NCBI RefSeq assembly: GCF_000010305.1
Contig: NC_012489.1
Span: 3,293,646 to 3,357,645 of the forward strand
From: Gemmatimonas aurantiaca T-27
GTDB taxonomy: Bacteria; Gemmatimonadota; Gemmatimonadetes; Gemmatimonadales; Gemmatimonadaceae
Reading direction: 5' to 3'
DNA length: 64,000 bases
The position numbers and the translations under genes were made by a program. The notes under the pieces were generated by a model. That model saw nothing but the letters and a program-made list of their open reading frames with translations, did no database searches and was not told the DNA's origin. Of the stretch, positions 1-64,000 are shown in pieces (position 1 is the first letter of the stretch; the number at the start of each line of letters is the position of its first letter).

Positions 1-437
1 ATCCGCGCCGCCATGCCGTCGAGCTGCTGGCGGTTGGGCATCTCGGAGGCCGGGAACGGCAGGGGGATGTCGAAGCCATCGCCATCGCGCCGGGGAATGA
101 GATGAATGTGGTAGTGCATCACATCTTGCCCCGCCGCCGCGCCGGATTTGATCACCACATTGATGTCCGGCGCCCCAGAAGCGGTCTGGAGCGCGGGCAC
201 CAGGGTCAGTGCCACGTCGAGCAAATGCGTGCTCAGCGACTTCGGCACTTCCTCGATCCGTTCGTAGTGCTCACGTGGGACGACCAGTACATGGCCGGGG
301 TTGACCGGCTGAATATCGAGGAAGGCGATCGCTGTCGCGTCCTCAAAACAGATCGAGACCTCGGCGGCGCCGCCGATCAGATCGCAAAAGATGCAATGAC
401 CGGTGGACGGCTTGAGTGGAGCAGTGGGCGCGTGCAT
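1..437 (-). CDS. HIT-family (histidine triad) hydrolase, 3' end outside window
   Basis: The reverse strand from the ATG at 437 reads into the left edge, giving 145 residues with no stop, so the C-terminus is missing. A CxxC pair (Cys15, Cys18) opens the protein, as in HIT proteins with a structural zinc site. The diagnostic triad His-Tyr-His-Ile-His lies at residues 108-112, preceded by a GQDV-type segment. HIT proteins hydrolyse nucleotide phosphoramidates or dinucleoside polyphosphates, with the central triad histidine as nucleophile; the substrate here cannot be told. It is divergent from the E1 dehydrogenase gene, with about 190 bases between the two starts. The family call is firm. The start is supported by the conserved CIFC segment falling at its usual position near the N-terminus. 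Confidence 0.88.
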   Translation of the reverse strand, partial: MHAPTAPLKPSTGHCIFCDLIGGAAEVSICFEDATAIAFLDIQPVNPGHVLVVPREHYERIEEVPKSLSTHLLDVALTLVPALQTASGAPDINVVIKSGAAAGQDVMHYHIHLIPRRDGDGFDIPLPFPASEMPNRQQLDGMAAR

Positions 438-626
438 GGCGCGTGCGGGACAGTGGCGGAGGAGTCGACAGGCTTCCGTGCCAACCTGCCCGGCGTCGCA
501 CCTGGAGGCAAGCGCCGACACGCCGACTGCAGCCCGACCGGGGGCACGTCAACCTCTGCCCCCCTCAGCGCGTTTCACTAAGTTGAACAGTTGCCCGTTT
601 TTCCGACGTCCCTTCAGATCCCACCG

Positions 627-2771
627 ATGGCCACTTCGACCCGTCCGAGCCGCGCCCGTCAGGCGGCGACTTCAGAGCCGGCGCCGGGCGCGCCCGCCCT
701 TTCGCGCGACCAGCTGCTCGACGCGTTCCGCGTGATGTACACGTCGCGCCGACTCGACGACAAGGAAATTCAGCTCAAGCGCCAGAACCGGATCTTCTTC
801 CAGATCTCGGGCGCCGGGCACGAAGCGATCATGACCGCCGCTGGTCTGGCCACCAAGCCGACCTACGACTGGTTCTATCTGTACTACCGTGACCGCGCGC
901 TCTGCCTGCAGTTGGGCATGACGCCGGCCGAGATGCTCTACAGCGCCGTCGGCGCCGCCATCGACCCGAATTCGGGCGGCCGGCAGATGCCGAGCCACTG
1001 GGGCCACAAGGACCTGAACATCGTCTCGGTCTCGTCCCCGACCGGTACGCAGTTCCTCCAGGCCGTCGGCAATGCCGAAGCCACGCTGCGCGCCGCCAAG
1101 ACGGATCTGGCCGACGACAGCTTCCATGGCGACGAAGTCACCATCGTCACCACCGGCGACGGCACGACGTCCGAAGGCGAGTTCTGGGAGTCGCTCAACA
1201 CGGCCTCCAACCTCAAGCTCCCGGTCGTCTACATCGTCGAGGACAACGGCTATGCGATCTCGGTGCCGGTGGAAGTGAACACCGCCGGTGGCTCGATTTC
1301 CAAGCTGGTGTCGTCGTTCCCGGGTCTCTACATCCAGGAAGTCGACGGCTGCGACCTGCTCGCGTCGTACGACGTCATGCAGCGCGCCGTGGCCTATGCC
1401 CGTGAGCGCAAGGGTCCGGCCCTCGTGCACGCGAAGGTCATTCGCCCGTACTCGCACTCGCTGTCGGACGACGAAGTGTTCTATCGTCCGCCCGAAGAGC
1501 GCGAAGCCGATGCGGCACGCGATCCGATCACGACGTTCCCGGCCTGGTTGATTGCCGAAGGCCATGCCACGGAAGCCGAGATTCAGGCCATCCGTGATGC
1601 AGCCGACGCCGAAATCCTGGCCGCTACCGACGACGCGCTCGAACAGCCGCAGCCGTCACCCGATTCGGTGATGTACGCGGTGTACTCGCCCGATGTCGAT
1701 CCGACCTCGGAACAGTTCGATACCGAAGACGATCCGCAGTTCAGCGGCGAGCCGACCACCATGGTGGATCTGCTCAACGCCTGCATGCGCGACGAAATGG
1801 CCCGCGACGAACGCATCCTCGTGTTCGGTGAAGACGTGGCCGACGTGTCGCGCGAGCAGTACCTGGGCAAGGTCAAGGGCAAGGGTGGCGTGTTCAAGGT
1901 GACACACGGCCTGCAGACCAAGTTCGGCAGCGCGCGCGTGTACAACTCGCCGCTGGCCGAAGCCAACATCATGGGCCGCGCAATCGGTCTGGCGCACCGC
2001 GGCTTCAAGCCGGTCGTCGAAATCCAGTTCTTCGACTACATCTGGCCCGCGTTCATGCAGATCCGTGGGGAGCTGGCCACGATGCGCTGGCGCTCCAACA
2101 ACGCGTTCACCTCCCCGGTGGTCGTGCGCACCACCTACGGCGGCTACATCCGCGGCGCCATCTACCACTCGCAGACGGGTGCGTCGCTGTTCACACACAA
2201 CCCGGGCCTGCGTGTGGTGTGCCCGAGCAACGCGCTCGACGCGAACGGTCTGCTGCGCACCGCGATCCGTTCGGATGACCCGGTGCTGTTCCTCGAGCAC
2301 AAGCACCTGTATCGCCAGACGTACAACAAGGGCCAGTATCCGGGCCCCAACTTCATGATCCCGTTCGGCAAGGCAGCCGTTTTGCGCGAGGGCACCGACA
2401 TCACGCTCGTGACGTACGGCGCGACCGTGCAGCGTGCGCTGGTGGCGGCCAAGCAGATCGCGGAAGAAGGCGGCCCGAGCGTGGAAGTGATCGATCTGCG
2501 TACGCTCTCGCCGTGGGATCAGGAAACGGTCTTCAACAGCGTGAAGAAGACGAGCCGCGTGATCGTGGCCACCGAAGACTCGCTGTCGTTCGGTTACGGC
2601 GCGGAAATCGCCGCCAAGATCGCCGACGAGTGCTTCGCGTGGCTCGACGCTCCGGTGCGCCGCATTGCCAGCGCCGATTCGTGGGTGGGCTATGCCCCGC
2701 AGCTCGAAGACGCCACGCTGCCGCAGGTGGAGACGTTCCGTCAGGCGTACGTGGAGCTTGCCGCGTACTGA
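627..2771 (+). CDS. Fused 2-oxoacid dehydrogenase E1 alpha-beta (branched-chain/pyruvate type)
   Basis: 714 residues. The N-terminal half is an E1 alpha subunit. It has the thiamine-diphosphate signature GDG (about residue 177) followed about 27 residues later by the DN that closes the motif. The second half, from about residue 380, is a complete E1 beta subunit (VFGEDVA..., FNSPLAE-like [15 protein letters not shown]). In most bacteria these are two proteins forming an alpha2beta2 heterotetramer that decarboxylates a 2-oxoacid and passes the acyl group to lipoyl-E2. The fusion is in frame through an acidic linker rich in Asp, Glu and Pro. The ATG at 627 is preferred over an in-frame TTG at 591 because the conserved sequence begins well after it. 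No E2 or E3 gene is nearby. Substrate (branched-chain 2-oxoacids or pyruvate) is not decided by the sequence. Confidence 0.92.
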
Positions 2772-2802
2772 GTTGGCGTAGTTTGACGGAGGCAGTAAAC
2801 AC

Positions 2803-2840
2803 GAACCCCCGGCCCACATCAGTGAGCCGGGGGTTCTGTC
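2803..2840. terminator. Bidirectional terminator between convergent genes
   Basis: A perfect 11-bp inverted repeat (GAACCCCCGGC / GCCGGGGGTTC) with a 12-base loop lies between the ends of the E1 fusion (+) and the exported protein gene (-). There is no long T tract on either side, but the stem is very GC-rich and the position is right for both genes. Confidence 0.75.
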
Positions 2841-2856
2841 GTTCGGGCGGTGTGCC

Positions 2857-3843
2857 CTACTTCTTCTTGCGCAGCAATCCGCCCAGTCCCTGCTTGAGCG
2901 CATCTGAGGCCGAGCCCTTCTCTTCGGCCTTCTTGCCATCCTTGCCTTCGGCAGCCTTGGCGCTGTCCATCGACGCCGACATTTCGGCCATCATCTTGGA
3001 CATGTCGACCACCTCGTAGCCCTTCGGAATCTCGAACATCGCCGCGTCGATCGCGCCCGTCTTGAGGTCGGTCACTTCCGCCGAGATCGTATCGGCCGTG
3101 ACCTTGCCCTTCTTGTCGGTCTGCGTGGACCACGTGATGGTGCGCAGCGCGATGCCCGACTTGCCGTATTCCGCCGTGTACTTCTTCATCTCGGCGGCCA
3201 GCTCGGGATTGGTGGCCTTCACACCGGAGGCAAAAGACTTGGCCCACTGCTCCATGTCTTTGGCACCCAGATCCATACCCGTCGCGATCCACTGATCGCT
3301 GGAGTCGGCCGTGGTGATCTTCTGGTCGGGCATCATCATGGCCTTGAGTTCCATGGTGCTCGTGTACCAGGTGCGCACCTTGCGGGTCTTGTAGCCCAGA
3401 ATGGCTTCACCGGCCCCCATGTCCTTGAAGCGGAAGGACGTGTTGCTCATGGTCATCTTGAGCATCGGGTTGTTCATGAGGGCGCCCATGCCGCTGCCGA
3501 AGCTTTCGGCGCTCATGATCATCGCCTTCTTGTCCTTCGGGTTCACCACCACGAAGCGACCAGCCTCGCCCTGTACGATGACGTAACCGTTCTTTTCGCC
3601 AAGCGGCGTGAGGCCTTCCGTGTAGTCCATGCGCACATTGCCGTTCTGCATGCGCACGGTGCTCAGCATGTTGCGCGACTCACGGGTGCGCTTGTCACTG
3701 CTGCTGGAAGTCACGCGATAGGTGAACGTGACACCCGATGCAGCCGGTGCCACTGGAGCCGTGTGTTTGGGCAGGGGTTTGGCCCCTGTCAGTAGCACCG
3801 AGCCGGCCAACAGCGCCGCTGTGGTGCGAAGAGTGAGTGTCAT
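2857..3843 (-). CDS. Exported protein of unknown function (DUF4412-like)
   Basis: 328 residues starting at the ATG at 3843. This start has a clear GAGGAA ribosome-binding sequence just upstream and gives a good signal peptide (MTLTLRTTAALLAGSVLLTG). After cleavage the protein is probably periplasmic or surface-exposed. The body alternates short beta-strand-like segments (VRMQNGNVRMDYTEG, YVIVQGEAGRFVVVNP), reminiscent of DUF4412/GLPGLI-type proteins that report on a bound ligand. The C-terminus is rich in Lys, Ala and Gly and ends in a run of lysines. I see no catalytic motif. It is transcribed alone, convergent with E1 and divergent from the S9 peptidase. The family link is from overall look only. 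Confidence 0.75.
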   Translation of the reverse strand: MTLTLRTTAALLAGSVLLTGAKPLPKHTAPVAPAASGVTFTYRVTSSSSDKRTRESRNMLSTVRMQNGNVRMDYTEGLTPLGEKNGYVIVQGEAGRFVVVNPKDKKAMIMSAESFGSGMGALMNNPMLKMTMSNTSFRFKDMGAGEAILGYKTRKVRTWYTSTMELKAMMMPDQKITTADSSDQWIATGMDLGAKDMEQWAKSFASGVKATNPELAAEMKKYTAEYGKSGIALRTITWSTQTDKKGKVTADTISAEVTDLKTGAIDAAMFEIPKGYEVVDMSKMMAEMSASMDSAKAAEGKDGKKAEEKGSASDALKQGLGGLLRKKK

Positions 3844-4068
3844 CGGAAATTCCTCATCGTCAAAGAGCGGGCTATCAGCGCAGACGCGCCACCCTAACAT
3901 GTTGAAGTTATGCGTCCCGGGACGGACGGCAAGCAACGTGCCGGGAGTGTGACGGAACCGACAGAAATCGAACGGTGGCCGTCCAGCGAACAACTGGCGA
4001 ACCGTACAGCAGCGCAAGCGGCATCCCGGAGCGTATCTTCGAGCGTCCCTTCTTCAATCGGAGCTCCG

Positions 4069-7035
4069 ATGTCCTCGCCTCACCGGCGCTCGCGGCCGCT
4101 CTTGCGGTCCGTGCTCCTGTCGAACGCGGCCGTGCTGGCCGCCACCCTCGCCGTTGCAACGGCGACGCCCCTGACGCCCCTGACGGCACAGGGCGCCACG
4201 CATCCCATCACCGCTGCCGATATCTCGGCCTGGAAAACCATCCGCGGTGCCACCCTGTCGCATGATGGCGCCTGGTTCGCCTACCTCGTCGTGCCCAACG
4301 AGGGCGACGCCGAGGTCGTGGTGAAGCAGACAGCGGCCGGCGGCAAAGAGCTGCGGTTTCCGGTCGGTGAAGTGCCGGCAGGCGGCGGCGGGCCGGGTGC
4401 TGGCGGCAGCGTGGCCAGCCTGCAACTCGCCGGCGACGGCAAGTGGGTGGCCATGCTGGTCTATCCCAAGGCCGCGGAACAGAAGCGGCTGCGTCAGCAA
4501 CGCCGCCCGGTGGTGAGCAAGGCGCTGGTGGTGAACCTCGCCACGGGCGACAAGCGCGAATTCGACCGTGTGCGTCGCGTGGCGTTTGGTGGTGACACGC
4601 CCCAGTGGCTGGCCATGCAGGCGTTTGGCCCCGATGCGCCGGCCGGTGGTGGCGGAGCCGGTGGCGCCGGCGGCCCGGCTCCCGGCGCACCGGGCATGGG
4701 CGGCAACCCGCTCGGCGGCGGTGGCGGTCGGGTGGAAGGCACCGACATGCTGCTCTACGAACTCGGCACCAGCGCGCTGTTCAACGTGGGCAATGTGGCC
4801 GACTTCGCGTTCGACAACAAAGGCCGCTGGCTGGCCTACGCCATCGATGCCCGCGAGCAGGCCGGCAACGGGGTGCAGCTCCGTGAACTGGCCACCGGCG
4901 TTGTGAAGTCGATCGATGCCGGCAAGGCGCTCTATCGTCGCCTCGCGTGGAGCGACACGCTCAACGCACTCGCGTTCGTCAAAGGCACGGCCGACAGCGC
5001 GGCGACGGACACCGCCTGGACCGCGGTTGGTGTGTCCCGCGTGGGCGCACCGACCCAGCAGTTGGTGACGGTGGGTGAAGGCAGCAAGGCCACGCTGCCC
5101 AACGGCATGGAAGTGAGCCCCGATCGTGCGCCGCGTTGGCTCGAACAGCAGGATGCACTGCTCATCGGTCTGCGCGTGGCCACGCCGCCGCTGCCACGCA
5201 GCGAACAACTGGAAGACGATGATCGTCCAACGCTGATCCTGTGGCACCACAAGGACCCGCGCCTCCAGAGCATGCAGTTGGTGCAGGAGCAGGCCGACAA
5301 GGGCTTCTCTTTCATGGCCACGTATCTGCCGGCCACTCAGCAGGTCGTGCAACTCACGAACGCCGAAGTACGCACGGGCACCGTGGGCGCACACGACCGC
5401 TGGCTGTTGAGCAGCGAAAGCCAGCCGTACGAGCGGCAGGCCAGTGTGGACGGCATCCAGTTCCGCGATCTCTATCTCACCGATGTACGCACGGGCAATC
5501 GGGTGCCGGTGAAGCAGCGGATGGTTGGCACGTCGTCGCTGTCGCCGGATGGCCGCACGGTGCTTTTCTGGAATGACGGCAACTTCCATGCGTACGACGT
5601 GGCGACGAAGAATGTCACCAACCTCACCGCTGGTGCGCCGACGTCGTTCATCGACACCGAAGACGATCACAATGTCGATCGTCCGTCCACGGACTTCATC
5701 GACTGGAGCCGTGACGGCCGCTTCGTGCTGATCAGCGACAACTACGATGTGTGGCGTGTGGGTCTGGGCGGCAAGAGCTGGGCGAACCTCACTGGCAACG
5801 GACGTGCGGAGCGTATTCGCTACAACCGGGTGGTGCGCACCGATCCGACCGACCGCACGATCGACCTGACCAAGCCGGTCTACATCGTGGCGATGCAGGC
5901 CCGCACGAAGAAAGAATCGGTGGTGCGTATCGATCCGGCGAAAAATGGCGTGGTATCGGTCACCGGGTGGCGTGACGCGCGGTACGCACCGATTCGGGCG
6001 AAGAACGCCGACGTGTGGGTGTCCACCATTCAGACGTCGACACGCTTCCCGGACTACTGGCGCGTGAGCTTCGGCGCCAATGCACTCGCCGATTCCGTGC
6101 GTCTGTCCGATGCCAACCCGAATCTGAACGGTGTGGCGTGGTCGGCCGGTTCGCGTCTGGTGAACTACGTGACGGAGAAGGGCGATTCGCTGCAGGGCGC
6201 GCTGTACCTGCCGGCCGGCTATCAGGAAGGCAAGCAGTACCCGACGCTCACGTTCATCTACGAGTTGCAGTCGGACAATCTCAATTCGTTCTATTCGCCG
6301 ACGTTCTCGAGCTCACCGAACGCGCTGATCGGCGTGCACACCTCGCGTGGGTATGCGGTGTTCCTGCCGGACATCGTGTACAAGCTGAACGACCCCGGCA
6401 TGAGCGCGGTGTGGAGTGTGGTGCCGGCCGTGAAGGCAGCCATTCGCACTGGCGTCGTGGATTCGGCCAACGTGGGTCTGCACGGCCATTCGTGGGGCGG
6501 TTACCAGACGTCGTTCCTAGTCACGCAGACGAACATCTTCAAGAGTGCCGTGGCTGGTGCGCCGCTCACCGACATGATCAGCATGTACAGCTCGGTGTAC
6601 TGGAACACCGGTGGTGCGAACCAAGGCATTTTCCAGAGCTCGCAGGGCCGTTTCAAGGGCAACTTCATCGAGAATCGTGAAGCGTACGAGCGCAATTCCC
6701 CGAACCGGTTTGCCGACAAGGTGAAGACGCCGCTGGTCATCCTGCACGACGACAAGGATGGCGCGGTCGATTTCAATCAGGGCATCACGTACTACAACAC
6801 GCTGCGCCAGCTCAACAAGGACGTGATCCTGCTGGAATACGTGGGCGAGAACCACGGCCTGTCGCAGCTACGCAATCGTCGCGACTACTCACAGCGCCTG
6901 ATGGAGTACTGGGACTCGTATCTCAAGGGTCAGCCGGCGCCGGAGTGGCTGAAGAACGGCATTCCGCGGCTCAAGATGGATGAGCACCTGCGGGATCAGA
7001 AGAAGAAGCTGGATCCGAAGAAGGTCGCGATGTGA
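4069..7035 (+). CDS. Exported S9 (prolyl oligopeptidase) family peptidase
   Basis: 988 residues. A long signal segment (about residues 1-40, ending ...LTPLTAQGA) indicates export. A beta-propeller-like region of roughly 650 residues carries repeated strand patterns such as LSHDGAWFAYLVVP and LSPDGRTVLFWND. It is followed by an alpha/beta-hydrolase domain. The catalytic serine is in GHSWGG (Ser808), the acid in HDDKDG (about Asp895) and the histidine in ENHGLS (His929), a complete S9 triad. A Gly/Ala/Pro-rich low-complexity insert sits at about residues 185-220 inside the propeller. Enzymes of this type trim peptides after proline or act as dipeptidyl/acylaminoacyl peptidases; exact specificity is open. 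The gene ends 35 bases before a strong hairpin with a T run. Confidence 0.93.
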   Translation: MSSPHRRSRPLLRSVLLSNAAVLAATLAVATATPLTPLTAQGATHPITAADISAWKTIRGATLSHDGAWFAYLVVPNEGDAEVVVKQTAAGGKELRFPVGEVPAGGGGPGAGGSVASLQLAGDGKWVAMLVYPKAAEQKRLRQQRRPVVSKALVVNLATGDKREFDRVRRVAFGGDTPQWLAMQAFGPDAPAGGGGAGGAGGPAPGAPGMGGNPLGGGGGRVEGTDMLLYELGTSALFNVGNVADFAFDNKGRWLAYAIDAREQAGNGVQLRELATGVVKSIDAGKALYRRLAWSDTLNALAFVKGTADSAATDTAWTAVGVSRVGAPTQQLVTVGEGSKATLPNGMEVSPDRAPRWLEQQDALLIGLRVATPPLPRSEQLEDDDRPTLILWHHKDPRLQSMQLVQEQADKGFSFMATYLPATQQVVQLTNAEVRTGTVGAHDRWLLSSESQPYERQASVDGIQFRDLYLTDVRTGNRVPVKQRMVGTSSLSPDGRTVLFWNDGNFHAYDVATKNVTNLTAGAPTSFIDTEDDHNVDRPSTDFIDWSRDGRFVLISDNYDVWRVGLGGKSWANLTGNGRAERIRYNRVVRTDPTDRTIDLTKPVYIVAMQARTKKESVVRIDPAKNGVVSVTGWRDARYAPIRAKNADVWVSTIQTSTRFPDYWRVSFGANALADSVRLSDANPNLNGVAWSAGSRLVNYVTEKGDSLQGALYLPAGYQEGKQYPTLTFIYELQSDNLNSFYSPTFSSSPNALIGVHTSRGYAVFLPDIVYKLNDPGMSAVWSVVPAVKAAIRTGVVDSANVGLHGHSWGGYQTSFLVTQTNIFKSAVAGAPLTDMISMYSSVYWNTGGANQGIFQSSQGRFKGNFIENREAYERNSPNRFADKVKTPLVILHDDKDGAVDFNQGITYYNTLRQLNKDVILLEYVGENHGLSQLRNRRDYSQRLMEYWDSYLKGQPAPEWLKNGIPRLKMDEHLRDQKKKLDPKKVAM

Positions 7036-7070
7036 AGTAAGGGGCAGTAAGGAAGGGGTTTGATATCAAG

Positions 7071-7154
7071 AGGGAGCAGGGAGGAGTTGGAGAGATCGCG
7101 GGAGGCAGGTCACGGCTTCCCGCGCCCCCGACTCCTCCCTGCTCCCTTTTTTGG
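7071..7154 (+). terminator. Long hairpin/terminator; copy 1 of an inverted-repeat family
   Basis: Perfect 17-bp arms (AGGGAGCAGGGAGGAGT at 7071-7087, its complement at 7131-7147) enclose an inner imperfect stem (CGCGGGAGGC / GCTTCCCGCG). A T6 run at 7147-7152 follows, so it should terminate the S9 peptidase transcript. The same purine-rich core (GGGAGGAGTTGGA) recurs in the hairpin at 8309-8418, so it is also a dispersed repeat. Confidence 0.7.
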
Positions 7155-7274
7155 CATGCCCGATAAAACCCGAATGAACCAGTTCCGTATAATTCCGAGT
7201 GTTCTTATCCTTGTTCACTGTTGATACTTCATCTCGTTAGATGAAAGTCGTTCTCAACCAACACGGAGGCTAGC

Positions 7275-7682
7275 ATGGCGGAAGAATTTCCGCACGTGCA
7301 CGAGGAGATGCTGTTTGAATCGCGCCGCGGGTTCGTGCGCTGCTGCCGAGCGTGCGGCGCGTTCGAATTGCGGTTCGGTAACGCCATCCTCTCGATGAAC
7401 GCCGCCGACCTCTCTGCCCTTACCGACACCGTCGCCGCCTACGATACCGGCCGCATGCGACCCGGTAGCACCCCCAGCGATCACGCCGTGATCTGGCTCG
7501 GGCACAATGGCGCGGGATTCCGGTTCCGCAGGGAAGAGGTCGCCGAACTCCACCGTCTCCTCGCCGGAGCCCGACTCTTTGCCAATCTCGGGCAGGACGA
7601 GGACCCAGAGGACGCCCCCATTCTCGAAGATCCCACCGATGCCGCCTTCCGGCGGTGGTCACCCCTGGAGGAAGACTCATGA
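7275..7682 (+). CDS. Small protein of unknown function coupled to rpsD
   Basis: 135 residues starting after a strong ribosome-binding site (CACGGAGG, 8 bases before the ATG). I do not recognise the family. Visible features are a Cys-Cys-x-x-Cys cluster (CCRACG, about residues 23-28), no signal peptide, no membrane segment, and an acidic C-terminal third (DEDPEDAPILEDP). It looks like a small cytosolic protein, possibly metal-binding. Its stop codon overlaps the rpsD start as ATGA (7679-7682), so the two are almost certainly translated in tandem from one mRNA. Upstream is a TATAAT at 7188-7193 that could be a -10 box, without an obvious -35 partner. The coupling suggests a role near ribosome assembly or translation, but that is inference. 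Confidence 0.8.
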   Translation: MAEEFPHVHEEMLFESRRGFVRCCRACGAFELRFGNAILSMNAADLSALTDTVAAYDTGRMRPGSTPSDHAVIWLGHNGAGFRFRREEVAELHRLLAGARLFANLGQDEDPEDAPILEDPTDAAFRRWSPLEEDS

Positions 7683-8296
7683 GCCGCGTTGGTCCCCGTC
7701 TGAAGATCATTCGTCGTCTGGGCATTCAGTTGCCCGGCCTTACGGCCAAGGACGCCGAGCGCCGGCCCTATCCGCCCGGTCAGCACGGTCAGTCCACCGC
7801 GCGTCGTCGCAAGGTCAGCCTCTATCGTCTGCGTCTCGAGGCCAAGCAGGCCTTGCGCTTCTACTACGGCATCTCCGAGAACCAGCTCCGCCGAACCTAC
7901 GCCATGGCGAAGACCCGCCCGGGCCGTACGGGTGACGTGATGCTCGCGATGCTGGAAGCGCGCCTCGACAACGTGGTCTTCCGACTGGGCTTTGCCCGCA
8001 CCATCCCGGCCGCCCGTCAGCTCGTGGTACACGGTCATGTGTACGTGAACGGCAGCCGCGTGGACCGTCCGGGCTATCGCCTGCGCACGGGCGAAATGAT
8101 CAAGCTCGATCCGCGCATGGCGGAGAACCCGCACGTCCAGGAGCAGTTGCAGCGTGGCCCGCAGGTCAAGCTGCCGGGCTGGCTGGCCAAGACGGATGAT
8201 GCGCCGCTGGAAGGCCGCATGATCGCGCCGCCGACGCGCGAGAGCGTGCCATTTGCCTGCAATGATGCGGCGATCGTGGAGTACTACGCGCGGTAA
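7679..8296 (+). CDS. rpsD: 30S ribosomal protein S4, cysteine-free form
   Basis: 205 residues. It has the S4 N-terminal domain with RRPYPPGQHG at about residues 28-37, and the S4 RNA-binding domain (RLDNVVFRLGFARTIPAARQ, then VVHGHVYVNGSRVD). S4 binds 16S rRNA early in 30S assembly and often controls its own operon. This copy has no zinc-binding cysteines in its N-terminus, so it is the C-minus type. It overlaps the preceding small unknown gene by ATGA, and no other ribosomal protein or rpoA gene is beside it, unlike the usual alpha-operon setting. It is followed directly by a very long hairpin. Confidence 0.97.
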   Translation: MSRVGPRLKIIRRLGIQLPGLTAKDAERRPYPPGQHGQSTARRRKVSLYRLRLEAKQALRFYYGISENQLRRTYAMAKTRPGRTGDVMLAMLEARLDNVVFRLGFARTIPAARQLVVHGHVYVNGSRVDRPGYRLRTGEMIKLDPRMAENPHVQEQLQRGPQVKLPGWLAKTDDAPLEGRMIAPPTRESVPFACNDAAIVEYYAR

Positions 8297-8308
8297 TGAG
8301 GATTCTTC

Positions 8309-8418
8309 GTTTTGATTTCTAGAGGATGACAGGGAGGAGTTGGAAAGATTGCAGGGAGCAGGTTCCTGCTTCCCGCACACTCTCCAACTCCTCCCTGTCA
8401 TCCTCTAGAAATCAAAAC
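8309..8418. repeat. Perfect 36-bp inverted repeat (copy 2 of the hairpin family)
   Basis: Arms at 8309-8344 and 8383-8418 are perfectly complementary over 36 bp, with a 38-base loop that itself folds (GGGAGCAGG / CCTGCTTCCC). It lies between the convergent rpsD and 8431-8919 genes and would stop transcription from both sides. The inner arm sequence (CAGGGAGGAGTTGGA) matches the hairpin at 7071-7147, and the near-palindrome continues outward (GGATTC... on both flanks). Length and sequence relatedness go beyond an ordinary terminator. Confidence 0.85.
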
Positions 8419-8430
8419 AACGAATCCGAA

Positions 8431-8919
8431 CTAATGCTTCATTCCCGTATTGCACCCCTCTTCCAGCACCTCGAACTTGTCGTGCAGCGTGCTGAGGGCG
8501 GTCTTGAGGTCGGCGTCTGACGCTTTCTTGCTGACGAGCGTCGCCACTTTCTCCGTTTCTGCGGTCAGTCCGGCCTGCGCCTTCGCCAACTCGGGCTTCT
8601 GACAGCTCGCCGGCGCCTTTGACGCGGCGACAACCTTGGCGGCGGCCACCATCTCGCCCACCTTGGCGCGAATCGGCGCCATATCGTTGTTCTGCTTGGC
8701 CGGGTGCCACGTCGCCATCATGAGCATGTGGTAGGCATCCAGTTCCTTCCACGCATCGGCCTTGGCGCCGTGCATCGCGCCGTGATCCATCTTGTTGTGA
8801 TCCATGGCCGGCGCCGCCTTGGCGGGCGGCTGCTTGTCCTGCGCCTGCAGGGCGGCCATCGGCAGAACCAGCGTGACCAGGGTCACCGCAGCAGCACGAC
8901 GGGCAATCGAATGCAACAT
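8431..8919 (-). CDS. Exported Met/His-rich small protein, function unknown
   Basis: 162 residues from the ATG at 8919. A signal peptide (MLHSIARRAAAVTLVTLVLP, cleavage near ALQAQ) points to the periplasm. Right after it comes a Met/His/Asp-rich stretch (MDHNKMDHGAMHG, about residues 39-51), of the kind that binds copper or another soft metal. The rest is helical and Ala/Lys-rich, with two cysteines far apart (SCQK and EEGC near the C-terminus) that could form a disulfide. I do not recognise a named family. It is convergent with rpsD and divergent from the M14 peptidase. Metal binding is inferred only from composition. Confidence 0.72.
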   Translation of the reverse strand: MLHSIARRAAAVTLVTLVLPMAALQAQDKQPPAKAAPAMDHNKMDHGAMHGAKADAWKELDAYHMLMMATWHPAKQNNDMAPIRAKVGEMVAAAKVVAASKAPASCQKPELAKAQAGLTAETEKVATLVSKKASDADLKTALSTLHDKFEVLEEGCNTGMKH

Positions 8920-9142
8920 CGGGGGATTTCTCCGAGAGAAGGGCGGACGTCGCGCCGTGCCGGACCGGTGGCGGCGCGTGATTCCAAGAGTGCAAAATTC
9001 GCGGCTCCCAAGGCGTGGTGCCATCCGTAGATTTGCCCAACGCCCCCCGGTCGCCCATCGTAACCCCAGTGTCCCGCCACGTTCCGGGGTATCCGGTCGC
9101 CGGACCTGCCCGTCCCTGCATCCTCTCCACCCGTCCCCTCGC

Positions 9143-11938
9143 ATGACTCGACTGCGTCGCGTCACCCGACTTTCGCTGGCCCTCATGTCGGTCGCGGCTC
9201 CGCTCGCGCTTCCGGCCCAGCAGCGAACGTCGCCCAAGCAGTTCTTTGGGCACGACATCGGAGCTGACTACGAGCTCCCCAACTACACCAAGCTGCACCA
9301 GTACTTCGCCAAGGTCGCGCAGGAAAGCGACCGCGTGGTGCTCGACACGATCGGGCTCACCGAAGAAGGCCGGCCGCAGATCATGGCCATCGTCACCAGC
9401 CCGGCCAACCACCGCAACCTGGCGCGCTTCAAGGACATTGCCACCAAGCTCGCCAAGGCCGACGGCATCGATTCTGCCGCCGCCACCGCGCTGGCGAAGG
9501 AAGGCAAGGTCGTGTTCTGGATCGACGGCGGTCTGCACGCCACTGAAGTGCTCGGCGCGCAGCAGCTCACGGAGACGCTGTGGCAGCTCTCCAGCCGCAC
9601 CGATGATGAGACGATGCGCATCCTGAACGATGTCGTGATCCTCATGACCCACGCCAACCCGGACGGCATGGAGCTCGTCTCGGATTGGTACATGAAGGAG
9701 CCCGACAAGCTGCGTCGCACCAGCGGCACGATCCCGCGCCTGTACGAGAAGTACGCGGGCCACGACAACAACCGCGACTCGTACATGAACGCGCTCGCCG
9801 AGACGCGGAACATGTCACAGCAGTTGTTCATCGAGTGGCATCCGCAGATCATGTACAACCACCACCAGACCGGCCCGACCGGTACGGTGATGGCGGCGCC
9901 GCCGTACCGGGATCCCGCCAACTTCTGGTTCCACCCGGCCATCATCACGGGCCTCGATCTCGTGGGCGCTGCGCTGAACCACCGCTTCGTGCTCGAGCAC
10001 AAGCCGGGTCTGACGTTCCGCGCCGGTTCCAACTACTCGACGTGGTGGAATGGTGGCCTCCGCACCACGGGCTATTACCACAACCAGATCGGTATCCTCA
10101 CGGAAACCATCGGTAACCCGACGCCGATGCGCATCGCGCTGGTGCCGGAGCGTCAGGTGCGTTCGGCCGGTCTGCCCGTGCCCATCGAGCCGCAGGAATG
10201 GCATTTCCGCCAGTCCGTCGACTACTCGGTGTCGGCCAACTACGCCTTCCTCGACATGGCGTCACGCTACCGCGAGACGTTCCTGTTCAACCGCTGGGTC
10301 ATGGGCAACGACCAGATCAAGGCGGGCCAGAAGGACAACTGGACCATCTCGCCGAAGCGTGTCGCGGCGATGGTCGAGAAGATCACGGCCGACCGTGCCG
10401 GCAGCGGCGCCCCGGCGGCCCAGGGTGGCCCGCGTGGTGGTGGTCCGGCCAACATCGGCAGCGCGGTCGCCAACGATCGCTACATGGCCGAACTCAAGAA
10501 GCCGGAAAACCGCGATCCGCGTGCGTACATCCTGAGCAGCGCGCAGAACGACTTCCCGACGGCCACGAAGTTCATTCGCGCTCTCCAGTACTCGGGCGTG
10601 GATGTGCTCAAGGCCAACGCGGCGTTCTCGGCCAACGGCAAGCAGTTCCCGGCCGGCTCGTGGGTCATCAACACGGCCCAGGCGTTCCGTTCGCACGTGC
10701 TCGACATGTTCGAACCGCAGGATCACCCGAATGACTTCCGCTATCCGGGTGGCCCGCCGATCCCGCCGTACGACAACGCCGGCTGGACGCTCGCCTACCA
10801 GATGGGCGTGCAGTTCGAACGCGTGCTCGACGCGCCGCCGAGCGGTTCGTTCGAGAAGGTCAACGGCATCACGAATATGCCTGCGGGCACCGTCGCCAAG
10901 GGCAAGGCGGGCTATTTCATCCACCCGGGCGTGAACGACGCGGCCACGGTCGCCAATCGTTTGGGCAAGGTGAAGGTGAAGGCCTCGCGTATCCCGACGT
11001 CGTTCAAGGACGGCGACGTGACGTGGCCGGCCGGCTCGTGGTTCATCCCCGCTGGTGGTGCGGCCGACAAGGTCGTGGCGCAGGCGGCCAAGGATCTCGG
11101 CGTGAACTTCGCCGCGGCCAACGCCAAGCCCTCCGCGTCGCAGCCTGTGACGCCGCTGCGTATCGGCCTTGTCGATCGTTACGGCGGAAACATGCCGAGT
11201 GGCTGGACGCGCCTGATCCTCGAGAAGTTCGAGTATCCGTTCGCGACCGTGTTCCCGCAGGAGCTCGACGCCGGCAACCTGAAGGCGAAGTACGACGTGC
11301 TCGTCTTCACCGACGGCATGTTCACCGATCGCCCGGGCTTCGGCGGTGGGTTTGGTGGTTCGCCCGACACGACGCTGATCCCGGCCGAGTACCGCAAGCA
11401 GTTGGGCCGCGTGACGGCCGAGCAGTCGGTGCCCGCCATCAAGGCGTTCGTGGAAGCGGGTGGCCGCGTGGTCGCGATCGGTTCGTCGATCGGCCTCGGC
11501 AAGGCGATGGGGCTGCCCATCGACAACTACCTCGTCGATGGCAGTGGCCGCGCATACGCGGGTGAGAAGTACTACATCCCGGGCTCGCTGCTCGAGGTGA
11601 AGGTCGACACGTCGATGACGATCGCAACCGGCATGGCGCCGCGTCCGAGCGTGATGTTCGACAACAGCCCCGTGATGAAGCTTGGACCGGACGCTGCGGC
11701 GAAGGGCGTTCGCGCCATCGCCACGTTCGACACGGACAAGCCGCTCACGTCGGGTTGGGCGTGGGGCCAGGAGCTGCTGAAGGGCGGCACCGCGATGGCC
11801 GAAGCGCAGATCGGCAAGGGCTCCATCTGGCTGTTCGGACCGGAAGTGCTCTTCCGCTCGCAGCCGCATGGTACCTACAAGCTGTTCCTGAACGCCCTCG
11901 ACGGCGGCTTCAAGCGCCCCGACAAGGCTGTGCAGTAA
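9143..11938 (+). CDS. Large exported M14 zinc carboxypeptidase-family protein
   Basis: 931 residues. The ATG at 9143 gives a clean signal peptide (SLALMSVAAPLALPAQQ). The N-terminal 400 residues form an M14 peptidase domain. Zinc ligands are HxxE in LHATEV (His132, Glu135) and the later histidine in EWHPQ (His233), and ETIGNPTP contains the likely catalytic glutamate. The remaining 500 residues include a Gly-rich linker and a domain that looks like a class I amidotransferase-like fold (TPLRIGLVDRYGGNMPSG, LVFTDGMF, AGGRVVAIGSSIGLG), a combination common in large bacterial M14 proteins. It probably degrades peptides outside the cytoplasm. The gene is single, ending at a strong bidirectional terminator. 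Confidence 0.92.
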   Translation: MTRLRRVTRLSLALMSVAAPLALPAQQRTSPKQFFGHDIGADYELPNYTKLHQYFAKVAQESDRVVLDTIGLTEEGRPQIMAIVTSPANHRNLARFKDIATKLAKADGIDSAAATALAKEGKVVFWIDGGLHATEVLGAQQLTETLWQLSSRTDDETMRILNDVVILMTHANPDGMELVSDWYMKEPDKLRRTSGTIPRLYEKYAGHDNNRDSYMNALAETRNMSQQLFIEWHPQIMYNHHQTGPTGTVMAAPPYRDPANFWFHPAIITGLDLVGAALNHRFVLEHKPGLTFRAGSNYSTWWNGGLRTTGYYHNQIGILTETIGNPTPMRIALVPERQVRSAGLPVPIEPQEWHFRQSVDYSVSANYAFLDMASRYRETFLFNRWVMGNDQIKAGQKDNWTISPKRVAAMVEKITADRAGSGAPAAQGGPRGGGPANIGSAVANDRYMAELKKPENRDPRAYILSSAQNDFPTATKFIRALQYSGVDVLKANAAFSANGKQFPAGSWVINTAQAFRSHVLDMFEPQDHPNDFRYPGGPPIPPYDNAGWTLAYQMGVQFERVLDAPPSGSFEKVNGITNMPAGTVAKGKAGYFIHPGVNDAATVANRLGKVKVKASRIPTSFKDGDVTWPAGSWFIPAGGAADKVVAQAAKDLGVNFAAANAKPSASQPVTPLRIGLVDRYGGNMPSGWTRLILEKFEYPFATVFPQELDAGNLKAKYDVLVFTDGMFTDRPGFGGGFGGSPDTTLIPAEYRKQLGRVTAEQSVPAIKAFVEAGGRVVAIGSSIGLGKAMGLPIDNYLVDGSGRAYAGEKYYIPGSLLEVKVDTSMTIATGMAPRPSVMFDNSPVMKLGPDAAAKGVRAIATFDTDKPLTSGWAWGQELLKGGTAMAEAQIGKGSIWLFGPEVLFRSQPHGTYKLFLNALDGGFKRPDKAVQ

Positions 11939-11961
11939 GACTCAGCGCAACGCTGAATGAG

Positions 11962-12003
11962 AACGGGGGAGGTGGAGCGCGATGCTCCACCTCCCCCGTT
12001 TGC
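11962..12003. terminator. Strong bidirectional terminator
   Basis: A 17-bp perfect stem (AACGGGGGAGGTGGAGC and its complement) with a 5-base loop lies between the ends of the convergent M14 peptidase and amidohydrolase genes. Confidence 0.85.
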
Positions 12004-12019
12004 CATCACAGCGGATCGT

Positions 12020-13732
12020 TCAGCGCTTGTAGCGCACGACACCGCCGACGATGGTCATCTTCACCTGCGCCTTGTCGAGCGAGTCGGCCGGCATGGTGGT
12101 GAGATCCCGATCAATCACCACGAGATCGGCGAACTTGCCCTTCACGATGGTGCCCACGTCCTTGTCCTGGAATCCCGCGAACGCTGAGCCGGTGGTATAG
12201 CCGCGCAGGGCGTCCTCGACGGTGATGCGTTCTTCAGGCACCCAACCGCCAGGATGTGCACCATCGAGCGTCTGCCGGGTGACCGCGGCCTTGATTCCCT
12301 CGAGTGGTGTGGGTGGAGCCACGAACCAGTCGCTGCCAAACGCCACGCGCGCCTTGGTGGCAAGCAACGACTTGAATGCGTACGTGCCCTTCGCGCGTTC
12401 GGGGCCGATCACCCGCTCTGCCCACCGACCGTCATCGGCTTCGTGATACGGCTGCATGCTCGCGATCACCTGCAATGGGCCGAACCGGGCGATGTCTTCC
12501 GGTGCAATGTGCTGGGCGTGTTCGATACGGAAACGTCGATCGCGCGCCCCATGCTCGCGGGCCACCCGCTCGAACACATCGAGCTGTGTGCGAATGGCCC
12601 GATCACCGATGGCATGCACCGCCACCTGCAGCTCCGCGGAGTCGGCACCCTTCGTCCAGGCGTACAGGCTCTCCGCTGGCGTCACAAACAGCCCTGTGTC
12701 GGTGGGCACGTCGGTGAATGGCTGCAGCATGGCCGCGGTGTGCGAACCCAGTGACCCGTCGACGAATCCCTTGAGTCCACCGATGCGCAACCATGCATCA
12801 CCGCGCCCACGGACTTTCACCGTGTCCCGCAGCGCCGCCCACTGCGACAACGGCACCTGCGCCACGATGCGCGTGTGCAACCGGTTCTGCTGCCGCGCGC
12901 GATCGAACACGGCGATGTGATCGAAGGTGCCCATGTTGTGCACGCTGGTCACACCGCGCGCCGCCACATACGCCATGGCCGCATCGAGGGCACGATCGAG
13001 CTCCGCCGCACTGCGTGGTGGTGCGACCGCATCGATCAACGACATCGCGTTGTCTTTGAAGATGCCCGTCGGATTGCCCGCCGCATCACGTACAATGGAG
13101 CCACCGGCGATATCGCGCGTGGTACGGTCGACCTTCGCGGCCTCCATGGCCAAACGGTTCGCGAGATTCATGTGTCCATCGAGCCGATTGATCCACACCG
13201 GATTGTCCGTCGTGATCGAATCGATCCAGGCGTGCGTGGGCAGCTCACCACCCCAGTTGGTGTGATCCCAGTCGCCACTGCGAATCCACTCCCCCTTGGG
13301 AATAGTGCGGGCATAGTCGCGGATGCGCGTGATGAACTCTTCACGGGTTTTTGCATCACGCAGTGAGACCGACGACAGGGCCAGTCCCCCATCGATGAAG
13401 TGCACATGCGAGTCGATGAACCCGGGTGTCACCATGCCGCCCTGGGCATCGACCACCTCGGCGTCTCCGGCAATGCGCCGGATTTCGTCAGACGTGCCCA
13501 CGGCCGAAATGCGGTCGTTGGCGATCGCCACCGCTTCGGCCCACGGCGTGGCACTGTCGCCCGTCCATACACGGCCGTTGACGATGGCCAGCGTGGTGGG
13601 TTGGCTCTGACGATCAGCGCAGGCCGCGGCCCCGACGGCCAGACCGCAGGCGGTGGCCGCCGTCAGCAGGCGTCGCCCACGGTGCGTGGCGAGGTTGGTA
13701 CGGAGGTGGGTACGGATGAAGGAGTTGGTCAT
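12020..13732 (-). CDS. Exported amidohydrolase, YtcJ-like (amidohydrolase 3 family)
   Basis: 570 residues from the ATG at 13732. The N-terminus has basic residues followed by a hydrophobic stretch ending ATACGLAVGAAAC, either a Sec/Tat-like signal or a weak lipobox. The metal-dependent amidohydrolase pattern is complete: GFIDSHVHF (HxH) near residue 105, a Lys-containing LKGFVDGSLGS segment, histidines in AVHAIGD and RIEHAQH, and an aspartate in FGSDWFV. YtcJ-type enzymes hydrolyse amide or related bonds with a binuclear metal centre; the natural substrate is unknown. It is divergent from the VTT-domain gene with only 15 bases between the two start codons, so either one start is mis-set or the mRNAs are leaderless. 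Confidence 0.92.
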   Translation of the reverse strand: MTNSFIRTHLRTNLATHRGRRLLTAATACGLAVGAAACADRQSQPTTLAIVNGRVWTGDSATPWAEAVAIANDRISAVGTSDEIRRIAGDAEVVDAQGGMVTPGFIDSHVHFIDGGLALSSVSLRDAKTREEFITRIRDYARTIPKGEWIRSGDWDHTNWGGELPTHAWIDSITTDNPVWINRLDGHMNLANRLAMEAAKVDRTTRDIAGGSIVRDAAGNPTGIFKDNAMSLIDAVAPPRSAAELDRALDAAMAYVAARGVTSVHNMGTFDHIAVFDRARQQNRLHTRIVAQVPLSQWAALRDTVKVRGRGDAWLRIGGLKGFVDGSLGSHTAAMLQPFTDVPTDTGLFVTPAESLYAWTKGADSAELQVAVHAIGDRAIRTQLDVFERVAREHGARDRRFRIEHAQHIAPEDIARFGPLQVIASMQPYHEADDGRWAERVIGPERAKGTYAFKSLLATKARVAFGSDWFVAPPTPLEGIKAAVTRQTLDGAHPGGWVPEERITVEDALRGYTTGSAFAGFQDKDVGTIVKGKFADLVVIDRDLTTMPADSLDKAQVKMTIVGGVVRYKR

Positions 13733-13747
13733 GGCTATATTGTGGCC

Positions 13748-14452
13748 ATGCCACTCTCCTTGCGCGAGCCGATGGCTCTGATCCGGGCGCTCACGCGCGT
13801 CGTCGGCATGGCTATCCCGATCGTCTTCGGCGTGGCGGTGGGCAAGCTCGCGACACCCTACCTGCCGAGCTTCAGCAACTGGGTGCATACGCTGGGGCCG
13901 TGGGCACCGGTGGCTTTCGTCGGGGCCTACGTGGCGGTCGTGATCTGCATGTTGCCGGCCTTCCTGCTCACCATGGCCGGTGGAGCGGTGTTCGGGATCG
14001 CCGAAGGAGCACTGCTGGTATTGCTGGGGGCGACGATCGGGGGGACGGTGGCGTTCCTGCTCGGCCGGACCGTCCTGCGCAGGTGGGTGAGCCAGCGCAT
14101 CGCGCAGCACCCCACCCTCTCCACGATCGACCGGGTGGTCGGACAGGACGGCCTCAAGCTGATGTTCCTGTTGCGCCTCTCGCCGGCGATTCCGTTTGTA
14201 CTGTCGAACTATGCGCTGGGGGCCACCAGCGTGCGCCTGCGCGATTTTGTGTTGGCCATGGTGGGCATGCTGCCGGTGATCGGCGCGTACGCCGCATTGG
14301 GGCATGCCGGCACACGTGGCCCCAACGAACAATCACTGCCGCCGTGGCTGCTCGTCGTGGGCATTGGTGCAACGGTGCTGTTGGGCGTGTTATTGGCACG
14401 CATCACCCAGAATGCACTGCGTGATGCCGATCGTGGCAATGCGGGCGCATAA
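13748..14452 (+). CDS. TVP38/TMEM64 (VTT/DedA-like) membrane protein
   Basis: 234 residues with five to six hydrophobic segments. The VTT/SNARE-associated signature is visible: MLPAFLLTMAGGAVFG at about residues 68-83, then GATIGGTVAFLLGR, a long basic helix, and LLRLSPAIPFVLSNYALG. Proteins of this family are inner-membrane proteins linked to lipid (scramblase-like) or small-molecule transport; the substrate here is unknown. The ATG at 13748 is only 15 bases from the divergent amidohydrolase start. A later in-frame ATG at 13772 would leave more room for a promoter. No gene follows in tight spacing. Confidence 0.88.
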   Translation: MPLSLREPMALIRALTRVVGMAIPIVFGVAVGKLATPYLPSFSNWVHTLGPWAPVAFVGAYVAVVICMLPAFLLTMAGGAVFGIAEGALLVLLGATIGGTVAFLLGRTVLRRWVSQRIAQHPTLSTIDRVVGQDGLKLMFLLRLSPAIPFVLSNYALGATSVRLRDFVLAMVGMLPVIGAYAALGHAGTRGPNEQSLPPWLLVVGIGATVLLGVLLARITQNALRDADRGNAGA

Positions 14453-14523
14453 AGCGCTGCGGCGGCCCTGCAGCGCGTAGAGCGACGCCGCACCCGTCCT
14501 CATCGTTCCGTAACGCGCCGCTC

Positions 14524-14560
14524 AGCGCGCGTTAATGCAACGCACAGCGAGCGTTAACGC
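14524..14560 (+). promoter_or_regulatory. Tandem 15-bp direct repeat upstream of the TonB-like gene
   Basis: AGCGCGCGTTAATGC (14524-14538) and AGCGAGCGTTAACGC (14546-14560) differ at two positions and start 22 bases apart, about two helical turns. They lie 86 bases before the TonB-like start. Same-face spacing fits a regulator binding two sites. No promoter element is clear enough to anchor it. Confidence 0.35.
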
Positions 14561-14645
14561 AGAGATCACGGGCCGGTCATCCGGTCGTTATCGGCGTCTC
14601 ATCATGCCGTCCTATCCTCGACGCAACCATCATCGAGGAGATTGC

Positions 14646-15392
14646 ATGTTCACACTCTTGCTTGAATCGCGCGCGGCCACCGTTCAACAGGTTCGCGGAC
14701 GCACAGGGGGCAGCGCCGGCAGCACGGCCGTTTCTGTCCTCATTCATGGTGCCCTGGCGACAACGCTCATTCTGCTCACGGCGACGCACGATCGCCCCGC
14801 GGAGAAGGCTCCCCCGCAGGAACGCTTGCGCATCACCACCGTGGACCGGCCGAAAGATCCAACCCCGCCGGCCACCACAACGCCTGCGACCGCGGTGCCA
14901 AATACCGCGCCGTCCATCGCCGCCGCGCCGTTGGTGCCAGCCCTGCCAACCATCATCGACATTCCGAATACCATTCCGGCGATCGATCTTTCGCGGGCGC
15001 CCACCTCGGAAGCCGACTTCGCGACCGGACGCCGCGGCTCTCCGCTCGGTGTTCCGGGGGGCACCGGGACCGGCTCGGTGGTGCCGTCGACGAATGGGTA
15101 CTTCTCGGAGGCGCAGGTCGAGAAGCCGGTAATGGTGCTACCGGGGAAAGGTCCGGCATTTCCGGAGGTGCTCCGCTCGGTGGGCACCCAAGGCACCGTG
15201 TTGGCGCAGTTCGTGGTCGATTCGACGGGACGTGTCATCGTGGACACCTTCACCGCGCTGCAGAGCGATCACCCGTTGTTCACCGCGTCGGTACGTAGCG
15301 CGCTGACCCGCATGCGCTTTGTGCCGGCCGAGATCGCAGGGCGTCGTGTGGCCCAGTTGGTGCAGCAGCCGTTTCAATTCACGCTGCACTGA
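14646..15392 (+). CDS. TonB-like energy transducer
   Basis: 248 residues. The start is set by GAGGAG seven bases before the ATG. A short cytoplasmic N-terminus precedes one membrane helix (about residues 28-47, STAVSVLIHGALATTLILLT). Then comes a long Pro/Thr/Ala-rich periplasm-spanning linker (about 50-135), and a C-terminal TonB domain (VLPGKGPAFPEVLRS, GTVLAQFVVDSTGRV, ALTRMRFVPAEIAGRRV). TonB proteins pass proton-motive-force energy from ExbB/ExbD to outer-membrane receptors. No exbB or exbD gene and no TonB-dependent receptor is adjacent. Two direct repeats upstream may be control sites. Confidence 0.9.
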   Translation: MFTLLLESRAATVQQVRGRTGGSAGSTAVSVLIHGALATTLILLTATHDRPAEKAPPQERLRITTVDRPKDPTPPATTTPATAVPNTAPSIAAAPLVPALPTIIDIPNTIPAIDLSRAPTSEADFATGRRGSPLGVPGGTGTGSVVPSTNGYFSEAQVEKPVMVLPGKGPAFPEVLRSVGTQGTVLAQFVVDSTGRVIVDTFTALQSDHPLFTASVRSALTRMRFVPAEIAGRRVAQLVQQPFQFTLH

Positions 15393-15491
15393 AATCACCA
15401 CCATCAGCACTCTCGACAGCGACAGGCCTCGGACCGACGTTATTCCAGCAGGTTGTTCGTGAGCATTCACGTCCTCTTCTGGGCTCGCCTC

Positions 15492-16985
15492 ATGATCGTC
15501 GGGACTCGGCATCTCTTTCCTGGTGGCGCGACACACACCTTGTCGCGCCACCTTGGCCTTCTGAGTCTGGCGACGGCACTGGCCAGTGCGTGCAGTGGAC
15601 GGAGTGTCGATCCGTCGGCACCGGGTGACGGCTCCCCACGTGTCGGACCGGCGAGAGGATCGGTGGTGGTGGTAGGCGGAGGCGCACAGGGTCCCGAGAT
15701 CTTTGCCCGCTTCATCGAACTCGCTGGCGGCCCCGACGCACTCATCGCGGAAGTGCCTACCGCCGGTTCCGACTCGGTGGACGTCAGTACGGTCGGACGC
15801 GGGCTGCGTGCGGCCGGCGCTCGCAATGTGGTGGTCTTTCATACGACCAACCGTGCCGTGGCGGACGCCGATACGTTCGTCGCGAAGATCGCCAATGCCC
15901 GCGGCGTGTGGTTTGGCGGTGGCCGGCACTATCGCCTGGTGAACTCGTACGGGGGTACCAAGAGTCAGCGCGCCTTCGAGGCGGTGTTGGCACGCGGTGG
16001 TGTGGTGGGTGGGTCCTCCGCCGGCGCCAGCATCCTCGGCAGCTATCTGGTGCGGGGTGCCCCGTCGAACGACAACCGCATCATGAATCACCCGCAGTAC
16101 CTGGAAGGTTTTGGGTATCTGCGAGGCACCGCCATCGATCAGCACGTGGTGGCACGTGAACGCCTGCCCGACCTGCACGACTCGGTCACGTCGCGTCGTC
16201 CTGACCTGCTGGCGATCTCGGAAGACGAGGGCACCGCCTGGGTGGTGCGCGGCGATACGGCCGAGGTCATCGGGCGCAACAAGGCATTCGTATACAATGG
16301 GCGCGACACCAACGACACCGGACGCCCGTTCCTCACGCTGCATCCGGGAGATCGGTACAACCTGGGCGCACGCCGCATCATGTCGCGCGCCGGGGATGGC
16401 ACCGGGCTTTCGGCGGCTTTTGTGGACTCGGTGTTTGCAGCCTACCGGGACCCGGTGCGAGGCGGGGCAACCGTGTTGGTGGCCCGAGACGGCAAGGTGC
16501 TGGTGAACCGCGCATTTGGCGTGCCTGTGCAGGCGCGGTTCACGCCGGAAACCGGCGCCCCGCTGATGGCCCTCGGTGCGTTGTCTCAGGTGCTCAACAG
16601 CGCCCTGGGGCCCGACAGCGCCGGCACGGTGCCACCGAGCGCGGTGCGCCGAGTCCAGGCCATCGGCGGCACGCAACGGCTGCAATTCAGCGCGGCAACC
16701 CGACTCTGGGTCGGCAATGTCGACGACCTCTACCGCTTCGATCTCGGACGCTTTGTGGTCCGGCCCGGCGCTGCGGACACGGTCACACCGCCTGCCCCAT
16801 TCGTGATCGACCAGTGGGGGGCAACGGCACGGCAACGGGCATTTGCGGGTGCCAGTGGCACCGGTGGTGCGTGGCTGCGATTTCCTCAGCAGCGCGCAGT
16901 CGTGCTGGTGCTGTTGGGCGATGCCTCGGCCAACGCCCAGGTTCCCGCCGAATTGCTGGCCCGGCGTCTGCTGGACGCGCGCTGA
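15492..16985 (+). CDS. Cyanophycinase-like (S51) lipoprotein with degenerate beta-lactamase-like C-terminal domain
   Basis: 497 residues from the ATG at 15492; in-frame GTG 15459 and TTG 15453 are alternatives. The N-terminus ends in a lipobox (ALASAC), suggesting a lipoprotein. Residues about 55-300 are a peptidase S51 / cyanophycinase domain: VVVVGGGAQG, LIAEVPTAGSDS and the nucleophile elbow GGSSAGAS. Cyanophycinases release beta-Asp-Arg dipeptides from cyanophycin; related enzymes are dipeptidases. Residues about 315-490 have the layout of a class C beta-lactamase-like serine hydrolase (VLVARDGKVLVNRAFG, then a segment like GTGGAWLRFPQQRAVVLVLL). The position expected for the catalytic SxxK reads ALSQVLNS, without the lysine, and the domain is too short. 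This half is probably non-catalytic. Confidence 0.87.
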   Translation: MIVGTRHLFPGGATHTLSRHLGLLSLATALASACSGRSVDPSAPGDGSPRVGPARGSVVVVGGGAQGPEIFARFIELAGGPDALIAEVPTAGSDSVDVSTVGRGLRAAGARNVVVFHTTNRAVADADTFVAKIANARGVWFGGGRHYRLVNSYGGTKSQRAFEAVLARGGVVGGSSAGASILGSYLVRGAPSNDNRIMNHPQYLEGFGYLRGTAIDQHVVARERLPDLHDSVTSRRPDLLAISEDEGTAWVVRGDTAEVIGRNKAFVYNGRDTNDTGRPFLTLHPGDRYNLGARRIMSRAGDGTGLSAAFVDSVFAAYRDPVRGGATVLVARDGKVLVNRAFGVPVQARFTPETGAPLMALGALSQVLNSALGPDSAGTVPPSAVRRVQAIGGTQRLQFSAATRLWVGNVDDLYRFDLGRFVVRPGAADTVTPPAPFVIDQWGATARQRAFAGASGTGGAWLRFPQQRAVVLVLLGDASANAQVPAELLARRLLDAR

Positions 16986-17007
16986 TCTTGCCTGCCTACA
17001 ACACCGA

Positions 17008-17027
17008 GTGCCTGCCCATGCAGGCAC
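17008..17027. terminator. Short hairpin between convergent genes
   Basis: An 8-bp perfect stem (GTGCCTGC / GCAGGCAC) with a 4-base loop lies between the cyanophycinase-like gene and the small gene at 17050. There is no T run, so terminator function is tentative. Confidence 0.4.
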
Positions 17028-17049
17028 ATCGGCGCAGCGGATCAACGCG

Positions 17050-17361
17050 TCAGCGCTTCTCCATCGCGTCACGCACGTCGAGCAGGATCTCGAAATACAA
17101 CTGTTCGCGACGGTACGAGAAGTCGAGGGCAGTCATCTGTGACGGATCGCCGGACGCCTTGGCACGCTCGAAGGCTTCGCGGTACATCTCTTCGAGATTG
17201 TTCATGATCCGATCACGGGAGCGCGACATACGAATGGCCTCGAGGGCTTTGAAGGTCAGACGGGGCGGGACATCATCGACGGTCTCGACGCTTTCTTCGG
17301 TGTCGAGAAACCTCGTCAAATGCTGCAGCACGTAGCGACGGCCGCGATCCGGAAGGTTCAC
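17050..17361 (-). CDS. Small acidic helical protein, function unknown
   Basis: 103 residues if the GTG at 17361 is used, or 59 residues from the ATG at 17229. The longer form is favoured because codon positions between the two starts keep the strong third-position G/C bias of the genome. The residues there ([19 protein letters not shown]) also look like ordinary protein. The C-terminal half is a predicted long charged helix ([20 protein letters not shown], then [20 protein letters not shown]). No signal, membrane segment or cysteine is seen. It is divergent from the HNH nuclease gene, whose start is only about 24 bases away, so the promoters must overlap. Function unknown. Confidence 0.55.
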
Positions 17362-17385
17362 TGTGACGAAGGGAGACGAGACGCG

Positions 17386-17802
17386 GTGAAGCGCTCGGAG
17401 ATCTTTACCCGCGACGGTTATCGCTGTGTGTACTGCGGCACCGTGCACGACGCAGAAGCCCTGAGCATCGACCATGTGCAGCCGCGGATGCGCGGCGGCG
17501 ACGGATCTCCGGGCAACGTAGTGACCGCCTGCAGGGGGTGCAACACGCGCAAGGGGAGCCGCTCCCTGCCCGTCTTCCTGATGGAGGAACCGGAGGCCCG
17601 CCGGAACTTCTTCGCCCTGGCCCGGTATGTATGGCCAAGACATCTGAAGGCGGTGGCTGAGGAGCTTGTGCGCCGGGGCGTGATGGAGGCCCCATCGGAA
17701 CTCGTGGAGGGGGTCCGTGGGCTGCGCAGCTCCGAGGCCATCGCCGATGTCTTATCCAGGCATCATTCGCAAGACAGCAGCATAGAAGGGGATAGCAGTT
17801 GA
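17386..17802 (+). CDS. HNH endonuclease-domain protein
   Basis: 138 residues starting at the GTG at 17386, with GGGAG about 12 bases upstream. The HNH fold is clear: CVYC at about residues 15-18, [13 protein letters not shown] with the catalytic histidine at about 30-42, and the second cysteine pair in ACRGCN at about 52-57. The C-terminal half ([20 protein letters not shown] onward) is helical. Such small free-standing HNH proteins nick or cut DNA, or act in repair or defence; no partner restriction or toxin gene is seen. The stop overlaps the htpX start (TTGA, 17799-17802), so it is cotranslated with htpX. Confidence 0.85.
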
Positions 17803-18638
17803 ACAACATCAAGGTCTTCGTCCTCATGGCCGGCCTGACCGGCCTCGTGGTCGCCATCGGCCAGGCCCTCGGCGGTGGCCAGGGCGCGATCCTCGCCCTC
17901 CTGCTCTCGGCAGGCATGAACCTGTTCATGTACTGGGGCTCGTCCAGCATGGTACTGCGCTCGTACGGCGCACAGGTGGTCACGGCGCAGGACGCGCCCG
18001 AGCTGTACGAAATGGTGGACCGCCTGCGTCAGCGCGCCGGACTGCCGATGCCCACCGTGGCCATCGCCCCCCAGGACCAGCCCAACGCGTTCGCCACCGG
18101 CCGCAATCCCGAGAACTCCGTCGTGTGCGTGACGCAGGGCATCATGCGCGCGCTCAGCAAAGACGAACTCGAAGGGGTGATCGCACACGAACTCGCCCAC
18201 ATCAAGAATCGCGACATGCTGCTGCAGACCATCGCCGCCACCATGGCCGGTGCGGTGAGCAATCTCGCGCAGTTCGCGTTTTTCTTCGGCGGCCGCAGCG
18301 ACGATGACGACGGTGTACATCCTGTCGCCGGCATCGCCATGCTGATCATCGGGCCCATCGTGGCCATGGTGATCCAGTTTGCGATCAGCCGTCAGCGTGA
18401 GTTCAAGGCCGATGCGGTGGGCGCAGAAATCAGCGGACGTCCGTTGTCCTTGGCCAACGCATTGCTCAAGCTCGAATCGGGTGCACGCCGCATTCCCATG
18501 CAGGTGTCACCCAGTGCAGCCACGCTGGCCATCGTGAACCCGCTGGCGGCGTTCAGCATGCGCGGCATCAGCAAGTGGATGTCTACGCACCCGCCCACGG
18601 CGGAACGGGTGGCGGCGTTGCAGGCTCTGGCGGCCTAG
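17799..18638 (+). CDS. htpX: Membrane-bound zinc metalloprotease HtpX
   Basis: 279 residues. Translation starts at a TTG preceded by AAGGGGA and overlaps the HNH stop. Two N-terminal membrane helices (about residues 5-48) are followed by the protease domain with HELAH at 130-134 (zinc ligands and catalytic Glu), two further helices, and the third-ligand region [14 protein letters not shown]. HtpX is an inner-membrane M48 protease that degrades misfolded or damaged membrane proteins with FtsH, often stress-induced. Length and domain order match the family. Coupling to an HNH nuclease gene is unusual and not explained. Confidence 0.95.
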
Positions 18639-18642
18639 TCGC

Positions 18643-18993
18643 TCAGCGCGTGTTCGGGGAAAGCCGGTGAAACACGGCCTCCTCGATCACGCGTCCCTGC
18701 TTGAGATGCTCGACCACGATGCGTTCGAGCAACTCCATTGTCACGCCAGCATACCACACCCCCTCGGGGTACACGGCAACAACCACTCCGCCGGCGCACA
18801 CGCCGAGACACGGCGCCTCGCTGCGCTTCACGCGAGTGGGGCCGAACAGCAAGCCTTCGCGCTGCAGCAGCGCCGCGAGTCGCGAATAGATTGCCCGCCC
18901 ATCACGATTCGGTGAACAGAACTGCCCGACACAGACCAGCACATGTCGGGCGTATGGCTCCATGAACGGCTGCGGAGCTGCTCCTGTGGCCAT
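18643..18993 (-). CDS. [2Fe-2S] thioredoxin-like ferredoxin
   Basis: 116 residues. The ATG at 18993 overlaps the stop of the upstream gene as TGATG; a GTG one codon earlier is possible. Four cysteines are spaced as in thioredoxin-like [2Fe-2S] ferredoxins: CVGQFC near residue 22, and CLGVC about 38 residues later. The segment VAVYPEGVWYAGVTMELLERI is typical of the family. Such proteins carry one electron, often for oxygenases or nitrogenase-related enzymes, but no partner enzyme is adjacent. It forms a two-gene operon with the small membrane protein upstream. Confidence 0.85.
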   Translation of the reverse strand: MATGAAPQPFMEPYARHVLVCVGQFCSPNRDGRAIYSRLAALLQREGLLFGPTRVKRSEAPCLGVCAGGVVVAVYPEGVWYAGVTMELLERIVVEHLKQGRVIEEAVFHRLSPNTR

Positions 18994-19313
18994 CACTCCG
19001 GCGGACGAGGCTTACCGGGCTGATCACCCGATTGACGCGCGCGTTCGGCCGCCCGTTCACGCACCAGCAGATACATGCCGCGCATGGCGAACAACGTGCC
19101 CATGAGCGAGACCACGATACCACGGTTGCCCGTGTGCTGCAGCCACCGCTGGGCGGCGGCCGCCATCAGGAAACCGGCACCGGCATAGACGAGCCCCTTG
19201 AGTTGGGTGCTGTTCCACTTCCCCGACTGCGCGTGCACCACGGCCGAGCCGAGCAGCCAGGCACCGCCGGTGCCTACCACAGCCGATGCTACGGTGTCTC
19301 GATCGAGGTCCAT
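18993..19313 (-). CDS. Small membrane protein, function unknown
   Basis: 106 residues with about three hydrophobic segments (AVVGTGGAWLLGSAVVH; GLVYAGAGFLMAAAAQ; GIVVSLMGTLFAMRGMYLLV) and a basic, proline-containing cytoplasmic tail (RERAAERARQSG...). No family recognised. It overlaps the ferredoxin-like gene by TGATG, so the pair is cotranslated. A membrane anchor or quinone-side partner for the ferredoxin is conceivable, but nothing in the sequence proves it. Confidence 0.72.
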   Translation of the reverse strand: MDLDRDTVASAVVGTGGAWLLGSAVVHAQSGKWNSTQLKGLVYAGAGFLMAAAAQRWLQHTGNRGIVVSLMGTLFAMRGMYLLVRERAAERARQSGDQPGKPRPPE

Positions 19314-19412
19314 GAGGGGTAGGCGGAAAGGGAAACGCGAACTGCCGGTGTGGCGGGTCCATGGAAACTACGAAGCGCTCCGCGGCACCGATACCGACAT
19401 ACACGCCGGAAA

Positions 19413-21335
19413 TCAGCGAGGCGTGCCCCCGAGCCGCTGCGCGGCCCACGCCTTGCCGTAGCGCTGCGCCACGGCCGCGGGGATCTCACCATTCTTGGAC
19501 TTGGCATCGGCGCGTGCGCCCCCAGCCAACAATGCCTCGATGATGGCCGGCGATCCACGATCGGGGGCACCGGCGGCAAAATGCAGCGCCGTGAACTGCT
19601 GCTCATCGGCGATCTGCACATTCGCGCCGCGCCGCAACAAGACCTGCAATACACCGGTCGCTCCGTCTTCGGCCGCAATCATGAGTGGCGTTGGTGGGCC
19701 GTTCAGTCCGGGCGGCACACCATCATCCGGCAACGCACCGTGACGCAACAGCCAGTCTGCTCCCACCGAGTCGGCGTGCCACGTCGCGGCCATGAGCGGC
19801 GTCTCCTTGCTGGCCGACGTGCCCTGAATGTCGGCACCGCGCGCCAGCATCATCGCGGCCAGCAATGTGTCACCGCGCGAGATGGCGTAGCTCAGCGCCG
19901 TCGTCTTGGCGGCGTTCGACATGGTGAGCGCACGATCCACCTTCGCGCCCTTGGCCAGCAACAGCCTCGCGCTCTCGCCACCATTGGCATGCGCCGCAGC
20001 GAGCTGCAGCGCCGTGTGTCCCTGCTTGGTCGCAGCTTCCATATCGGCACCGGCATCGAGCAACACGCGCAACTTGGCCACGTCGTGCACCGCAGCCATG
20101 AGCGGTGTGACACCCATGGGCGATGCCGCATTCACATCGGCGCCCTTCGCCATCAGCGCGCGCATCTCCGCCATGCTGCTGAACATCGCCGCCCGGTGCA
20201 GCGGCGTGAGGCCATCAGGTACCGTATCCGCCGCCACTGAGAACGTGCGCAGTGGACGGCCCATCAACGCGCGCGTCGGCTCGTCTTGCAACGACGACAC
20301 CATCGCCATGACGGCCCACGCCGTACCGGCGTACGAAATGAACTGATCTTTGCCGTGCGGGAATCCCGATTCGAAGTACGGCAGCCCCGCCTGCAACGTG
20401 CGCGTGGTCGGCACACGCCATGTGCCATCGTCTTGCTGCGTTGAAAGCAAAAACTTGAGTCCGCGCTGTACCCGCGCATCCGCTGCCGGCACACGGGCGA
20501 CCTGCATGAGCACGGTAAGCACCTGCCCTGTTGCATACGCGTCAGAGTTGCGCGTGGGCACCTGTGACCACCCGCCGTCCGCGCGTTGCTCCGCCAACAG
20601 CGCCTTGGCGTATGGCTGCAACTCACGGGATGTGCCACCCGTCCACCCGAGACCCAGCAGTTGCATCACGCGCTCTTCCGTGGACACGGGCGTGTGCCCG
20701 GCAAGCCAAGCCCGACCACGGCGCATGCGTGTGGCCACCTCGCGCTCACGGCCAGGCAGTGGCACCAGTGACAGGGTGCGCAACGACAACGCGGTGGCCG
20801 TGACTTCGGAATCTTCCAGCGGCGGACGCCGAGAGATCGACATCCACCGGCCGCTGGCGTGCTGCTCGCCAGCAATGAGGTACGCGACCGCGCGCGACAG
20901 ATCCGTGCTGGGGTAGCCGGCGGCCACGATCCCGACCATGCGATAGTTCTGCCCGATGGCCTGATTGATGCTCATCTCCCGGGCCACCACCCTCTCTTGC
21001 CAGTTGGCCGACTGCCGCACGGTCCGCTCGACCTGCGAACGCATCCACGCCGTATCCACCGGGAAGCCGCGCTCCCGCAACATGGCCATGGATAGCGTGC
21101 CCACCCCCTGATGGTGGCAGGAACCACAGGCGCGCTTCTCGAACCAGATATCGGCCGAGCGCTGCATGAGCGGGATCACCTTGCCCACCGACTCGCGGAT
21201 GTCCTCGTGCGGCAGTATGGCGGGCGCGCGAGGCGGAACCGCGCGAGGTGGTGCCCCACCCGCGGATCCGTCGAACAGCATCGAGCCACCGAGCAACACC
21301 ATGGTCCACGGGATGAAGCGCGTCAGGTCAGCCAT
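19413..21335 (-). CDS. Exported fusion: c-type haem site, squalene-cyclase-like barrel, ankyrin repeats
   Basis: 640 residues from the ATG at 21335. An N-terminal hydrophobic stretch (TMVLLGGSMLFDGSAGG) should export it. Near residue 70 is a single haem-c motif, CGSCH, in a short segment resembling a cytochrome (VIPLMQRSADIWFEKRACGS). Residues about 75-370 look like an alpha/alpha barrel of the prenyltransferase / squalene-hopene-cyclase type. It has QW-like repeats (EQRADGGW, QQDDGTW) and helices such as AYATGQVLTVLMQVA; the DxDD cyclase motif is not seen. The last 250 residues hold six to seven ankyrin repeats (DGLTPLHRAA, MGVTPLMAAV, GHTALQLAAA, KETPLMAATW, PTPLMIAAED, FTALHFAAG). A redox-sensing or scaffold role is possible; no enzyme activity can be assigned. 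Confidence 0.85.
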   Translation of the reverse strand: MADLTRFIPWTMVLLGGSMLFDGSAGGAPPRAVPPRAPAILPHEDIRESVGKVIPLMQRSADIWFEKRACGSCHHQGVGTLSMAMLRERGFPVDTAWMRSQVERTVRQSANWQERVVAREMSINQAIGQNYRMVGIVAAGYPSTDLSRAVAYLIAGEQHASGRWMSISRRPPLEDSEVTATALSLRTLSLVPLPGREREVATRMRRGRAWLAGHTPVSTEERVMQLLGLGWTGGTSRELQPYAKALLAEQRADGGWSQVPTRNSDAYATGQVLTVLMQVARVPAADARVQRGLKFLLSTQQDDGTWRVPTTRTLQAGLPYFESGFPHGKDQFISYAGTAWAVMAMVSSLQDEPTRALMGRPLRTFSVAADTVPDGLTPLHRAAMFSSMAEMRALMAKGADVNAASPMGVTPLMAAVHDVAKLRVLLDAGADMEAATKQGHTALQLAAAHANGGESARLLLAKGAKVDRALTMSNAAKTTALSYAISRGDTLLAAMMLARGADIQGTSASKETPLMAATWHADSVGADWLLRHGALPDDGVPPGLNGPPTPLMIAAEDGATGVLQVLLRRGANVQIADEQQFTALHFAAGAPDRGSPAIIEALLAGGARADAKSKNGEIPAAVAQRYGKAWAAQRLGGTPR

Positions 21336-21538
21336 CGAAAGCTCGGTAGGTGTTCGTGCGTTAGCGCGCGGCCGGTCGGATTCCGGGATATGGGGACGCG
21401 CGACCCCAAGACGCTGCCACCCCGATGTGCACATGGCAATATCGGGAATTCTTCCGGCCCGCGCTGTGCTGACCGCCAAACACGGGTTTCGACCGGGGCG
21501 GGCGTTGCCCCAAGCCATGCAGGGCTTAGCGTTCAGGG

Positions 21539-22444
21539 ATGTCTCCTGTCGCCAGTCTTCCGGGGCACCCCGATCCGGCCATTGTGGCCAAGGGGTATGC
21601 CCATCCCGAGCGGCTCGTGAGCACCGAGTGGCTCGCCGCCCATCTCGACCATCCGTCGCTGCGCCTCCTCGAATGCAATGAGGATGTGCTGCTCTACAGC
21701 GTGGAGCACATTCCCGGTGCGCAGAAACTCGATTGGCACATCGATCTGAACGATCAGGTCGAGCGCGACTACATCGCGCGTGCCGCCTTCGAGCAGTTGC
21801 TGCGCAGCAAGGGCATCGACGACACAACCACCGTGGTGTTCTACGGCGACAAGAACAACTGGTGGGCCACCTATGCGTTCTGGGTGTTCCAGTTGTTCGG
21901 CTTCGACAACGCGGTCGTGCTTGATGGCGGCCGCGCCAAATGGATCGCCGAGAACCGGCCCACCACCACCGATGTGCCGATATTTGCTCCCACGGCCTAC
22001 GTGGCCGGCGAACGCAACGACACGCGCATCCGTGCCTACTTCGGCGAGACCAAGGCACACATGGAAGCCGGTGGCCCCATGGTGGACGTGCGCTCACCGC
22101 AGGAGTACACGGGGGAGAAGCTGCACATGCCCGACTATCCGCAGGAAGGCACACTGCGTGGTGGTCACATTCCGGGCGCACGCAGCATGCCATGGGCCAA
22201 GGCAGCCGACGCCGACGGCAGCTTCAAGAGCGCCGACGCCTTGCGGGCGCTGTACGAGGGTGAGCTCGGCCTTTCCCCGAAGGCGGCGGTGGTCACCTAC
22301 TGCCGCATCGGCGAGCGTTCGAGCCATACGTGGTTTGTACTGACGTACCTGCTGGGCTTCGACAACGTGCGCAACTACGACGGATCGTGGACGGAGTGGG
22401 GTAACGCCGTTCGCGCTCCCATTCGCAAGGGAGAAACACCATGA
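21539..22444 (+). CDS. Two-domain rhodanese (thiosulfate/mercaptopyruvate sulfurtransferase)
   Basis: 301 residues. Two rhodanese domains in tandem: an inactive N-terminal one (about residues 30-140, [25 protein letters not shown]) and a catalytic C-terminal one with the persulfide-forming cysteine in YCRIGERS (Cys255). The enzyme transfers sulfane sulfur from thiosulfate or 3-mercaptopyruvate to cyanide or thiols. YCRIGERS is the form usual in thiosulfate sulfurtransferases of this size. It overlaps the OsmC-family gene by ATGA, so the two are cotranslated, which suggests a shared role in handling sulfur species or peroxides. Confidence 0.93.
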
Positions 22445-22899
22445 GTGCGGAATCGCTGAAGGACACCACCACGACGGTCGCACCGACCAAGCCGCCGGCC
22501 AAAGTGTCGGTGGCGTGGGATGGCGAGCATCGTTTCGATGGCACCCGCCAGTCGGGCAGCCCGAGCATTCGCATGGACGCCAGCGGCAAGACAGGCCCGT
22601 CGCCGGTGGACACCCTGCTCTGCGCACTCGGTGCGTGCACGGGAGTGGATGTGGTGGACATTCTGGCCAAGCGCCGCACGCCGGTCGAGGCGTTCAACGT
22701 GGATATCGAAGGCGAGCGGTTTGCCGGCGTGCCGGGGCGTGTGACCAGAATTCATCTCGTGTACCAGATCAAGGGAGCTGGCATCGAGAAGGAGCATGCC
22801 TTGCGGGCTATCGAGCTGGCGGTCACGAAGTACTGCAGTGTGCGGGACAGCCTCGATCCCAATATGCCGATCACGTGGGAATTGCAGCTGAACGCGTGA
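22441..22899 (+). CDS. OsmC-family protein
   Basis: 152 residues starting at an ATG that overlaps the rhodanese stop. It has the OsmC fold pattern: a strand-rich N-terminus ([13 protein letters not shown]), then [20 protein letters not shown] with a reactive cysteine, and the second conserved cysteine in KYCSVRDSL. Many OsmC-like proteins are thiol-dependent peroxidases that reduce organic hydroperoxides; YhfA-type members have other roles. With a rhodanese beside it, a function in reactive sulfur or peroxide detoxification is a reasonable inference. Confidence 0.9.
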
Positions 22900-22966
22900 C
22901 AGGAAGCGGGTTGTAGGCGATGAGTAGTAAGCCGTAGGTTGCAAGTGATAGGTCAACAACAAAAGC

Positions 22967-23010
22967 AAAGGGCGGCTTCTCAATCACCAGAGAGCCGCCC
23001 TTGGTCTTTT
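22967..23010. terminator. Bidirectional terminator
   Basis: GGGCGGCT / AGCCGCCC stem (22970-22977 with 22993-23000), flanked by A-rich sequence on the left and TTGGTCTTTT on the right. It serves the convergent OsmC and M24 peptidase genes. The preceding bases (about 22905-22950) contain repetitive GTAGGCGATGAGTAGTAAG-like text with no coding sense. Confidence 0.8.
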
Positions 23011-23028
23011 GGGTGTTGTCTGATTCGG

Positions 23029-24363
23029 TTACTTGATGAGACCAATGCGCTGATTCACCGGGTAGAGCCATTCCACGCCACGTTCGGTGACGATGGCATC
23101 ATCTTCGAGCGGGATGCGCACCTTGGCACCACCCCACTCGGGGTTTGGCGTCCAGGCAAAGAGTTCGATACTGAACGGATTGAACGGCTTGATATTGAAC
23201 GTCATCTGCCGCGGATTGAACGCGGCAATACTCGGTCCGCTGCCATGCCCCCGATCGCCCACCGAGTGGCAACCGATCATCACTTCCACCTGACCATCGT
23301 TGGTCACCTCATTGAAGGTGCCCTGCATGCGGAAGCCACCCTTCACGATCTCGCCACGCAACTGCTCCATCATGGTCGCGGCGGTGGGGCCCGGACGGAT
23401 GGTGCGTCGAATGATGTCCCGCACCTTGAGTGCGTTGTCGAACGCGGTCTGAATGCCTTTGGGCACTGCCGTTTCACCGGCCTTGAGCACATACGACATG
23501 CGCTTCACGTCGGTCCAGGTATTCAGATACCCAACGCCCCAATCGATGATGAGCAGATCGCCACGCTGGATGATGCGACCGTTGCTGGTGGCTTCGATGC
23601 CCTTGGGGCCGGTGATGTACACACTGGGCATGTCGAAACTGGAGCCCAGCCCACGCTGCTGAAGCTGATCCATCATCCACCACGCCACATCTTCCAGCGT
23701 CGTCACACCGGGCACCACCACTTCGTTGCTCAGCGCGCGCTCGGCAATGCGACGTGAGATCTCGCCGGCTTCACCGAATGCCACGAGCTGCGAGACCGTG
23801 AAGCCCGAGCGAAAATCGCTGACCACCTTCTCGGCGCTCACGATGCGCGAGGCGAAGTCGGGGCCGATCTCCTTCACGAGCCGATCGTAGCTCGTTTTGG
23901 ACAGACCGTCGGCAGCACCCACTTCCTCCGACATGTTCACCGCAATGCGCTTCGGATTGCGCTCGGCGATGAACGCCTTGAGTGGTGCGAACCCACGCAC
24001 CTGATCGTACACATTGCACCCCTCGAGCAGCCCACCACTGGCGCCAATGGCCACCCGTTCAATGCGATCGCCGCCTCGGTCGGTGAAGATGTAGTACCCG
24101 ACACTGCCCACGTAGCCGCGACCGAGGTCCTCGTACATCGGATCGAATTGGTTCTCCTTCTGCATGACCAGCCACATATCCACGCCATTGTCGCGCATGG
24201 CCGAGGGCAGGATGCGGTCGAACTTGTCGCGCCGGATCTGGCATTGGCGCTCCCAGCGCACCTTGGCTGGTTCGGCAGCCGGTTGTGCCGACAACGTGCC
24301 GGCAGCAAGCACACCACAGGCGATCAGCGCGTTCCGGGTCCATCGTACAGCAAGCGAGTCCAT
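23029..24363 (-). CDS. Exported M24 metallopeptidase (Xaa-Pro aminopeptidase-like)
   Basis: 444 residues. The ATG at 24363 gives a signal peptide (NALIACGVLAAGTLSAQP). An N-terminal creatinase-like domain (about 35-215) precedes the pita-bread catalytic domain. Metal ligands expected for M24 can be seen: Asp in LLIIDWGVG, Asp in WTDVKRM, His in GCHSVGD, Glu in SIELFAW and Glu in VTERGVEWL. Enzymes of this type remove N-terminal residues before proline, or hydrolyse related amides. With a signal peptide it acts outside the cytoplasm, like the S9 and M14 peptidases in this window. A 33-bp perfect inverted repeat lies upstream. Confidence 0.9.
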   Translation of the reverse strand: MDSLAVRWTRNALIACGVLAAGTLSAQPAAEPAKVRWERQCQIRRDKFDRILPSAMRDNGVDMWLVMQKENQFDPMYEDLGRGYVGSVGYYIFTDRGGDRIERVAIGASGGLLEGCNVYDQVRGFAPLKAFIAERNPKRIAVNMSEEVGAADGLSKTSYDRLVKEIGPDFASRIVSAEKVVSDFRSGFTVSQLVAFGEAGEISRRIAERALSNEVVVPGVTTLEDVAWWMMDQLQQRGLGSSFDMPSVYITGPKGIEATSNGRIIQRGDLLIIDWGVGYLNTWTDVKRMSYVLKAGETAVPKGIQTAFDNALKVRDIIRRTIRPGPTAATMMEQLRGEIVKGGFRMQGTFNEVTNDGQVEVMIGCHSVGDRGHGSGPSIAAFNPRQMTFNIKPFNPFSIELFAWTPNPEWGGAKVRIPLEDDAIVTERGVEWLYPVNQRIGLIK

Positions 24364-24430
24364 GTTCGGCGGGTTGGGGACCCGCTCAAAATCGTTCCGC
24401 GGCCGGATTCCGCAACATTCGCCAACAAAA

Positions 24431-24545
24431 AACAGCGGGGGGAACACAGATCACACAAAAACAAACAGATGAAAACCACAGATGTTCCGCTGTATCTGTG
24501 CGCAATCCGTTCTGTTTTTGTGTGATCTGTGTTCCCCCCGCTGTT
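24431..24545. repeat. Perfect 33-bp inverted repeat, 49-base loop
   Basis: Arms at 24431-24463 and 24513-24545 are exact reverse complements (begin AACAGCGGGGGGAACACAGA). The loop contains more copies of the CAGAT word, some inverted. It lies between the start of the M24 gene (-) and the end of the HEAT gene (-), so it sits inside a same-strand intergenic space rather than between convergent genes. Its base composition is more A-rich than its surroundings. It resembles the CACAGAT-type intergenic repeats seen in several bacterial phyla; the origin is not determined. Confidence 0.85.
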
Positions 24546-24554
24546 CCCCTCCTG

Positions 24555-25376
24555 CTACCGGCTCTGCAGGCGCTTTTCGAGCCAGGCGATGGCCTGGCTG
24601 TCGCGGGTCTGGGCCAGCGCCATCACCGCCGTGCGACGGAGCTCCCGGTCCGGCAACGTCTCGGCCATCTTCTGCAGCGCCGGAATCGCCTCTTCCTTGG
24701 GGCGACGGCCGAGCGTGTGAATCGCGGTGCGCCGGATCTCGCGATCACCGGGTTCGTAGGCGATCGAGTCGAGCGTGGCCGACACCCGTTCACCCACCAC
24801 TTCCCCGAGCCAGTTCACGGCCGCGTTGCGCACATCCTGCGGACGCGAATCATCGCGTGCGATGCGCAGGAGGATCTGACTGGCCTGCACCGAATCCGTG
24901 AGGATGGCGGCCTGCAGCGCACTGCGGGCCACCTTCACCGGGCCACGCTCGGCCAGCCGGAGAAGCCAGCCACCCGCATCCACGGCGGACACGGTGCCGA
25001 GGTCGGTGTAGCCTGTGTCGGACTTCCAGCGGCCACCCACGTAGATGCGAATGGCCTTGGTGTCGCCCTGCTCCCGCACGATCACCACCCGCACCGGACC
25101 ACGCTCGCAGGTGGTTTCGATTTCCCGCAGGCTTTCGGAGGAACCGTTCCACGAACCATAGAACGTGCCGCTCCGACCATCACGTGTGCGAGACCAGTTG
25201 GGGCCATTGCCACACACGCCCTGTCCTGCCGCGTAGCTCAACCGCACCGTGCCATTGGTGACCGCGTCGATGCGGGATGCTGCCGACTGCGCCTGCGCTG
25301 TAGTACTGCCGCCGATGCTCGCGAGGAGACTCACCGCGAGCGCCCACGATGTCGTGAGCGATCGCTGATGATTCAT
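24555..25376 (-). CDS. Exported HEAT-repeat protein, fourth gene of the sigma operon
   Basis: 273 residues with a signal peptide (ALAVSLLASIGGSTTAQAQ). Residues about 35-125 are beta-rich with two cysteines (GVCGNGP, TTCERG) and no recognised fold. Residues about 135-270 are HEAT-like helical repeats (DVRNAAVNWLGEVVG, EIRRTAIHTLGRRPKEE, ELRRTAVMALAQTRD). HEAT repeats bind other proteins; no enzyme motif is present. Its start overlaps the stop of the larger HEAT gene by ATGA, so the two are cotranslated within an ECF sigma operon. It is likely an exported part of a stress-response or sensing module, by inference. Confidence 0.8.
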   Translation of the reverse strand: MNHQRSLTTSWALAVSLLASIGGSTTAQAQSAASRIDAVTNGTVRLSYAAGQGVCGNGPNWSRTRDGRSGTFYGSWNGSSESLREIETTCERGPVRVVIVREQGDTKAIRIYVGGRWKSDTGYTDLGTVSAVDAGGWLLRLAERGPVKVARSALQAAILTDSVQASQILLRIARDDSRPQDVRNAAVNWLGEVVGERVSATLDSIAYEPGDREIRRTAIHTLGRRPKEEAIPALQKMAETLPDRELRRTAVMALAQTRDSQAIAWLEKRLQSR

Positions 25377-27211
25377 CGGTCGATGATCTCCTGCAGTAGC
25401 GCCATGGCACGCGGATCCTTCATGCGTGAGAGCATGCTCACGGCATCGCGGCGCAACTGGAGATTCTTCTCGTTGCGCGCCACGTCGATCATTTTCTCCA
25501 CGCCCGCATTCTCACGCATGTTGGCCAGCGACGACAGCGCCGAGCGACGGATATCGAGATCCGTGGCCTTGTCGAACACCGTAGCGAGAGCGGTGGCGGC
25601 GGCCGCCGCCTGCTGCGCCGGCGTGACACCGGCCAACTGCTGACCGCTGCTCGACGCCGTCACCTCGGTCCGCACTGACTGGCCCGAGCTGCTGGTGGTG
25701 ACGGTACGCACAGGCAGGCGCCAAGTGCTGCTGGACGAAATGTTGCTGACCGCCGAGCGACGCACATCGAGCGATTCCCGTTCATTGATCGCGACGCTCA
25801 CCAGGAAGTTGCGTGAATCGTCGGTGCGGCGTGCCGCAATCGAGGAGAGCACGCGGCTGCGGAAGCGCATGCCGTCGGCGCGACCGAAAACATCCTTCAG
25901 GAAGCCCATCGTATCTTCGCCACCGGCGAACGCGCTGCTGCCGAGATACCAGTTGAGTGCTTCACCGCGCAGGTCTTCCGGTTCTTTGGTGTCGAGCACG
26001 ATTTCGCGCAGCGTGCTGGCCGCCTTGGCCGACTTGGACCGCGACAGCGCGTAGATGGCGCGCTTGCGGAGCTCGAGATCGTCACCGGTCTTGGAGAGTT
26101 CCACCAGCATGTTCGTGGACTCTTCGCTCTGGACGTTGGCCATCCAGAACACGGCCTGCTCACGCACTTCCTTGTCGGGATCGGTACGCGCCACGTTCAG
26201 CAGAATGCTGGCCGACTCGGGCTGCTTGCGCGAGGCCACCAACCACACGGCGCTGCGGCGTAGCTGCTGCGTGCATGGCTCACGACGGGCCAGCACCTTG
26301 CGCAGGATCGGCATGGCACGTTCGGCGTCCATCTGCGTCACGGCGTTGAGCGCATCCACCCGCTCGTCGTCCTTCGCGCTGGGGCAGCCATCGGTGGCAC
26401 TCTGTGCACGACTCGCCAGCGTGTTGGCGATCGTCGCATCGCGTCGACCGAGCACCCCTTCGATGCGCGCACTCAACGAAGAGGCATCACCGCGCGTGGC
26501 CGCTTTCGGATACTCGCGCTGCTGATAGGCCAGTGCTTCGAGTGCGGCACGCTGATTGGCTTCACCACCCAGGCGCTGCAGGGCAAACGCTTCCCAGTAC
26601 GGCGCGTCCGGTGCGTAGCTGCTCTTCGGGTAGCGGTCGCGAATGGAGCGGAAGATATCCGCCGCCTTGCGATAGGCATCACCCGAGAGCGCCTTGCGGC
26701 CTTCGCGATACAGCGAATCCGCCATGTCCTGCGTCGCCCACGGCTCGGGCGCTTCGGTGCGGTAACCGCGCTGGCTCTTGCTCCAGTTGATGCCAAAGCC
26801 GCCAGTGAGTTCATCCTGCAGTGCCGCCAGCGGTGCCAGCGCGGCGACACCTGCCACGTTGGCCGCGACTTCGACCGCGAGGCGTTCACCCGCCGCCGCC
26901 ATCTTCGCGCTGGCTGCGGCCATGCGCGCCGCGTCGAGGTGCATCAACGTCGAGCGCTTGGCCTGCAGTTCGGCCATGTGATAGTCGAGATCATAAAAAT
27001 CATCAGCAGCCCGGGCCGGCTTGGGCGGCGTCGGCGCCGTCATCGGCTCCGGTGCCGCGACGGGAGCCTTCGGGGTCGCGGGACGTGGTGCCACGCGTCC
27101 GCCCGACTGGGCGCCGAGCAGGTCGGCGGACACGCCGCTCACCAGCAGCAGCATGGTCAGACGGGCAGCGGTGCGGCGCGTCAGGGCGAGCGAGATACGA
27201 TCCTGTGCCAT
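25373..27211 (-). CDS. Large exported HEAT-repeat protein in the sigma operon
   Basis: 612 residues from the ATG at 27211, which has GGAGGAGA just upstream. A signal peptide is present (LTMLLLVSGVSADLLGAQ), followed by a Pro/Ala-rich linker. Residues about 145-215 look like a TPR-type region (MADSLYREGRKALSGDAYRK, ADIFRSIRDRYPKSSYAPDA). The rest is a chain of HEAT repeats (QLRRSAVWLVASRKQPESA, EVREQAVFWMANVQSEES, ELRKRAIYALSRSKSAK, DIRRSALSSLANMREN, QLRRDAVSMLSRMKDPRA), interrupted by a Ser/Thr-rich stretch near residue 510. It resembles envelope scaffold proteins. It sits between the anti-sigma gene and a second HEAT gene, with start/stop coupling to the latter. Confidence 0.85.
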   Translation of the reverse strand: MAQDRISLALTRRTAARLTMLLLVSGVSADLLGAQSGGRVAPRPATPKAPVAAPEPMTAPTPPKPARAADDFYDLDYHMAELQAKRSTLMHLDAARMAAASAKMAAAGERLAVEVAANVAGVAALAPLAALQDELTGGFGINWSKSQRGYRTEAPEPWATQDMADSLYREGRKALSGDAYRKAADIFRSIRDRYPKSSYAPDAPYWEAFALQRLGGEANQRAALEALAYQQREYPKAATRGDASSLSARIEGVLGRRDATIANTLASRAQSATDGCPSAKDDERVDALNAVTQMDAERAMPILRKVLARREPCTQQLRRSAVWLVASRKQPESASILLNVARTDPDKEVREQAVFWMANVQSEESTNMLVELSKTGDDLELRKRAIYALSRSKSAKAASTLREIVLDTKEPEDLRGEALNWYLGSSAFAGGEDTMGFLKDVFGRADGMRFRSRVLSSIAARRTDDSRNFLVSVAINERESLDVRRSAVSNISSSSTWRLPVRTVTTSSSGQSVRTEVTASSSGQQLAGVTPAQQAAAAATALATVFDKATDLDIRRSALSSLANMRENAGVEKMIDVARNEKNLQLRRDAVSMLSRMKDPRAMALLQEIIDR

Positions 27212-27215
27212 GTGT

Positions 27216-28019
27216 TCAGTCTCCTCCGTAGACCACGTCGCCAGCCTGCGCCGACGCCGCGACAAGCGCACGCACTCGCGTGAGCAGATTGGTTTCGCGC
27301 ATCGTTTCCTTCGGTGCGAGCTGTGTTTCCGGCGCGGATCCACGCGCTTGGATGACCTGCAGCAACACCAGTTCGAGATCCTGCAGCAGCCGCCGCGTCC
27401 GTTCATCGCGCAACTGCGGTTGATCGAGTAACAGTCGGGTGGTGATCAGCAGATCACGCGCCCGCTGAGTGTGATCGGCATCGGCCGTGGCCGGAGCGTC
27501 ATCGTCGCGCACCACGGTGAGCAGCGAGACCGTCGTCGCGAGATGCTCCTGCATCGCCACGAAACTCGGGTCATTGCTGCGGGGCATCGCGGCCAGCGCT
27601 TCGGGGCCAAGACTTGGCGCCGCCGCCACGCTGTCCGTGCCGGTGGATGCTCCGACATTCGAAGCCGGCACCGCGTAGCGACCGATAGCCACACCGGCCA
27701 CCAGCACGGCGGCCACCGCGGCCACCTGCGCAGTCCACCGCGTCCATCGTGACGGACGGCGGATCGGGGACACCGATGCTGTGGTGGCTGCAGCCACCGA
27801 TGCAAAGGAGGCCGCCACCGGTGTCGTCGATTCTTCGCCGGCCTGGCGCGCCTTGGCGATGCGCGCCCACATCATCTCCCGCGGCACCACCACATCGGCG
27901 TCGAGCTCATCGACCGCCCGCCGCGCGAGATCGAGCATCCATGGATCGAGAGGGGTGTCGCTGATCATGCGTTCCTCCTCGTCCGATGGGTGTTCTGGGG
28001 TGTTTGAATGATCTGTCAT
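27216..28019 (-). CDS. Putative anti-sigma factor with one membrane helix
   Basis: 267 residues. The N-terminal 90 residues are predicted cytosolic and helical (DPWMLDLARRAVDELDADV). They are followed by one membrane helix (about residues 95-116, VAAVAAVLVAGVAIG) and a periplasmic part with long helices (MQEHLATTVSLLTVV, RARDLLITTRLLLDQ). It lacks the HxxxCxxC zinc motif of ZAS anti-sigma factors, so the assignment rests on topology and position. It overlaps the ECF sigma gene by ATGA and precedes the two HEAT genes. The likely role is to hold the sigma factor at the membrane until an envelope signal arrives. Confidence 0.75.
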   Translation of the reverse strand: MTDHSNTPEHPSDEEERMISDTPLDPWMLDLARRAVDELDADVVVPREMMWARIAKARQAGEESTTPVAASFASVAAATTASVSPIRRPSRWTRWTAQVAAVAAVLVAGVAIGRYAVPASNVGASTGTDSVAAAPSLGPEALAAMPRSNDPSFVAMQEHLATTVSLLTVVRDDDAPATADADHTQRARDLLITTRLLLDQPQLRDERTRRLLQDLELVLLQVIQARGSAPETQLAPKETMRETNLLTRVRALVAASAQAGDVVYGGD

Positions 28020-28630
28020 GCTGACTCCTTGCCGATCTGCGAAGACGTCCGGACGGACGTCGTCATGGCGGAGGCCGTGACGGGTGAACCCATCGAAGCC
28101 GAAGGCGCAAACGCGGCCAACGCCACGCGCAGTTTTTCGCGGGCACGGAAGAGTTGGGACTTGCTGGTGCCGACCGCGACACCGAGTGCTTCGCCAATCT
28201 CCTCGTGCGTGAACCCTTCCACGTCATGCATCACGAACACACGCCGGGTGCCGTCGGGAAGTGCCGCGATCGCCGCCCGAAGGCGGACCTTCAGATCGGG
28301 ATCACTTTCGCCGGACCATCGCGCCACCGTGGTGGCTTCTTCCAGGGGCGCGGCAAACGCCTCGCGGCGCTTGTGGGTGCGGAGCCCGTTCAGCGTGATC
28401 GACACGGCGATCACGTGCAGCCAGCTCGAGAGGGCCGAGTCTCCCCGGAACTGCTCGATGCGACTGAACGCCCGCAGGAACGTGTCCTGGGTCCACTCCT
28501 GGGCAAGCTCGGGCCGACCACTCATCCGAAGGATGAGACGGTATACCCGGTCCACGTGGCGCTCGTAGAAGTCCCGTTCCGCCCCGTGATCGCCGGCCTT
28601 GAGGCGGTCGATCAACTCGGTATCGGTCAC
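28016..28630 (-). CDS. ECF-type RNA polymerase sigma factor
   Basis: 204 residues. Sigma region 2 runs from about residue 20 to 90 (DFYERHVDRVYRLILRM, QDTFLRAFSRIEQFRGDS, SSWLHVIAVSITLNGLR) and region 4 from about 115 to 170 (AIAALPDGTRRVFVMHDVEG, HEEIGEALGVAVGTSKSQLF). A Ser/Ala/Thr-rich tail follows. It would direct RNA polymerase to a small set of promoters, probably including its own. It is the first gene of a four-gene operon with an anti-sigma gene and two exported HEAT-repeat proteins, which suggests an envelope-stress or surface-sensing circuit. I could not identify its promoter motif upstream. Confidence 0.93.
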   Translation of the reverse strand: MTDTELIDRLKAGDHGAERDFYERHVDRVYRLILRMSGRPELAQEWTQDTFLRAFSRIEQFRGDSALSSWLHVIAVSITLNGLRTHKRREAFAAPLEEATTVARWSGESDPDLKVRLRAAIAALPDGTRRVFVMHDVEGFTHEEIGEALGVAVGTSKSQLFRAREKLRVALAAFAPSASMGSPVTASAMTTSVRTSSQIGKESA

Positions 28631-28727
28631 AGGTGCGTCAGTGGAAAGTGGCGGTCGTCGAATCGGTGCGCATGCATGTGCGCCTCAAAGACAGGGGTGA
28701 CCGCCAAAGGGTTGCATGGCATTTGTC

Positions 28728-28756
28728 GGGGCCGGATCCAGCCGAATCCCGGCCCC
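28728..28756 (-). terminator. GC-rich hairpin after the coiled-coil gene
   Basis: GGGGCCGG / CCGGCCCC stem with a 13-base loop, just downstream of the gene at 28768-29514 on the minus strand. No T run follows, so function is tentative. Confidence 0.45.
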
Positions 28757-28767
28757 CGGCGGGGTCA

Positions 28768-29514
28768 TCAGCCGCGCTTGACCTGCTCGTGCTCGGCGAC
28801 GGGAACAGCAATGGGTTGGGCGGGGCCGGCACCCAGGCGGTTCTGCTCGCTCATGACCCGCGTGAGGAAGCGCTGTCCTTCCCCGATACGTTCGGTCTCG
28901 ATGGCAATGGATTCGATGGACTGTGCCATCTGGTCCAGGCGGTCGTGCACTTCGCGCGGCACCGGCGCAATCACGGTGGCGCCCCGCTTCCAGATGCGTC
29001 GCGCGTACGCAATGGCGAGCGGTCCCAGCACGAACATGATGAAGACGATCGGGATGGCGACCAGCTCTTCGGGCGGGCCATCGCGCTGGATCGGAGGACG
29101 CTCCACGATCGCGCCGGGAATGGCGGCCGCCTTGGCCACGGCCAGGTCGGCCTGCGCGATCTGGCCTTCCACCGACGAGATACGGGCGTCGGTCTCTTTC
29201 AGTCGGGCCTCGACACCCGTCCGATCGGACGTCGTGATGTTCTCCGACCGCAGCTCGTTGGACAGATCCCGCCGCTGGTCTTCGAGGCGGTCGAGCTGAT
29301 TGCGGAGCTCCTTTCGCTGCGCCACCATCCCTTCGTAAACCTCTTGGGCGCCGACGGCCCCCGGCTGCTGGATCGTGACCGGGAACTCGATGGGCTGCGG
29401 TGCAGGAGGAGCCGGTGGTGGAGCGGGCTGGAAAGCTGGCATCGGGGCGTCGATAGGGCGGACGAAAGGGGGCACTGTCCGTACGATCCCTCCGTGGAAG
29501 GGTTTCGGCAACAT
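28768..29514 (-). CDS. Coiled-coil membrane protein, function unknown
   Basis: 248 residues from the ATG at 29514; an in-frame ATG at 29442 is also possible. The N-terminus is Pro-rich (PAPPPAPPAPQP). Residues about 60-125 form a charged coiled coil (EVYEGMVAQRKELRNQLDRL, QRRDLSNELRSENITTSDRT, ARLKETDARISSVEGQI). One membrane helix follows at about 150-168 (LVAIPIVFIMFVLGPLAIAY), then a second amphipathic helix (DRLDQMAQSIESIAIETERI). No family recognised. It is transcribed alone, divergent from the lipoprotein gene at 29594. The coiled coil on both sides of a membrane helix suggests a structural or oligomeric membrane protein. Confidence 0.75.
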   Translation of the reverse strand: MLPKPFHGGIVRTVPPFVRPIDAPMPAFQPAPPPAPPAPQPIEFPVTIQQPGAVGAQEVYEGMVAQRKELRNQLDRLEDQRRDLSNELRSENITTSDRTGVEARLKETDARISSVEGQIAQADLAVAKAAAIPGAIVERPPIQRDGPPEELVAIPIVFIMFVLGPLAIAYARRIWKRGATVIAPVPREVHDRLDQMAQSIESIAIETERIGEGQRFLTRVMSEQNRLGAGPAQPIAVPVAEHEQVKRG

Positions 29515-29593
29515 GTGCCTGTGGCGCGGCGACGCCCTGCATGGGCATCATCCGAATGGTACCGCGATTCACTCCAACCTCGACGGCCAGACG

Positions 29594-30814
29594 ATGCACA
29601 GGGCTTCGAACCGTTTTGGTATGCTGCCGGCGGTGTGCCTGCTCATGGCGGGATGCCGCACCGCGCCGATCGCGCAGCCAAATACGCCGCCGACGGCTCT
29701 TCAGGCGGGCGTCAGCGAACAGCTCGCGCCCCTCGCCAGTCCGGTGGGGTCCGCCCGACTGCCCGAACAACTCCCTGATAGCATCTGGTGGCGCATGATC
29801 CAGGAGTTCTCCGAACCCGGCGGCTATTTCCGGTCGGAGAACTTCGTCTCCAATGAACTGGGTCTGCAGCATGTGGTGGCTCGGCTCCGTCTCACCGCGC
29901 CGCCAGGCAGTGTGTATCTGGGCGTGGGTCCCGAGCAGAATTTCACCTACATCGCGGCACTCGAGCCCCGCATCGCGTTCATCGTCGACATCCGCCGACA
30001 GAACCTGCTGCAGCATCTCTGGTACAAGGCCGTCTTTGAACTCTCGCCGACGCGGGCCGAATTCCTGGCGCGGCTATTCGCCCGTCCGCTGGCGGCTGGC
30101 AGCACGCCATCCACCACCTGGCGCGCCGACTCGTTGATTGCGCGCCTCATGCGCACGCCGATGGACACGGTCTACTTCCGCCGGACGTACGCCGAAGTGG
30201 AGGCCCACCTGATTCGCGGACGCGGCATTCCGCTCGATTCGAGCGACCGGGCCACGCTGCGCTACATCGATGGGGTGTTCGCCAACAGTGGGCCGGAACT
30301 CAATTACTCCAGTGGCAGCACACTGGGTGGCGGGTTCGGGCGCGGCGGATTCCGGCGCATGCCCAGCTTCGCCGAAGTGGCCGAAGCGACCGACCAGGCT
30401 GGCGAAAATCTGGGCTTTCTGGGTACGGAGCGTGCGTACCAGCGCGTGCGCGACATGCAGCGCCGGAATCTGATTGTGCCGGTGGTGGGCAACTTTGCCG
30501 GCCCCCATGCCTTGCAGCGCGTTGGCACCTGGCTGCGGGAGCGAGACGCCCGGGTGCAGGTGTTCTATACCAGCAATGTGGAGCAGTATCTCTTCCAGCA
30601 GGGCGACGAATGGGCGCGGTTTTACGCCAATGTGGCGGCGATGCCGGTGGACACCGCCGCCCGGTTCATCCGGTCGGTGACCGGCGGTTTTGGGGTGGCC
30701 CGCTCCCAGTTCATGATGACCCAACTGACCAGCCCGATCCTGCCGATTCTCCAGGCGTCGGCCGATGGCACCCTGGGAGGGTACGGGGACGTCATCCGGC
30801 GGTCGGAGCCCTGA
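29594..30814 (+). CDS. Lipoprotein of unknown function with a methyltransferase-like segment
   Basis: 406 residues (ATG 29594; ATG 29621 is an alternative that leaves a shorter signal). The lipobox LLMAGC marks a lipoprotein. From about residue 90 there is a Rossmann-like pattern, [13 protein letters not shown] followed about 15 residues later by FIVDIRRQN. This recalls motif I and the acidic residue of SAM-dependent methyltransferases. A mostly helical region follows, including a Gly-rich loop ([11 protein letters not shown]). The C-terminal part has [16 protein letters not shown] and [12 protein letters not shown], which also look like alpha/beta elements. I cannot name the family with confidence. 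An exported protein with a SAM-binding-like fold would be unusual, since SAM is not known to be plentiful outside the cytoplasm. Confidence 0.8.
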
Positions 30815-30851
30815 GCACGCTGCCTGTGGGCTTGGCCCGCCAGCAGCGTGC
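30815..30851 (+). terminator. Hairpin after the 29594 lipoprotein gene
   Basis: GCACGCTGC / GCAGCGTGC 9-bp stem with an inner GGGC/GCCC-type pairing, starting immediately after the stop codon. No T run is present. Confidence 0.5.
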
Positions 30852-31004
30852 GGGACCGGGGAGGTTGACTCCGTTCCCCGATTCCATCATCTATTCAGGC
30901 TCTCGCCGTGTGCGAGCCGGCTGGGCCGCCTTGGGGCAGCCTTCCGGTCACCCCATTCAAGAACGCGCTCACCGCCGGAAATGGTGGCGCACGCTGGAGT
31001 TATG

Positions 31005-31250
31005 ATGGCCAAAGATGGCATTCACCCGCCGTACCACCCGGTCGTCTTCAAGGACGCCTCCACGGGCGCGCTGGTCCTGACCCGCTCGACGATGACGAGC
31101 GACACCAAGATCAAGCTGGAAGACGGCAACGAGTATCCGCTGGTCCTGCTCGAAATCACGAGCGATTCGCACCCGTTCTACACGGGCACGCAGCGCCTGA
31201 TCGACACGCAGGGTCGCGTCGACAAGTTCAAGAAGCGCTACGGCCGCTGA
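31005..31250 (+). CDS. rpmE2: 50S ribosomal protein L31, type B (cysteine-free)
   Basis: 81 residues. [24 protein letters not shown] and DKFKKRYG identify L31. None of the four zinc cysteines of type A L31 is present, so it is the C-minus type B. Of two adjacent ATGs, the one at 31005 leaves five bases after GGAG while 31002 leaves only two, so 31005 is preferred. In many bacteria the zinc-free L31 replaces the zinc form under zinc limitation; here no Fur-box-like sequence is visible upstream, so it may be the constitutive copy. A textbook terminator follows. Confidence 0.95.
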
Positions 31251-31267
31251 ACACCGCCGTCGCACAC

Positions 31268-31302
31268 AAAAGCCCCGCCTTATTGGCGGGGCTTTTGTTT
31301 TT
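31268..31302 (+). terminator. Intrinsic terminator of the L31 gene
   Basis: AAAAGCCCCGCC / GGCGGGGCTTTT stem with a 5-base loop, then GTTTTT. It is symmetrical enough to serve the convergent CopD gene as well. Confidence 0.93.
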
Positions 31303-31334
31303 CAGGATCTGCGATCGTGCGTCATCACCGACGA

Positions 31335-32144
31335 TCACTCCGGTGGCTCACTCCCTGTCAGCACCGCCGTCAGCACGATGACCACGGTCGCCAGGATCAC
31401 CTCGAGCCGCACCGCCCGTGATGAAGGCACACCTACCGCATGCACGTTGCGGCGCTGCGCCGCACCGAAGGCGAGGATCACCAGCACCAACACCGTCTTC
31501 AGGAGCAACATCTGACCATACGGCGCGGAGAGAATCGCGCGTGGCGATGAAGCACCCAATAGCCGCAGGCTGCTCATCACACCGGTGATCACGGCCAATG
31601 GCGCCGCGATCGTGGCAATGGCGCTCATGCGGCGCCAGCGCGCCCCGATATCGTCGCTCGGGCCGTCGGCAATGGCCAACACGAGCGCGCCGATCCAGGC
31701 GCCCATGGCCAGCACGTGTGCGGCGTCGACCGCGCGCGCGGCGACCACCCATTCACCGGCATTGGCGTGTCCCAGACCACCAATGGCGATCGCGAGGGCC
31801 ACCACACCGGCCCACAACACCGGACTCGAAAAACGTCCAAAACGGCGTGGCAGTGCCACCGCAGTCACCAGACACGCGGCCAGCAGCTTGGTCCAGTTAC
31901 GACCCCAACCGCCATTCAACAGCGCCGACACCTCAGCCCACGGCAACTCGAGCGCCGATCGCTGCGCCTGCAACCACAGCAGCGGGGCCAGCAACAGCGC
32001 CGCGACCGCCCCGGCCCGCAACAGCGCCCGCCCACGCGGTGTGCGACAACACGCGCACACTCGCGGCGGCAACATGGCTTCACCTACGGCGACGGTCGCC
32101 CCGGCGAACAACAGTACCTTGGCGACCGTCGTCAGATCGGCCAT
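31335..32144 (-). CDS. copD: CopD-family copper resistance/import membrane protein
   Basis: 269 residues with about eight membrane helices (KVLLFAGATVAVGEAML, AVAALLLAPLLWLQ, VLWAGVVALAIAIGG, AAHVLAMGAWIGALVLAI and others). The DAAHVLAMGAWIGAL segment, with a histidine inside the helix, is characteristic of CopD/PcoD. A CACC cluster lies near residue 30. CopD works with periplasmic CopC in copper uptake or tolerance. The start overlaps the CopC stop by one base (TAATG), and it is the last gene of the MbnP - dihaem enzyme - CopC - CopD operon. Confidence 0.9.
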   Translation of the reverse strand: MADLTTVAKVLLFAGATVAVGEAMLPPRVCACCRTPRGRALLRAGAVAALLLAPLLWLQAQRSALELPWAEVSALLNGGWGRNWTKLLAACLVTAVALPRRFGRFSSPVLWAGVVALAIAIGGLGHANAGEWVVAARAVDAAHVLAMGAWIGALVLAIADGPSDDIGARWRRMSAIATIAAPLAVITGVMSSLRLLGASSPRAILSAPYGQMLLLKTVLVLVILAFGAAQRRNVHAVGVPSSRAVRLEVILATVVIVLTAVLTGSEPPE

Positions 32145-32550
32145 TACTTGGCCAGCTTCACGGTGAAGCTGTACGTGCCGTCAACCACGTGGCCGTCTTC
32201 CGACATCGCCTTCCACGTCACCGTGTACTTTCCGTCGCCCGGCGCCGTGGTGAACTTCGCGACGAGCGGATCATCGCTGCGCACGCCACGCGTGAGCTTG
32301 GCCGTGGCCACATCGGCACCGGCGGCGTTCTTCACGGCGATCTTCGACGTCGCCATGTCGGCCGGCTCGCTGAGCCACAGCTTCACATCCTGCGGCGCCG
32401 TGGTGAGCGTGGTGTCCTTGGCCGGGAACGACGCCTTGAGACGCAGGTGTGGGATCATGTCGGCGCGCATCGCCATCGGTGCGGCAACCGCCGCGGCAAC
32501 GACAACCGCCGGCACCAGGCGGCGCAGCAGCGTGGAACGGACAAAGCGGG

Positions 32551-32554
<4 letters not shown>
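32144..32554 (-). CDS. copC: CopC-family periplasmic copper-binding protein
   Basis: 136 residues with a signal peptide (VPAVVVAAAVAAPMAMRA). The mature protein starts near HLRLKASFPAKDTTL, matching the CopC pattern in which a near-N-terminal histidine binds Cu(II). The C-terminal DGHVVDGTYSFTV is the family signature and holds the second metal histidine. CopC binds copper in the periplasm and hands it to CopD. It overlaps the upstream dihaem enzyme gene by ATGA and the downstream copD gene by one base. Confidence 0.93.
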
Positions 32555-33816
<1,262 letters not shown>

Positions 33817-33821
33817 CACGA

Positions 33822-34763
33822 TCAACGCGTGCCGCCGTTCACGATGCCGTTCACGGTGCCGTTCGGACCGGAGCCTGCGCTATTGGCGGCGCCGGTCGCC
33901 GTGCCCCGCACCACGCGGAAGAACTTGGGCGTGTCGGCACCGGTGGCGTTGGGATGCGGCAGGTTCAGCGACGCAAAGAGCCCGCCACAATCGGCGTCAT
34001 TGGGCGCCGCCATGCACCCCATCGCGGTCTGCGGCTGGTTGCGTCGCACATCACTGCGCGACAGCAGGGCCGCGAGGTCGGCCACGATCACGTCGCGGGC
34101 CGGATTGAACCCACTGAGGGCGATTTCCGGGCGATTGCCATGAGAGCAGGACGTGGGTGCCTTGGCCCCGGCCGCCCCCGTGCATCCGGTGCTGCCCAGA
34201 TGAATCACCCACGCCGTGGCGGCGGAGTCGGGACGCGTGGCACGCATGTCCACACGCAGAAACTTGTAGCCGGCATTCCACGACCAGAACAGACGCGACA
34301 GCGAAAGCGGCGGCCCCTGTGTGGCCATATCGGAATGATTGCGCGCAAACGGCACACCCACCGTGAACGCGACCCCCTGATATTCACCGGCCGGTGCCAG
34401 CACCGTGATCTGCGGATTGGTCTCCGGCGTGCCGTTGGCGCAGGTGGCCGTGCCGTTTTCGAAATCCAGCAGCGCAATCTCCCGATCCTGCCACGGCGAA
34501 CGTGGTGCCATGGCCGCACGCACGGTATCACCGCGGGCCGTCACGAGGCGCACGTTGTGCACGTAGAAGCGGAAATCGCTGGCCGTGATCGTGGCCCCCG
34601 AGGTGCCAATCCCCGGATACTCCTTGCCGCAGGAGAACGGCGTATCACCCACGGTCGCCTGCAGGCGAATGGTGATCGGGATGAGGGAATCGGCGGCAGG
34701 CGCCGATGGAACGGCGGGCGTGGTCGCCAGCAGCATCGCGGCGGCCAGGGCAACAACAGACAT
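33822..34763 (-). CDS. MbnP-family copper-binding protein
   Basis: 313 residues with a signal peptide (MSVVALAAAMLLATTPAVPS). The MbnP signature is very clear: DFRFYVHNVRLV (63-74), LLDFENGTATCANGT (98-112), FTVGVPFARNHSD (133-145), LFWSWNAGYKFLRVD (158-172) and HLGSTGC (188-194). MbnP proteins are periplasmic copper binders; in characterised members a tryptophan is oxidised to kynurenine by MbnH. Trp160 and Trp162 are good candidates here. It is the first gene of the operon with the dihaem enzyme, CopC and CopD. No methanobactin precursor or mbnBC gene is in the window, so it belongs to the wider, methanobactin-independent group. Confidence 0.93.
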   Translation of the reverse strand: MSVVALAAAMLLATTPAVPSAPAADSLIPITIRLQATVGDTPFSCGKEYPGIGTSGATITASDFRFYVHNVRLVTARGDTVRAAMAPRSPWQDREIALLDFENGTATCANGTPETNPQITVLAPAGEYQGVAFTVGVPFARNHSDMATQGPPLSLSRLFWSWNAGYKFLRVDMRATRPDSAATAWVIHLGSTGCTGAAGAKAPTSCSHGNRPEIALSGFNPARDVIVADLAALLSRSDVRRNQPQTAMGCMAAPNDADCGGLFASLNLPHPNATGADTPKFFRVVRGTATGAANSAGSGPNGTVNGIVNGGTR

Positions 34764-35042
34764 GAAGGCCTCGGAGTGAAATGCACGGAGCCGGGCGGCC
34801 GTATGGTCGCCGGGTGACATCGGGCGGCCCACGCCCCACGACGTGTCTGGAGCACGAGGTGAGGCGCGACCGACAAACCAGAGCGCGAATGGTGGAACGG
34901 TCAGTGACCGGCGATCCTGCGCCCGATGGCCCAGCACTGTTGGCGACCAGCCAACAGGGGCTCTGTCGTGCAGCGGTCTTGAACGGTCACATCGCAGACG
35001 ATCGTCGAACCTCCGTCAGGAGGAGACGCCGCCCGTGAACAG

Positions 35043-35486
35043 TCAGCCGATCGCTGCCGGTGGTGCCGTGGCCGGAGGCTGCGCGACATCGGGTCGCTCA
35101 ACGGCCTGATACCGGGACGACTCGACCTTCGGTACCTCCGGCGCATCGATCCATGCCACGAAGGCAATGGGCGCCGACAGCAGGAATTGCGGAGCGGTGG
35201 CGCCACAACAGTGGGCGGCGCATTCACATTCTGGAGCCCCGGAGCGATCCGTTGGTGCGCCCGTTCCGTGTCCGGACTCATGGTGGCCGTGGTGCGCCGT
35301 CAGCGCATCAGCACCATCGATTTCACCTGCGCCATCGGTGCCGACTTGCAGCACGGCCGCCGATGGGTCCGACAGGCTCGCCAAGGCGTGATGCGGGCAC
35401 GACGGCTGCAATGGCAGCGCCAGTCGCGCCACCATCCAAACCAGAGTCAGCAGGAAACCTGCCCATCGCGCTTGTCCCCGACGCAT
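35043..35486 (-). CDS. Exported His/Cys-rich small protein next to the copper operon
   Basis: 147 residues from the ATG at 35486. An N-terminal hydrophobic segment (WAGFLLTLVWMVARLALPL) should act as signal or anchor. The middle carries a His cluster (AHHGHHESGHG) followed by a Cys cluster (ECECAAHCCG), a composition that would bind copper, zinc or another metal. It resembles loosely the DUF2946-type small exported proteins found beside copper genes; I would not insist. It reads in the same direction as the MbnP operon and lies about 280 bases upstream of mbnP. That 280-base gap contains a GTTGGC...GCCAAC hairpin and no other gene that I can see. Confidence 0.72.
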   Translation of the reverse strand: MRRGQARWAGFLLTLVWMVARLALPLQPSCPHHALASLSDPSAAVLQVGTDGAGEIDGADALTAHHGHHESGHGTGAPTDRSGAPECECAAHCCGATAPQFLLSAPIAFVAWIDAPEVPKVESSRYQAVERPDVAQPPATAPPAAIG

Positions 35487-35600
35487 GCAGAATCGTATGC
35501 CCTTTCGGGAGGGGCTGTCAATTGTGGCCGCGTGGGGCGTACGGCCGGTCCCCCAATACCGTCCGGACATCACCGATGCGACGGGGTCGGGAACGCACCT

Positions 35601-37883
35601 TCAGAGCTGCCCCAGCCAGCTCACCTTCACCAGCAGTGACCGGGCTACCGGACCGGTGTATCCGGATACCGGCTGCCGGTCGTTGTAGACCACATGCACA
35701 AACGACAGCGGGCGGTATTCCCAACTGAAGCGCGTGTTGAGCGTGCCTCGGCCCTGCGCGGTGTTGTACTGGTAGAAGGCACTCCACTGCAGACGCGGTG
35801 ACGCGAACACCCGCAGTTCCGGCCCGGCGAGATGCGTGACGAAGCTGCTGTCGCGGGTCCCGAGATCACGCAGCCGATTCAGTTCATAACTTCCGCGCAG
35901 CGCCACGAACGGGTTGGGCGACCAGCGCGCAGTCAATGCCGCACGATCGAGGGCGCCGTCAAAGAAGCCGCCGGTGGAGAGATTTCCGGTGACCGTAGCC
36001 CGCGCACTCTGATCACTGCGCGCATCGATGCCCACGCGCTGATAGTCATGCCGTCCGGCCGGTGTACGCACACCGGGGAACAGCATCAGCTCCTGCTCGG
36101 GACGCTGCAGGTCGAGTTCATGATAGAGACGCGTTGTGCCGCCATTGGTCTGCAGGACCTCCACATAGCTGGAGATCACGCCTTCCTGCAGACGGCGACT
36201 GTCGGGATCCTGGTAGAAGTAGGTGGTGATGCCCGGCTTGAACCACACCACACCTCGCGGCCGCCACGCGGGCTGCGCATTCCACGACACGGCGGGGCTC
36301 GACATCAACACATTCGGGCGTGAGACAAACCCCGTGCGTGGTGCATAGTCGCGCGTGACGAGCGCACCGACATAGCCCATGTACGTCGACGGCGAAGTGC
36401 GACTCGCAAACCAGGTGACGGCGACACCGGTGCGCCCTGAATCGGTGGACGTGGACAGGGTGCCATTGAACTGCACCTGCTCCCCGATGCGGGTGACAGC
36501 ATCGAGCGATGTCACCACGTTGTTGCGCACCTGAACGCGCGCGGTGAGTGGGCTGTCTATCGCATCGTCCTGCCGCAACGCGGTCAGCAGTGCAACGCGC
36601 GTGGAACGTCCGAAAAATCGACTGGCGCGCGCAACACCGAACGTGGACGCCGGAAGATCACCCTGCCCCCGCTGACGCATCACCATGGCGCCTGCGGTGG
36701 TGCGCCCCGTGCGATAGGCATAGCGCGCGCCACCATCGAGCGGGATGGGAGTACCATCATCGGCCAGCCCGATGCGTCGGGTGAAGAAAGGCTGCACCAC
36801 ATAGCGCACGTTCACCCCACCACCGGACAACAGATCGGCATTTTCCAGGAAAAACTGCCGCTGTTCGGGGAAGAACACATTGAACCGGGTGAGATTCACG
36901 ACCTGCCGATCGACCTCGGCTTGTGCAGAGTCGGTATTGAGCGTGCCCTCGAGGACACTGTTGGCCGTTGGCGCCCAGATGACTTCACCGCCGACATCGC
37001 CCGTGGTACGCCGAGGCTCGCGCAGGGCGCCGTCCCGCGTGCCTTGCGCGAGCACATACGGACGCACACGGATGTTGGTGCGCGGCGGTGGTGGGGCGAC
37101 TGAATCGAGCACCCCGGCATACGTCAGGCGCCACGACGAGAGCTGCCGCGGGTAGGGCGCCCACGCACTCCACTGCAGCGCTCGGCGGGTATTACGCACG
37201 AGATTCAACTCCCATTCACCGCGTCCCGGCGCGTACCGCAGCGACCGCCAGGGAATCGCCATCTCCACCACCCACCCGGAATCCGAACGGGTCGTGCGGG
37301 CGCGCCACAGCGCATCCCAATTGGTGTTGGCCACATCCCCGCCGTCGAAGGCCTGCACATCGGCCAACGATCCCAGTGGACTCACCTGGAACTGATAGGC
37401 CGTGCGGCCGTCACCCAGCGGCCCGAGTGTGACGCCAAAGAGATCGCTCTCGTTGCTGTCGAAATCGCGACGGAGATCCTGCATGCGAAGCGCCGCCAGA
37501 CCGGCGCTGTCGTGATTGAATGCCCCCACATAGAGATGATCCCGATCAAACAGGATGCGTACCGTGCTGGGGTATCGCGTCTCGGCGACAAACTCCGGGC
37601 GGACCTGACTGAAGGCCTGCGCCTCCGGCGCGGTAAGCCAGGCCGGTTCGTCGAGGCGCCCGTCGACCAGAATGGGCGTGGTCGTGCGGCGTGCCGTGAG
37701 CCGACGCCGGGATTTGTCGGTGGGTAATGGGACCGCTGTGCGGGCCATGGACCCTGCAACTGCGGCTCCTGATGTCGACTGCGCCTCGAGCACCCCACCC
37801 ATAGACAGGTGGGCCGACATCCCTACCCCAACCAGCAGGGGCATCCAGCATCCCTTGTCCCCCCACGAACGGGCGCGTGACAT
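35601..37883 (-). CDS. DUF5916 outer-membrane-type protein with CBM9-like N-terminal domain
   Basis: 760 residues with a signal region ending ...MGGVLEAQS. Residues about 45-240 are a CBM9/DOMON-like beta-sandwich (PILVDGRLDEPAWLTAP, VRILFDRDHLYVGAFNHD, VVEMAIPWRSLRYAP). Residues about 260-760 match DUF5916: FNVFFPEQRQFFLENADL, then PFFTRRIGLADDGTPIPLDG, then amphipathic strands alternating aromatic residues up to a C-terminal strand (SLLVKVSWLGQL) typical of an outer-membrane beta-barrel. Function is unknown in the family. It is divergent from the DUF2796 gene, and a 23-bp imperfect palindrome (37915-37937) lies between them, 32 bases from this start. Zinc regulation is therefore possible, but unproven. 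Confidence 0.87.
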   Translation of the reverse strand: MSRARSWGDKGCWMPLLVGVGMSAHLSMGGVLEAQSTSGAAVAGSMARTAVPLPTDKSRRRLTARRTTTPILVDGRLDEPAWLTAPEAQAFSQVRPEFVAETRYPSTVRILFDRDHLYVGAFNHDSAGLAALRMQDLRRDFDSNESDLFGVTLGPLGDGRTAYQFQVSPLGSLADVQAFDGGDVANTNWDALWRARTTRSDSGWVVEMAIPWRSLRYAPGRGEWELNLVRNTRRALQWSAWAPYPRQLSSWRLTYAGVLDSVAPPPPRTNIRVRPYVLAQGTRDGALREPRRTTGDVGGEVIWAPTANSVLEGTLNTDSAQAEVDRQVVNLTRFNVFFPEQRQFFLENADLLSGGGVNVRYVVQPFFTRRIGLADDGTPIPLDGGARYAYRTGRTTAGAMVMRQRGQGDLPASTFGVARASRFFGRSTRVALLTALRQDDAIDSPLTARVQVRNNVVTSLDAVTRIGEQVQFNGTLSTSTDSGRTGVAVTWFASRTSPSTYMGYVGALVTRDYAPRTGFVSRPNVLMSSPAVSWNAQPAWRPRGVVWFKPGITTYFYQDPDSRRLQEGVISSYVEVLQTNGGTTRLYHELDLQRPEQELMLFPGVRTPAGRHDYQRVGIDARSDQSARATVTGNLSTGGFFDGALDRAALTARWSPNPFVALRGSYELNRLRDLGTRDSSFVTHLAGPELRVFASPRLQWSAFYQYNTAQGRGTLNTRFSWEYRPLSFVHVVYNDRQPVSGYTGPVARSLLVKVSWLGQL

Positions 37884-37914
37884 GTGTATTGCAAAAGGGT
37901 TGTTGAGAATTCAC

Positions 37915-37937
37915 TTGCAATATCGATAATATTCCAA
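37915..37937. promoter_or_regulatory. Candidate Fur/Zur-family operator A
   Basis: A 23-bp imperfect palindrome, TTGCAATAT-N5-ATATTCCAA type, with eight of nine arm bases matching, in an AT-rich patch between the DUF5916 (-) and DUF2796 (+) genes. A second TTGCAA copy lies about 28 bases upstream (37889-37894). Metal-regulator operators often look like this. The sequence does not match a textbook Zur box exactly. Confidence 0.45.
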
Positions 37938-38032
37938 GGCGCGGCGCGCCAGACTCGGCGCGCTACCACCTCACGGCGGATCGTCTCGGGCAGCGCGCCG
38001 AGCGATCAGCCCCAGTCATCAGCGGAGAGTTC

Positions 38033-38593
38033 ATGCAGGTGCCATCAGCCATCACTTTGGCCGGAGCGATATCCTCGCGGCTGGCCGCCATCTGCGGCAC
38101 ACGATCCCCCCTGCGATGCGCGCCGGCCCTGCTCGTCGCTATCGCCCTGCCGGTGACGGCCTCTGCGCAGCATGTGCACGGCGAAGCCCGGCTGATCGTC
38201 GGCGTGGAGGGGCGCACGGGACAAGCCGAACTACGCGCCACTGGCGAAGATCTGTTTGGCTTCGAACATGCCGCCCGCACGGCCGAGGAGCGCACGAAGC
38301 AGACACAGATCTTCACACGTCTGCGCACCGAGGGCGCCAAACTGTTGCGCTTCGATCCGTCGCTCGGCTGCCAGGTCGCGGCGAAAAATGTTCGCATCGA
38401 CGAATCGGGCGATCATGGGGAAGTCGTCGCGTCCTATACCATCAATTGCCGCGTGGCGCCTCAGGGGAAGCCGCTGCGCTTCGGCATCAGCTCGGCGTTT
38501 CCGGGCATTGATCGTGTGTCGGTGCAACTGGTGTCCGATACGGCGCAGACCGGTGCCACCATCAGTCGGGATCGTGGTCAGGTCGTTCCCTGA
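38033..38593 (+). CDS. DUF2796 (ZrgA-like) periplasmic zinc-associated protein
   Basis: 186 residues with GGAGAG six bases before the ATG. A signal peptide (APALLVAIALPVTASAQ) is followed at the mature N-terminus by HVHGEARL (His47, His49). That is the DUF2796 hallmark and a likely zinc site. The body has the family pattern GQAELRATGEDLFGFEHAA, and a Cys pair (LGCQ, INCR) that may form a disulfide. In Vibrio and Pseudomonas, DUF2796 proteins (ZrgA) belong to zinc-uptake loci repressed by Zur. Here the neighbours are CobW GTPases, a ZIP-like transporter fusion and a DUF3299 gene, which supports a zinc acquisition role. Confidence 0.87.
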   Translation: MQVPSAITLAGAISSRLAAICGTRSPLRCAPALLVAIALPVTASAQHVHGEARLIVGVEGRTGQAELRATGEDLFGFEHAARTAEERTKQTQIFTRLRTEGAKLLRFDPSLGCQVAAKNVRIDESGDHGEVVASYTINCRVAPQGKPLRFGISSAFPGIDRVSVQLVSDTAQTGATISRDRGQVVP

Positions 38594-38647
38594 CGCGCGA
38601 GAGCAAAGGCCACACGCTTCGTATCACACACGGACCATCGGAAATGA

Positions 38648-38677
38648 AAAGCGGCGATCCAATCGGGTCGCCGCTTT
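38648..38677. terminator. Bidirectional terminator
   Basis: AAAGCGGCGA / TCGCCGCTTT perfect 10-bp stem with a 10-base loop between the convergent DUF2796 and ZIP-like fusion genes. A-rich and T-rich ends make it work in both directions. Confidence 0.88.
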
Positions 38678-38704
38678 GCTGCATCGTCCATTGCACACCG
38701 ACAC

Positions 38705-40408
38705 TCAGCCGTTGGATATGTGCAACGGCTCGAGAAACCCACGAATCCCGCGGCGCGCCAGCACCCACACGTAGAGCAGCGCCACCAGACCTGCTGCGGC
38801 CAGGGTCAACCCGTTTGATGGCCCCGCTGAAAGCCCGCTCCAGGCCCCCGAGCGTATGCGATCATCGGCCGCGTTGAGTGCCAGACCTGCCAGGATCGCA
38901 ATCGTTGGTGCAATTGCCCACGCTCGCGCAGCCGCTGCGGTCCCACGTGATCTCACCACCGGCAGCCAGGCACGCAGATCGGGGAGCGCACCAAGCAGCA
39001 ATAGCGCCAGTGCGGCGCCCGGAGAGACACCCGCAGCAATCAGCACGGCGCCAACAGGCACCAAGGCCGCTGCATGCACACAGATGATCCCACCAAACAC
39101 CGCAAACACCAGCACGTCCACGCCTGCCGGCAGTCGTGTCAGCCACGATTCTGCCAGGATCGGCGGAAGTATGGCAGCCGTCATGAGACCGACGATGATC
39201 CAGGGCGCTGAATACTCCACGGCGGAGATCCATGCTGTATGGGGCTGCTGTCGCTCAGGCGAGGCGACTGCAATTCGTTCCACGGGCACAACACCCGAGC
39301 GCGCCGTCAGCGTGGTCAGCACCTGTGCCAGCAAGAGTCGGATCAACGCCAACGCCACACCCAACAACGGAACCGAAAGCAGCGCCGCCTCCAGTGACAG
39401 TGCGCCATTGCCACTGCGCACATCACTGACGCGCACCGAGCCCGGTCCCCACGCAAAGACGGGGCGGCCGCGCACCTGCTCCACAGTGGCCAACACCGCG
39501 ATCGCACCATAGGCAAAGAGCACCGCCGGCGCACCAGCCAGGGTCAACTCCCACAACGAATCCGCGATGCTCACGGATTGTTCGTCGTGGCCACGTCCGC
39601 CAAGCAGTTGCAGCGCCACGAGCACGGCCAGTCCGAGCAACGACCCGATGCCACTGGCGCGGGCCAGATCGCCCGTCGGCACGGCATGGGTAGGATCATG
39701 CTCGTGGCTATGCGCGTGGCCATCATGGTCATGACTGTGCGCGTGCACCTGTTGATGCGAATGGTCGGCATGCGAGTGTGCATGGCCGGTTTCCGCTTCG
39801 GCTTCCTCGTGCTCGTGGGTGGCGTGCCCGATGACATGCAGCAACGAGCCCCCGACCAGCGCTTCGAACCACAGCGCCGCACGATCCGGCAGCCAGGCAA
39901 GCACGGTGGGTTCGGCCACATAACCGGCCACGGTCATGATGGCCATCAACAGCAGCACCAACCACGACATCAGGCGCGCGCGATCGCGCAGCACCCACCA
40001 GACCGTGAGTCCCACCGGGATCTGGTGTAACAACACCCCATACCCCAGCAGGCTTCCCGGCTGCGTGTGCGATTGTGCCAGCGCGCTGCCATCGAGAACC
40101 GAATGCACCGCCACGCCAAGCAGGGCGAGCCCGAGAATCGCCGTGTGCGTCTGGCGCACACCGTACTGCAGCATGCGTTCGACCAGGCCGGGCACGAGAT
40201 AGCCCAGAGCCATGCACAGCATGGCGATCAGATCTCGATGCTCGAGTGCGTGGGGGACCACGTCGAGCAGCACCAGTCCGCCGATCGAGACGACAATGAA
40301 GCCGTCGACAAAGGCAATCACGCTCGGCCTGGAGCGGGCATACCGGCTGAGCAGCGGGCCGATGACGAGCGCGCCCAGACTGGCGGGCAACAGCGCGCTG
40401 ACTGGCAT
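38705..40408 (-). CDS. ZIP-like metal transporter fused through a His-rich loop to a UPF0718-like permease
   Basis: 567 residues from the ATG at 40408; in-frame GTGs at 40429 and 40450 are alternatives. Residues 1-198 have about six helices and ZIP-like motifs: HSVLDGSALA (102-111) and HQIPVGL (128-134), comparable to the metal-binding helices 4 and 5 of ZIP transporters. Residues 191-241 form a loop with about 20 histidines (HAHSHADHSH, HAHSHEHD). Residues about 255-567 have eight or more helices resembling UPF0718/ArsP-type permeases (APWIIVGLMTAAILPPIL, PVGAVLIAAGVSPGAALAL). It is last in an operon after rpmG and a CobW GTPase gene, 12-54 bases downstream. It probably moves zinc across the inner membrane; direction and coupling are unknown. 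Confidence 0.82.
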   Translation of the reverse strand: MPVSALLPASLGALVIGPLLSRYARSRPSVIAFVDGFIVVSIGGLVLLDVVPHALEHRDLIAMLCMALGYLVPGLVERMLQYGVRQTHTAILGLALLGVAVHSVLDGSALAQSHTQPGSLLGYGVLLHQIPVGLTVWWVLRDRARLMSWLVLLLMAIMTVAGYVAEPTVLAWLPDRAALWFEALVGGSLLHVIGHATHEHEEAEAETGHAHSHADHSHQQVHAHSHDHDGHAHSHEHDPTHAVPTGDLARASGIGSLLGLAVLVALQLLGGRGHDEQSVSIADSLWELTLAGAPAVLFAYGAIAVLATVEQVRGRPVFAWGPGSVRVSDVRSGNGALSLEAALLSVPLLGVALALIRLLLAQVLTTLTARSGVVPVERIAVASPERQQPHTAWISAVEYSAPWIIVGLMTAAILPPILAESWLTRLPAGVDVLVFAVFGGIICVHAAALVPVGAVLIAAGVSPGAALALLLLGALPDLRAWLPVVRSRGTAAAARAWAIAPTIAILAGLALNAADDRIRSGAWSGLSAGPSNGLTLAAAGLVALLYVWVLARRGIRGFLEPLHISNG

Positions 40409-40462
40409 CAGGGAACGATAGTCAGCCACGGGATCTAATTGCAAATGCACTTTCGATACCCG

Positions 40463-41689
40463 TCACGTGGTATGAGGGGCTCGAAACAGTTCCTGAAAGG
40501 CCTGGGTCGTGTCTCCCCCGTCATCGTCATCGACTTCGCCGTCCTGATTGAGCTCGGCCCATTGCGGGAAAGGATCATGGAAGGCGCTCCAGCGCGCCGG
40601 ACCGGCCTCGAAGTCGGCCACGCTGACCAGACAGTCATCGAGCAGGGCCGTGAGTCCGGCGCGATCCAGATGTTGTCCGATGATCGCCAGCTCCTGCCGC
40701 GGCGTGCCGAGATCGGGGCTCCAGTAGGCCGCCGGGTTCACCTGCAGCAGTTGCCCGGCCTGAGACCAACTTCCCATCAGCTCGGGCTGGGAGGCCACCC
40801 AGAAGAACCCCTTGGCGCGCAGCACACCGGGCAGGCCGGCATCGACCCTCGTCCACAGGCGCTCGGGATGGAACGGCCTGTTGGCGCGATACACGAAGCT
40901 GGCAATGCCGTACTCCTCGGTCTCCGGGACGTGTTCGCCGGCCAGTTCCTTCTGCCACCCAGGCGCCGCCTCGGCCCGGACAAAGTCGAAGCGTCCGGTG
41001 CCCAGCAGGTCCTGGGGCTCCACCCGCCCGCGAACGGCGTGGATGATCGTCGCGTCCGGATTGAGGTGGTGCAGCAGGGCTTCGAGTTCACCCAGTTCGT
41101 CGCGGCCGATGAGATCGATCTTGTTCAGCACGATGACGTTGGCGAACTCCACCTGGTCGATGAGCAGGTCGGGGATGGTGCGTTCGTCATCGTCTCCAAG
41201 CGCGAGCTGCCGCGCGCGCAGATCGTCGAGCGTGCCGAGGTCGTGTCGAAAGCGATGACTATCGACCACGGTGACCATCGTATCGAGTCGTGCGACATGC
41301 GAGAGCGTGGAGCCCTCGTCGGTCTCGAATGTGAAAGTCGCCGCGACGGGAAGCGGTTCACCAATCCCGGTGCTCTCGATGAGCAGGTAGTCGAATCGTT
41401 CTTCGGCAGCGAGACGGGCCACCTCCTGCAGGAGATCGTCGCGCAGGGTGCAGCAGATGCACCCATTGCTCATCTCGACCAGTGTTTCTTCCGTCCGGGA
41501 GAGTGTGGCCTCTCCACCACGCACCAACTGCGCGTCGATGTTGATCTCGCTCATGTCGTTGACAATGACCGCGACCCGCAGTCCATCGCGGTTGGCCAAC
41601 ACATGATTGAGTACCGTGGTCTTGCCTGCTCCGAGAAACCCGGAGAGCACTGTGACCGGCAAGCGTCGGTCGGGGACCGGCCCGTTCAT
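40463..41689 (-). CDS. CobW-family GTPase (ZigA/ZNG1-like zinc chaperone)
   Basis: 408 residues; the ATG at 41689 overlaps the rpmG stop (ATGA). Walker A is GFLGAGKT (17-24). The metal-binding GCICC motif lies at 76-80. Guanine specificity is in NKIDL, and a CobW C-terminal domain follows ([18 protein letters not shown]). The tail is acidic ([11 protein letters not shown]). Zinc-linked COG0523 GTPases of this kind deliver Zn(II) to client metalloproteins under zinc starvation. Its operon partners, a cysteine-free L33 and a ZIP-like transporter, and the Fur-like box upstream of rpmG support that role over cobalamin synthesis. Confidence 0.92.
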
Positions 41690-41841
41690 CGGGACTCCCG
41701 ATAAAGGACGTGACGCTTCACAACCGGATCGTATTTCCGCTTCTCGAGCCGTTGCGGCGTGGAGCGCGGATTTTTGGTGGTGACGTACAGGTGGTGGCTT
41801 TCCGTGGAGCGGAGCTTCACGTGAACCCGAGTATTGGCCAT
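41686..41841 (-). CDS. rpmG: 50S ribosomal protein L33, cysteine-free form
   Basis: 51 residues ([20 protein letters not shown]...), read on the reverse strand from the ATG at 41841 to the TGA at 41686. The L33 pattern is clear: [20 protein letters not shown] then [10 protein letters not shown]. It has no cysteines at all, whereas the zinc-ribbon L33 has two CxxC pairs; it is the C-minus paralog. AAGGATC lies upstream as ribosome-binding sequence. It is the first gene of the operon with the CobW GTPase and the ZIP-like fusion, 23 bases after a Fur-box-like palindrome. Zinc-free L33 paralogs under Zur control spare zinc in several bacteria, and the setting here fits that. Confidence 0.95.
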
Positions 41842-41863
41842 CAAGGATCCTTGAAGTGTTTAT

Positions 41864-41881
41864 ATGATAATGAGCTATCAT
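41864..41881. promoter_or_regulatory. Candidate Fur/Zur-family operator B
   Basis: ATGATAATGAGCTATCAT: a palindrome with 6-bp arms that closely follows the classical Fur-family pattern GATAATGATNATCATTATC. It lies 23 bases upstream of rpmG in a 74-base AT-rich gap, with outer TTGAA/TTCAA matching ends. Its position suits repression of the rpmG-cobW-ZIP operon. Confidence 0.65.
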
Positions 41882-41915
41882 TAACATATATTCAAGTCAC
41901 CTTTAGACCCTCGGT

Positions 41916-42875
41916 TCAGCCCCCGTCGACGGTGCGCTCAGCCGTGAGGGTCTTCAGTTGTTCTGCCAGATCACTCACCGGTAGCCCGACCCCGATGAAC
42001 AGGGCCGTAGGCTGCGCGTCGGCGTGCGGCTTGGAGTGATCGAGCCGCAGTCCTTTCCGGCCGGGCAGCTTGTTCCAGACGTAGACCTTTTCCGGGGCAT
42101 CGGTGAACCGCACCAAGCCCTTGGCGCGCACGACGGCGTCTGGCAACTCATGGACGAACCGACGGAACGCCTCGCGGTCGACGATCGGCGGCAACGCCAG
42201 CGACGCCGCCCCAAATGGGTGTGCATGCGCATGGGCGACGTCACTGCGAGGCATCGCCGCCATCCCCGACACGTCACGCTGCGTGCTGCCAGCCACCCGC
42301 TGGGTCAGTTCGTTCAGCCAGCCAGCAAACTCCACTCCGGTGACGAGATCGGCGCGGGGGTTGAGCTCCTGCAAGGCGCCCCGAACCAGCGCCTGCCGAT
42401 CGGCTCCCACACGTGCGGTCCAATTGAGATGGACATGCGTGGCTGTGCTCACCTGCGCCCGCTCGAGACCGTTGTGCCACCAGCGCTTCTGCCAGCGGGT
42501 GGCGTCGATGACCGTGATCTGCAGCGGCAAGGTGAACTGCCGCAGGCGTGCGTCGGCCGTCAGGTGGGCGAGCAGTTCATCGGTTTCGGTCGCGCCATTG
42601 GCTTCGATGCACATCACGCTCCCGGGATCGGATGGCACCTGATACAACACGTTGAGCAGTTCCCGCAGCGAACCGCAGCACACACACTCGCCGTTGAGTG
42701 GCGTCACCAAGGCACTCAACTCGGCCAACCGCGATGCATCGATCCGGGCATCGCGGAAGTCATTCAGCACGATGCGCACGCGGGTCCCGCCCGCCGCCAA
42801 GGCCGGCACCAACTCCGTGAGAAAGCGCGTCTTCCCCGCGCCCAGGAATCCGGCCAGCAGAACCAAGGGGATCAT
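41916..42875 (-). CDS. Second CobW-family GTPase, with degenerate base-recognition motif
   Basis: 319 residues. The ATG at 42875 has GGTGAG seven bases before it; a GTG at 42884 is possible. Walker A is GFLGAGKT (9-16) and the CxCC motif is ECVCCGS (63-69). A short C-terminal CobW domain contains His-rich bits (HAHAHPFG, HSKPHAD). The guanine-specificity motif NKxD, which should follow about residue 150, reads HLNWTARVG. The lysine and aspartate are lost, so nucleotide specificity may be changed. It is transcribed toward rpmG and divergent from the DUF3299 gene, with a Fur-like sequence between. Confidence 0.88.
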   Translation of the reverse strand: MIPLVLLAGFLGAGKTRFLTELVPALAAGGTRVRIVLNDFRDARIDASRLAELSALVTPLNGECVCCGSLRELLNVLYQVPSDPGSVMCIEANGATETDELLAHLTADARLRQFTLPLQITVIDATRWQKRWWHNGLERAQVSTATHVHLNWTARVGADRQALVRGALQELNPRADLVTGVEFAGWLNELTQRVAGSTQRDVSGMAAMPRSDVAHAHAHPFGAASLALPPIVDREAFRRFVHELPDAVVRAKGLVRFTDAPEKVYVWNKLPGRKGLRLDHSKPHADAQPTALFIGVGLPVSDLAEQLKTLTAERTVDGG

Positions 42876-42941
42876 ATCGAACACTCACCACCGAGGCGTC
42901 CGAATACAACCAGACACAGCCAGCAATTCTTTATTGCTTTT

Positions 42942-42955
42942 GCATTATCATTAGC
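42942..42955. promoter_or_regulatory. Candidate Fur/Zur-family operator C
   Basis: GCATTATCATTAGC, containing two adjacent ATTATC-like hexamers of the Fur-family type, lies 14 bases upstream of the DUF3299 start and 66 bases from the second CobW gene start. The surrounding 30 bases (TTATTGCTTTTGCATTATCA) are markedly AT-rich. Confidence 0.5.
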
Positions 42956-42969
42956 GTTACAGTTAGAAC

Positions 42970-43578
42970 ATGCCTCGTCTTCGTTTGCTCCCATCCCTGT
43001 CGATCCTGATCGCGGCGGCCATGTGCGGGGTTCGTCCGTCGCCGGTGCCCGATACCGTGGAGGCCAGCCGCGACGCGCTTCCGGTCACGGCACCCACCGT
43101 GAGTGGGGCAGCGGACGAGGTGGTGACCATCGATTGGCGGCTGCTGCGTACCCTCGACCTGCGCACGGGGGTTCCGGGTGACTCGTTGCGCCGGTTGGTC
43201 GGCCGGCGGGTCCGCCTGCCGGGGTTCATCGTGCCGCTGGAAGATTTTCAGGACCGCGCCAAGGAATTCCTGCTGGTGCCGTACTTCGGGGCCTGCGTGC
43301 ACATGCCCCCGCCGCCGCCCAATCAGTTGGTGTACGTGAAAATGCGCGGCACGGTGAACCTGACATGGTGGGCGCCAGTGTGGGTGGAAGGGGTGCTGCG
43401 GGTGATCACCTTCCAGTCACCATACGGGTCGGCCGGTTTCCAGATGGACGCGGATCGCATCGTGCCATTCCGGGAACGTCAGGCGGACGCCTCGGGGCGG
43501 GGGCGGGTGAGCCAGCCGTCGATCAGGGCCACCACGCCCCAGGCCACACAGGCCGCCACGACGGTGTCGCTCAGGTAG
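42970..43578 (+). CDS. DUF3299 exported protein (zinc-regulon associated)
   Basis: 202 residues with a signal peptide (LLPSLSILIAAAMCG). DUF3299 is recognised from LVGRRVRLPGFIVPLEDF, FLLVPYFGACVHMPPPPPNQ and GVLRVITFQSPYGSAGFQMD. Function is unknown. In Pseudomonas a DUF3299 gene lies in a Zur-repressed cluster with ABC transporter and DUF2796 genes (from memory), matching the content here. The last 35 residues after the conserved domain are low-complexity, and the final 100 bases overlap the end of the convergent PAP2 gene. It starts 14 bases after a Fur-like sequence. Confidence 0.85.
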   Translation: MPRLRLLPSLSILIAAAMCGVRPSPVPDTVEASRDALPVTAPTVSGAADEVVTIDWRLLRTLDLRTGVPGDSLRRLVGRRVRLPGFIVPLEDFQDRAKEFLLVPYFGACVHMPPPPPNQLVYVKMRGTVNLTWWAPVWVEGVLRVITFQSPYGSAGFQMDADRIVPFRERQADASGRGRVSQPSIRATTPQATQAATTVSLR

Positions 43579-44114
43579 TGGGCATGGGCGAGGATGCGCG
43601 TGACGGCGCACCCGGCAGCCAGCGTGTAAAACACCCACTGTGCCCTCGGAAAAAGGCGGGCCAGTGCAAAGGCGCCGGCAAACGCGACCAGCACATGCGA
43701 GCTGGGCATACCCATGCCGCGGTTCGACAGCGGCCCCTCGGCGAAACTGCGAAACACATACCCAAACGTGTCGGCATCGGGGCGCAGGCGACGCACCAGC
43801 AGCTTGAGGACTTCGGCCACGATGCCGCCCGCCGACGGCGCCAACACGAGCAACGCCGCCCCATGGCGCCGCGCCGCGGGCTGATCCTGCTGCAGCCACC
43901 ACGCCAGGCCGAGCAGGCCCCACGTTGGCAAAAATCCCATGACACGCAGCAGGCGACCCCAGTCCTTTTCGTACACGGTCGCCATGCGCCATTGCCAGGC
44001 TATCGGATCGAGCAGATGGGCCAGCACAATGGCCACCACCGAGACCAACAGCCAGCGCTTCCAGGAGGGGGACATCGGCTCCCGGTGTGGGAGAGAATTC
44101 AGAGGAAGGCTCAT
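43479..44114 (-). CDS. PAP2-family membrane phosphatase
   Basis: 211 residues with about five membrane helices. The three PAP2 motifs are present: KLLVRRLRP (motif 1, Kx6RP), PSSHV (motif 2) and TRILAHAHYLSD (motif 3, with His and Asp). Enzymes of this class dephosphorylate lipid phosphates such as phosphatidate or undecaprenyl diphosphate. It is divergent from the Fur-family regulator (71 bases between starts) and overlaps the DUF3299 gene tail to tail by 100 bases. The link to zinc is positional only. Confidence 0.9.
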   Translation of the reverse strand: MSLPLNSLPHREPMSPSWKRWLLVSVVAIVLAHLLDPIAWQWRMATVYEKDWGRLLRVMGFLPTWGLLGLAWWLQQDQPAARRHGAALLVLAPSAGGIVAEVLKLLVRRLRPDADTFGYVFRSFAEGPLSNRGMGMPSSHVLVAFAGAFALARLFPRAQWVFYTLAAGCAVTRILAHAHYLSDTVVAACVAWGVVALIDGWLTRPRPEASA

Positions 44115-44185
44115 GGCCGGAAATCAAGAGGCCTACCCACACCCACGCCACTATGATCGAAGTGGTCCGGCGCCATATTTCCAGC

Positions 44186-44560
44186 ATGGAACGCAACACG
44201 AAGCAGCGGGATGCCATCCGGCAGGTGTTCGAAGAGATCGCTCGCCCTCTTGGACCGAACGAGGTCCTCGAAGCGGGTCGGACGCGTCATGCGAAGCTCG
44301 GCATTGCCACCGTGTATCGCACCATCAATTCGCTGGTCGACAGCGGCTGGTTGGTGCCGGTGGAGCTGCCCGGTGAACCACCACGCTACGAGCGCGCCGG
44401 CAGTGAGCATCACCATCACTTCCGCTGCCGCACGTGTACGCGTGTCTTCGAGATCCATGGCTGCCCCGGTGAACTGAAAGACCTTGCTCCGGCCGGCTTC
44501 CGCCTGGAGAGCCATGAGGTGGTGTTGTACGGATTGTGCGCGCGATGCGCGGCGGACTGA
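44186..44560 (+). CDS. Fur-family metalloregulator, probable Zur
   Basis: 124 residues starting at MERNTKQRDAI, the usual beginning of the family; an ATG at 44153 would add 11 residues. A winged helix (TKQRDAIRQVFEEIARP, HAKLGIATVYRTINSLVDSG) is followed by the dimerisation domain with a His run (HHHHFRC, 75-81), and two CxxC pairs (Cys81/Cys84, Cys118/Cys121) for structural zinc. Fur, Zur and PerR cannot be told apart by these motifs alone. The surrounding zinc genes, zinc-free L33 and Fur-like boxes argue for Zur. The stop lies 16 bases inside the SCO gene, so it is cotranscribed with copper-delivery genes. Confidence 0.9.
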   Translation: MERNTKQRDAIRQVFEEIARPLGPNEVLEAGRTRHAKLGIATVYRTINSLVDSGWLVPVELPGEPPRYERAGSEHHHHFRCRTCTRVFEIHGCPGELKDLAPAGFRLESHEVVLYGLCARCAAD

Positions 44561-45150
44561 GCGCCCGGTCGCGACGGATCGCACGCCGGCTCCTCGCCAC
44601 AGGTATCGGCGCCCTGCTGTTCGGCGCGTGTGACATGGGGGGTGGCTTCAAAGGCATGGCCATCGATCCGGCCCGTGACATGCCCACGTTCGAATTCACC
44701 CAGGCGTCCGGTGCCCCGTATCGCACGGTGCCTGAAGCGAACCGGCCGATGGTCCTGTTCTTCGGCTACACCCACTGCCCCGACGTTTGCCCCACCACGC
44801 TCGCCGACTGGAAGCGGGTGAAGGCCCAACTGGGTGCCAAGGCCGATCGGGTGCGCTTTGTGTTCGTGAGCGTCGACCCCGATCGTGATACGCCGGCGGT
44901 GGCCGAGCGCTACGCGAAGCAGTACGACGCAAGCTTCGTGGGCGTCTCCGGTGACGGACCCACCACGGCCGGCATCATGGAAGCCTTTGGTGTAGCGTCA
45001 GCGCGCGAAGACGCGCCAACCGCCAACGGCTATATGGTCAGTCATTCATCGCAGGTTTTTCTCGTCAACGATCAGGGACGCCTGGTGGCGCTCTATCCGT
45101 TCGGCACGTCATGGGAGGCGCTGGCCGCCGACCTCGATCGCCTTCTCTGA
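44545..45150 (+). CDS. SCO-family copper chaperone lipoprotein
   Basis: 201 residues from the ATG at 44545 (GTG 44536 possible). A signal with lipobox (LFGAC, Cys29) makes it a lipoprotein. The thioredoxin-like SCO domain has CPDVC (Cys78, Cys82) and the third copper ligand histidine in MVSHSSQVFL. SCO proteins deliver copper to the CuA site of cytochrome oxidase or maintain its thiols. It overlaps the Fur-family gene by 16 bases and is seven bases from the PCuAC gene, which encodes a known partner in CuA assembly. Confidence 0.93.
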   Translation: MRGGLSARSRRIARRLLATGIGALLFGACDMGGGFKGMAIDPARDMPTFEFTQASGAPYRTVPEANRPMVLFFGYTHCPDVCPTTLADWKRVKAQLGAKADRVRFVFVSVDPDRDTPAVAERYAKQYDASFVGVSGDGPTTAGIMEAFGVASAREDAPTANGYMVSHSSQVFLVNDQGRLVALYPFGTSWEALAADLDRLL

Positions 45151-45157
45151 GTTGTCC

Positions 45158-45670
45158 ATGCACGTCTTTGAAAACACCCGTGCGCTTCTGCTGCGCACGA
45201 CGAGTATCGCCATGCTCGGCGCGGGCGCCGTTGCCTGTGGCAGCGGTGAACAGCAGGCCGCCGACACCGCGGCAGCAGCGCCGGTCCCTCCGGTACCTGC
45301 GGAGACCATTCACGGACTGACGGTACGCGATGCGTGGGCTCGCATTGCCGATTCCGCCGCCACGGGTGGCGCGTACATCACGCTGGTCAACGGCAACGCG
45401 ACGGCGGTGGAAATCGTGGGTGCCGCCAGTGCCTCGGCCGATGCCGTGGAAATTCACGAGACGTCGCATCACGACGGCATGGCCAAGATGTCGGCACGTC
45501 CGTCCATCACCATCGCGCCGGGTGATTCGCTGGTCATGGCGCCGGGCGGATTGCACGTGATGCTCATCGGCCTGCACAGCGCGCTCCGGGCAGGCGACAG
45601 CGTGCCCCTGGTGGTGCAACTCGCCACCGGTGATCTGGTGCCGCTCACCATTCCCGTGCGCGCACCGTGA
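45158..45670 (+). CDS. PCu(A)C-family periplasmic copper chaperone lipoprotein
   Basis: 170 residues from the ATG at 45158. Signal and likely lipobox (GAVAC, Cys27). The PCuAC fold is visible: VRDAWARIADSAATGGAYIT, then the copper-binding EIHETSHHDGMAKM and GGLHVMLIGL, which together give the His and Met ligands of the family. PCuAC carries Cu(I) to cytochrome oxidase together with SCO. It overlaps the following small cupredoxin-like gene (GTGA). Confidence 0.92.
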   Translation: MHVFENTRALLLRTTSIAMLGAGAVACGSGEQQAADTAAAAPVPPVPAETIHGLTVRDAWARIADSAATGGAYITLVNGNATAVEIVGAASASADAVEIHETSHHDGMAKMSARPSITIAPGDSLVMAPGGLHVMLIGLHSALRAGDSVPLVVQLATGDLVPLTIPVRAP

Positions 45671-46017
45671 ATCCGGCTCGTGCAGGCGGCGTAGCCGGGC
45701 TGGTTGTCCTCACCGCAGTGATCGTGTGGCTGACCTGGCCCCGCCCCGATACGCTCATTCGTGTGCACCGCGGCGGCCTCGCCGAGGTGACCAATGCCTA
45801 CGGCCGCTCAGCGCCGCTCGGTGATACGATCTTCGTGGGCGGTAGCGGCGCACGCCGCACCATCCGCGTGGTCAATGACGACACGGTAAAACACCAACTC
45901 GCGATGTTCTCGATTCCCGCCGGCAGCAGCACCGAGTATACGGTGCCTCCTGGTACGTTCGGTGGCATGTGTTCCGCCCACCCCACGAACACACAGCTCA
46001 CCTTCGTCATCAAGTGA
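45667..46017 (+). CDS. Small membrane-anchored cupredoxin-like protein
   Basis: 116 residues. GTG start overlapping the PCuAC stop (GTGA). A single N-terminal membrane helix (about 10-24, AGLVVLTAVIVWLTW) anchors a domain with cupredoxin features: VNDDTVKHQLAMFSIPAG, containing His76, and TVPPGTFGGMCSAHP, containing Cys102 and His105. His, Cys and His at this spacing fit a type 1 or CuA-like copper site, though a methionine axial ligand is not clear. It is probably a periplasm-facing copper carrier of the SCO/PCuAC set. I do not know a named family for it. Confidence 0.75.
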   Translation: MNPARAGGVAGLVVLTAVIVWLTWPRPDTLIRVHRGGLAEVTNAYGRSAPLGDTIFVGGSGARRTIRVVNDDTVKHQLAMFSIPAGSSTEYTVPPGTFGGMCSAHPTNTQLTFVIK

Positions 46018-46061
46018 GCCGTCCGGTGAGTGATCTGCAGATCCCGTTGCCGCCGTCGACC

Positions 46062-47228
46062 ATGAACGCGGCCCTCGATGAAGAGCTGCGCGCGCTCGAA
46101 GCGGCCGGCCTCAAGCGCGCCCTGCGCCAGGTGCATCAGCGCCGCGCCGGCACGGTGCTCTTCAACGGCGAGCGCGTAGCCGACTTTGCATCGAACGACT
46201 ACCTCGGTCTGGCCGCCGACCCACGTGTGGCACGTGCGGCGTGGGCCGTGTTGCAGGCCGAAGGTACGGGTGCAGCGGCGGCGCGTCTCATTTCGGGCAA
46301 TCACCCGATTCACGAGACGCTCGAACACACACTGGCCCGTCTCAAGCGGGTGGATTTCACCCTGTTGTACCCGTCGGGGTACATGGCCAACGTGGGCGCC
46401 ATCGCGTCGCTCGTGGATCGCGGTGATGTGATCTACTCCGACGCGCTCAACCACGCGTCACTGATCGACGGGTGCCGTCTGTCGCGCGCCACCGTTCGTG
46501 TATTCCCGCACAACGACATCGCCGCATTGGGCGCCATGCTCGAAGCGGAGCGACATCAGTATCGTCGCGCGCTGATCGTGGTGGAGGGGGTGTTCTCCAT
46601 GGACGGCGACCTCTTCCCGCTCGACCAGCTCGTGCCCCTCGCGCGCCGGCATCAGGCGTGGACCTATGTCGACGATGCCCATGGCACTGGGGTGCTCGGG
46701 GCCACCGGCGCCGGCACGCTCGAACACTTTGGCGTGGGTGGCCAGGTCGATGTGGTGGTCGGCACGCTCGGCAAGGCACTGGGCACCGTGGGGGCGTACG
46801 TAGGCGGTTCGCAGGAATTGGTGGAGTTGCTGGTGAGCTGTTCCCGATCGTTCATCTTCACGACGGGCACACCGCCGGCGATGGCGGCCGCGACGCTCGA
46901 AGCACTGCGACTGGCCGAGGTGGAGAGCTGGCGCCGCGATGCGGTGCGGGAGCGGGCACGCCGCCTGCGGCAACGCCTGCGTGGCGCGGGACTCGATGTA
47001 CCGGGCGAGAGTGATGGCCATGTCGTGCCGGTGCACATCGGTGATCCTGTGCGCACGATGGAAACGGTGGCTGCACTGCGTCGTCGCGGCTTTCTGGTGG
47101 GTGGGGTGCGTCCGCCCACCGTGCCGGCCGGAACATCGCGGCTTCGCATCTCCCTCTCGGCGGTGCATCCCATGGAACTGGTCGACGCGCTGGCTGCCAA
47201 CCTTCTCGACGTGTTGCGAACCCGATGA
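46062..47228 (+). CDS. bioF: 8-amino-7-oxononanoate synthase
   Basis: 388 residues from the ATG at 46062. GTGs at 46014 (overlapping the previous stop) and 46026 are alternative starts. It is a PLP-dependent alpha-oxoamine synthase: FASNDYLGLA, SGNHPIHETLE, DDAHGTGVLG and the PLP-lysine in GTLGKALG. BioF condenses pimeloyl-ACP/CoA with alanine to give 8-amino-7-oxononanoate, the first ring-building step of biotin synthesis. Followed by bioA with an ATGA overlap. No pimeloyl-forming gene (bioC, bioH, bioI, bioW) is seen here. Confidence 0.94.
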   Translation: MNAALDEELRALEAAGLKRALRQVHQRRAGTVLFNGERVADFASNDYLGLAADPRVARAAWAVLQAEGTGAAAARLISGNHPIHETLEHTLARLKRVDFTLLYPSGYMANVGAIASLVDRGDVIYSDALNHASLIDGCRLSRATVRVFPHNDIAALGAMLEAERHQYRRALIVVEGVFSMDGDLFPLDQLVPLARRHQAWTYVDDAHGTGVLGATGAGTLEHFGVGGQVDVVVGTLGKALGTVGAYVGGSQELVELLVSCSRSFIFTTGTPPAMAAATLEALRLAEVESWRRDAVRERARRLRQRLRGAGLDVPGESDGHVVPVHIGDPVRTMETVAALRRRGFLVGGVRPPTVPAGTSRLRISLSAVHPMELVDALAANLLDVLRTR

Positions 47229-48664
47229 GCGCATTTGACGAGCCGGATGACGATTTCGATCTCGAGGACATGAACGACGAGACGGAGTCCGACGCGGGTG
47301 CGATGTACGATGACGGCGACGAAGACGACGCAGCCCCGCCCGGCGAGCCGGCGGATCTGCAGCGCCAGCACATTCTGCTGCACGACACGGCACACGTCTG
47401 GCATCCGTACACGCAGCATCATCAGGCTCCGCTGCCCGTGCCGATTGTCCGGGCCAAGGGCAGTTGGTTGTATGACACCCACGGCAAGCCTCTGCTCGAT
47501 GCCATCTCGTCGTGGTGGGTGACCACCCACGGTCATTGCCAGCCGGAGATCGTGCAGGCGATCACGGATCAGGCAGCATCGCTCGACCAGGTGATCTTTG
47601 CCGGCTTCACACACGAACCGGCCACCGCACTGGCGGCCGAATTGGTGGGCCGTCTGCCCCGTGGTCTCACACGCATCTTCTACTCGGACGACGGTTCGAC
47701 CGCGGTGGAAGTGGCGATCAAATTGTCGGTGCAGTCCTTCGCGAATCGTGGTCAGTCGCGCCGTCTGATTGCGGCGCTCGACCATGCCTATCACGGTGAC
47801 ACGTTTGGCGCGATGGCCGCCGGCGCACGCAGCGTGTTCACGAACATGTACGAGCCGCTGCTGTTCGATGTGGCCCGCTTGCCCGATCCCTCAGAAGGGG
47901 ACACGCTGGCTGCGCTGGATGCACTGATCGCCGCGCGTGGCAAGGAACTCGCCGCCGTGATCGTGGAGCCGTTGCTCATCGGCGCGGGTGGCATGCGTGT
48001 GTGGGATGAATCGGTGCTGCAGGGTATCCGCGAGCGTACCAGCGCCGCCGGTGTGCATCTCATTGCCGATGAAGTGCTCACGGGTTTTGGGCGCACGGGG
48101 CCGTTGTTTGCCTGCGACCGGGCCGATGTGCGCCCCGATCTGCTGTGCATGTCGAAGGGACTCACCGGTGGGTTGCTCCCGCTCGGTGCTACGGCCGCCA
48201 CGGAAGACATCTTCGACGCGTTCAGCAGCACCGATCGTCGCAAGACATTCTTCCACGGCCACTCGTACACCGCCAATCCGATTGCCTGCGCGGCCGCACT
48301 GGCGTCACTGCAGCTCTTCGACGAAGACAGCGAAGACGAGCGTGTGCGCATCGAAGTGGCGCATATGCGGCATCTGGCGACGCTCGAAGGCACCAAGGGT
48401 GTGCGGGCGGTGCGGCAGATTGGTACCGTGGCGGCGGTGGAGCTCGATGCACCCGATGGGTATTTGAGCGATATCGGACGTGAACTGGCCGCCTTCTCGC
48501 TCGAACAGGGCATTCTGCTGCGCCCGTTGGGCAACGTGGCCTACTGTCTGCCGCCCTACTGCACCACCGATCGTGAGATCGATGCGGTGTACGCCGTGCT
48601 GCAACGTTTCCTCGATGGTGAGCGTGCGGCGCCGATCGGCACCGGCGGCCCGTTCGATGACTGA
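47225..48664 (+). CDS. bioA: Adenosylmethionine-8-amino-7-oxononanoate aminotransferase with acidic N-terminal extension
   Basis: 479 residues. The class III aminotransferase begins at about residue 52 (HILLHDTAHVWHPYTQHHQA). It includes AISSWWVTTHGH, HAYHGDTFG, IADEVLTGFGRTG and the PLP-lysine in CMSKGLTGG (Lys311). BioA makes 7,8-diaminopelargonic acid using SAM as amino donor. Ahead of the enzyme is about 45 residues of very acidic sequence (EPDDDFDLEDMNDETESDAG, then DDGDEDDA), absent from standard BioA. The extension is read from the ATG coupled to bioF. An inner start would have to be non-ATG or far inside, so it is likely real. Confidence 0.94.
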   Translation: MSAFDEPDDDFDLEDMNDETESDAGAMYDDGDEDDAAPPGEPADLQRQHILLHDTAHVWHPYTQHHQAPLPVPIVRAKGSWLYDTHGKPLLDAISSWWVTTHGHCQPEIVQAITDQAASLDQVIFAGFTHEPATALAAELVGRLPRGLTRIFYSDDGSTAVEVAIKLSVQSFANRGQSRRLIAALDHAYHGDTFGAMAAGARSVFTNMYEPLLFDVARLPDPSEGDTLAALDALIAARGKELAAVIVEPLLIGAGGMRVWDESVLQGIRERTSAAGVHLIADEVLTGFGRTGPLFACDRADVRPDLLCMSKGLTGGLLPLGATAATEDIFDAFSSTDRRKTFFHGHSYTANPIACAAALASLQLFDEDSEDERVRIEVAHMRHLATLEGTKGVRAVRQIGTVAAVELDAPDGYLSDIGRELAAFSLEQGILLRPLGNVAYCLPPYCTTDREIDAVYAVLQRFLDGERAAPIGTGGPFDD

Positions 48665-48679
48665 CCACGTGGTTGGGCT

Positions 48680-49426
48680 GTGAGCGCGGTGTTGCGCCTT
48701 GGTATCACGGGCACGGACACTGGTGTCGGCAAGACAGTGGTGGCCTGTGCCTTGGCGGCGCGTGCCCGGCAGCTCGGAGTCCGTGTGGCCGTCATGAAGC
48801 CGGTGGAGAGCGGTGTCGACGCCCGGGATGTGTCTGGCGACGATACCGCCGGCGTTCCGCGCTCCGATGCGGCGCGTCTGATGCAAGCCGCGGCCAGCAC
48901 GGCGCCGATCGATCTGGTGCGCCCGTATGTGTACACCGATCCTGTGGCGCCCATGGTGGCCGCGCAGCGTGAAGGGCGTCCGGTGCAACTCGTGCAGCTC
49001 GATCGGTGCCGAGCGGTGCTGGAAGTCGACCAGGAGTTGCTGCTCGTGGAGGGGGCCGGCGGGATTCTCGTTCCCCTCGACATCGACACCAGTTATCTGG
49101 ATCTTTTCCAGCGATGGGAGGCCGAAGTGGTGGTGGTGGCTGGCAACCGGCTGGGCGTGCTCAATCACACGCTGTTGACCGTGCGGGCGCTCCAAGGGGC
49201 CGGACTGACCATACGGGGTGTCGTGCTGTCGGCGCTCACCCCGCCCATGTCACCGTCTGGCACCGATGAGGCCCGCGCCACGAACTTCGAGGCGCTGGGC
49301 CAACTGTTGCCACGGGTTCCCCTGTTTCAGTTTCCGTGGGTGGCGCAGGTGGATGATTCCGAGGCGCTGGCTCTGGCGGCCGCGACTTCGGGAATCGACC
49401 GGCTCCTGCCGCGTGTGCGCACCTAG
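48680..49426 (+). CDS. bioD: Dethiobiotin synthetase
   Basis: 248 residues, GTG start, 15 bases after bioA. P-loop GTDTGVGKT (11-19), then MKPVESGV and VEGAGGILVPLD, the two other active-site segments. BioD closes the ureido ring of dethiobiotin with CO2 and ATP. Third gene of the bioF-A-D-B operon. Confidence 0.95.
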   Translation: MSAVLRLGITGTDTGVGKTVVACALAARARQLGVRVAVMKPVESGVDARDVSGDDTAGVPRSDAARLMQAAASTAPIDLVRPYVYTDPVAPMVAAQREGRPVQLVQLDRCRAVLEVDQELLLVEGAGGILVPLDIDTSYLDLFQRWEAEVVVVAGNRLGVLNHTLLTVRALQGAGLTIRGVVLSALTPPMSPSGTDEARATNFEALGQLLPRVPLFQFPWVAQVDDSEALALAAATSGIDRLLPRVRT

Positions 49427-49472
49427 AGTGACACGCGCTTCTTTCTTGTTTGCCGACTGACCGACTCTTCCG

Positions 49473-50540
49473 ATGACCGATCGTTCTTACGACTGGCAGC
49501 GACTCGCCGATCGCTCCCTGGCTGGTGATGTACTGACGCGCGATGAAGCGCATGCCGTGCTCACCGCCTCCGACGATGTGCTGCTCGATCAGTTGGCCGC
49601 CGCGTATCGCGTGCGCCGAGCCACGTGGGGTAACCGCGTGCGCCTGCACTTCCTGCTCAATGCCCAGAGCGGTTTGTGTCCTGAAGACTGCGGCTATTGC
49701 TCGCAGTCGAAGATCTCCACGGCCGAAATCGAGAAGTACCCGATGCTGGCCCAGGATCGCATCATGGAAGCTGCCGATCGCGCCGCGGCGCTCAAAGCGG
49801 GCACGTTGTGCATGGTGATCTCGGGTCGTACGCCGGGTGAGCGCGTGTTTGGCAAAGTGCTCGACGCGGTGCGCGCGGTGCGGGAAAAGCACGATCTCAA
49901 GATCTGCGCCTGCCTGGGCCTGCTGAACGAAGAACAGGTGCTGCGCCTCAAGGACGCGGGCGTGGAGACGGTGAATCACAACCTCAACACGTCGGCCAAC
50001 TACACGCCCGAAGTGGTGGGCACACACACGTTCGAAGATCGTGTGAACACCGTACAGGCCGTGAAGGCTGCCGGCATGAAGACATGCAGCGGTGGCATTC
50101 TCGGCATGGGCGAAAGTGATGACGACGTGATCGACCTGGCGTTGTCGTTGCGTGAGCTCGACGTGAAGAGCGTGCCGGTCAACTTCCTGATCCCGGTGCC
50201 AGGCACCAGCTTCGCCGGCATTCGTGAGCTCGACCCGCGCCGTTGCCTGCGCATCCTGTCGCTGTACCGTTTCCTGTTGCCGACACAGGAAATTCGCATC
50301 AGCGGTGGCCGCGAAGTGCACCTGCGCAGCATGCAGGTGATGGGCCTCTATCCCGCCAACTCCATCTTCGTGGGTGACTACCTCACCACGCAGGGGCAGA
50401 CGGCGCGCGATGACATGCGCATGATCGAAGACGCGGGCTTTGTGCTCGAGACCCCCGACGGTGAACCGCTTGTGGGGGATCCATTCGAAGGCGTTCCCGA
50501 GGAGTATCCACGCGCTCCGCTGCCGCTGGTCGAGGTCTGA
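49473..50540 (+). CDS. bioB: Biotin synthase (radical SAM)
   Basis: 355 residues. The radical-SAM cluster CxxxCxxC is CPEDCGYC (Cys69, Cys73, Cys76). Further family segments are YNHNLNTS-like [22 protein letters not shown] and [12 protein letters not shown]. BioB inserts sulfur into dethiobiotin using a [4Fe-4S] and an auxiliary [2Fe-2S] cluster. It is the last biotin gene, followed by a clear terminator. Gap to bioD is 46 bases. Confidence 0.96.
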
Positions 50541-50572
50541 TCAGGAGGTCGACACCGCTGTCGTGAGATCAG

Positions 50573-50613
50573 AAGAGTCCCACTGGCCGCTCCAGGCCGT
50601 GGGACTCTTTGTT
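50573..50613 (+). terminator. Terminator of the biotin operon
   Basis: AAGAGTCCCAC / GTGGGACTCTT perfect 11-bp stem (50573-50583 with 50599-50609) with a 15-base partly paired loop (TGGCC/GGCC), followed by TGTT. Confidence 0.85.
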
Positions 50614-50660
50614 CTCCACGTAGTGCCTCGCGACGGGGCTTGAAGCGTTGGCGAGGCATA

Positions 50661-50898
50661 GGGGCCGCCTGCGGCGGTGATACCGGCAGGATCAACTGCT
50701 GGATGAACAGCAGGATCGACCACTGCTATTGATGAACGCCTGCGTGCGATTTGAATAACCACTGAGCAACCACACACTGAGTGCTTTCCCGCAGTCCATC
50801 CAAAACACTCTTGGGCAGCACTGCAGAGTGGATGGTCGTCCACACGGCTCGCCCATCCGGCTGTTGATCCTGCCGGTATCGCCGCCGCAGGCGGCCCC
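50661..50898. repeat. Long inverted repeat with nested hairpins (structured element)
   Basis: Arms at 50661-50696 and 50863-50898 match over 36 bp with a single T/C difference (arm begins GGGGCCGCCTGCGGCGG). The 166-base interior holds further pairings. TGCTG/CAGCA surrounds GATGAA near 50697-50712. CCATCC...CACTCT near 50800 pairs with AGAGTG...GGATGG near 50830. The result looks like a closing stem with two inner arms. No gene is present in the 400 bases between bioB and the DsbA-family gene; this element and the bioB terminator are all I see there. Confidence 0.8.
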
Positions 50899-50940
50899 TC
50901 CAGCTTTCCGACGATCAAAAACCAGGCAACGCGCGAAGCC

Positions 50941-51600
50941 CTATTCGTTCACGACCTGCGTCAGCGCCTGCACGAACACTTCCTCAGGCTGCGCGCCGCT
51001 GATCCCATAGCGGCCATCGAGTACCGCAAACGGCACCCCCTGAATGCCAAGCCGCGCCGCTTCCCGCTGGCTCTGCTGCACGTCGAGATCGTAGCGACCT
51101 TCGTCCACGATCTGGGTGAGATCGGCCTCGGAGAACCCCGCAGCGCGCCCCAGTTGCCGCAGCGTATCGGCGTCACCGAGATCGGCACCCTCGGTGAAGT
51201 GCCGGGCATAGATCGATTCGACCAGTGCCCAGGTATCACCTTCGGTTTGCTGGGCATGCACCACCAGGCCGTGCGCTCGCGCGGTGTTGGCCATGCGGGT
51301 GATTCGGTCGAAGTGGAACACGCAGCCGTCGGGCGCACCGGCTTCGGCCACCCGCGCGAACATGGGTTCGGCGCGCGCACGGCCACCGAACTTGTTCTCG
51401 ATCACCTCTTCCCAGTCACGCCCTTCCGGCGGCAGCGACGGGTCGAGCTGGAAGGGACGCCACACCACATCAAAACCGACGTGGGGGTGGGCTTCCTGCA
51501 CCACGGTCAGTGCGCGCCACAGGCGACGATCGCCGATCCAGCACCAGGGGCAAACGAGGTCGGCATAGAGCTCGACACTCACCAGTTTCGTGAAGGCCAT
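50941..51600 (-). CDS. DsbA-family oxidoreductase (FrnE-like)
   Basis: 219 residues from the ATG at 51600. A thioredoxin fold starts at once (SVELYADLVCPWCWIGDRRL), with the redox motif CPWC at about residues 17-20 and no signal peptide, so it is cytosolic. The helical insert (DRITRMANTARAHGLVVHA) and the cis-Pro segment GIQGVPFAVLDGRYG are typical of the FrnE/2-hydroxychromene isomerase-like group of DsbA proteins. It may be a thiol oxidoreductase or isomerase in redox stress; the substrate is unknown. Divergent from pdxH with 73 bases between starts. Confidence 0.9.
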   Translation of the reverse strand: MAFTKLVSVELYADLVCPWCWIGDRRLWRALTVVQEAHPHVGFDVVWRPFQLDPSLPPEGRDWEEVIENKFGGRARAEPMFARVAEAGAPDGCVFHFDRITRMANTARAHGLVVHAQQTEGDTWALVESIYARHFTEGADLGDADTLRQLGRAAGFSEADLTQIVDEGRYDLDVQQSQREAARLGIQGVPFAVLDGRYGISGAQPEEVFVQALTQVVNE

Positions 51601-51673
51601 GGTATGGAGTGTACGTTTGGGAACCCATGAACTGCAGTCCCGTGTGCCTGCTTCGTCCTCCGCACCGCCGTCC

Positions 51674-52309
51674 ATGTCCATCGCCGATATCCGTACCGAC
51701 TACCGCCAGCGTTCCCTGTCCGAGCAGGACGTGGCGGGCGACCCGATCACCCAGTTCCTGGCCTGGTTCGATGAAGCGCTCGCCGCCCAGGTTCTCGAAC
51801 CCAATGCCATGTGCCTGGCTACTGCGACTCCCGACGCCTATCCCTCCGCGCGCATGGTGCTGCTCAAGGGTGCGGACGCACGCGGGTTCGTGTTCTACAC
51901 CGACTATCGCAGCCGGAAGGGGCAGGAACTGGCCGACAATCCCTGTGCGTCGCTGTGTTTTTTCTGGGGTGAGTTGGAGCGGCAGGTGCGTATCAATGGC
52001 GCCGTGCAACGCGTGAGTCGTGCCGAGTCGGACGAATACTTCCAGTCGCGCCCACTGCCCAGTCGGATCGGCGCCTGGACGTCGACACAAAGCAGTGTGC
52101 TCGATTCGCGCGAAGTGCTGGAGCAGGAACTCGCCGCCAACACCCAGCGATTCGACGGCGCATCGGTGCCGCTGCCAGAGCATTGGGGAGGCTTCCGTGT
52201 GGTGCCGGAAGAGATCGAGTTCTGGCAGGGCCGGGCGAGCCGTTTGCACGATCGTATCCAGTACCGGCGGGAAGCAGGACGCTGGGTGACGCGGCGACTC
52301 TCTCCGTGA
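51674..52309 (+). CDS. pdxH: Pyridoxamine/pyridoxine 5'-phosphate oxidase
   Basis: 211 residues from the ATG at 51674 (MSIADIRTDYRQRSLSEQDV). FMN-binding split-barrel fold: NAMCLATATPDAYPSARMVL, GFVFYTDYRSRKGQEL, RQVRINGAVQRV, SRPLPSRIGAWTSTQS and the C-terminal WGGFRVVPEEIEFWQG with RLHDRI. PdxH oxidises PNP/PMP to PLP, the cofactor needed by BioF and BioA upstream, though they are not in one operon. Length is standard. Confidence 0.96.
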   Translation: MSIADIRTDYRQRSLSEQDVAGDPITQFLAWFDEALAAQVLEPNAMCLATATPDAYPSARMVLLKGADARGFVFYTDYRSRKGQELADNPCASLCFFWGELERQVRINGAVQRVSRAESDEYFQSRPLPSRIGAWTSTQSSVLDSREVLEQELAANTQRFDGASVPLPEHWGGFRVVPEEIEFWQGRASRLHDRIQYRREAGRWVTRRLSP

Positions 52310-52482
52310 GTATGGCGCTGGACCAGCCCGGACTATGCGCCGTGGCTGGTCGGCCAGCCGCAGGGAGCACGTTGTAACCTGTACACGACGACTCCCGTAT
52401 GTGTGGCACCGAGTTCGGTTGTGGCGCCCAATTGCCGGCGACGCACCGTTGTCCTCTTCGATGTCATACTTCAGGAGTTTCA

Positions 52483-53421
52483 ATGTTCTCGCATCGTGCT
52501 TTCGGCACGCGCGCGGCCACATCGGCCATCGCGCAGTCTTCGCAGTTTTCCGCACTATCCGCGCTCGTAGCGCGCCTGTGCATTCCGCTCGCCCTGCTCG
52601 GCCTGGCCCCGTCGTCTGCTCACGCGCAGTTCGGCAAGCTCAAGGATCTGGGCGCGCGGGCAGCCAAAGAGGCTGCCGCCAAGAAGGTGATTGAAGCCGC
52701 TGGTATGGAGTCCGCAACGGGCTCCAGCGTCGGTTCCAGCAGCAGTGCTTCGGCCCGCGTGACGTACGATATCACGGCCGAGCGTCTCGACGCCGTGCTG
52801 GCCGCCCTCACGCCGTTCGTGGAAGACGCGAAGATGCGTGCCGCCGCGAAACAGCAGATGGATGCGTTCAATGCCAAGCGCACTGCCTACGAAGAATGCG
52901 CCGCGGCATCAGCCAAGCGCGCGATGACGATTTCGCCGGAAGGTGTTGAGCGCTCGGCCGCCTTCACCGCCAAGATGGCCCCCATGCTCGAGCGCTACAG
53001 TGCGATTTCGCAGGATCCCAGCAAGAAGCGCGAGATGCTGATGCTGCAGGACTCCATGACAGTGCTTTCCGTGCAGGGTCAGGTGGCACTGGTGGGTGGC
53101 AAGTGTGGCACACCGGTGCATCGCACACTGGCCATTGTGGATGCGGAGATGGCGGAAGAGCGGACCGGTGACGACGGACAGTTGCAGGTGCCCGCGGCGC
53201 AGCGGGCCGGTATGACCACGTCGCAGTTCGGCCGTATTCGCGAGCGCATCGCGCTGTGGGCGTTGATTCAGGAGGGGCATGCGAAGCCCACCGAAGGCCG
53301 CTTCACCGACGCCGAATCGCAGGCGCTGCAGGTGAAAGCCAGCGAACTCAAGACGCTGGCGCCATTCTTCCGTGATGGCTCGTTGTCGTGGACGAACTGG
53401 GGTGACCTCAAGGGCTGGTAA
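52483..53421 (+). CDS. Exported alpha-helical protein, paralog 1 of a local pair
   Basis: 312 residues; AGGAG lies seven bases before the ATG. A long signal (LCIPLALLGLAPSSAHAQ) leads to a mature N-terminus QFGKLKDLGARAAKEAA. A Ser-rich linker follows, then a helical domain with two cysteines (YEECA, GGKCG). The C-terminal half contains TTSQFGRIRERIALWALIQ and ends APFFRDGSLSWTNWGDLKGW. The gene at 54414-55382 encodes a clear paralog with matching segments at every one of these points. No known family or catalytic motif is recognised. Gap to the following phosphodiester glycosidase-like gene is 22 bases, so the two are probably cotranscribed. Confidence 0.8.
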   Translation: MFSHRAFGTRAATSAIAQSSQFSALSALVARLCIPLALLGLAPSSAHAQFGKLKDLGARAAKEAAAKKVIEAAGMESATGSSVGSSSSASARVTYDITAERLDAVLAALTPFVEDAKMRAAAKQQMDAFNAKRTAYEECAAASAKRAMTISPEGVERSAAFTAKMAPMLERYSAISQDPSKKREMLMLQDSMTVLSVQGQVALVGGKCGTPVHRTLAIVDAEMAEERTGDDGQLQVPAAQRAGMTTSQFGRIRERIALWALIQEGHAKPTEGRFTDAESQALQVKASELKTLAPFFRDGSLSWTNWGDLKGW

Positions 53422-53443
53422 CGCGCGTAGCGTTGGCGGGCGT

Positions 53444-54379
53444 ATGCCACTCGTGAGCAGGCTGGTCGCATGTGCGGCCGGCCTGCTGCTTCCCGCATTC
53501 GTGAGTGTGCCGAGCGCACTCACCGCGCAGCGCGCTCCCGCGGTGAGTCGGATCATAGCCATGCCGTGCACCACGGCCACCGCTCCGGCAGTCCGATCGG
53601 CAGCCCGGCGGACGACACTCCGGTGGAAAGGGCGTGATGTGCGGTGGGCTGAGTGGCCGGTGCAATTGGGCGCGCGTGGTATCTCCACGACCGTGATCGT
53701 GGTGGACATCGATCCGGCGCGCATTGCCCTGACACTCGAGATCGCACGTGACGGTGACGCGCTGGCGCCGTGGTCACTCGACAACGCGCCCAAAGATGCG
53801 GTGATCGCCCTCAATGCCGGCCAATTCACCGATGATGGTCCATGGGGTTGGGTGGTGCATCGTCAGCGCGAATGGCAGGCGCCAGGCGTGGGGCCCTTGT
53901 CGGCCGCGTTCGTGATCGACACCGCCGGACGCGCCGCCATCCTGCGGGCGGACGAGATTGCCGAGGCCAGACGCCGAGGGGGATGGGAGGAGGCCCTGCA
54001 GTCGTTCCCGCTCATCCTGAACGACGGCGCGCTGCCCCCCGGATTGTGCGCGCCGGGCGCTGTGGATCTCGAACATCGTGACATACGTCTCACACTGGGT
54101 GTGCTGCCCGATGGCCACGTGCTGCTGGCTCTCACCCGGTACGCCGGGGTGGGCAGCGCGGGCAATCGGCTGCCGATCGGACCGACGACCGGTGAGATGG
54201 CCACCATCATGCGTGAGTTGGGCGTGGCACGTGCCGTGATGCTCGATGGCGGCCTGTCGGCGCAATTGCTGGTGCGTGACGGGCCTGTCACAACACAATG
54301 GCATGGGCTCCGGCGTGTGCCCCTCGCCCTGGTGGGTCGAGTAAAAGCCGAGCTTGCGCCGACACCAACGGGCCGTTGA
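53444..54379 (+). CDS. Exported phosphodiester glycosidase-like (NAGPA domain) protein
   Basis: 311 residues with a signal peptide (LVACAAGLLLPAFVSVPSAL). The NAGPA/phosphodiester glycosidase pattern is present: VIALNAGQFTDDGPWGWVVH, AFVIDTAGRAAI, LTLGVLPDGHVLLALTR and the late VARAVMLDGGLSAQLLV with the conserved DGG. Bacterial members are exported and thought to remove sugar-phosphodiester groups from glycans. It lies between two paralogous helical proteins in one operon, suggesting the three work together at the cell surface; the nature of the substrate is unknown. Confidence 0.85.
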   Translation: MPLVSRLVACAAGLLLPAFVSVPSALTAQRAPAVSRIIAMPCTTATAPAVRSAARRTTLRWKGRDVRWAEWPVQLGARGISTTVIVVDIDPARIALTLEIARDGDALAPWSLDNAPKDAVIALNAGQFTDDGPWGWVVHRQREWQAPGVGPLSAAFVIDTAGRAAILRADEIAEARRRGGWEEALQSFPLILNDGALPPGLCAPGAVDLEHRDIRLTLGVLPDGHVLLALTRYAGVGSAGNRLPIGPTTGEMATIMRELGVARAVMLDGGLSAQLLVRDGPVTTQWHGLRRVPLALVGRVKAELAPTPTGR

Positions 54380-54413
54380 TTTCGCGTGTTGCCTTCTTCG
54401 ACGGAGAAGACCT

Positions 54414-55382
54414 ATGCGAATGTCCTGTTCATCGACCCGCCCCGCCATGCGATTCACCACACTCGCCAGTGCCGTTGGCGCGACCTTCCTGCTGCTGTCG
54501 TCGGCCACGCCAGCGCATGCGCAACTCGGCAAGCTCAAAAAGATGGGTGCCGAAGCCGCCAAGAAAGCGGCCGATGAAAAGCTCACCGGTAAAAAGGAAA
54601 GCGCGTCGCCGGCCACTGGTAGCAGTGCGGAAAGCAGCGCATCGGCCACGGCCTCCGATGCGGCCGCCACCAAGGCGCCGACGGTCAGCTACGCGCTCAC
54701 CGAAGATCATGTCGGACTGGTACTGACGGCCCTCACCCCACGTCTCGATGCCGCGCGCAATCGGCAGGCGTTGGTGAAAGCGCGCCGCGAGTATGCGCTC
54801 AAGGACAGCGCCAACAAAGCCTGCTTTCAGAAGCTGAGCTCCGGTGGCATCGACCCGAACGCGATGATGGCCGCGTCGAAGAAGAACGCGGTGGCCATCG
54901 AGCGGATCGACAAACAGACGGGTAGCATGCAGACCCGTCTCAGCACCGCAGCAGGTTCGCAGGACCGCCGCGCCATGCACTACCTGCAGGACAGTCTGAA
55001 CACGCTGCAGATGCGTTCTGCCGCACTCAAGATGGGGTCGTCTTGCACGGCGGATTTCCGTCCGGCGGTCCTCATCGAAGCCGACATTGCGGCGAATGGC
55101 ATGTCGGGCGACTTCGATCCGGATCGCGGTCAGTTCGATCCGGCGGCCAGTGTGAAGGACAAGCTGACCACGACGCAGTTTGGTCGCCTGCGTGAGCGCA
55201 TGGCGCTGTGGGCGCTGCTCCAGGAGACGCCGTCGCTCAAGGTTGGCAAGGACGGCGTGTTCACCGACGAAGAGCAGGCGGTGCTCACGGCTCACGCCGC
55301 CGAGATCAAAGCCCTCACACCGTACTTCCGCGACAATTCGATGCGCTGGAAGGACTGGGGTGACGTGAAGAACTGGAAGTAA
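54414..55382 (+). CDS. Exported alpha-helical protein, paralog 2
   Basis: 322 residues with GGAGAAG before the ATG. Signal peptide (LASAVGATFLLLSSATPAHAQ), mature start LGKLKKMGAEAAKKAADEK, a Ser/Ala/Thr-rich linker, and a helical body. The C-terminal half contains TTTQFGRLRERMALWALLQ and ends TPYFRDNSMRWKDWGDVKNW, mirroring the protein at 52483-53421 point for point. Both have a pair of spaced cysteines (KACFQ, SSCTA here). I do not recognise the family. The two paralogs with the enzyme between them look like a gene duplication with an insertion, or an ancestral three-gene unit. Confidence 0.8.
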   Translation: MRMSCSSTRPAMRFTTLASAVGATFLLLSSATPAHAQLGKLKKMGAEAAKKAADEKLTGKKESASPATGSSAESSASATASDAAATKAPTVSYALTEDHVGLVLTALTPRLDAARNRQALVKARREYALKDSANKACFQKLSSGGIDPNAMMAASKKNAVAIERIDKQTGSMQTRLSTAAGSQDRRAMHYLQDSLNTLQMRSAALKMGSSCTADFRPAVLIEADIAANGMSGDFDPDRGQFDPAASVKDKLTTTQFGRLRERMALWALLQETPSLKVGKDGVFTDEEQAVLTAHAAEIKALTPYFRDNSMRWKDWGDVKNWK

Positions 55383-55400
55383 CCGCGCGTTGCCACGTGC

Positions 55401-56513
55401 CTAACGGGCCGCCGCCGGATTTTGCGGCGGCGGCGCCGAGTTCACCAACAGTGCCGCTCGCGCTTCCACCGTTCCAAACAGTACCTGCGGCTCGCTGGGC
55501 GCCGCGAGCTTCCCGGACCGCGGTTCATTCGTGATGAACAACTGTGTCACCCCGGTGGGTGAGGTGGGCATCTCGATGCCCGGCACCAGCACGGCGCCCG
55601 CTTCGTTGGGCGAGATCTCGATGATCGGGGTGGAGACGCCATCGCGCAGCATCCATAGCTGATAGCTGCGATCGGGCGGCAGTGGTGGCAGCCCGAACAC
55701 ATTGATAATGGCCCGGCCTTCGCGCGCGTTCCAGAAGAACTGCGCTGCCGCATCCGTGGTGGGATGGCGCAGGTTGACCAACACCACCGACGCCCGCCCA
55801 CCAAGCAACGTGACGGTGAGCCGTTCGCGTTCGGCCAGTCGTGCCTCGCTGCGTGAGAGCAGCACACGATTTTCGCGCAGACGCGTATCGAGTTCGGCAT
55901 GCGCACGTCGTGTGGTGGCCGCGAAATAACTCACCCCGACGAGCACCAGAAACAACGCACCCGCCGTCCACCAGCCGACGAGGGGCATGGTATTCGAACG
56001 GGCCTCCACACCGCTCATCGCGAGTGGTGTCAGGGCGCGCGTGGCGCGGCTGTTGCGGGACATACGTACCACCGGCGCACTGATCGGCGTGTGCACCTCC
56101 ACGGTGTCGTCATGCCGGCGGCCTTCGTGCCGCCGTTCCTGCTGGCGGCGATCTTCATCTGGCTGATGCTGGCCATCGTCGACGCGACGATCATCACGAC
56201 GACGATCTCCGCCGCGTCGATCGATCGTGGGAGCCGTGGTTTCCAGCGGTGGTGCCGCGGCAGCCTGCGCCATCACCGCATGGACCTGCGTGAGGATCCG
56301 ATCGAACAACCCGTCAGGTGGCTCCACCGGCTGCGCACTGGCCAGCATGTTCACGGTGGCCTGACAGGCTTCGAACTCGCCACGCATCACCGAGGCGTTT
56401 TCCGGCGTGCGCAGCGCGCGTTCATAGTCGGTGCGCTCCTCGGGCGTGAGTGCGCCAAGGACATAGGCCGGCATCGTGCCTCGGAGCGCCTCCAGCGAGG
56501 TGTACTCACTCAC
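55401..56513 (-). CDS. RskA-like anti-sigma factor with charged linker
   Basis: 370 residues. The N-terminal sigma-binding domain (MPAYVLGALTPEERTDYERA) is typical of RskA. Residues about 97-140 are an unusual tract of Arg, Asp, His and Gln (DRRGGDRRRDDRRVDDGQHQ, then PDEDRRQQERRHEGRRHDD). One membrane helix follows (about 175-200, WWTAGALFLVLVGVSYFA), a short coiled coil (DTRLRENRVLLSRSEARLAE), and the RskA periplasmic domain (VNLRHPTTDAAAQFFWNARE, NVFGLPPLPPDRSYQLWML). It overlaps the sigma gene by ATGA. The protein would release its sigma factor after regulated proteolysis. Confidence 0.9.
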   Translation of the reverse strand: MSEYTSLEALRGTMPAYVLGALTPEERTDYERALRTPENASVMRGEFEACQATVNMLASAQPVEPPDGLFDRILTQVHAVMAQAAAAPPLETTAPTIDRRGGDRRRDDRRVDDGQHQPDEDRRQQERRHEGRRHDDTVEVHTPISAPVVRMSRNSRATRALTPLAMSGVEARSNTMPLVGWWTAGALFLVLVGVSYFAATTRRAHAELDTRLRENRVLLSRSEARLAERERLTVTLLGGRASVVLVNLRHPTTDAAAQFFWNAREGRAIINVFGLPPLPPDRSYQLWMLRDGVSTPIIEISPNEAGAVLVPGIEMPTSPTGVTQLFITNEPRSGKLAAPSEPQVLFGTVEARAALLVNSAPPPQNPAAAR

Positions 56514-57016
56514 AACGCCTCCCGCTTCACGCGCAGTGCACGCATTCCCATCTCCACATGCCGCCGCACGGTGCCGACCGGAATCTGCAGGCGATCAGCC
56601 ACATCATGCTGCGTGTAGCCGCCGAAGAAGATGAGGGCGATGGCCTGCTGCGTCTCCTCGGGCAATGCCAGCACCAGCGGTGATGTGCCATCGGTCAGCA
56701 CATCGTGCCGTTGTTCATCACCAGCACGCGCCAGATCGAGCGCCCGAAGCCGCGCGATCGTCGTCAGCCACCCCAGCACATTGCCCCGCACACCGCGATA
56801 GCGTCCGGCATCACGCCATGCCTGCGTGAAGGTCTCCACGGTCGCCATGGCGGCACGTTCGGGGTCGCCGAGCATGCGCAGCACGAGGCCGTACACGGTG
56901 GCGCCGTGCCGATCATAGAGGTGTCGCAAGGCGAGTTCGTCGCCACCAGCGATGGCTTGCAGGCAGGTGACGTCGGATTCAGCGTCCGACGGCGGTGGGG
57001 TGTCTTCAGAGGTCAC
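56510..57016 (-). CDS. ECF sigma factor, SigK-like
   Basis: 168 residues. Region 2 (ALRHLYDRHGATVYGLVLRM, VETFTQAWRDAGRYRGVRGN, GWLTTIARLRALDLARAG) and region 4 (PEETQQAIALIFFGGYTQHD, VADRLQIPVGTVRRHVEMGM) are clear; region 4 is close to the SigK group. It pairs with the RskA-like anti-sigma gene in a two-gene operon. A 74-base gap separates it from the end of rsgA. Confidence 0.92.
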   Translation of the reverse strand: MTSEDTPPPSDAESDVTCLQAIAGGDELALRHLYDRHGATVYGLVLRMLGDPERAAMATVETFTQAWRDAGRYRGVRGNVLGWLTTIARLRALDLARAGDEQRHDVLTDGTSPLVLALPEETQQAIALIFFGGYTQHDVADRLQIPVGTVRRHVEMGMRALRVKREAL

Positions 57017-57090
57017 GGCGGAAAGGTATCGCCGTCACCGCGCGGAGGGGACGCGGAAATGCATCAGCCGAGCGACAGGGCCGTCTCGCC

Positions 57091-58014
57091 TCAGCTCCGT
57101 CCCATGAGTTCGTCCCGCAACTTCACATAACTTTCGTACCGGCCTGGCGATACGTCCCCAGCTTCCACCGCTTCGCGGACAGCACATCCCGGCTCGACGG
57201 TGTGAATGCAGTCGGCAAACCGGCACGCCGACAGCAGCGGACGGAATTCGGGGAAACACGAGGCCACCTGCCCCGCCTCGATCCCCCACAGCCCGACTTC
57301 CCGCAGCCCGGGGGTGTCGGCAATGAAACCGCCGTGTGGCAGCGGATGCAGCATCGCTCCAACGGTGGTATGCCGCCCCTTGTTCACGGCATCACTGACA
57401 GCGGCCGTGCGCAGATCGAGCCCGGGGAACAGCGCATTCATGAGCGACGACTTCCCCACACCGGACGGACCAGACAGCGCAGAGCTGCGATGCTCCACTT
57501 CGTCGCGCAGTGCCTCGAGCCCTTCCCCCGTGTGGATACTCGTGTGATGCACCGGATAGCCGGCCGCCATCTGATCGGCGAACAACGCGGCCGACACCTC
57601 AGGAGACACCAGATCGGCCTTGTTGATCACGATGCGCGCCGAGAGCCCGTTGGCCTCGGCAATCACGAGGAACCGATCGAGCATGCGCGGATGCGGGTCG
57701 GGCCGCGCCGCCGCGAACACCACCAGCACCTGATCGAGATTGGCCACCACGATGCGTTCGCCATAGCGGCCACCAGGCATGCGGCGCGCCAACTTGCTGG
57801 TGCGTGGATGAATGTCGGTGATCGCCCATGTCTCGGCATGCTGCGCGTCGCGGGCGATGGTCACACGATCACCAACGGCCAGCTTGAGCGCGCCGTGCGC
57901 TTCGTGCTTGAGGCGTCCACGCATGGAAGCCGAGAAACGCTCCCCCTGTTCTGTGTACACCTCCCACACACCACCCGTGCCCTGCACCACCACGCCCGTG
58001 GTCGATGTGGTCAT
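57091..58014 (-). CDS. rsgA: Ribosome small-subunit-dependent GTPase RsgA
   Basis: 307 residues. OB-fold N-terminus, then a circularly permuted GTPase domain in the order G4 (INKADLV), G1 (GPSGVGKSS), G3 (DTPG). A zinc-binding C-terminus follows (CRFADCIHTVEPGC). RsgA acts late in 30S assembly, checking the decoding site. The start overlaps the stop of the small gene upstream (ATGA). A small protein of unknown function sits in the same operon, followed upstream by proline dehydrogenase. Confidence 0.94.
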   Translation of the reverse strand: MTTSTTGVVVQGTGGVWEVYTEQGERFSASMRGRLKHEAHGALKLAVGDRVTIARDAQHAETWAITDIHPRTSKLARRMPGGRYGERIVVANLDQVLVVFAAARPDPHPRMLDRFLVIAEANGLSARIVINKADLVSPEVSAALFADQMAAGYPVHHTSIHTGEGLEALRDEVEHRSSALSGPSGVGKSSLMNALFPGLDLRTAAVSDAVNKGRHTTVGAMLHPLPHGGFIADTPGLREVGLWGIEAGQVASCFPEFRPLLSACRFADCIHTVEPGCAVREAVEAGDVSPGRYESYVKLRDELMGRS

Positions 58015-58364
58015 GCGCCCCGTCCGCGGATCAGAGCGTCGAGCGTGGCTTTGACGGACGTCAGTGGCATCGCGCCAAGCTGATGGCGTACGGCAGCCTC
58101 GGTAGGACCGGTGACAATGAAGGCGGACTCGAGATGCCCCTGCACTTCCGGTTCGCCGTGCCCCCAGCGCACAAAAAACAGGTAGCCACCCCAGGGTGCG
58201 GCCCGATCACCGGTGGTATCGGCCAGGATGTCGGCAGAATACGACTGCCCGTCGACGCCCTCGAACGCGGCAGGGCGGCGGTGCACGGCCATGTAGCCGC
58301 CCAGCGTGCGTTCATCTCCCGCGTCATGATCAGGCGGGATGTGATGCCCATGATGTTCGCTCAC
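58011..58364 (-). CDS. Small protein with His-rich start, function unknown
   Basis: 117 residues. The N-terminus is His-rich (MSEHHGHHIPPDHD), a possible metal-binding or mere low-complexity tail. The remainder looks like a compact alpha/beta domain (SYSADILADTTGDRAAPWGG, YLFFVRWGHGE, AFIVTGPTEAAVRHQLGA). No family recognised. It is cotranslated with rsgA through an ATGA overlap, and lies seven bases after the stop of the proline dehydrogenase gene. Functional link to either is not established. Confidence 0.75.
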   Translation of the reverse strand: MSEHHGHHIPPDHDAGDERTLGGYMAVHRRPAAFEGVDGQSYSADILADTTGDRAAPWGGYLFFVRWGHGEPEVQGHLESAFIVTGPTEAAVRHQLGAMPLTSVKATLDALIRGRGA

Positions 58365-58371
58365 GATGACT

Positions 58372-59301
58372 TCAGCGACGGAAACTCTCTTTCACAATGT
58401 TCCCTGCCATGAACGCGATGTTCGCAGGACGTTCTGCGAGCCGTCGCATGAGATACGGATACCACTGACTGCCAAACGGTACGTACACCCGCATACGGTA
58501 ACCTTCGCGCACCACCTGTTCCTGCAGGTCGCGGCGCACACCATAGAGCATCTGGAACTCGAAACGATCTGGCGCGATGCCTTTCTCCTTCGCGAACCGC
58601 TTTGCCTCGGCGATGATCTTTTCGTCGTGTGTGGCAATGCCTGGGTAGCGGCCGTGTTCCATCAGACGGTGCATCGCGGCCACGTAGTTGCGATCGACGT
58701 CAGCCTTGTCGGGGAACGCCACGTCGGGCGGCTCGAGGTACGCCCCTTTGCAGATACGCACGCGACACGGCAGGGCGTTGGCTCGCTCCACATCATCGAG
58801 TGTACGCCGCAGCGCACTCTGCAGCACCACGCCCACGGTATCCGGAAAGTCCGGAAACAGCCGCTGCTCGAAGGTGTCGAGCGTGCGGTCGGTGTAGGCG
58901 CTCGACTCCATATCGAGGCGCACGAAGCTGTCGTACTGCTTCGCACGGGCCAGCACTTCGCGCACGACCTCGACCCCCAGCTCGTCCGAGATGTCCTGAC
59001 CGAGGGCCGTCAGCTTCACGGAGACATTCGCGTCCAGCTTTCGTTCAGCGATGCGATCGAGCAGTTCGAGATACTGCCGACCCGTTTCCCGGGCCTCGGC
59101 CTCATTGTGCACGCTCTCGCCAAGGAGATCGAGTGATGCAGTGATCCCCTTGGCATTGAGCTGCGTCACGGCGTCGAGCGCGGTGGCGATGGTCTCGCCG
59201 GCCACGAAGCGCGATGCCATCTTGCGCGCGAAGCCGACGTTCTTGATCAGGTTGAAAATGCGCTGTTGGCGCGAGAGGTACAGCAGTCCCGTGCGAAGCA
59301 T
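58372..59301 (-). CDS. Proline dehydrogenase (monofunctional)
   Basis: 309 residues, a TIM-barrel PRODH: ASLDLLGESVHNEAEA, ANVSVKLTALGQDIS, FVRLDMESSAYTDRT, VRICKGAYLEPPDV and the C-terminal substrate motif YVPFGSQWYPYLMRRLAERP. It oxidises proline to pyrroline-5-carboxylate using FAD and feeds electrons to the quinone pool. It lacks the aldehyde dehydrogenase half of PutA, so that step must come from a separate gene, which is not in the window. It lies nine bases from the M14 gene and seven from the small His-rich gene. Confidence 0.94.
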   Translation of the reverse strand: MLRTGLLYLSRQQRIFNLIKNVGFARKMASRFVAGETIATALDAVTQLNAKGITASLDLLGESVHNEAEARETGRQYLELLDRIAERKLDANVSVKLTALGQDISDELGVEVVREVLARAKQYDSFVRLDMESSAYTDRTLDTFEQRLFPDFPDTVGVVLQSALRRTLDDVERANALPCRVRICKGAYLEPPDVAFPDKADVDRNYVAAMHRLMEHGRYPGIATHDEKIIAEAKRFAKEKGIAPDRFEFQMLYGVRRDLQEQVVREGYRMRVYVPFGSQWYPYLMRRLAERPANIAFMAGNIVKESFRR

Positions 59302-59310
59302 GCGATCGAA

Positions 59311-60999
59311 TCAGCGAAGGGGCGTTTTCAGGCGAGCCACGGGCGCATCCTTGCCCTTAGCCAGCGCGGCATCGAAGTGATTCCAGGTGACCAGACCGTC
59401 GTCACTTTCCGGCTCCAGCAGCAACATCGCGACGAGATCGCGCGACGTACCAGAGCGCACGACAAACGTGCCGGCGGGCAGCGTGCGCGATTCGGTGCGC
59501 CAGGCCCCGGTGAGGCTCACTTCCTGATGACCCTGGAACGGGCGTCCCGACTTGATCACCGAGTCGACCTGGAACACATCCAGAGACACCTGCTGCGGCG
59601 CACTCAGTGTGGTCACCGCAATGCCATGGAGCTTGAGCAGATCGGCCACGGCCGTGTACGACGCGTCGAACACATAACCACCGCTGGTGGGTGTGCGCGT
59701 GAGCGCGGCTTCGAAACGATCGACCACCGGCATGCGCTGCGCGGCGATCTCACCCGTGCGACGCACACCGAGCGGCACGCCCGGTTCGGTGCGTTGCGTG
59801 GAATCGGCCACACGCTCGAGACGTTCCACCAGCACGGGCTGCGTGTCGGGCCGCGAGAGGAAGCGTGAGCGCACCGGCACGGCCTTTGTGGCTGCCGGCG
59901 TGCGTGCGGCGTAGGTGCTGGCGGCGATGCCCGTCTTCACCCGTGCCAGGATCTGCGGGCGACGCTCGGACACGTATGACAGAATTTCCTGCACAAATGC
60001 GCGCGTGCTGGCGACCCGACGCTCGAACGGATCGTGGGAGTACGCTTCGCTCAGGATGCTGATACCGCCGCGCAGCCCGTAGTAGTTGGTGCCGTAGCGC
60101 GGCTTGTGTTCGTAGGTCACCCAGCCGGACTTGGTCGGTGCGGTGATGGATTCGCGGCCTTCGCCCGACGAAAAGTTGCCGTACGGGAACACTTCGAAGT
60201 TGTGACGCGCCTTCATGCGACGGCGAATCTCGGGGAGCAGCGTATCGATGGTGAATGGCGCCAGCGGGGCCGCCGGATGCAGCGACTGCGAGTAAGTGAG
60301 CGCGTAGCCGTGGTAGCTGCCGTTCGTGGTGTGCAGATCGATGAACAGATCCGGGTTCCACGCATTGAATGCCGCCAGCGCACCGCGTGTTTCCGGGGCT
60401 TCGGCCTTCACGTAGTCGCGGTTGAGATCGAGCCCGGCGCCATTGGGACGCTCGCCAATCATGACCGGTCCGAGCTGCGATCCACGATTGCGTGCCTGAT
60501 CGGCCAGCTTCTCGTTGCCATCGGCATTGTAGATCGGGACCACCACCACCACGAGCGAGTCGAGCACGTTGGGTGTCTTGCCGAATGACCATTCCCGCAG
60601 CAGCGCCAGCACGGCTTCCTTTCCTTCCACTTCGCCGGCGTGAATGTTCGCCTGGAGATAGACAATGGGCCGGTTCAGGCGACGGGCTTCGGCCGGCGTC
60701 GACACCTTGGGGCGCGAGGCAACGACCAGCGGCAACGAGCGACCACCGGGTGACTTGGCCAGTTCACTCACCGTGATCGGTGCGCCCATCGCCCGGAGCG
60801 AATCGACGAAGCTCACGACATCCGCATAGGTGGACGTCTCGAGATAGTTCGTGCGTTCGGCCCGTGTGCGCGGCCCACGTGCGGTGGACGTGCCCTGCGC
60901 ATCGGCAGTGGAGGTCAGGCCGAGTGCCGCACCCAACAGGCCCAGGGAGAGTGCGCGCACCGGAAAGCGGCGACGGGTGTGCGTAGTCTGCACGAACAT
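59311..60999 (-). CDS. Exported M14 zinc carboxypeptidase-family protein
   Basis: 562 residues from the ATG at 60999, which overlaps the DinB-like stop (TGATG). Signal peptide (ALSLGLLGAALGLTSTADAQ). The M14 domain has HxxE in ANIHAGEVEG, the Arg/Asn pair near GLDLNRDYVKAE, the third ligand in IDLHTTNGSYHGYAL, and the catalytic glutamate in LSEAYSHDPF. A C-terminal region of about 200 residues has no recognised fold. It is the second M14 peptidase of the window and much shorter than the first. It is transcribed toward proline dehydrogenase, suggesting peptide and proline use, though this is inference. Confidence 0.92.
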   Translation of the reverse strand: MFVQTTHTRRRFPVRALSLGLLGAALGLTSTADAQGTSTARGPRTRAERTNYLETSTYADVVSFVDSLRAMGAPITVSELAKSPGGRSLPLVVASRPKVSTPAEARRLNRPIVYLQANIHAGEVEGKEAVLALLREWSFGKTPNVLDSLVVVVVPIYNADGNEKLADQARNRGSQLGPVMIGERPNGAGLDLNRDYVKAEAPETRGALAAFNAWNPDLFIDLHTTNGSYHGYALTYSQSLHPAAPLAPFTIDTLLPEIRRRMKARHNFEVFPYGNFSSGEGRESITAPTKSGWVTYEHKPRYGTNYYGLRGGISILSEAYSHDPFERRVASTRAFVQEILSYVSERRPQILARVKTGIAASTYAARTPAATKAVPVRSRFLSRPDTQPVLVERLERVADSTQRTEPGVPLGVRRTGEIAAQRMPVVDRFEAALTRTPTSGGYVFDASYTAVADLLKLHGIAVTTLSAPQQVSLDVFQVDSVIKSGRPFQGHQEVSLTGAWRTESRTLPAGTFVVRSGTSRDLVAMLLLEPESDDGLVTWNHFDAALAKGKDAPVARLKTPLR

Positions 61000-61574
61000 C
61001 AGGACGACAGGCTGGAGGAGACGGCTGCGATCTGGAGCAGATGGCGGCGTTGATGCTGTGCCGTGACCAGCGCCCACTGATAGCCAGTGAGCGGTCCCAG
61101 CACGGGATGCGGATAGGTCACGGTGCCCAATGCGCAGCCGGACGCCTGAGAAAGCGCTCCAATCATGCGTGCACGGGCCAGGGACTGACGTGCGAGCGCG
61201 TCATCAAAAGACAGCTCACCTTTCGGGCGGACAAAATCCGGCGCTTCGATGCGACGCGTGGGATTCCACAACTGGAAGTGCTCGAGCGTCGGCTCGATGG
61301 CATCGGTCTCGGTTTCCGGCGTGTCCTTCACCTGCTTGATGAGGTTGGACAACAGGCGTCCGGCTCCGTCTTCGATGATGGCCAGATGTTCGACAATCGC
61401 CGTGATCGTCCAGCCACCGCGCGCGGGCATGGCATCACGCTGCGACACCGGAATGGCGTCCAGCACATTGAGCATGTCCTGCTGCGCCAATTCGAGCGCC
61501 ACCACCACTTCGACCATGCGAGGATGCAGCGTGAAGAGGGACGGCAATGGTGTGGTCGAGTGAGGATCCGTCAC
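60999..61574 (-). CDS. DinB-like four-helix protein
   Basis: 191 residues. DinB_2-type bundle with the metal-site histidines expected for the superfamily: WTITAIVEHLAIIEDGAGRL (first His) and TAQHQRRHLLQI (last two). DinB-like proteins are thought to be metal-dependent thiol transferases or related enzymes; the substrate here is unknown. Start overlaps the FadJ-like stop (ATGA), and its stop overlaps the M14 start, so three genes are coupled in a row. Confidence 0.88.
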   Translation of the reverse strand: MTDPHSTTPLPSLFTLHPRMVEVVVALELAQQDMLNVLDAIPVSQRDAMPARGGWTITAIVEHLAIIEDGAGRLLSNLIKQVKDTPETETDAIEPTLEHFQLWNPTRRIEAPDFVRPKGELSFDDALARQSLARARMIGALSQASGCALGTVTYPHPVLGPLTGYQWALVTAQHQRRHLLQIAAVSSSLSS

Positions 61575-63784
61575 GGATGGAAGGGCTGTTGGCGATCGGC
61601 GCGGGCCCGAAGCAGCTTGGCCACCTCGAACCGTCCAGGGAAACGTGCGTGCAGGGCATCCAGTTGGGCAACGACATTGGCTAGCCCCATGGTGTCCAGC
61701 AGCCGAAACGGTCCGCCCCGGAACGGTGGGAAACCGATGCCAAACACCGCACCGATATCTCCATCACGCGGGGAGCGGATGATGCCTTCGTCGAGGCAAC
61801 GCACCGCTTCATTGAGCAGCGGCAGCACGGCCCGCTGTTGAATTTCCTCGACCGGAAGCGTGCGCCGCCGTGCACCGACCGGCGTCATGGCGTAGATCGA
61901 ATCGTCAACACCCTGCCGCTTGCCATCGGCGTCGTAACGATAGAAGCCTTTGCGGGCTTTGCGACCAAGCCGGCCACTCGCGATGACGGCGCGCAGTGTC
62001 GCCGACGGTTGCATGCGTGGCCCAAAGGCGGCTTCCATGATCGGACCCGACTTGCCGGCAATATCGAGCCCCACTTCGTCGAGCAGCGTGAACGGTCCGA
62101 CCGGAAAACCGAACTGCACCAACGCCTTGTCGATGTCCTCGATGGACGCCCCTTCGTCGACCATCCGGCCGCACTCGTTGAGATATGGCGCCAGGATGCG
62201 GTTCACATAAAACCCCGCGCCATCCTGCACGACGATCACCGTCTTGCCAAGCTGCTTGCCGTAGGCCACGGCGGTCGCCGTGGTCTCCGCACTGGTCTCC
62301 GGCGTGACAATCACCTCGAGCAGCGGCATGCGATGCACGGGCGAGAAGAAGTGCATGCCCAGCACCTGCTCCGGCCGTTTGGCGGCGCGCGCAATATCGC
62401 GAATGGGGATGGTGCTGGTATTCGACGCAAAGATCGCCGCCGGTGTGGTTTCCTCGACCTCACGCAGCACCTGATGCTTCACATCGAGATCCTCGAACAC
62501 GGCTTCGATCACCAGATCGACATTGGCGAAGCCGCGGTAATCCACGGTGCCGCCCACCAGTGACATGGTGTCGTCGAACTGGACCCGCGTGATCTGGCGC
62601 TTGACGAGGCGTTCGCGCACCACATCGCGCACCGCCTTGAACCCCGACGCCAGCCGTTCGACCGTACCGTCCTTGAGCCGCACCACTGTGCCGGCTTGCA
62701 CCGCCACCGCCGTGATGCCAGCCCCCATGAATCCCGCTCCCAGCACGCCGAGCTTGTGCACAGCACGTGGCGCCACGTTCTGGCCGGCGGGGAGCCCTGT
62801 GTCTTTCTTGAGCGAGGTGGTGGCAAAAAACAGATAGGCGAGCTGACGGCATTCCGGCGACACGGCGAGTTCGCCAAAACGCTTCGCTTCCTCGAGCAGG
62901 CCGGCGGCAAACGACTCGCGATAGCCGCGTTCGATCACGTCGAGCGCAGCAAACGGCGCTGGATAGTGACCACCGGTCTTCTTCGTCACGCTCTCGCGCG
63001 CCTTGCGAAAGATGATCGCGCGTCCCACCGAGTTTTCCTCGAGCGCACGCTCGACAAGACCGGGACGCCGCTCCCGTACCGCCGATCGATCGCCGTGCGC
63101 CAACTGGCGCGCACGCTGCATGGCCACATCGAGCAGGATCGCTGGGTGCACCAACTCGTGCACGAGCCCCATTGGCAGTGCCTTGCGGGCGCGCACATTC
63201 TTGCCGGTGAGAATCAGGTCGAGGGCCACCTGCAAACCCACCGTGCGTGGCAGCCGCTGTGTGCCGCCGGCGCCCGGTATCAACCCGAGCTGCACCTCAG
63301 GCAACGCCAGCACCGTCTTCGCATGATCGGTGATGATGCGGTGATGACAGGCCAGCGCCACTTCGAGGCCGCCGCCCAGCGCCGCCCCATGAATGGCCGC
63401 AATCACCGGCTTCCTGAGCGCGGCGAGGCGGTCGAGCAACAACTGTCCGCTGCGGGAGAGCCGTTCACCATCCACCGGGGCGGTGATGCGCTGCAGTTCT
63501 TCGATATCGGCGCCGGCAATCCAGCTATCTGTCTTGCCACTCACCAACACGGCTGCGACGATGGCCGCGTCCTGTTCGATGCGCAGGAAGAACTGTTCGA
63601 ACACCGGCCCGACGCGACTGTTCAGCGTGTTCACCGGCGATCCCGGCTGGTCGTAGGCGATCAGCGCGATGCCTTCATGCACCCGCAACGACAGTCCCAC
63701 CGTACTGTCCTCGAGCAACAGCGTGCCGGGCAGCGTGGCCACCGTCAGCCCTGCGCCCGATACATCGGATGCGGCACGACTCAT
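61571..63784 (-). CDS. fadJ: Multifunctional enoyl-CoA hydratase / 3-hydroxyacyl-CoA dehydrogenase (FadJ-like)
   Basis: 737 residues from the ATG at 63784, which overlaps the thiolase stop. The crotonase domain is at about 25-215 ([47 protein letters not shown]). The NAD-binding 3-hydroxyacyl-CoA dehydrogenase domain starts at about 345 ([14 protein letters not shown]). [15 protein letters not shown] has the catalytic histidine. Two C-terminal HCDH domains follow ([36 protein letters not shown]). It carries out the two middle steps of beta-oxidation. Paired with a thiolase gene as in fadIJ/fadBA operons. FadJ versus FadB type is not certain. Confidence 0.93.
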
Positions 63785-64000
63785 GTGCGCTCCACGATCA
63801 TCGCGTGCCCGAGTCCACCGGCCGCACACACGGTCAACATGCCGAACTGCGCGTCGCGACGTTGCAGTTCGTTGCACAGCGTGGTCACGATGCGCGCGCC
63901 GGTGGCGCCAAACGGATGGCCAATGGAGATCGAGCCACCCATCACGTTGAGACGCTCCGGATCCACTTCGCCCACCGGCGCACGGAAACCGCCCCGGTCT
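63781..64000 (-). CDS. Acetyl-CoA acyltransferase (thiolase), C-terminal part
   Basis: The last 72 residues of a thiolase, with its start beyond the right edge. [20 protein letters not shown]-type sequence ([19 protein letters not shown]) holds the catalytic histidine, and [17 protein letters not shown] holds the second active-site cysteine. It catalyses the thiolytic last step of beta-oxidation. Its stop overlaps the FadJ-like start (ATGA), so it is the upstream gene of a fadI-fadJ-like operon. Confidence 0.93.

Follow-up and report, generated by a model that had tools for sequence, protein, structure and literature searches.

A ZIP-type module joined to a decayed UPF0718/ArsP_1 permease in a zinc-starvation neighbourhood of Gemmatimonas aurantiaca

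A 64,000-nucleotide stretch of the Gemmatimonas aurantiaca T-27 genome (hereafter the window) was analysed computationally and was found to encode a protein in which a ZIP-type module is joined to a UPF0718/ArsP_1 permease, an arrangement that the evidence set out below supports as a fusion by descent. The permease half has decayed in this protein, and the gene lies in a zinc-starvation neighbourhood of the Zur-regulon type. In the explanation that we favour, and which taken as a whole we hold to be probable, the product would be a zinc-starvation-induced inner-membrane zinc importer of the ZIP type, the C-terminal ~300 residues of which would be vestigial or at most structural. Both parts are of known kinds; what is new is their fusion, the relocated His-rich loop, the altered site in TM5 and the fact that the permease has lapsed repeatedly. 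The features of the window are listed in Table 1.

Table 1. Positions of the fused gene, its parts and its neighbours, counted from the first letter of the window
Feature	Position	Strand	Remarks
ZIP-like + UPF0718/ArsP_1-derived fusion gene	38705..40408	minus	567 aa, single ORF
ZIP-like helices TM1-TM7, residues 3-195	39824..40402	minus	AF2 model, Foldseek, VIA, hhalign
His-rich loop, residues 196-245	39674..39823	minus	predicted disordered
Helix 246-269 after the His-rich loop, read as ZIP TM8	39602..39673	minus	full-length model, standalone relatives
Decayed UPF0718/ArsP_1 permease half, residues 270-567	38708..39601	minus	identity, pN/pS, bit scores
Site of the lost repeat-1 segment, residues 319-335 (relatives GLPLPICSCGVVPLY...ATPELG)	39404..39454	minus	low model confidence
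Altered repeat-2 motif, residues 443-478, CVHAAALVPV...LLGALPD (relatives CASASTPLVAVL...TGPATN)	38975..39082	minus	
ZrgA-family periplasmic zinc-binding protein	38033..38593	plus	PF10986, 105.7 bits
ZigA-like COG0523 GTPase (putative zinc metallochaperone)	40463..41689	minus	cobW + CobW_C; NCBIfam ZigA 548 bits, cut-off 600
Cys-free ribosomal protein L33 paralogue (rpmG, C- type)	41686..41841	minus	PF00471, 60 bits; no Cys
Second COG0523/CobW-type GTPase (COG0523b)	41916..42884	minus	
DUF3299 protein	42970..43578	plus	PF11736, 118.7 bits
FUR-family regulator	44087..44560	plus	PF01475, 71 bits; NCBIfam gives no Zur call
Operator-like site	37915..37928		upstream of zrgA and a divergent DUF5916 gene
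Operator-like inverted repeat TGATAATGAGCTATCA	41862..41884		upstream of rpmG
Operator-like site TTGCATTATCATTAGC	42940..42955		between COG0523b and the DUF3299 gene

Gene and fused architecture

The start of the gene was placed at the ATG at 40408, from which its relatives align; the upstream GTG at 40450 would extend the protein to 581 aa. Stops are abundant when the same interval is read on the plus strand, and a chance open reading frame was ruled out, since homologues of 580-680 aa with the same fusion are found throughout the genus and in further phyla. In a profile search of the genome (one contig, 4,636,964 bases), the fusion protein was the sole match to Pfam Zip and the sole match to ArsP_1.

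An earlier note on this DNA, made from the letters and the open reading frames, had proposed a fusion of a ZIP-like transporter, a His-rich loop and a UPF0718-like permease. For the N-terminal half a ZIP match was indeed obtained, residues 1-206 alone scoring 35.8 bits with Pfam Zip (PF02535), marginally above the gathering cut-off of 35.1. Residues 246-567 matched ArsP_1/UPF0718 (PF03773) over a partial stretch with 24.3 bits and the whole protein matched it with 21 bits, both under the cut-off of 32.3, and the NCBIfam model for the SO_0444 Cu/Zn efflux protein (NF033936) gave 33.6 bits against a cut-off of 300. No single model in Pfam or NCBIfam spans both halves, which rules out a single-family protein and leaves the fusion reading standing. 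As regards descent the proposal therefore holds, but not in the position that it gave the loop or in a working second module in this protein.

Structure of the ZIP-like module

The N-terminal module has the ZIP fold in its predicted structure. An AlphaFold model of residues 1-203, built from 81 input sequences, contains seven helices with a pLDDT of 89, and a Foldseek search with this model returned BbZIP for all of the top seven chains with a probability of 1.00. VIA aligned the model to BbZIP across 187-201 residues with Z scores of 13.0-14.4, the unrelated fold ranked next having 6.3, and hhalign comparison with canonical ZIPs from the same phylum gave a probability of 98% and an E-value of 2.8e-13. 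A fold search with the full-length model yielded BbZIP for the N-terminal half and nothing further. Profile searches against PDB sequences gave no useful relative for the fusion family, and just 5 of 16 relatives matched Pfam Zip, even at an E-value of 0.01.

The two intramembrane motifs that had first suggested a ZIP transporter, HSVLDG and HQIPVG, are present at residues 102-107 and 128-133. The first supplies H102xxxD106-G107 in TM4, which satisfies the HxxxE/D-G metal motif, and the second contributes H128 in TM5; H191 and H195 lie in TM7. E77, H102, H128 and H191 are invariant across the 81 sequences and position 106 is Asp or Glu. The bridging glutamate of TM5 (HxxPE) is absent, HQIPVG carrying Val132 at this position and most relatives Val or Ile; an acidic residue is kept in a few of them, for instance HRLPEG in locus L130 and HRIPDG in locus L145. 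The canonical sequence at this site is HKxPEG in ZIPs of the same phylum and QDVPEG in BbZIP, where the glutamate bridges the two metals of a binuclear site. Owing to its loss, the module is described here as ZIP-related, divergent and non-canonical, and its metal binding may be weak or different. Such a site could serve to probe the extent to which transport depends on a binuclear centre. When TM7 was aligned by eye (GAMIFVVSHEVIPE in BbZIP, GGSLLHVIGHATHEH in the fusion protein), H195 appeared to fall opposite BbZIP H275 and V192 opposite V272, the latter named as an internal-gate residue of BbZIP (PMC13192868).

The His-rich character of the loop noted earlier was borne out with a lower count than the "about 20" histidines first given (15 in residues 199-248 and 18 in residues 191-245). 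The loop does not separate two modules, as had been thought, but sits within the ZIP module between TM7 and TM8, because helix 246-269 follows it and because standalone gammaproteobacterial relatives of ~240-300 aa end in the same order of TM7, His-rich loop and one helix. The ZIP module is accordingly read as eight-helical; the superposition on BbZIP covers TM1-TM7, and TM8 was assigned from the full-length model and the standalone relatives. ZIP topology, together with the basic residues of the TM1-2, TM3-4 and TM5-6 loops, suggests that the His-rich loop is cytosolic. A cytosolic His-rich loop that slows release has a precedent, since replacing the clustered histidines of the second intracellular loop in BbZIP and ZIP4 raises the transport rate (PMC13192868).

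Compared with the ZIP family (PF02535; BbZIP/GufA-type proteins and the HTFFDG...HKxPEG ZIPs of Gemmatimonadota), the fusion family thus shares the fold of TM1-TM7, HxxxD-G in TM4, HxxP in TM5 and a His-bearing loop on the cytosolic side. Unlike those proteins, most of its members have Val or Ile in place of the TM5 glutamate, H191 of TM7 is invariant, the His-rich loop lies between TM7 and TM8 rather than between TM3 and TM4, and the module is followed by a fused second permease or, elsewhere among the relatives, cut down to seven helices.

Decay of the permease half

UPF0718/ArsP_1 proteins, including SO_0444, are the source of the C-terminal half. Both repeat motifs are kept in the intact fusions recovered from congeners (GLPLP-[IV]-CSC-[GS]-VVPLY...ATPELG and CASASTP...TGPATN, or close variants), two of which score 131 and 122 bits with ArsP_1, against 20.5-24 for the window protein; with the SO_0444 model one congener (L119) scores 209 bits and four intact relatives 198-219 (cut-off 300). 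In the window protein, by contrast, a half that falls below these cut-offs stands behind the ZIP module: a short stretch without homology takes the place of ~50 residues that include the repeat-1 CSC motif, and the repeat-2 motif is altered. A frameshift concealing the CSC motif was ruled out, as the motif occurs in no frame of either strand.

Divergence is concentrated in the same half. Identity between the window protein and its congeners is 0.61 in the ZIP half and 0.35 in the permease half, against 0.63 and 0.62, respectively, among the congeners themselves. For pairs that include the window gene pN/pS is 0.45 in the ZIP half and 0.75 in the permease half, and for all other pairs 0.40 and 0.44 with a maximum of 0.58. 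GC3 falls from 0.82 in the ZIP half to 0.69 in the permease half, a larger drop than in the congeners. With the CSC segment gone, the repeat-2 motif altered and constraint relaxed, the permease half is very probably non-functional, and the two transport modules of the original description do not hold for this protein. An intact fusion whose C-terminal half was missequenced or misassembled is a highly improbable source of this pattern: among the congeners compared the motif is missing solely in the window genome, for which one assembly of the species was used, but it can be found in no frame, the substitutions are spread across the whole half, the frame is open and the genome is a single contig.

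Distribution of the family

One genome per species was scanned using an alignment of the N-terminal domain as the query, and 178 relatives were obtained, of which 80 were kept; a scan of the same kind with the window protein alone as the query gave no match. In 31 of the 80 loci the gene is fused to a largely intact permease and in 4 to a degenerate or motif-altered one; the other 45 are standalone ZIP-like genes, with 7 or 8 helices. Fused genes occur in Gemmatimonadota, Acidobacteriota (including the cultured Acanthopleuribacter pedis), Myxococcota and Pseudomonadota, and standalone forms additionally in Rhodothermota. Within Gemmatimonadota, 95 of 395 genomes contained a match, mostly fused in the window organism's own genus and several other families and standalone in others. 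The fusion is therefore an old and conserved, previously unrecognised architecture in at least four phyla; the impression that the arrangement is not a standard one agrees with a search of open-licence papers, in which nothing relevant on a ZIP-UPF0718 fusion was found. The standalone genes were considered as split halves of a fusion and rejected as such, no permease gene adjoining them where this was checked. The converse arrangement was seen at loci L049 (6442-8043) and L050 (6498-7742), where permease halves have another N-terminus in place of the ZIP module and a COG0523 gene lies 1.2-1.5 kb away, so that the permease keeps company with zinc chaperones even alone.

Further degenerate or altered permease halves with an open frame are found at L113, at L104 and in the pair L147/L148. 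The change in L147 is milder (113 bits with ArsP_1, motif changes only), and L148 is truncated at the end of its contig. The tree separates L113, L104, L147/L148 and the window protein: well-supported branches force at least three changes, and the best tree implies four. Since the altered loci are placed apart, fusions with a lapsed permease arose several times, in about four lineages if motif-altered permease halves are counted with the degenerate ones. Repeated loss or decay of the permease beside a persisting ZIP half makes the family a set of natural experiments on the role of each half.

These lineages bear on the alternative that the permease half has been repurposed as a pseudo-transporter scaffold, which holds a dimer together or gates the ZIP module in a protein that works as a unit. 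The tail of the window protein stays open through ~300 codons, most of its helices are still predicted with high confidence, and decayed or altered halves with an open frame recur at the loci just named. However, pN/pS and divergence are raised over the whole half and not only around the lost motif, GC3 drops along with them, and the many standalone relatives have no permease half at all. We regard a scaffold as unlikely. The favoured reading of a vestigial tail leaves room for a residual structural role, given that the frame remains open across the decayed half.

Zinc-starvation neighbourhood

The minus-strand genes run in the order COG0523 GTPase, Cys-free L33, ZigA-like GTPase and fusion gene, and the stop of the L33 gene overlaps the start of the ZigA-like gene. 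The zrgA and DUF3299 genes border this run, and the FUR-family gene is nearby. As called mechanically, the ZigA-like open reading frame (40463-41887) overshoots by ~66 residues and conceals the L33 gene. Pairs of zinc-binding and zinc-free L33 paralogues are known from Zur regulons, and the two L33 proteins of this genome have the form of such a pair, as the other one carries CxxC...CxxC. With the ZigA-like GTPase, the Cys-free L33, ZrgA, a DUF3299 protein that we take to be ZrgE-like and a FUR-family regulator, which is called Zur from context only, a zinc-starvation neighbourhood of the Zur-regulon type is present. It resembles Zur regulons with COG0523/ZigA genes in its GTPase, Cys-free L33, FUR-type regulator and operator-like inverted repeats, and differs from them in that the transporter is a ZIP-permease fusion and not ZnuABC or ZupT.

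As in the Vibrio ZrgABCDE system, a ZrgA-family protein and a DUF3299 protein share one zinc cluster, and Vibrio Zrg zinc import requires ZrgA (PMC9820375). Unlike that system, no ZrgB/ZrgC ABC transporter is apparent in the open reading frame list of the cluster; for this reason the ZIP fusion may replace it, which makes the fusion a candidate membrane partner for ZrgA. No ZnuA was found in the genome, nor a second Zip, ArsP_1 or ZnuABC system. The lone ABC-3 match was inspected as a possible ZnuB and rejected, since its operon also encodes an ATPase and a periplasmic binding protein and reads as FecB/FecCD-type. The genome further encodes one NRAMP transporter, which could likewise transport metal.

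Operator-like sites were found in the intergenic regions of the cluster (Table 1). The pattern TTGCANTATCNNTA occurs twice in the 4.64 Mb genome, both times at promoters of the zinc cluster; because it was derived from those very sites, this count shows its rarity and not its function. Among the congeners, L051 and L053 carry TAATGATAAT upstream of their fused genes, L053 has it upstream of rpmG-COG0523 as well, and in L052 it lies between COG0523b and the DUF3299 gene; these shared sites may act as operators. No canonical gammaproteobacterial Zur box (TGTTATA..ATAACA) was found in the window. At the Pseudomonadales locus L103 a COG0523 gene comes after an intact fusion, and the Zur-box-like palindrome ATGTTACGTTATAACAT lies between the two. 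Two genes upstream of this fusion and COG0523 gene, an open reading frame at L103:186-2456 encodes a TonB-dependent receptor-like protein, possibly an outer-membrane zinc receptor. In the window, the DUF5916/CBM9-like gene at 35601-37883 (minus strand) starts ~30 bases from the 37915 site and is perhaps co-regulated with the zinc cluster.

Proposed function

In the importer explanation, zinc shortage would release the FUR-type repressor, and from the operon the cell would then make its zinc-free L33 and the ZigA-like zinc GTPase along with the ZIP-type protein. Most likely the ZIP module would carry Zn2+ from the periplasm to the cytosol, as its family and context suggest, possibly after a hand-over from the co-localised ZrgA. 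The His-rich loop would bind or slow the incoming zinc at the cytosolic mouth, the ZigA-like GTPase would receive or distribute it, and the permease tail would do nothing essential in the window organism. In relatives the UPF0718/ArsP_1 permease would still be at work.

Against the importer explanation, an efflux relative such as SO_0444 would by analogy sit oddly in a starvation operon. SO_0444, the characterised relative closest to the permease half, is needed for growth under zinc and copper stress, its mutants being sensitive to both metals, and is a proposed efflux protein (PMC3219624). In B. anthracis, Zur binds the gene of an ArsP_1 permease as one of its targets, with box positions that suggest activation (PMC6336718). 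These two observations make a two-way valve possible, and the intact family might thus be an exporter or a two-way zinc valve, in which the SO_0444-like half exports Zn or Cu and the ZIP-like half senses or re-imports metal. The scores of the four intact relatives with the SO_0444 model and the missing bridging glutamate of the ZIP half would suit such a protein, but the neighbours in Gemmatimonas are of the zinc-starvation type (Cys-free L33, ZigA-like GTPase, ZrgA), and in the window protein it is the efflux half that is without its motifs and the ZIP half that is still constrained. We judge an exporter or valve to be quite unlikely.

A wider reading, which is put forward tentatively and which we think improbable, would see in the intact family a zinc homeostat on one polypeptide: the cytosolic His-rich loop would coordinate a ZIP-type importer with the SO_0444-type permease fused to it, and this permease has repeatedly been discarded or has decayed in place. 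If the homeostat reading were true, species like the window organism would be natural knock-outs of one half.

Other genes of the window

A PAP2-family membrane phosphatase is encoded at 43479-44114 (minus strand) beside the FUR-family gene, and a gene of this family adjoins the fused gene in several congeners (L031, L032, L033, L051 and L054). Further away, a CxxCH protein and its neighbour at 32551-34937 (minus strand), presumably a cytochrome c peroxidase-like protein and an MbnP-type partner, and a CopD-domain protein at 31335-32144 possibly form a copper/redox cluster.
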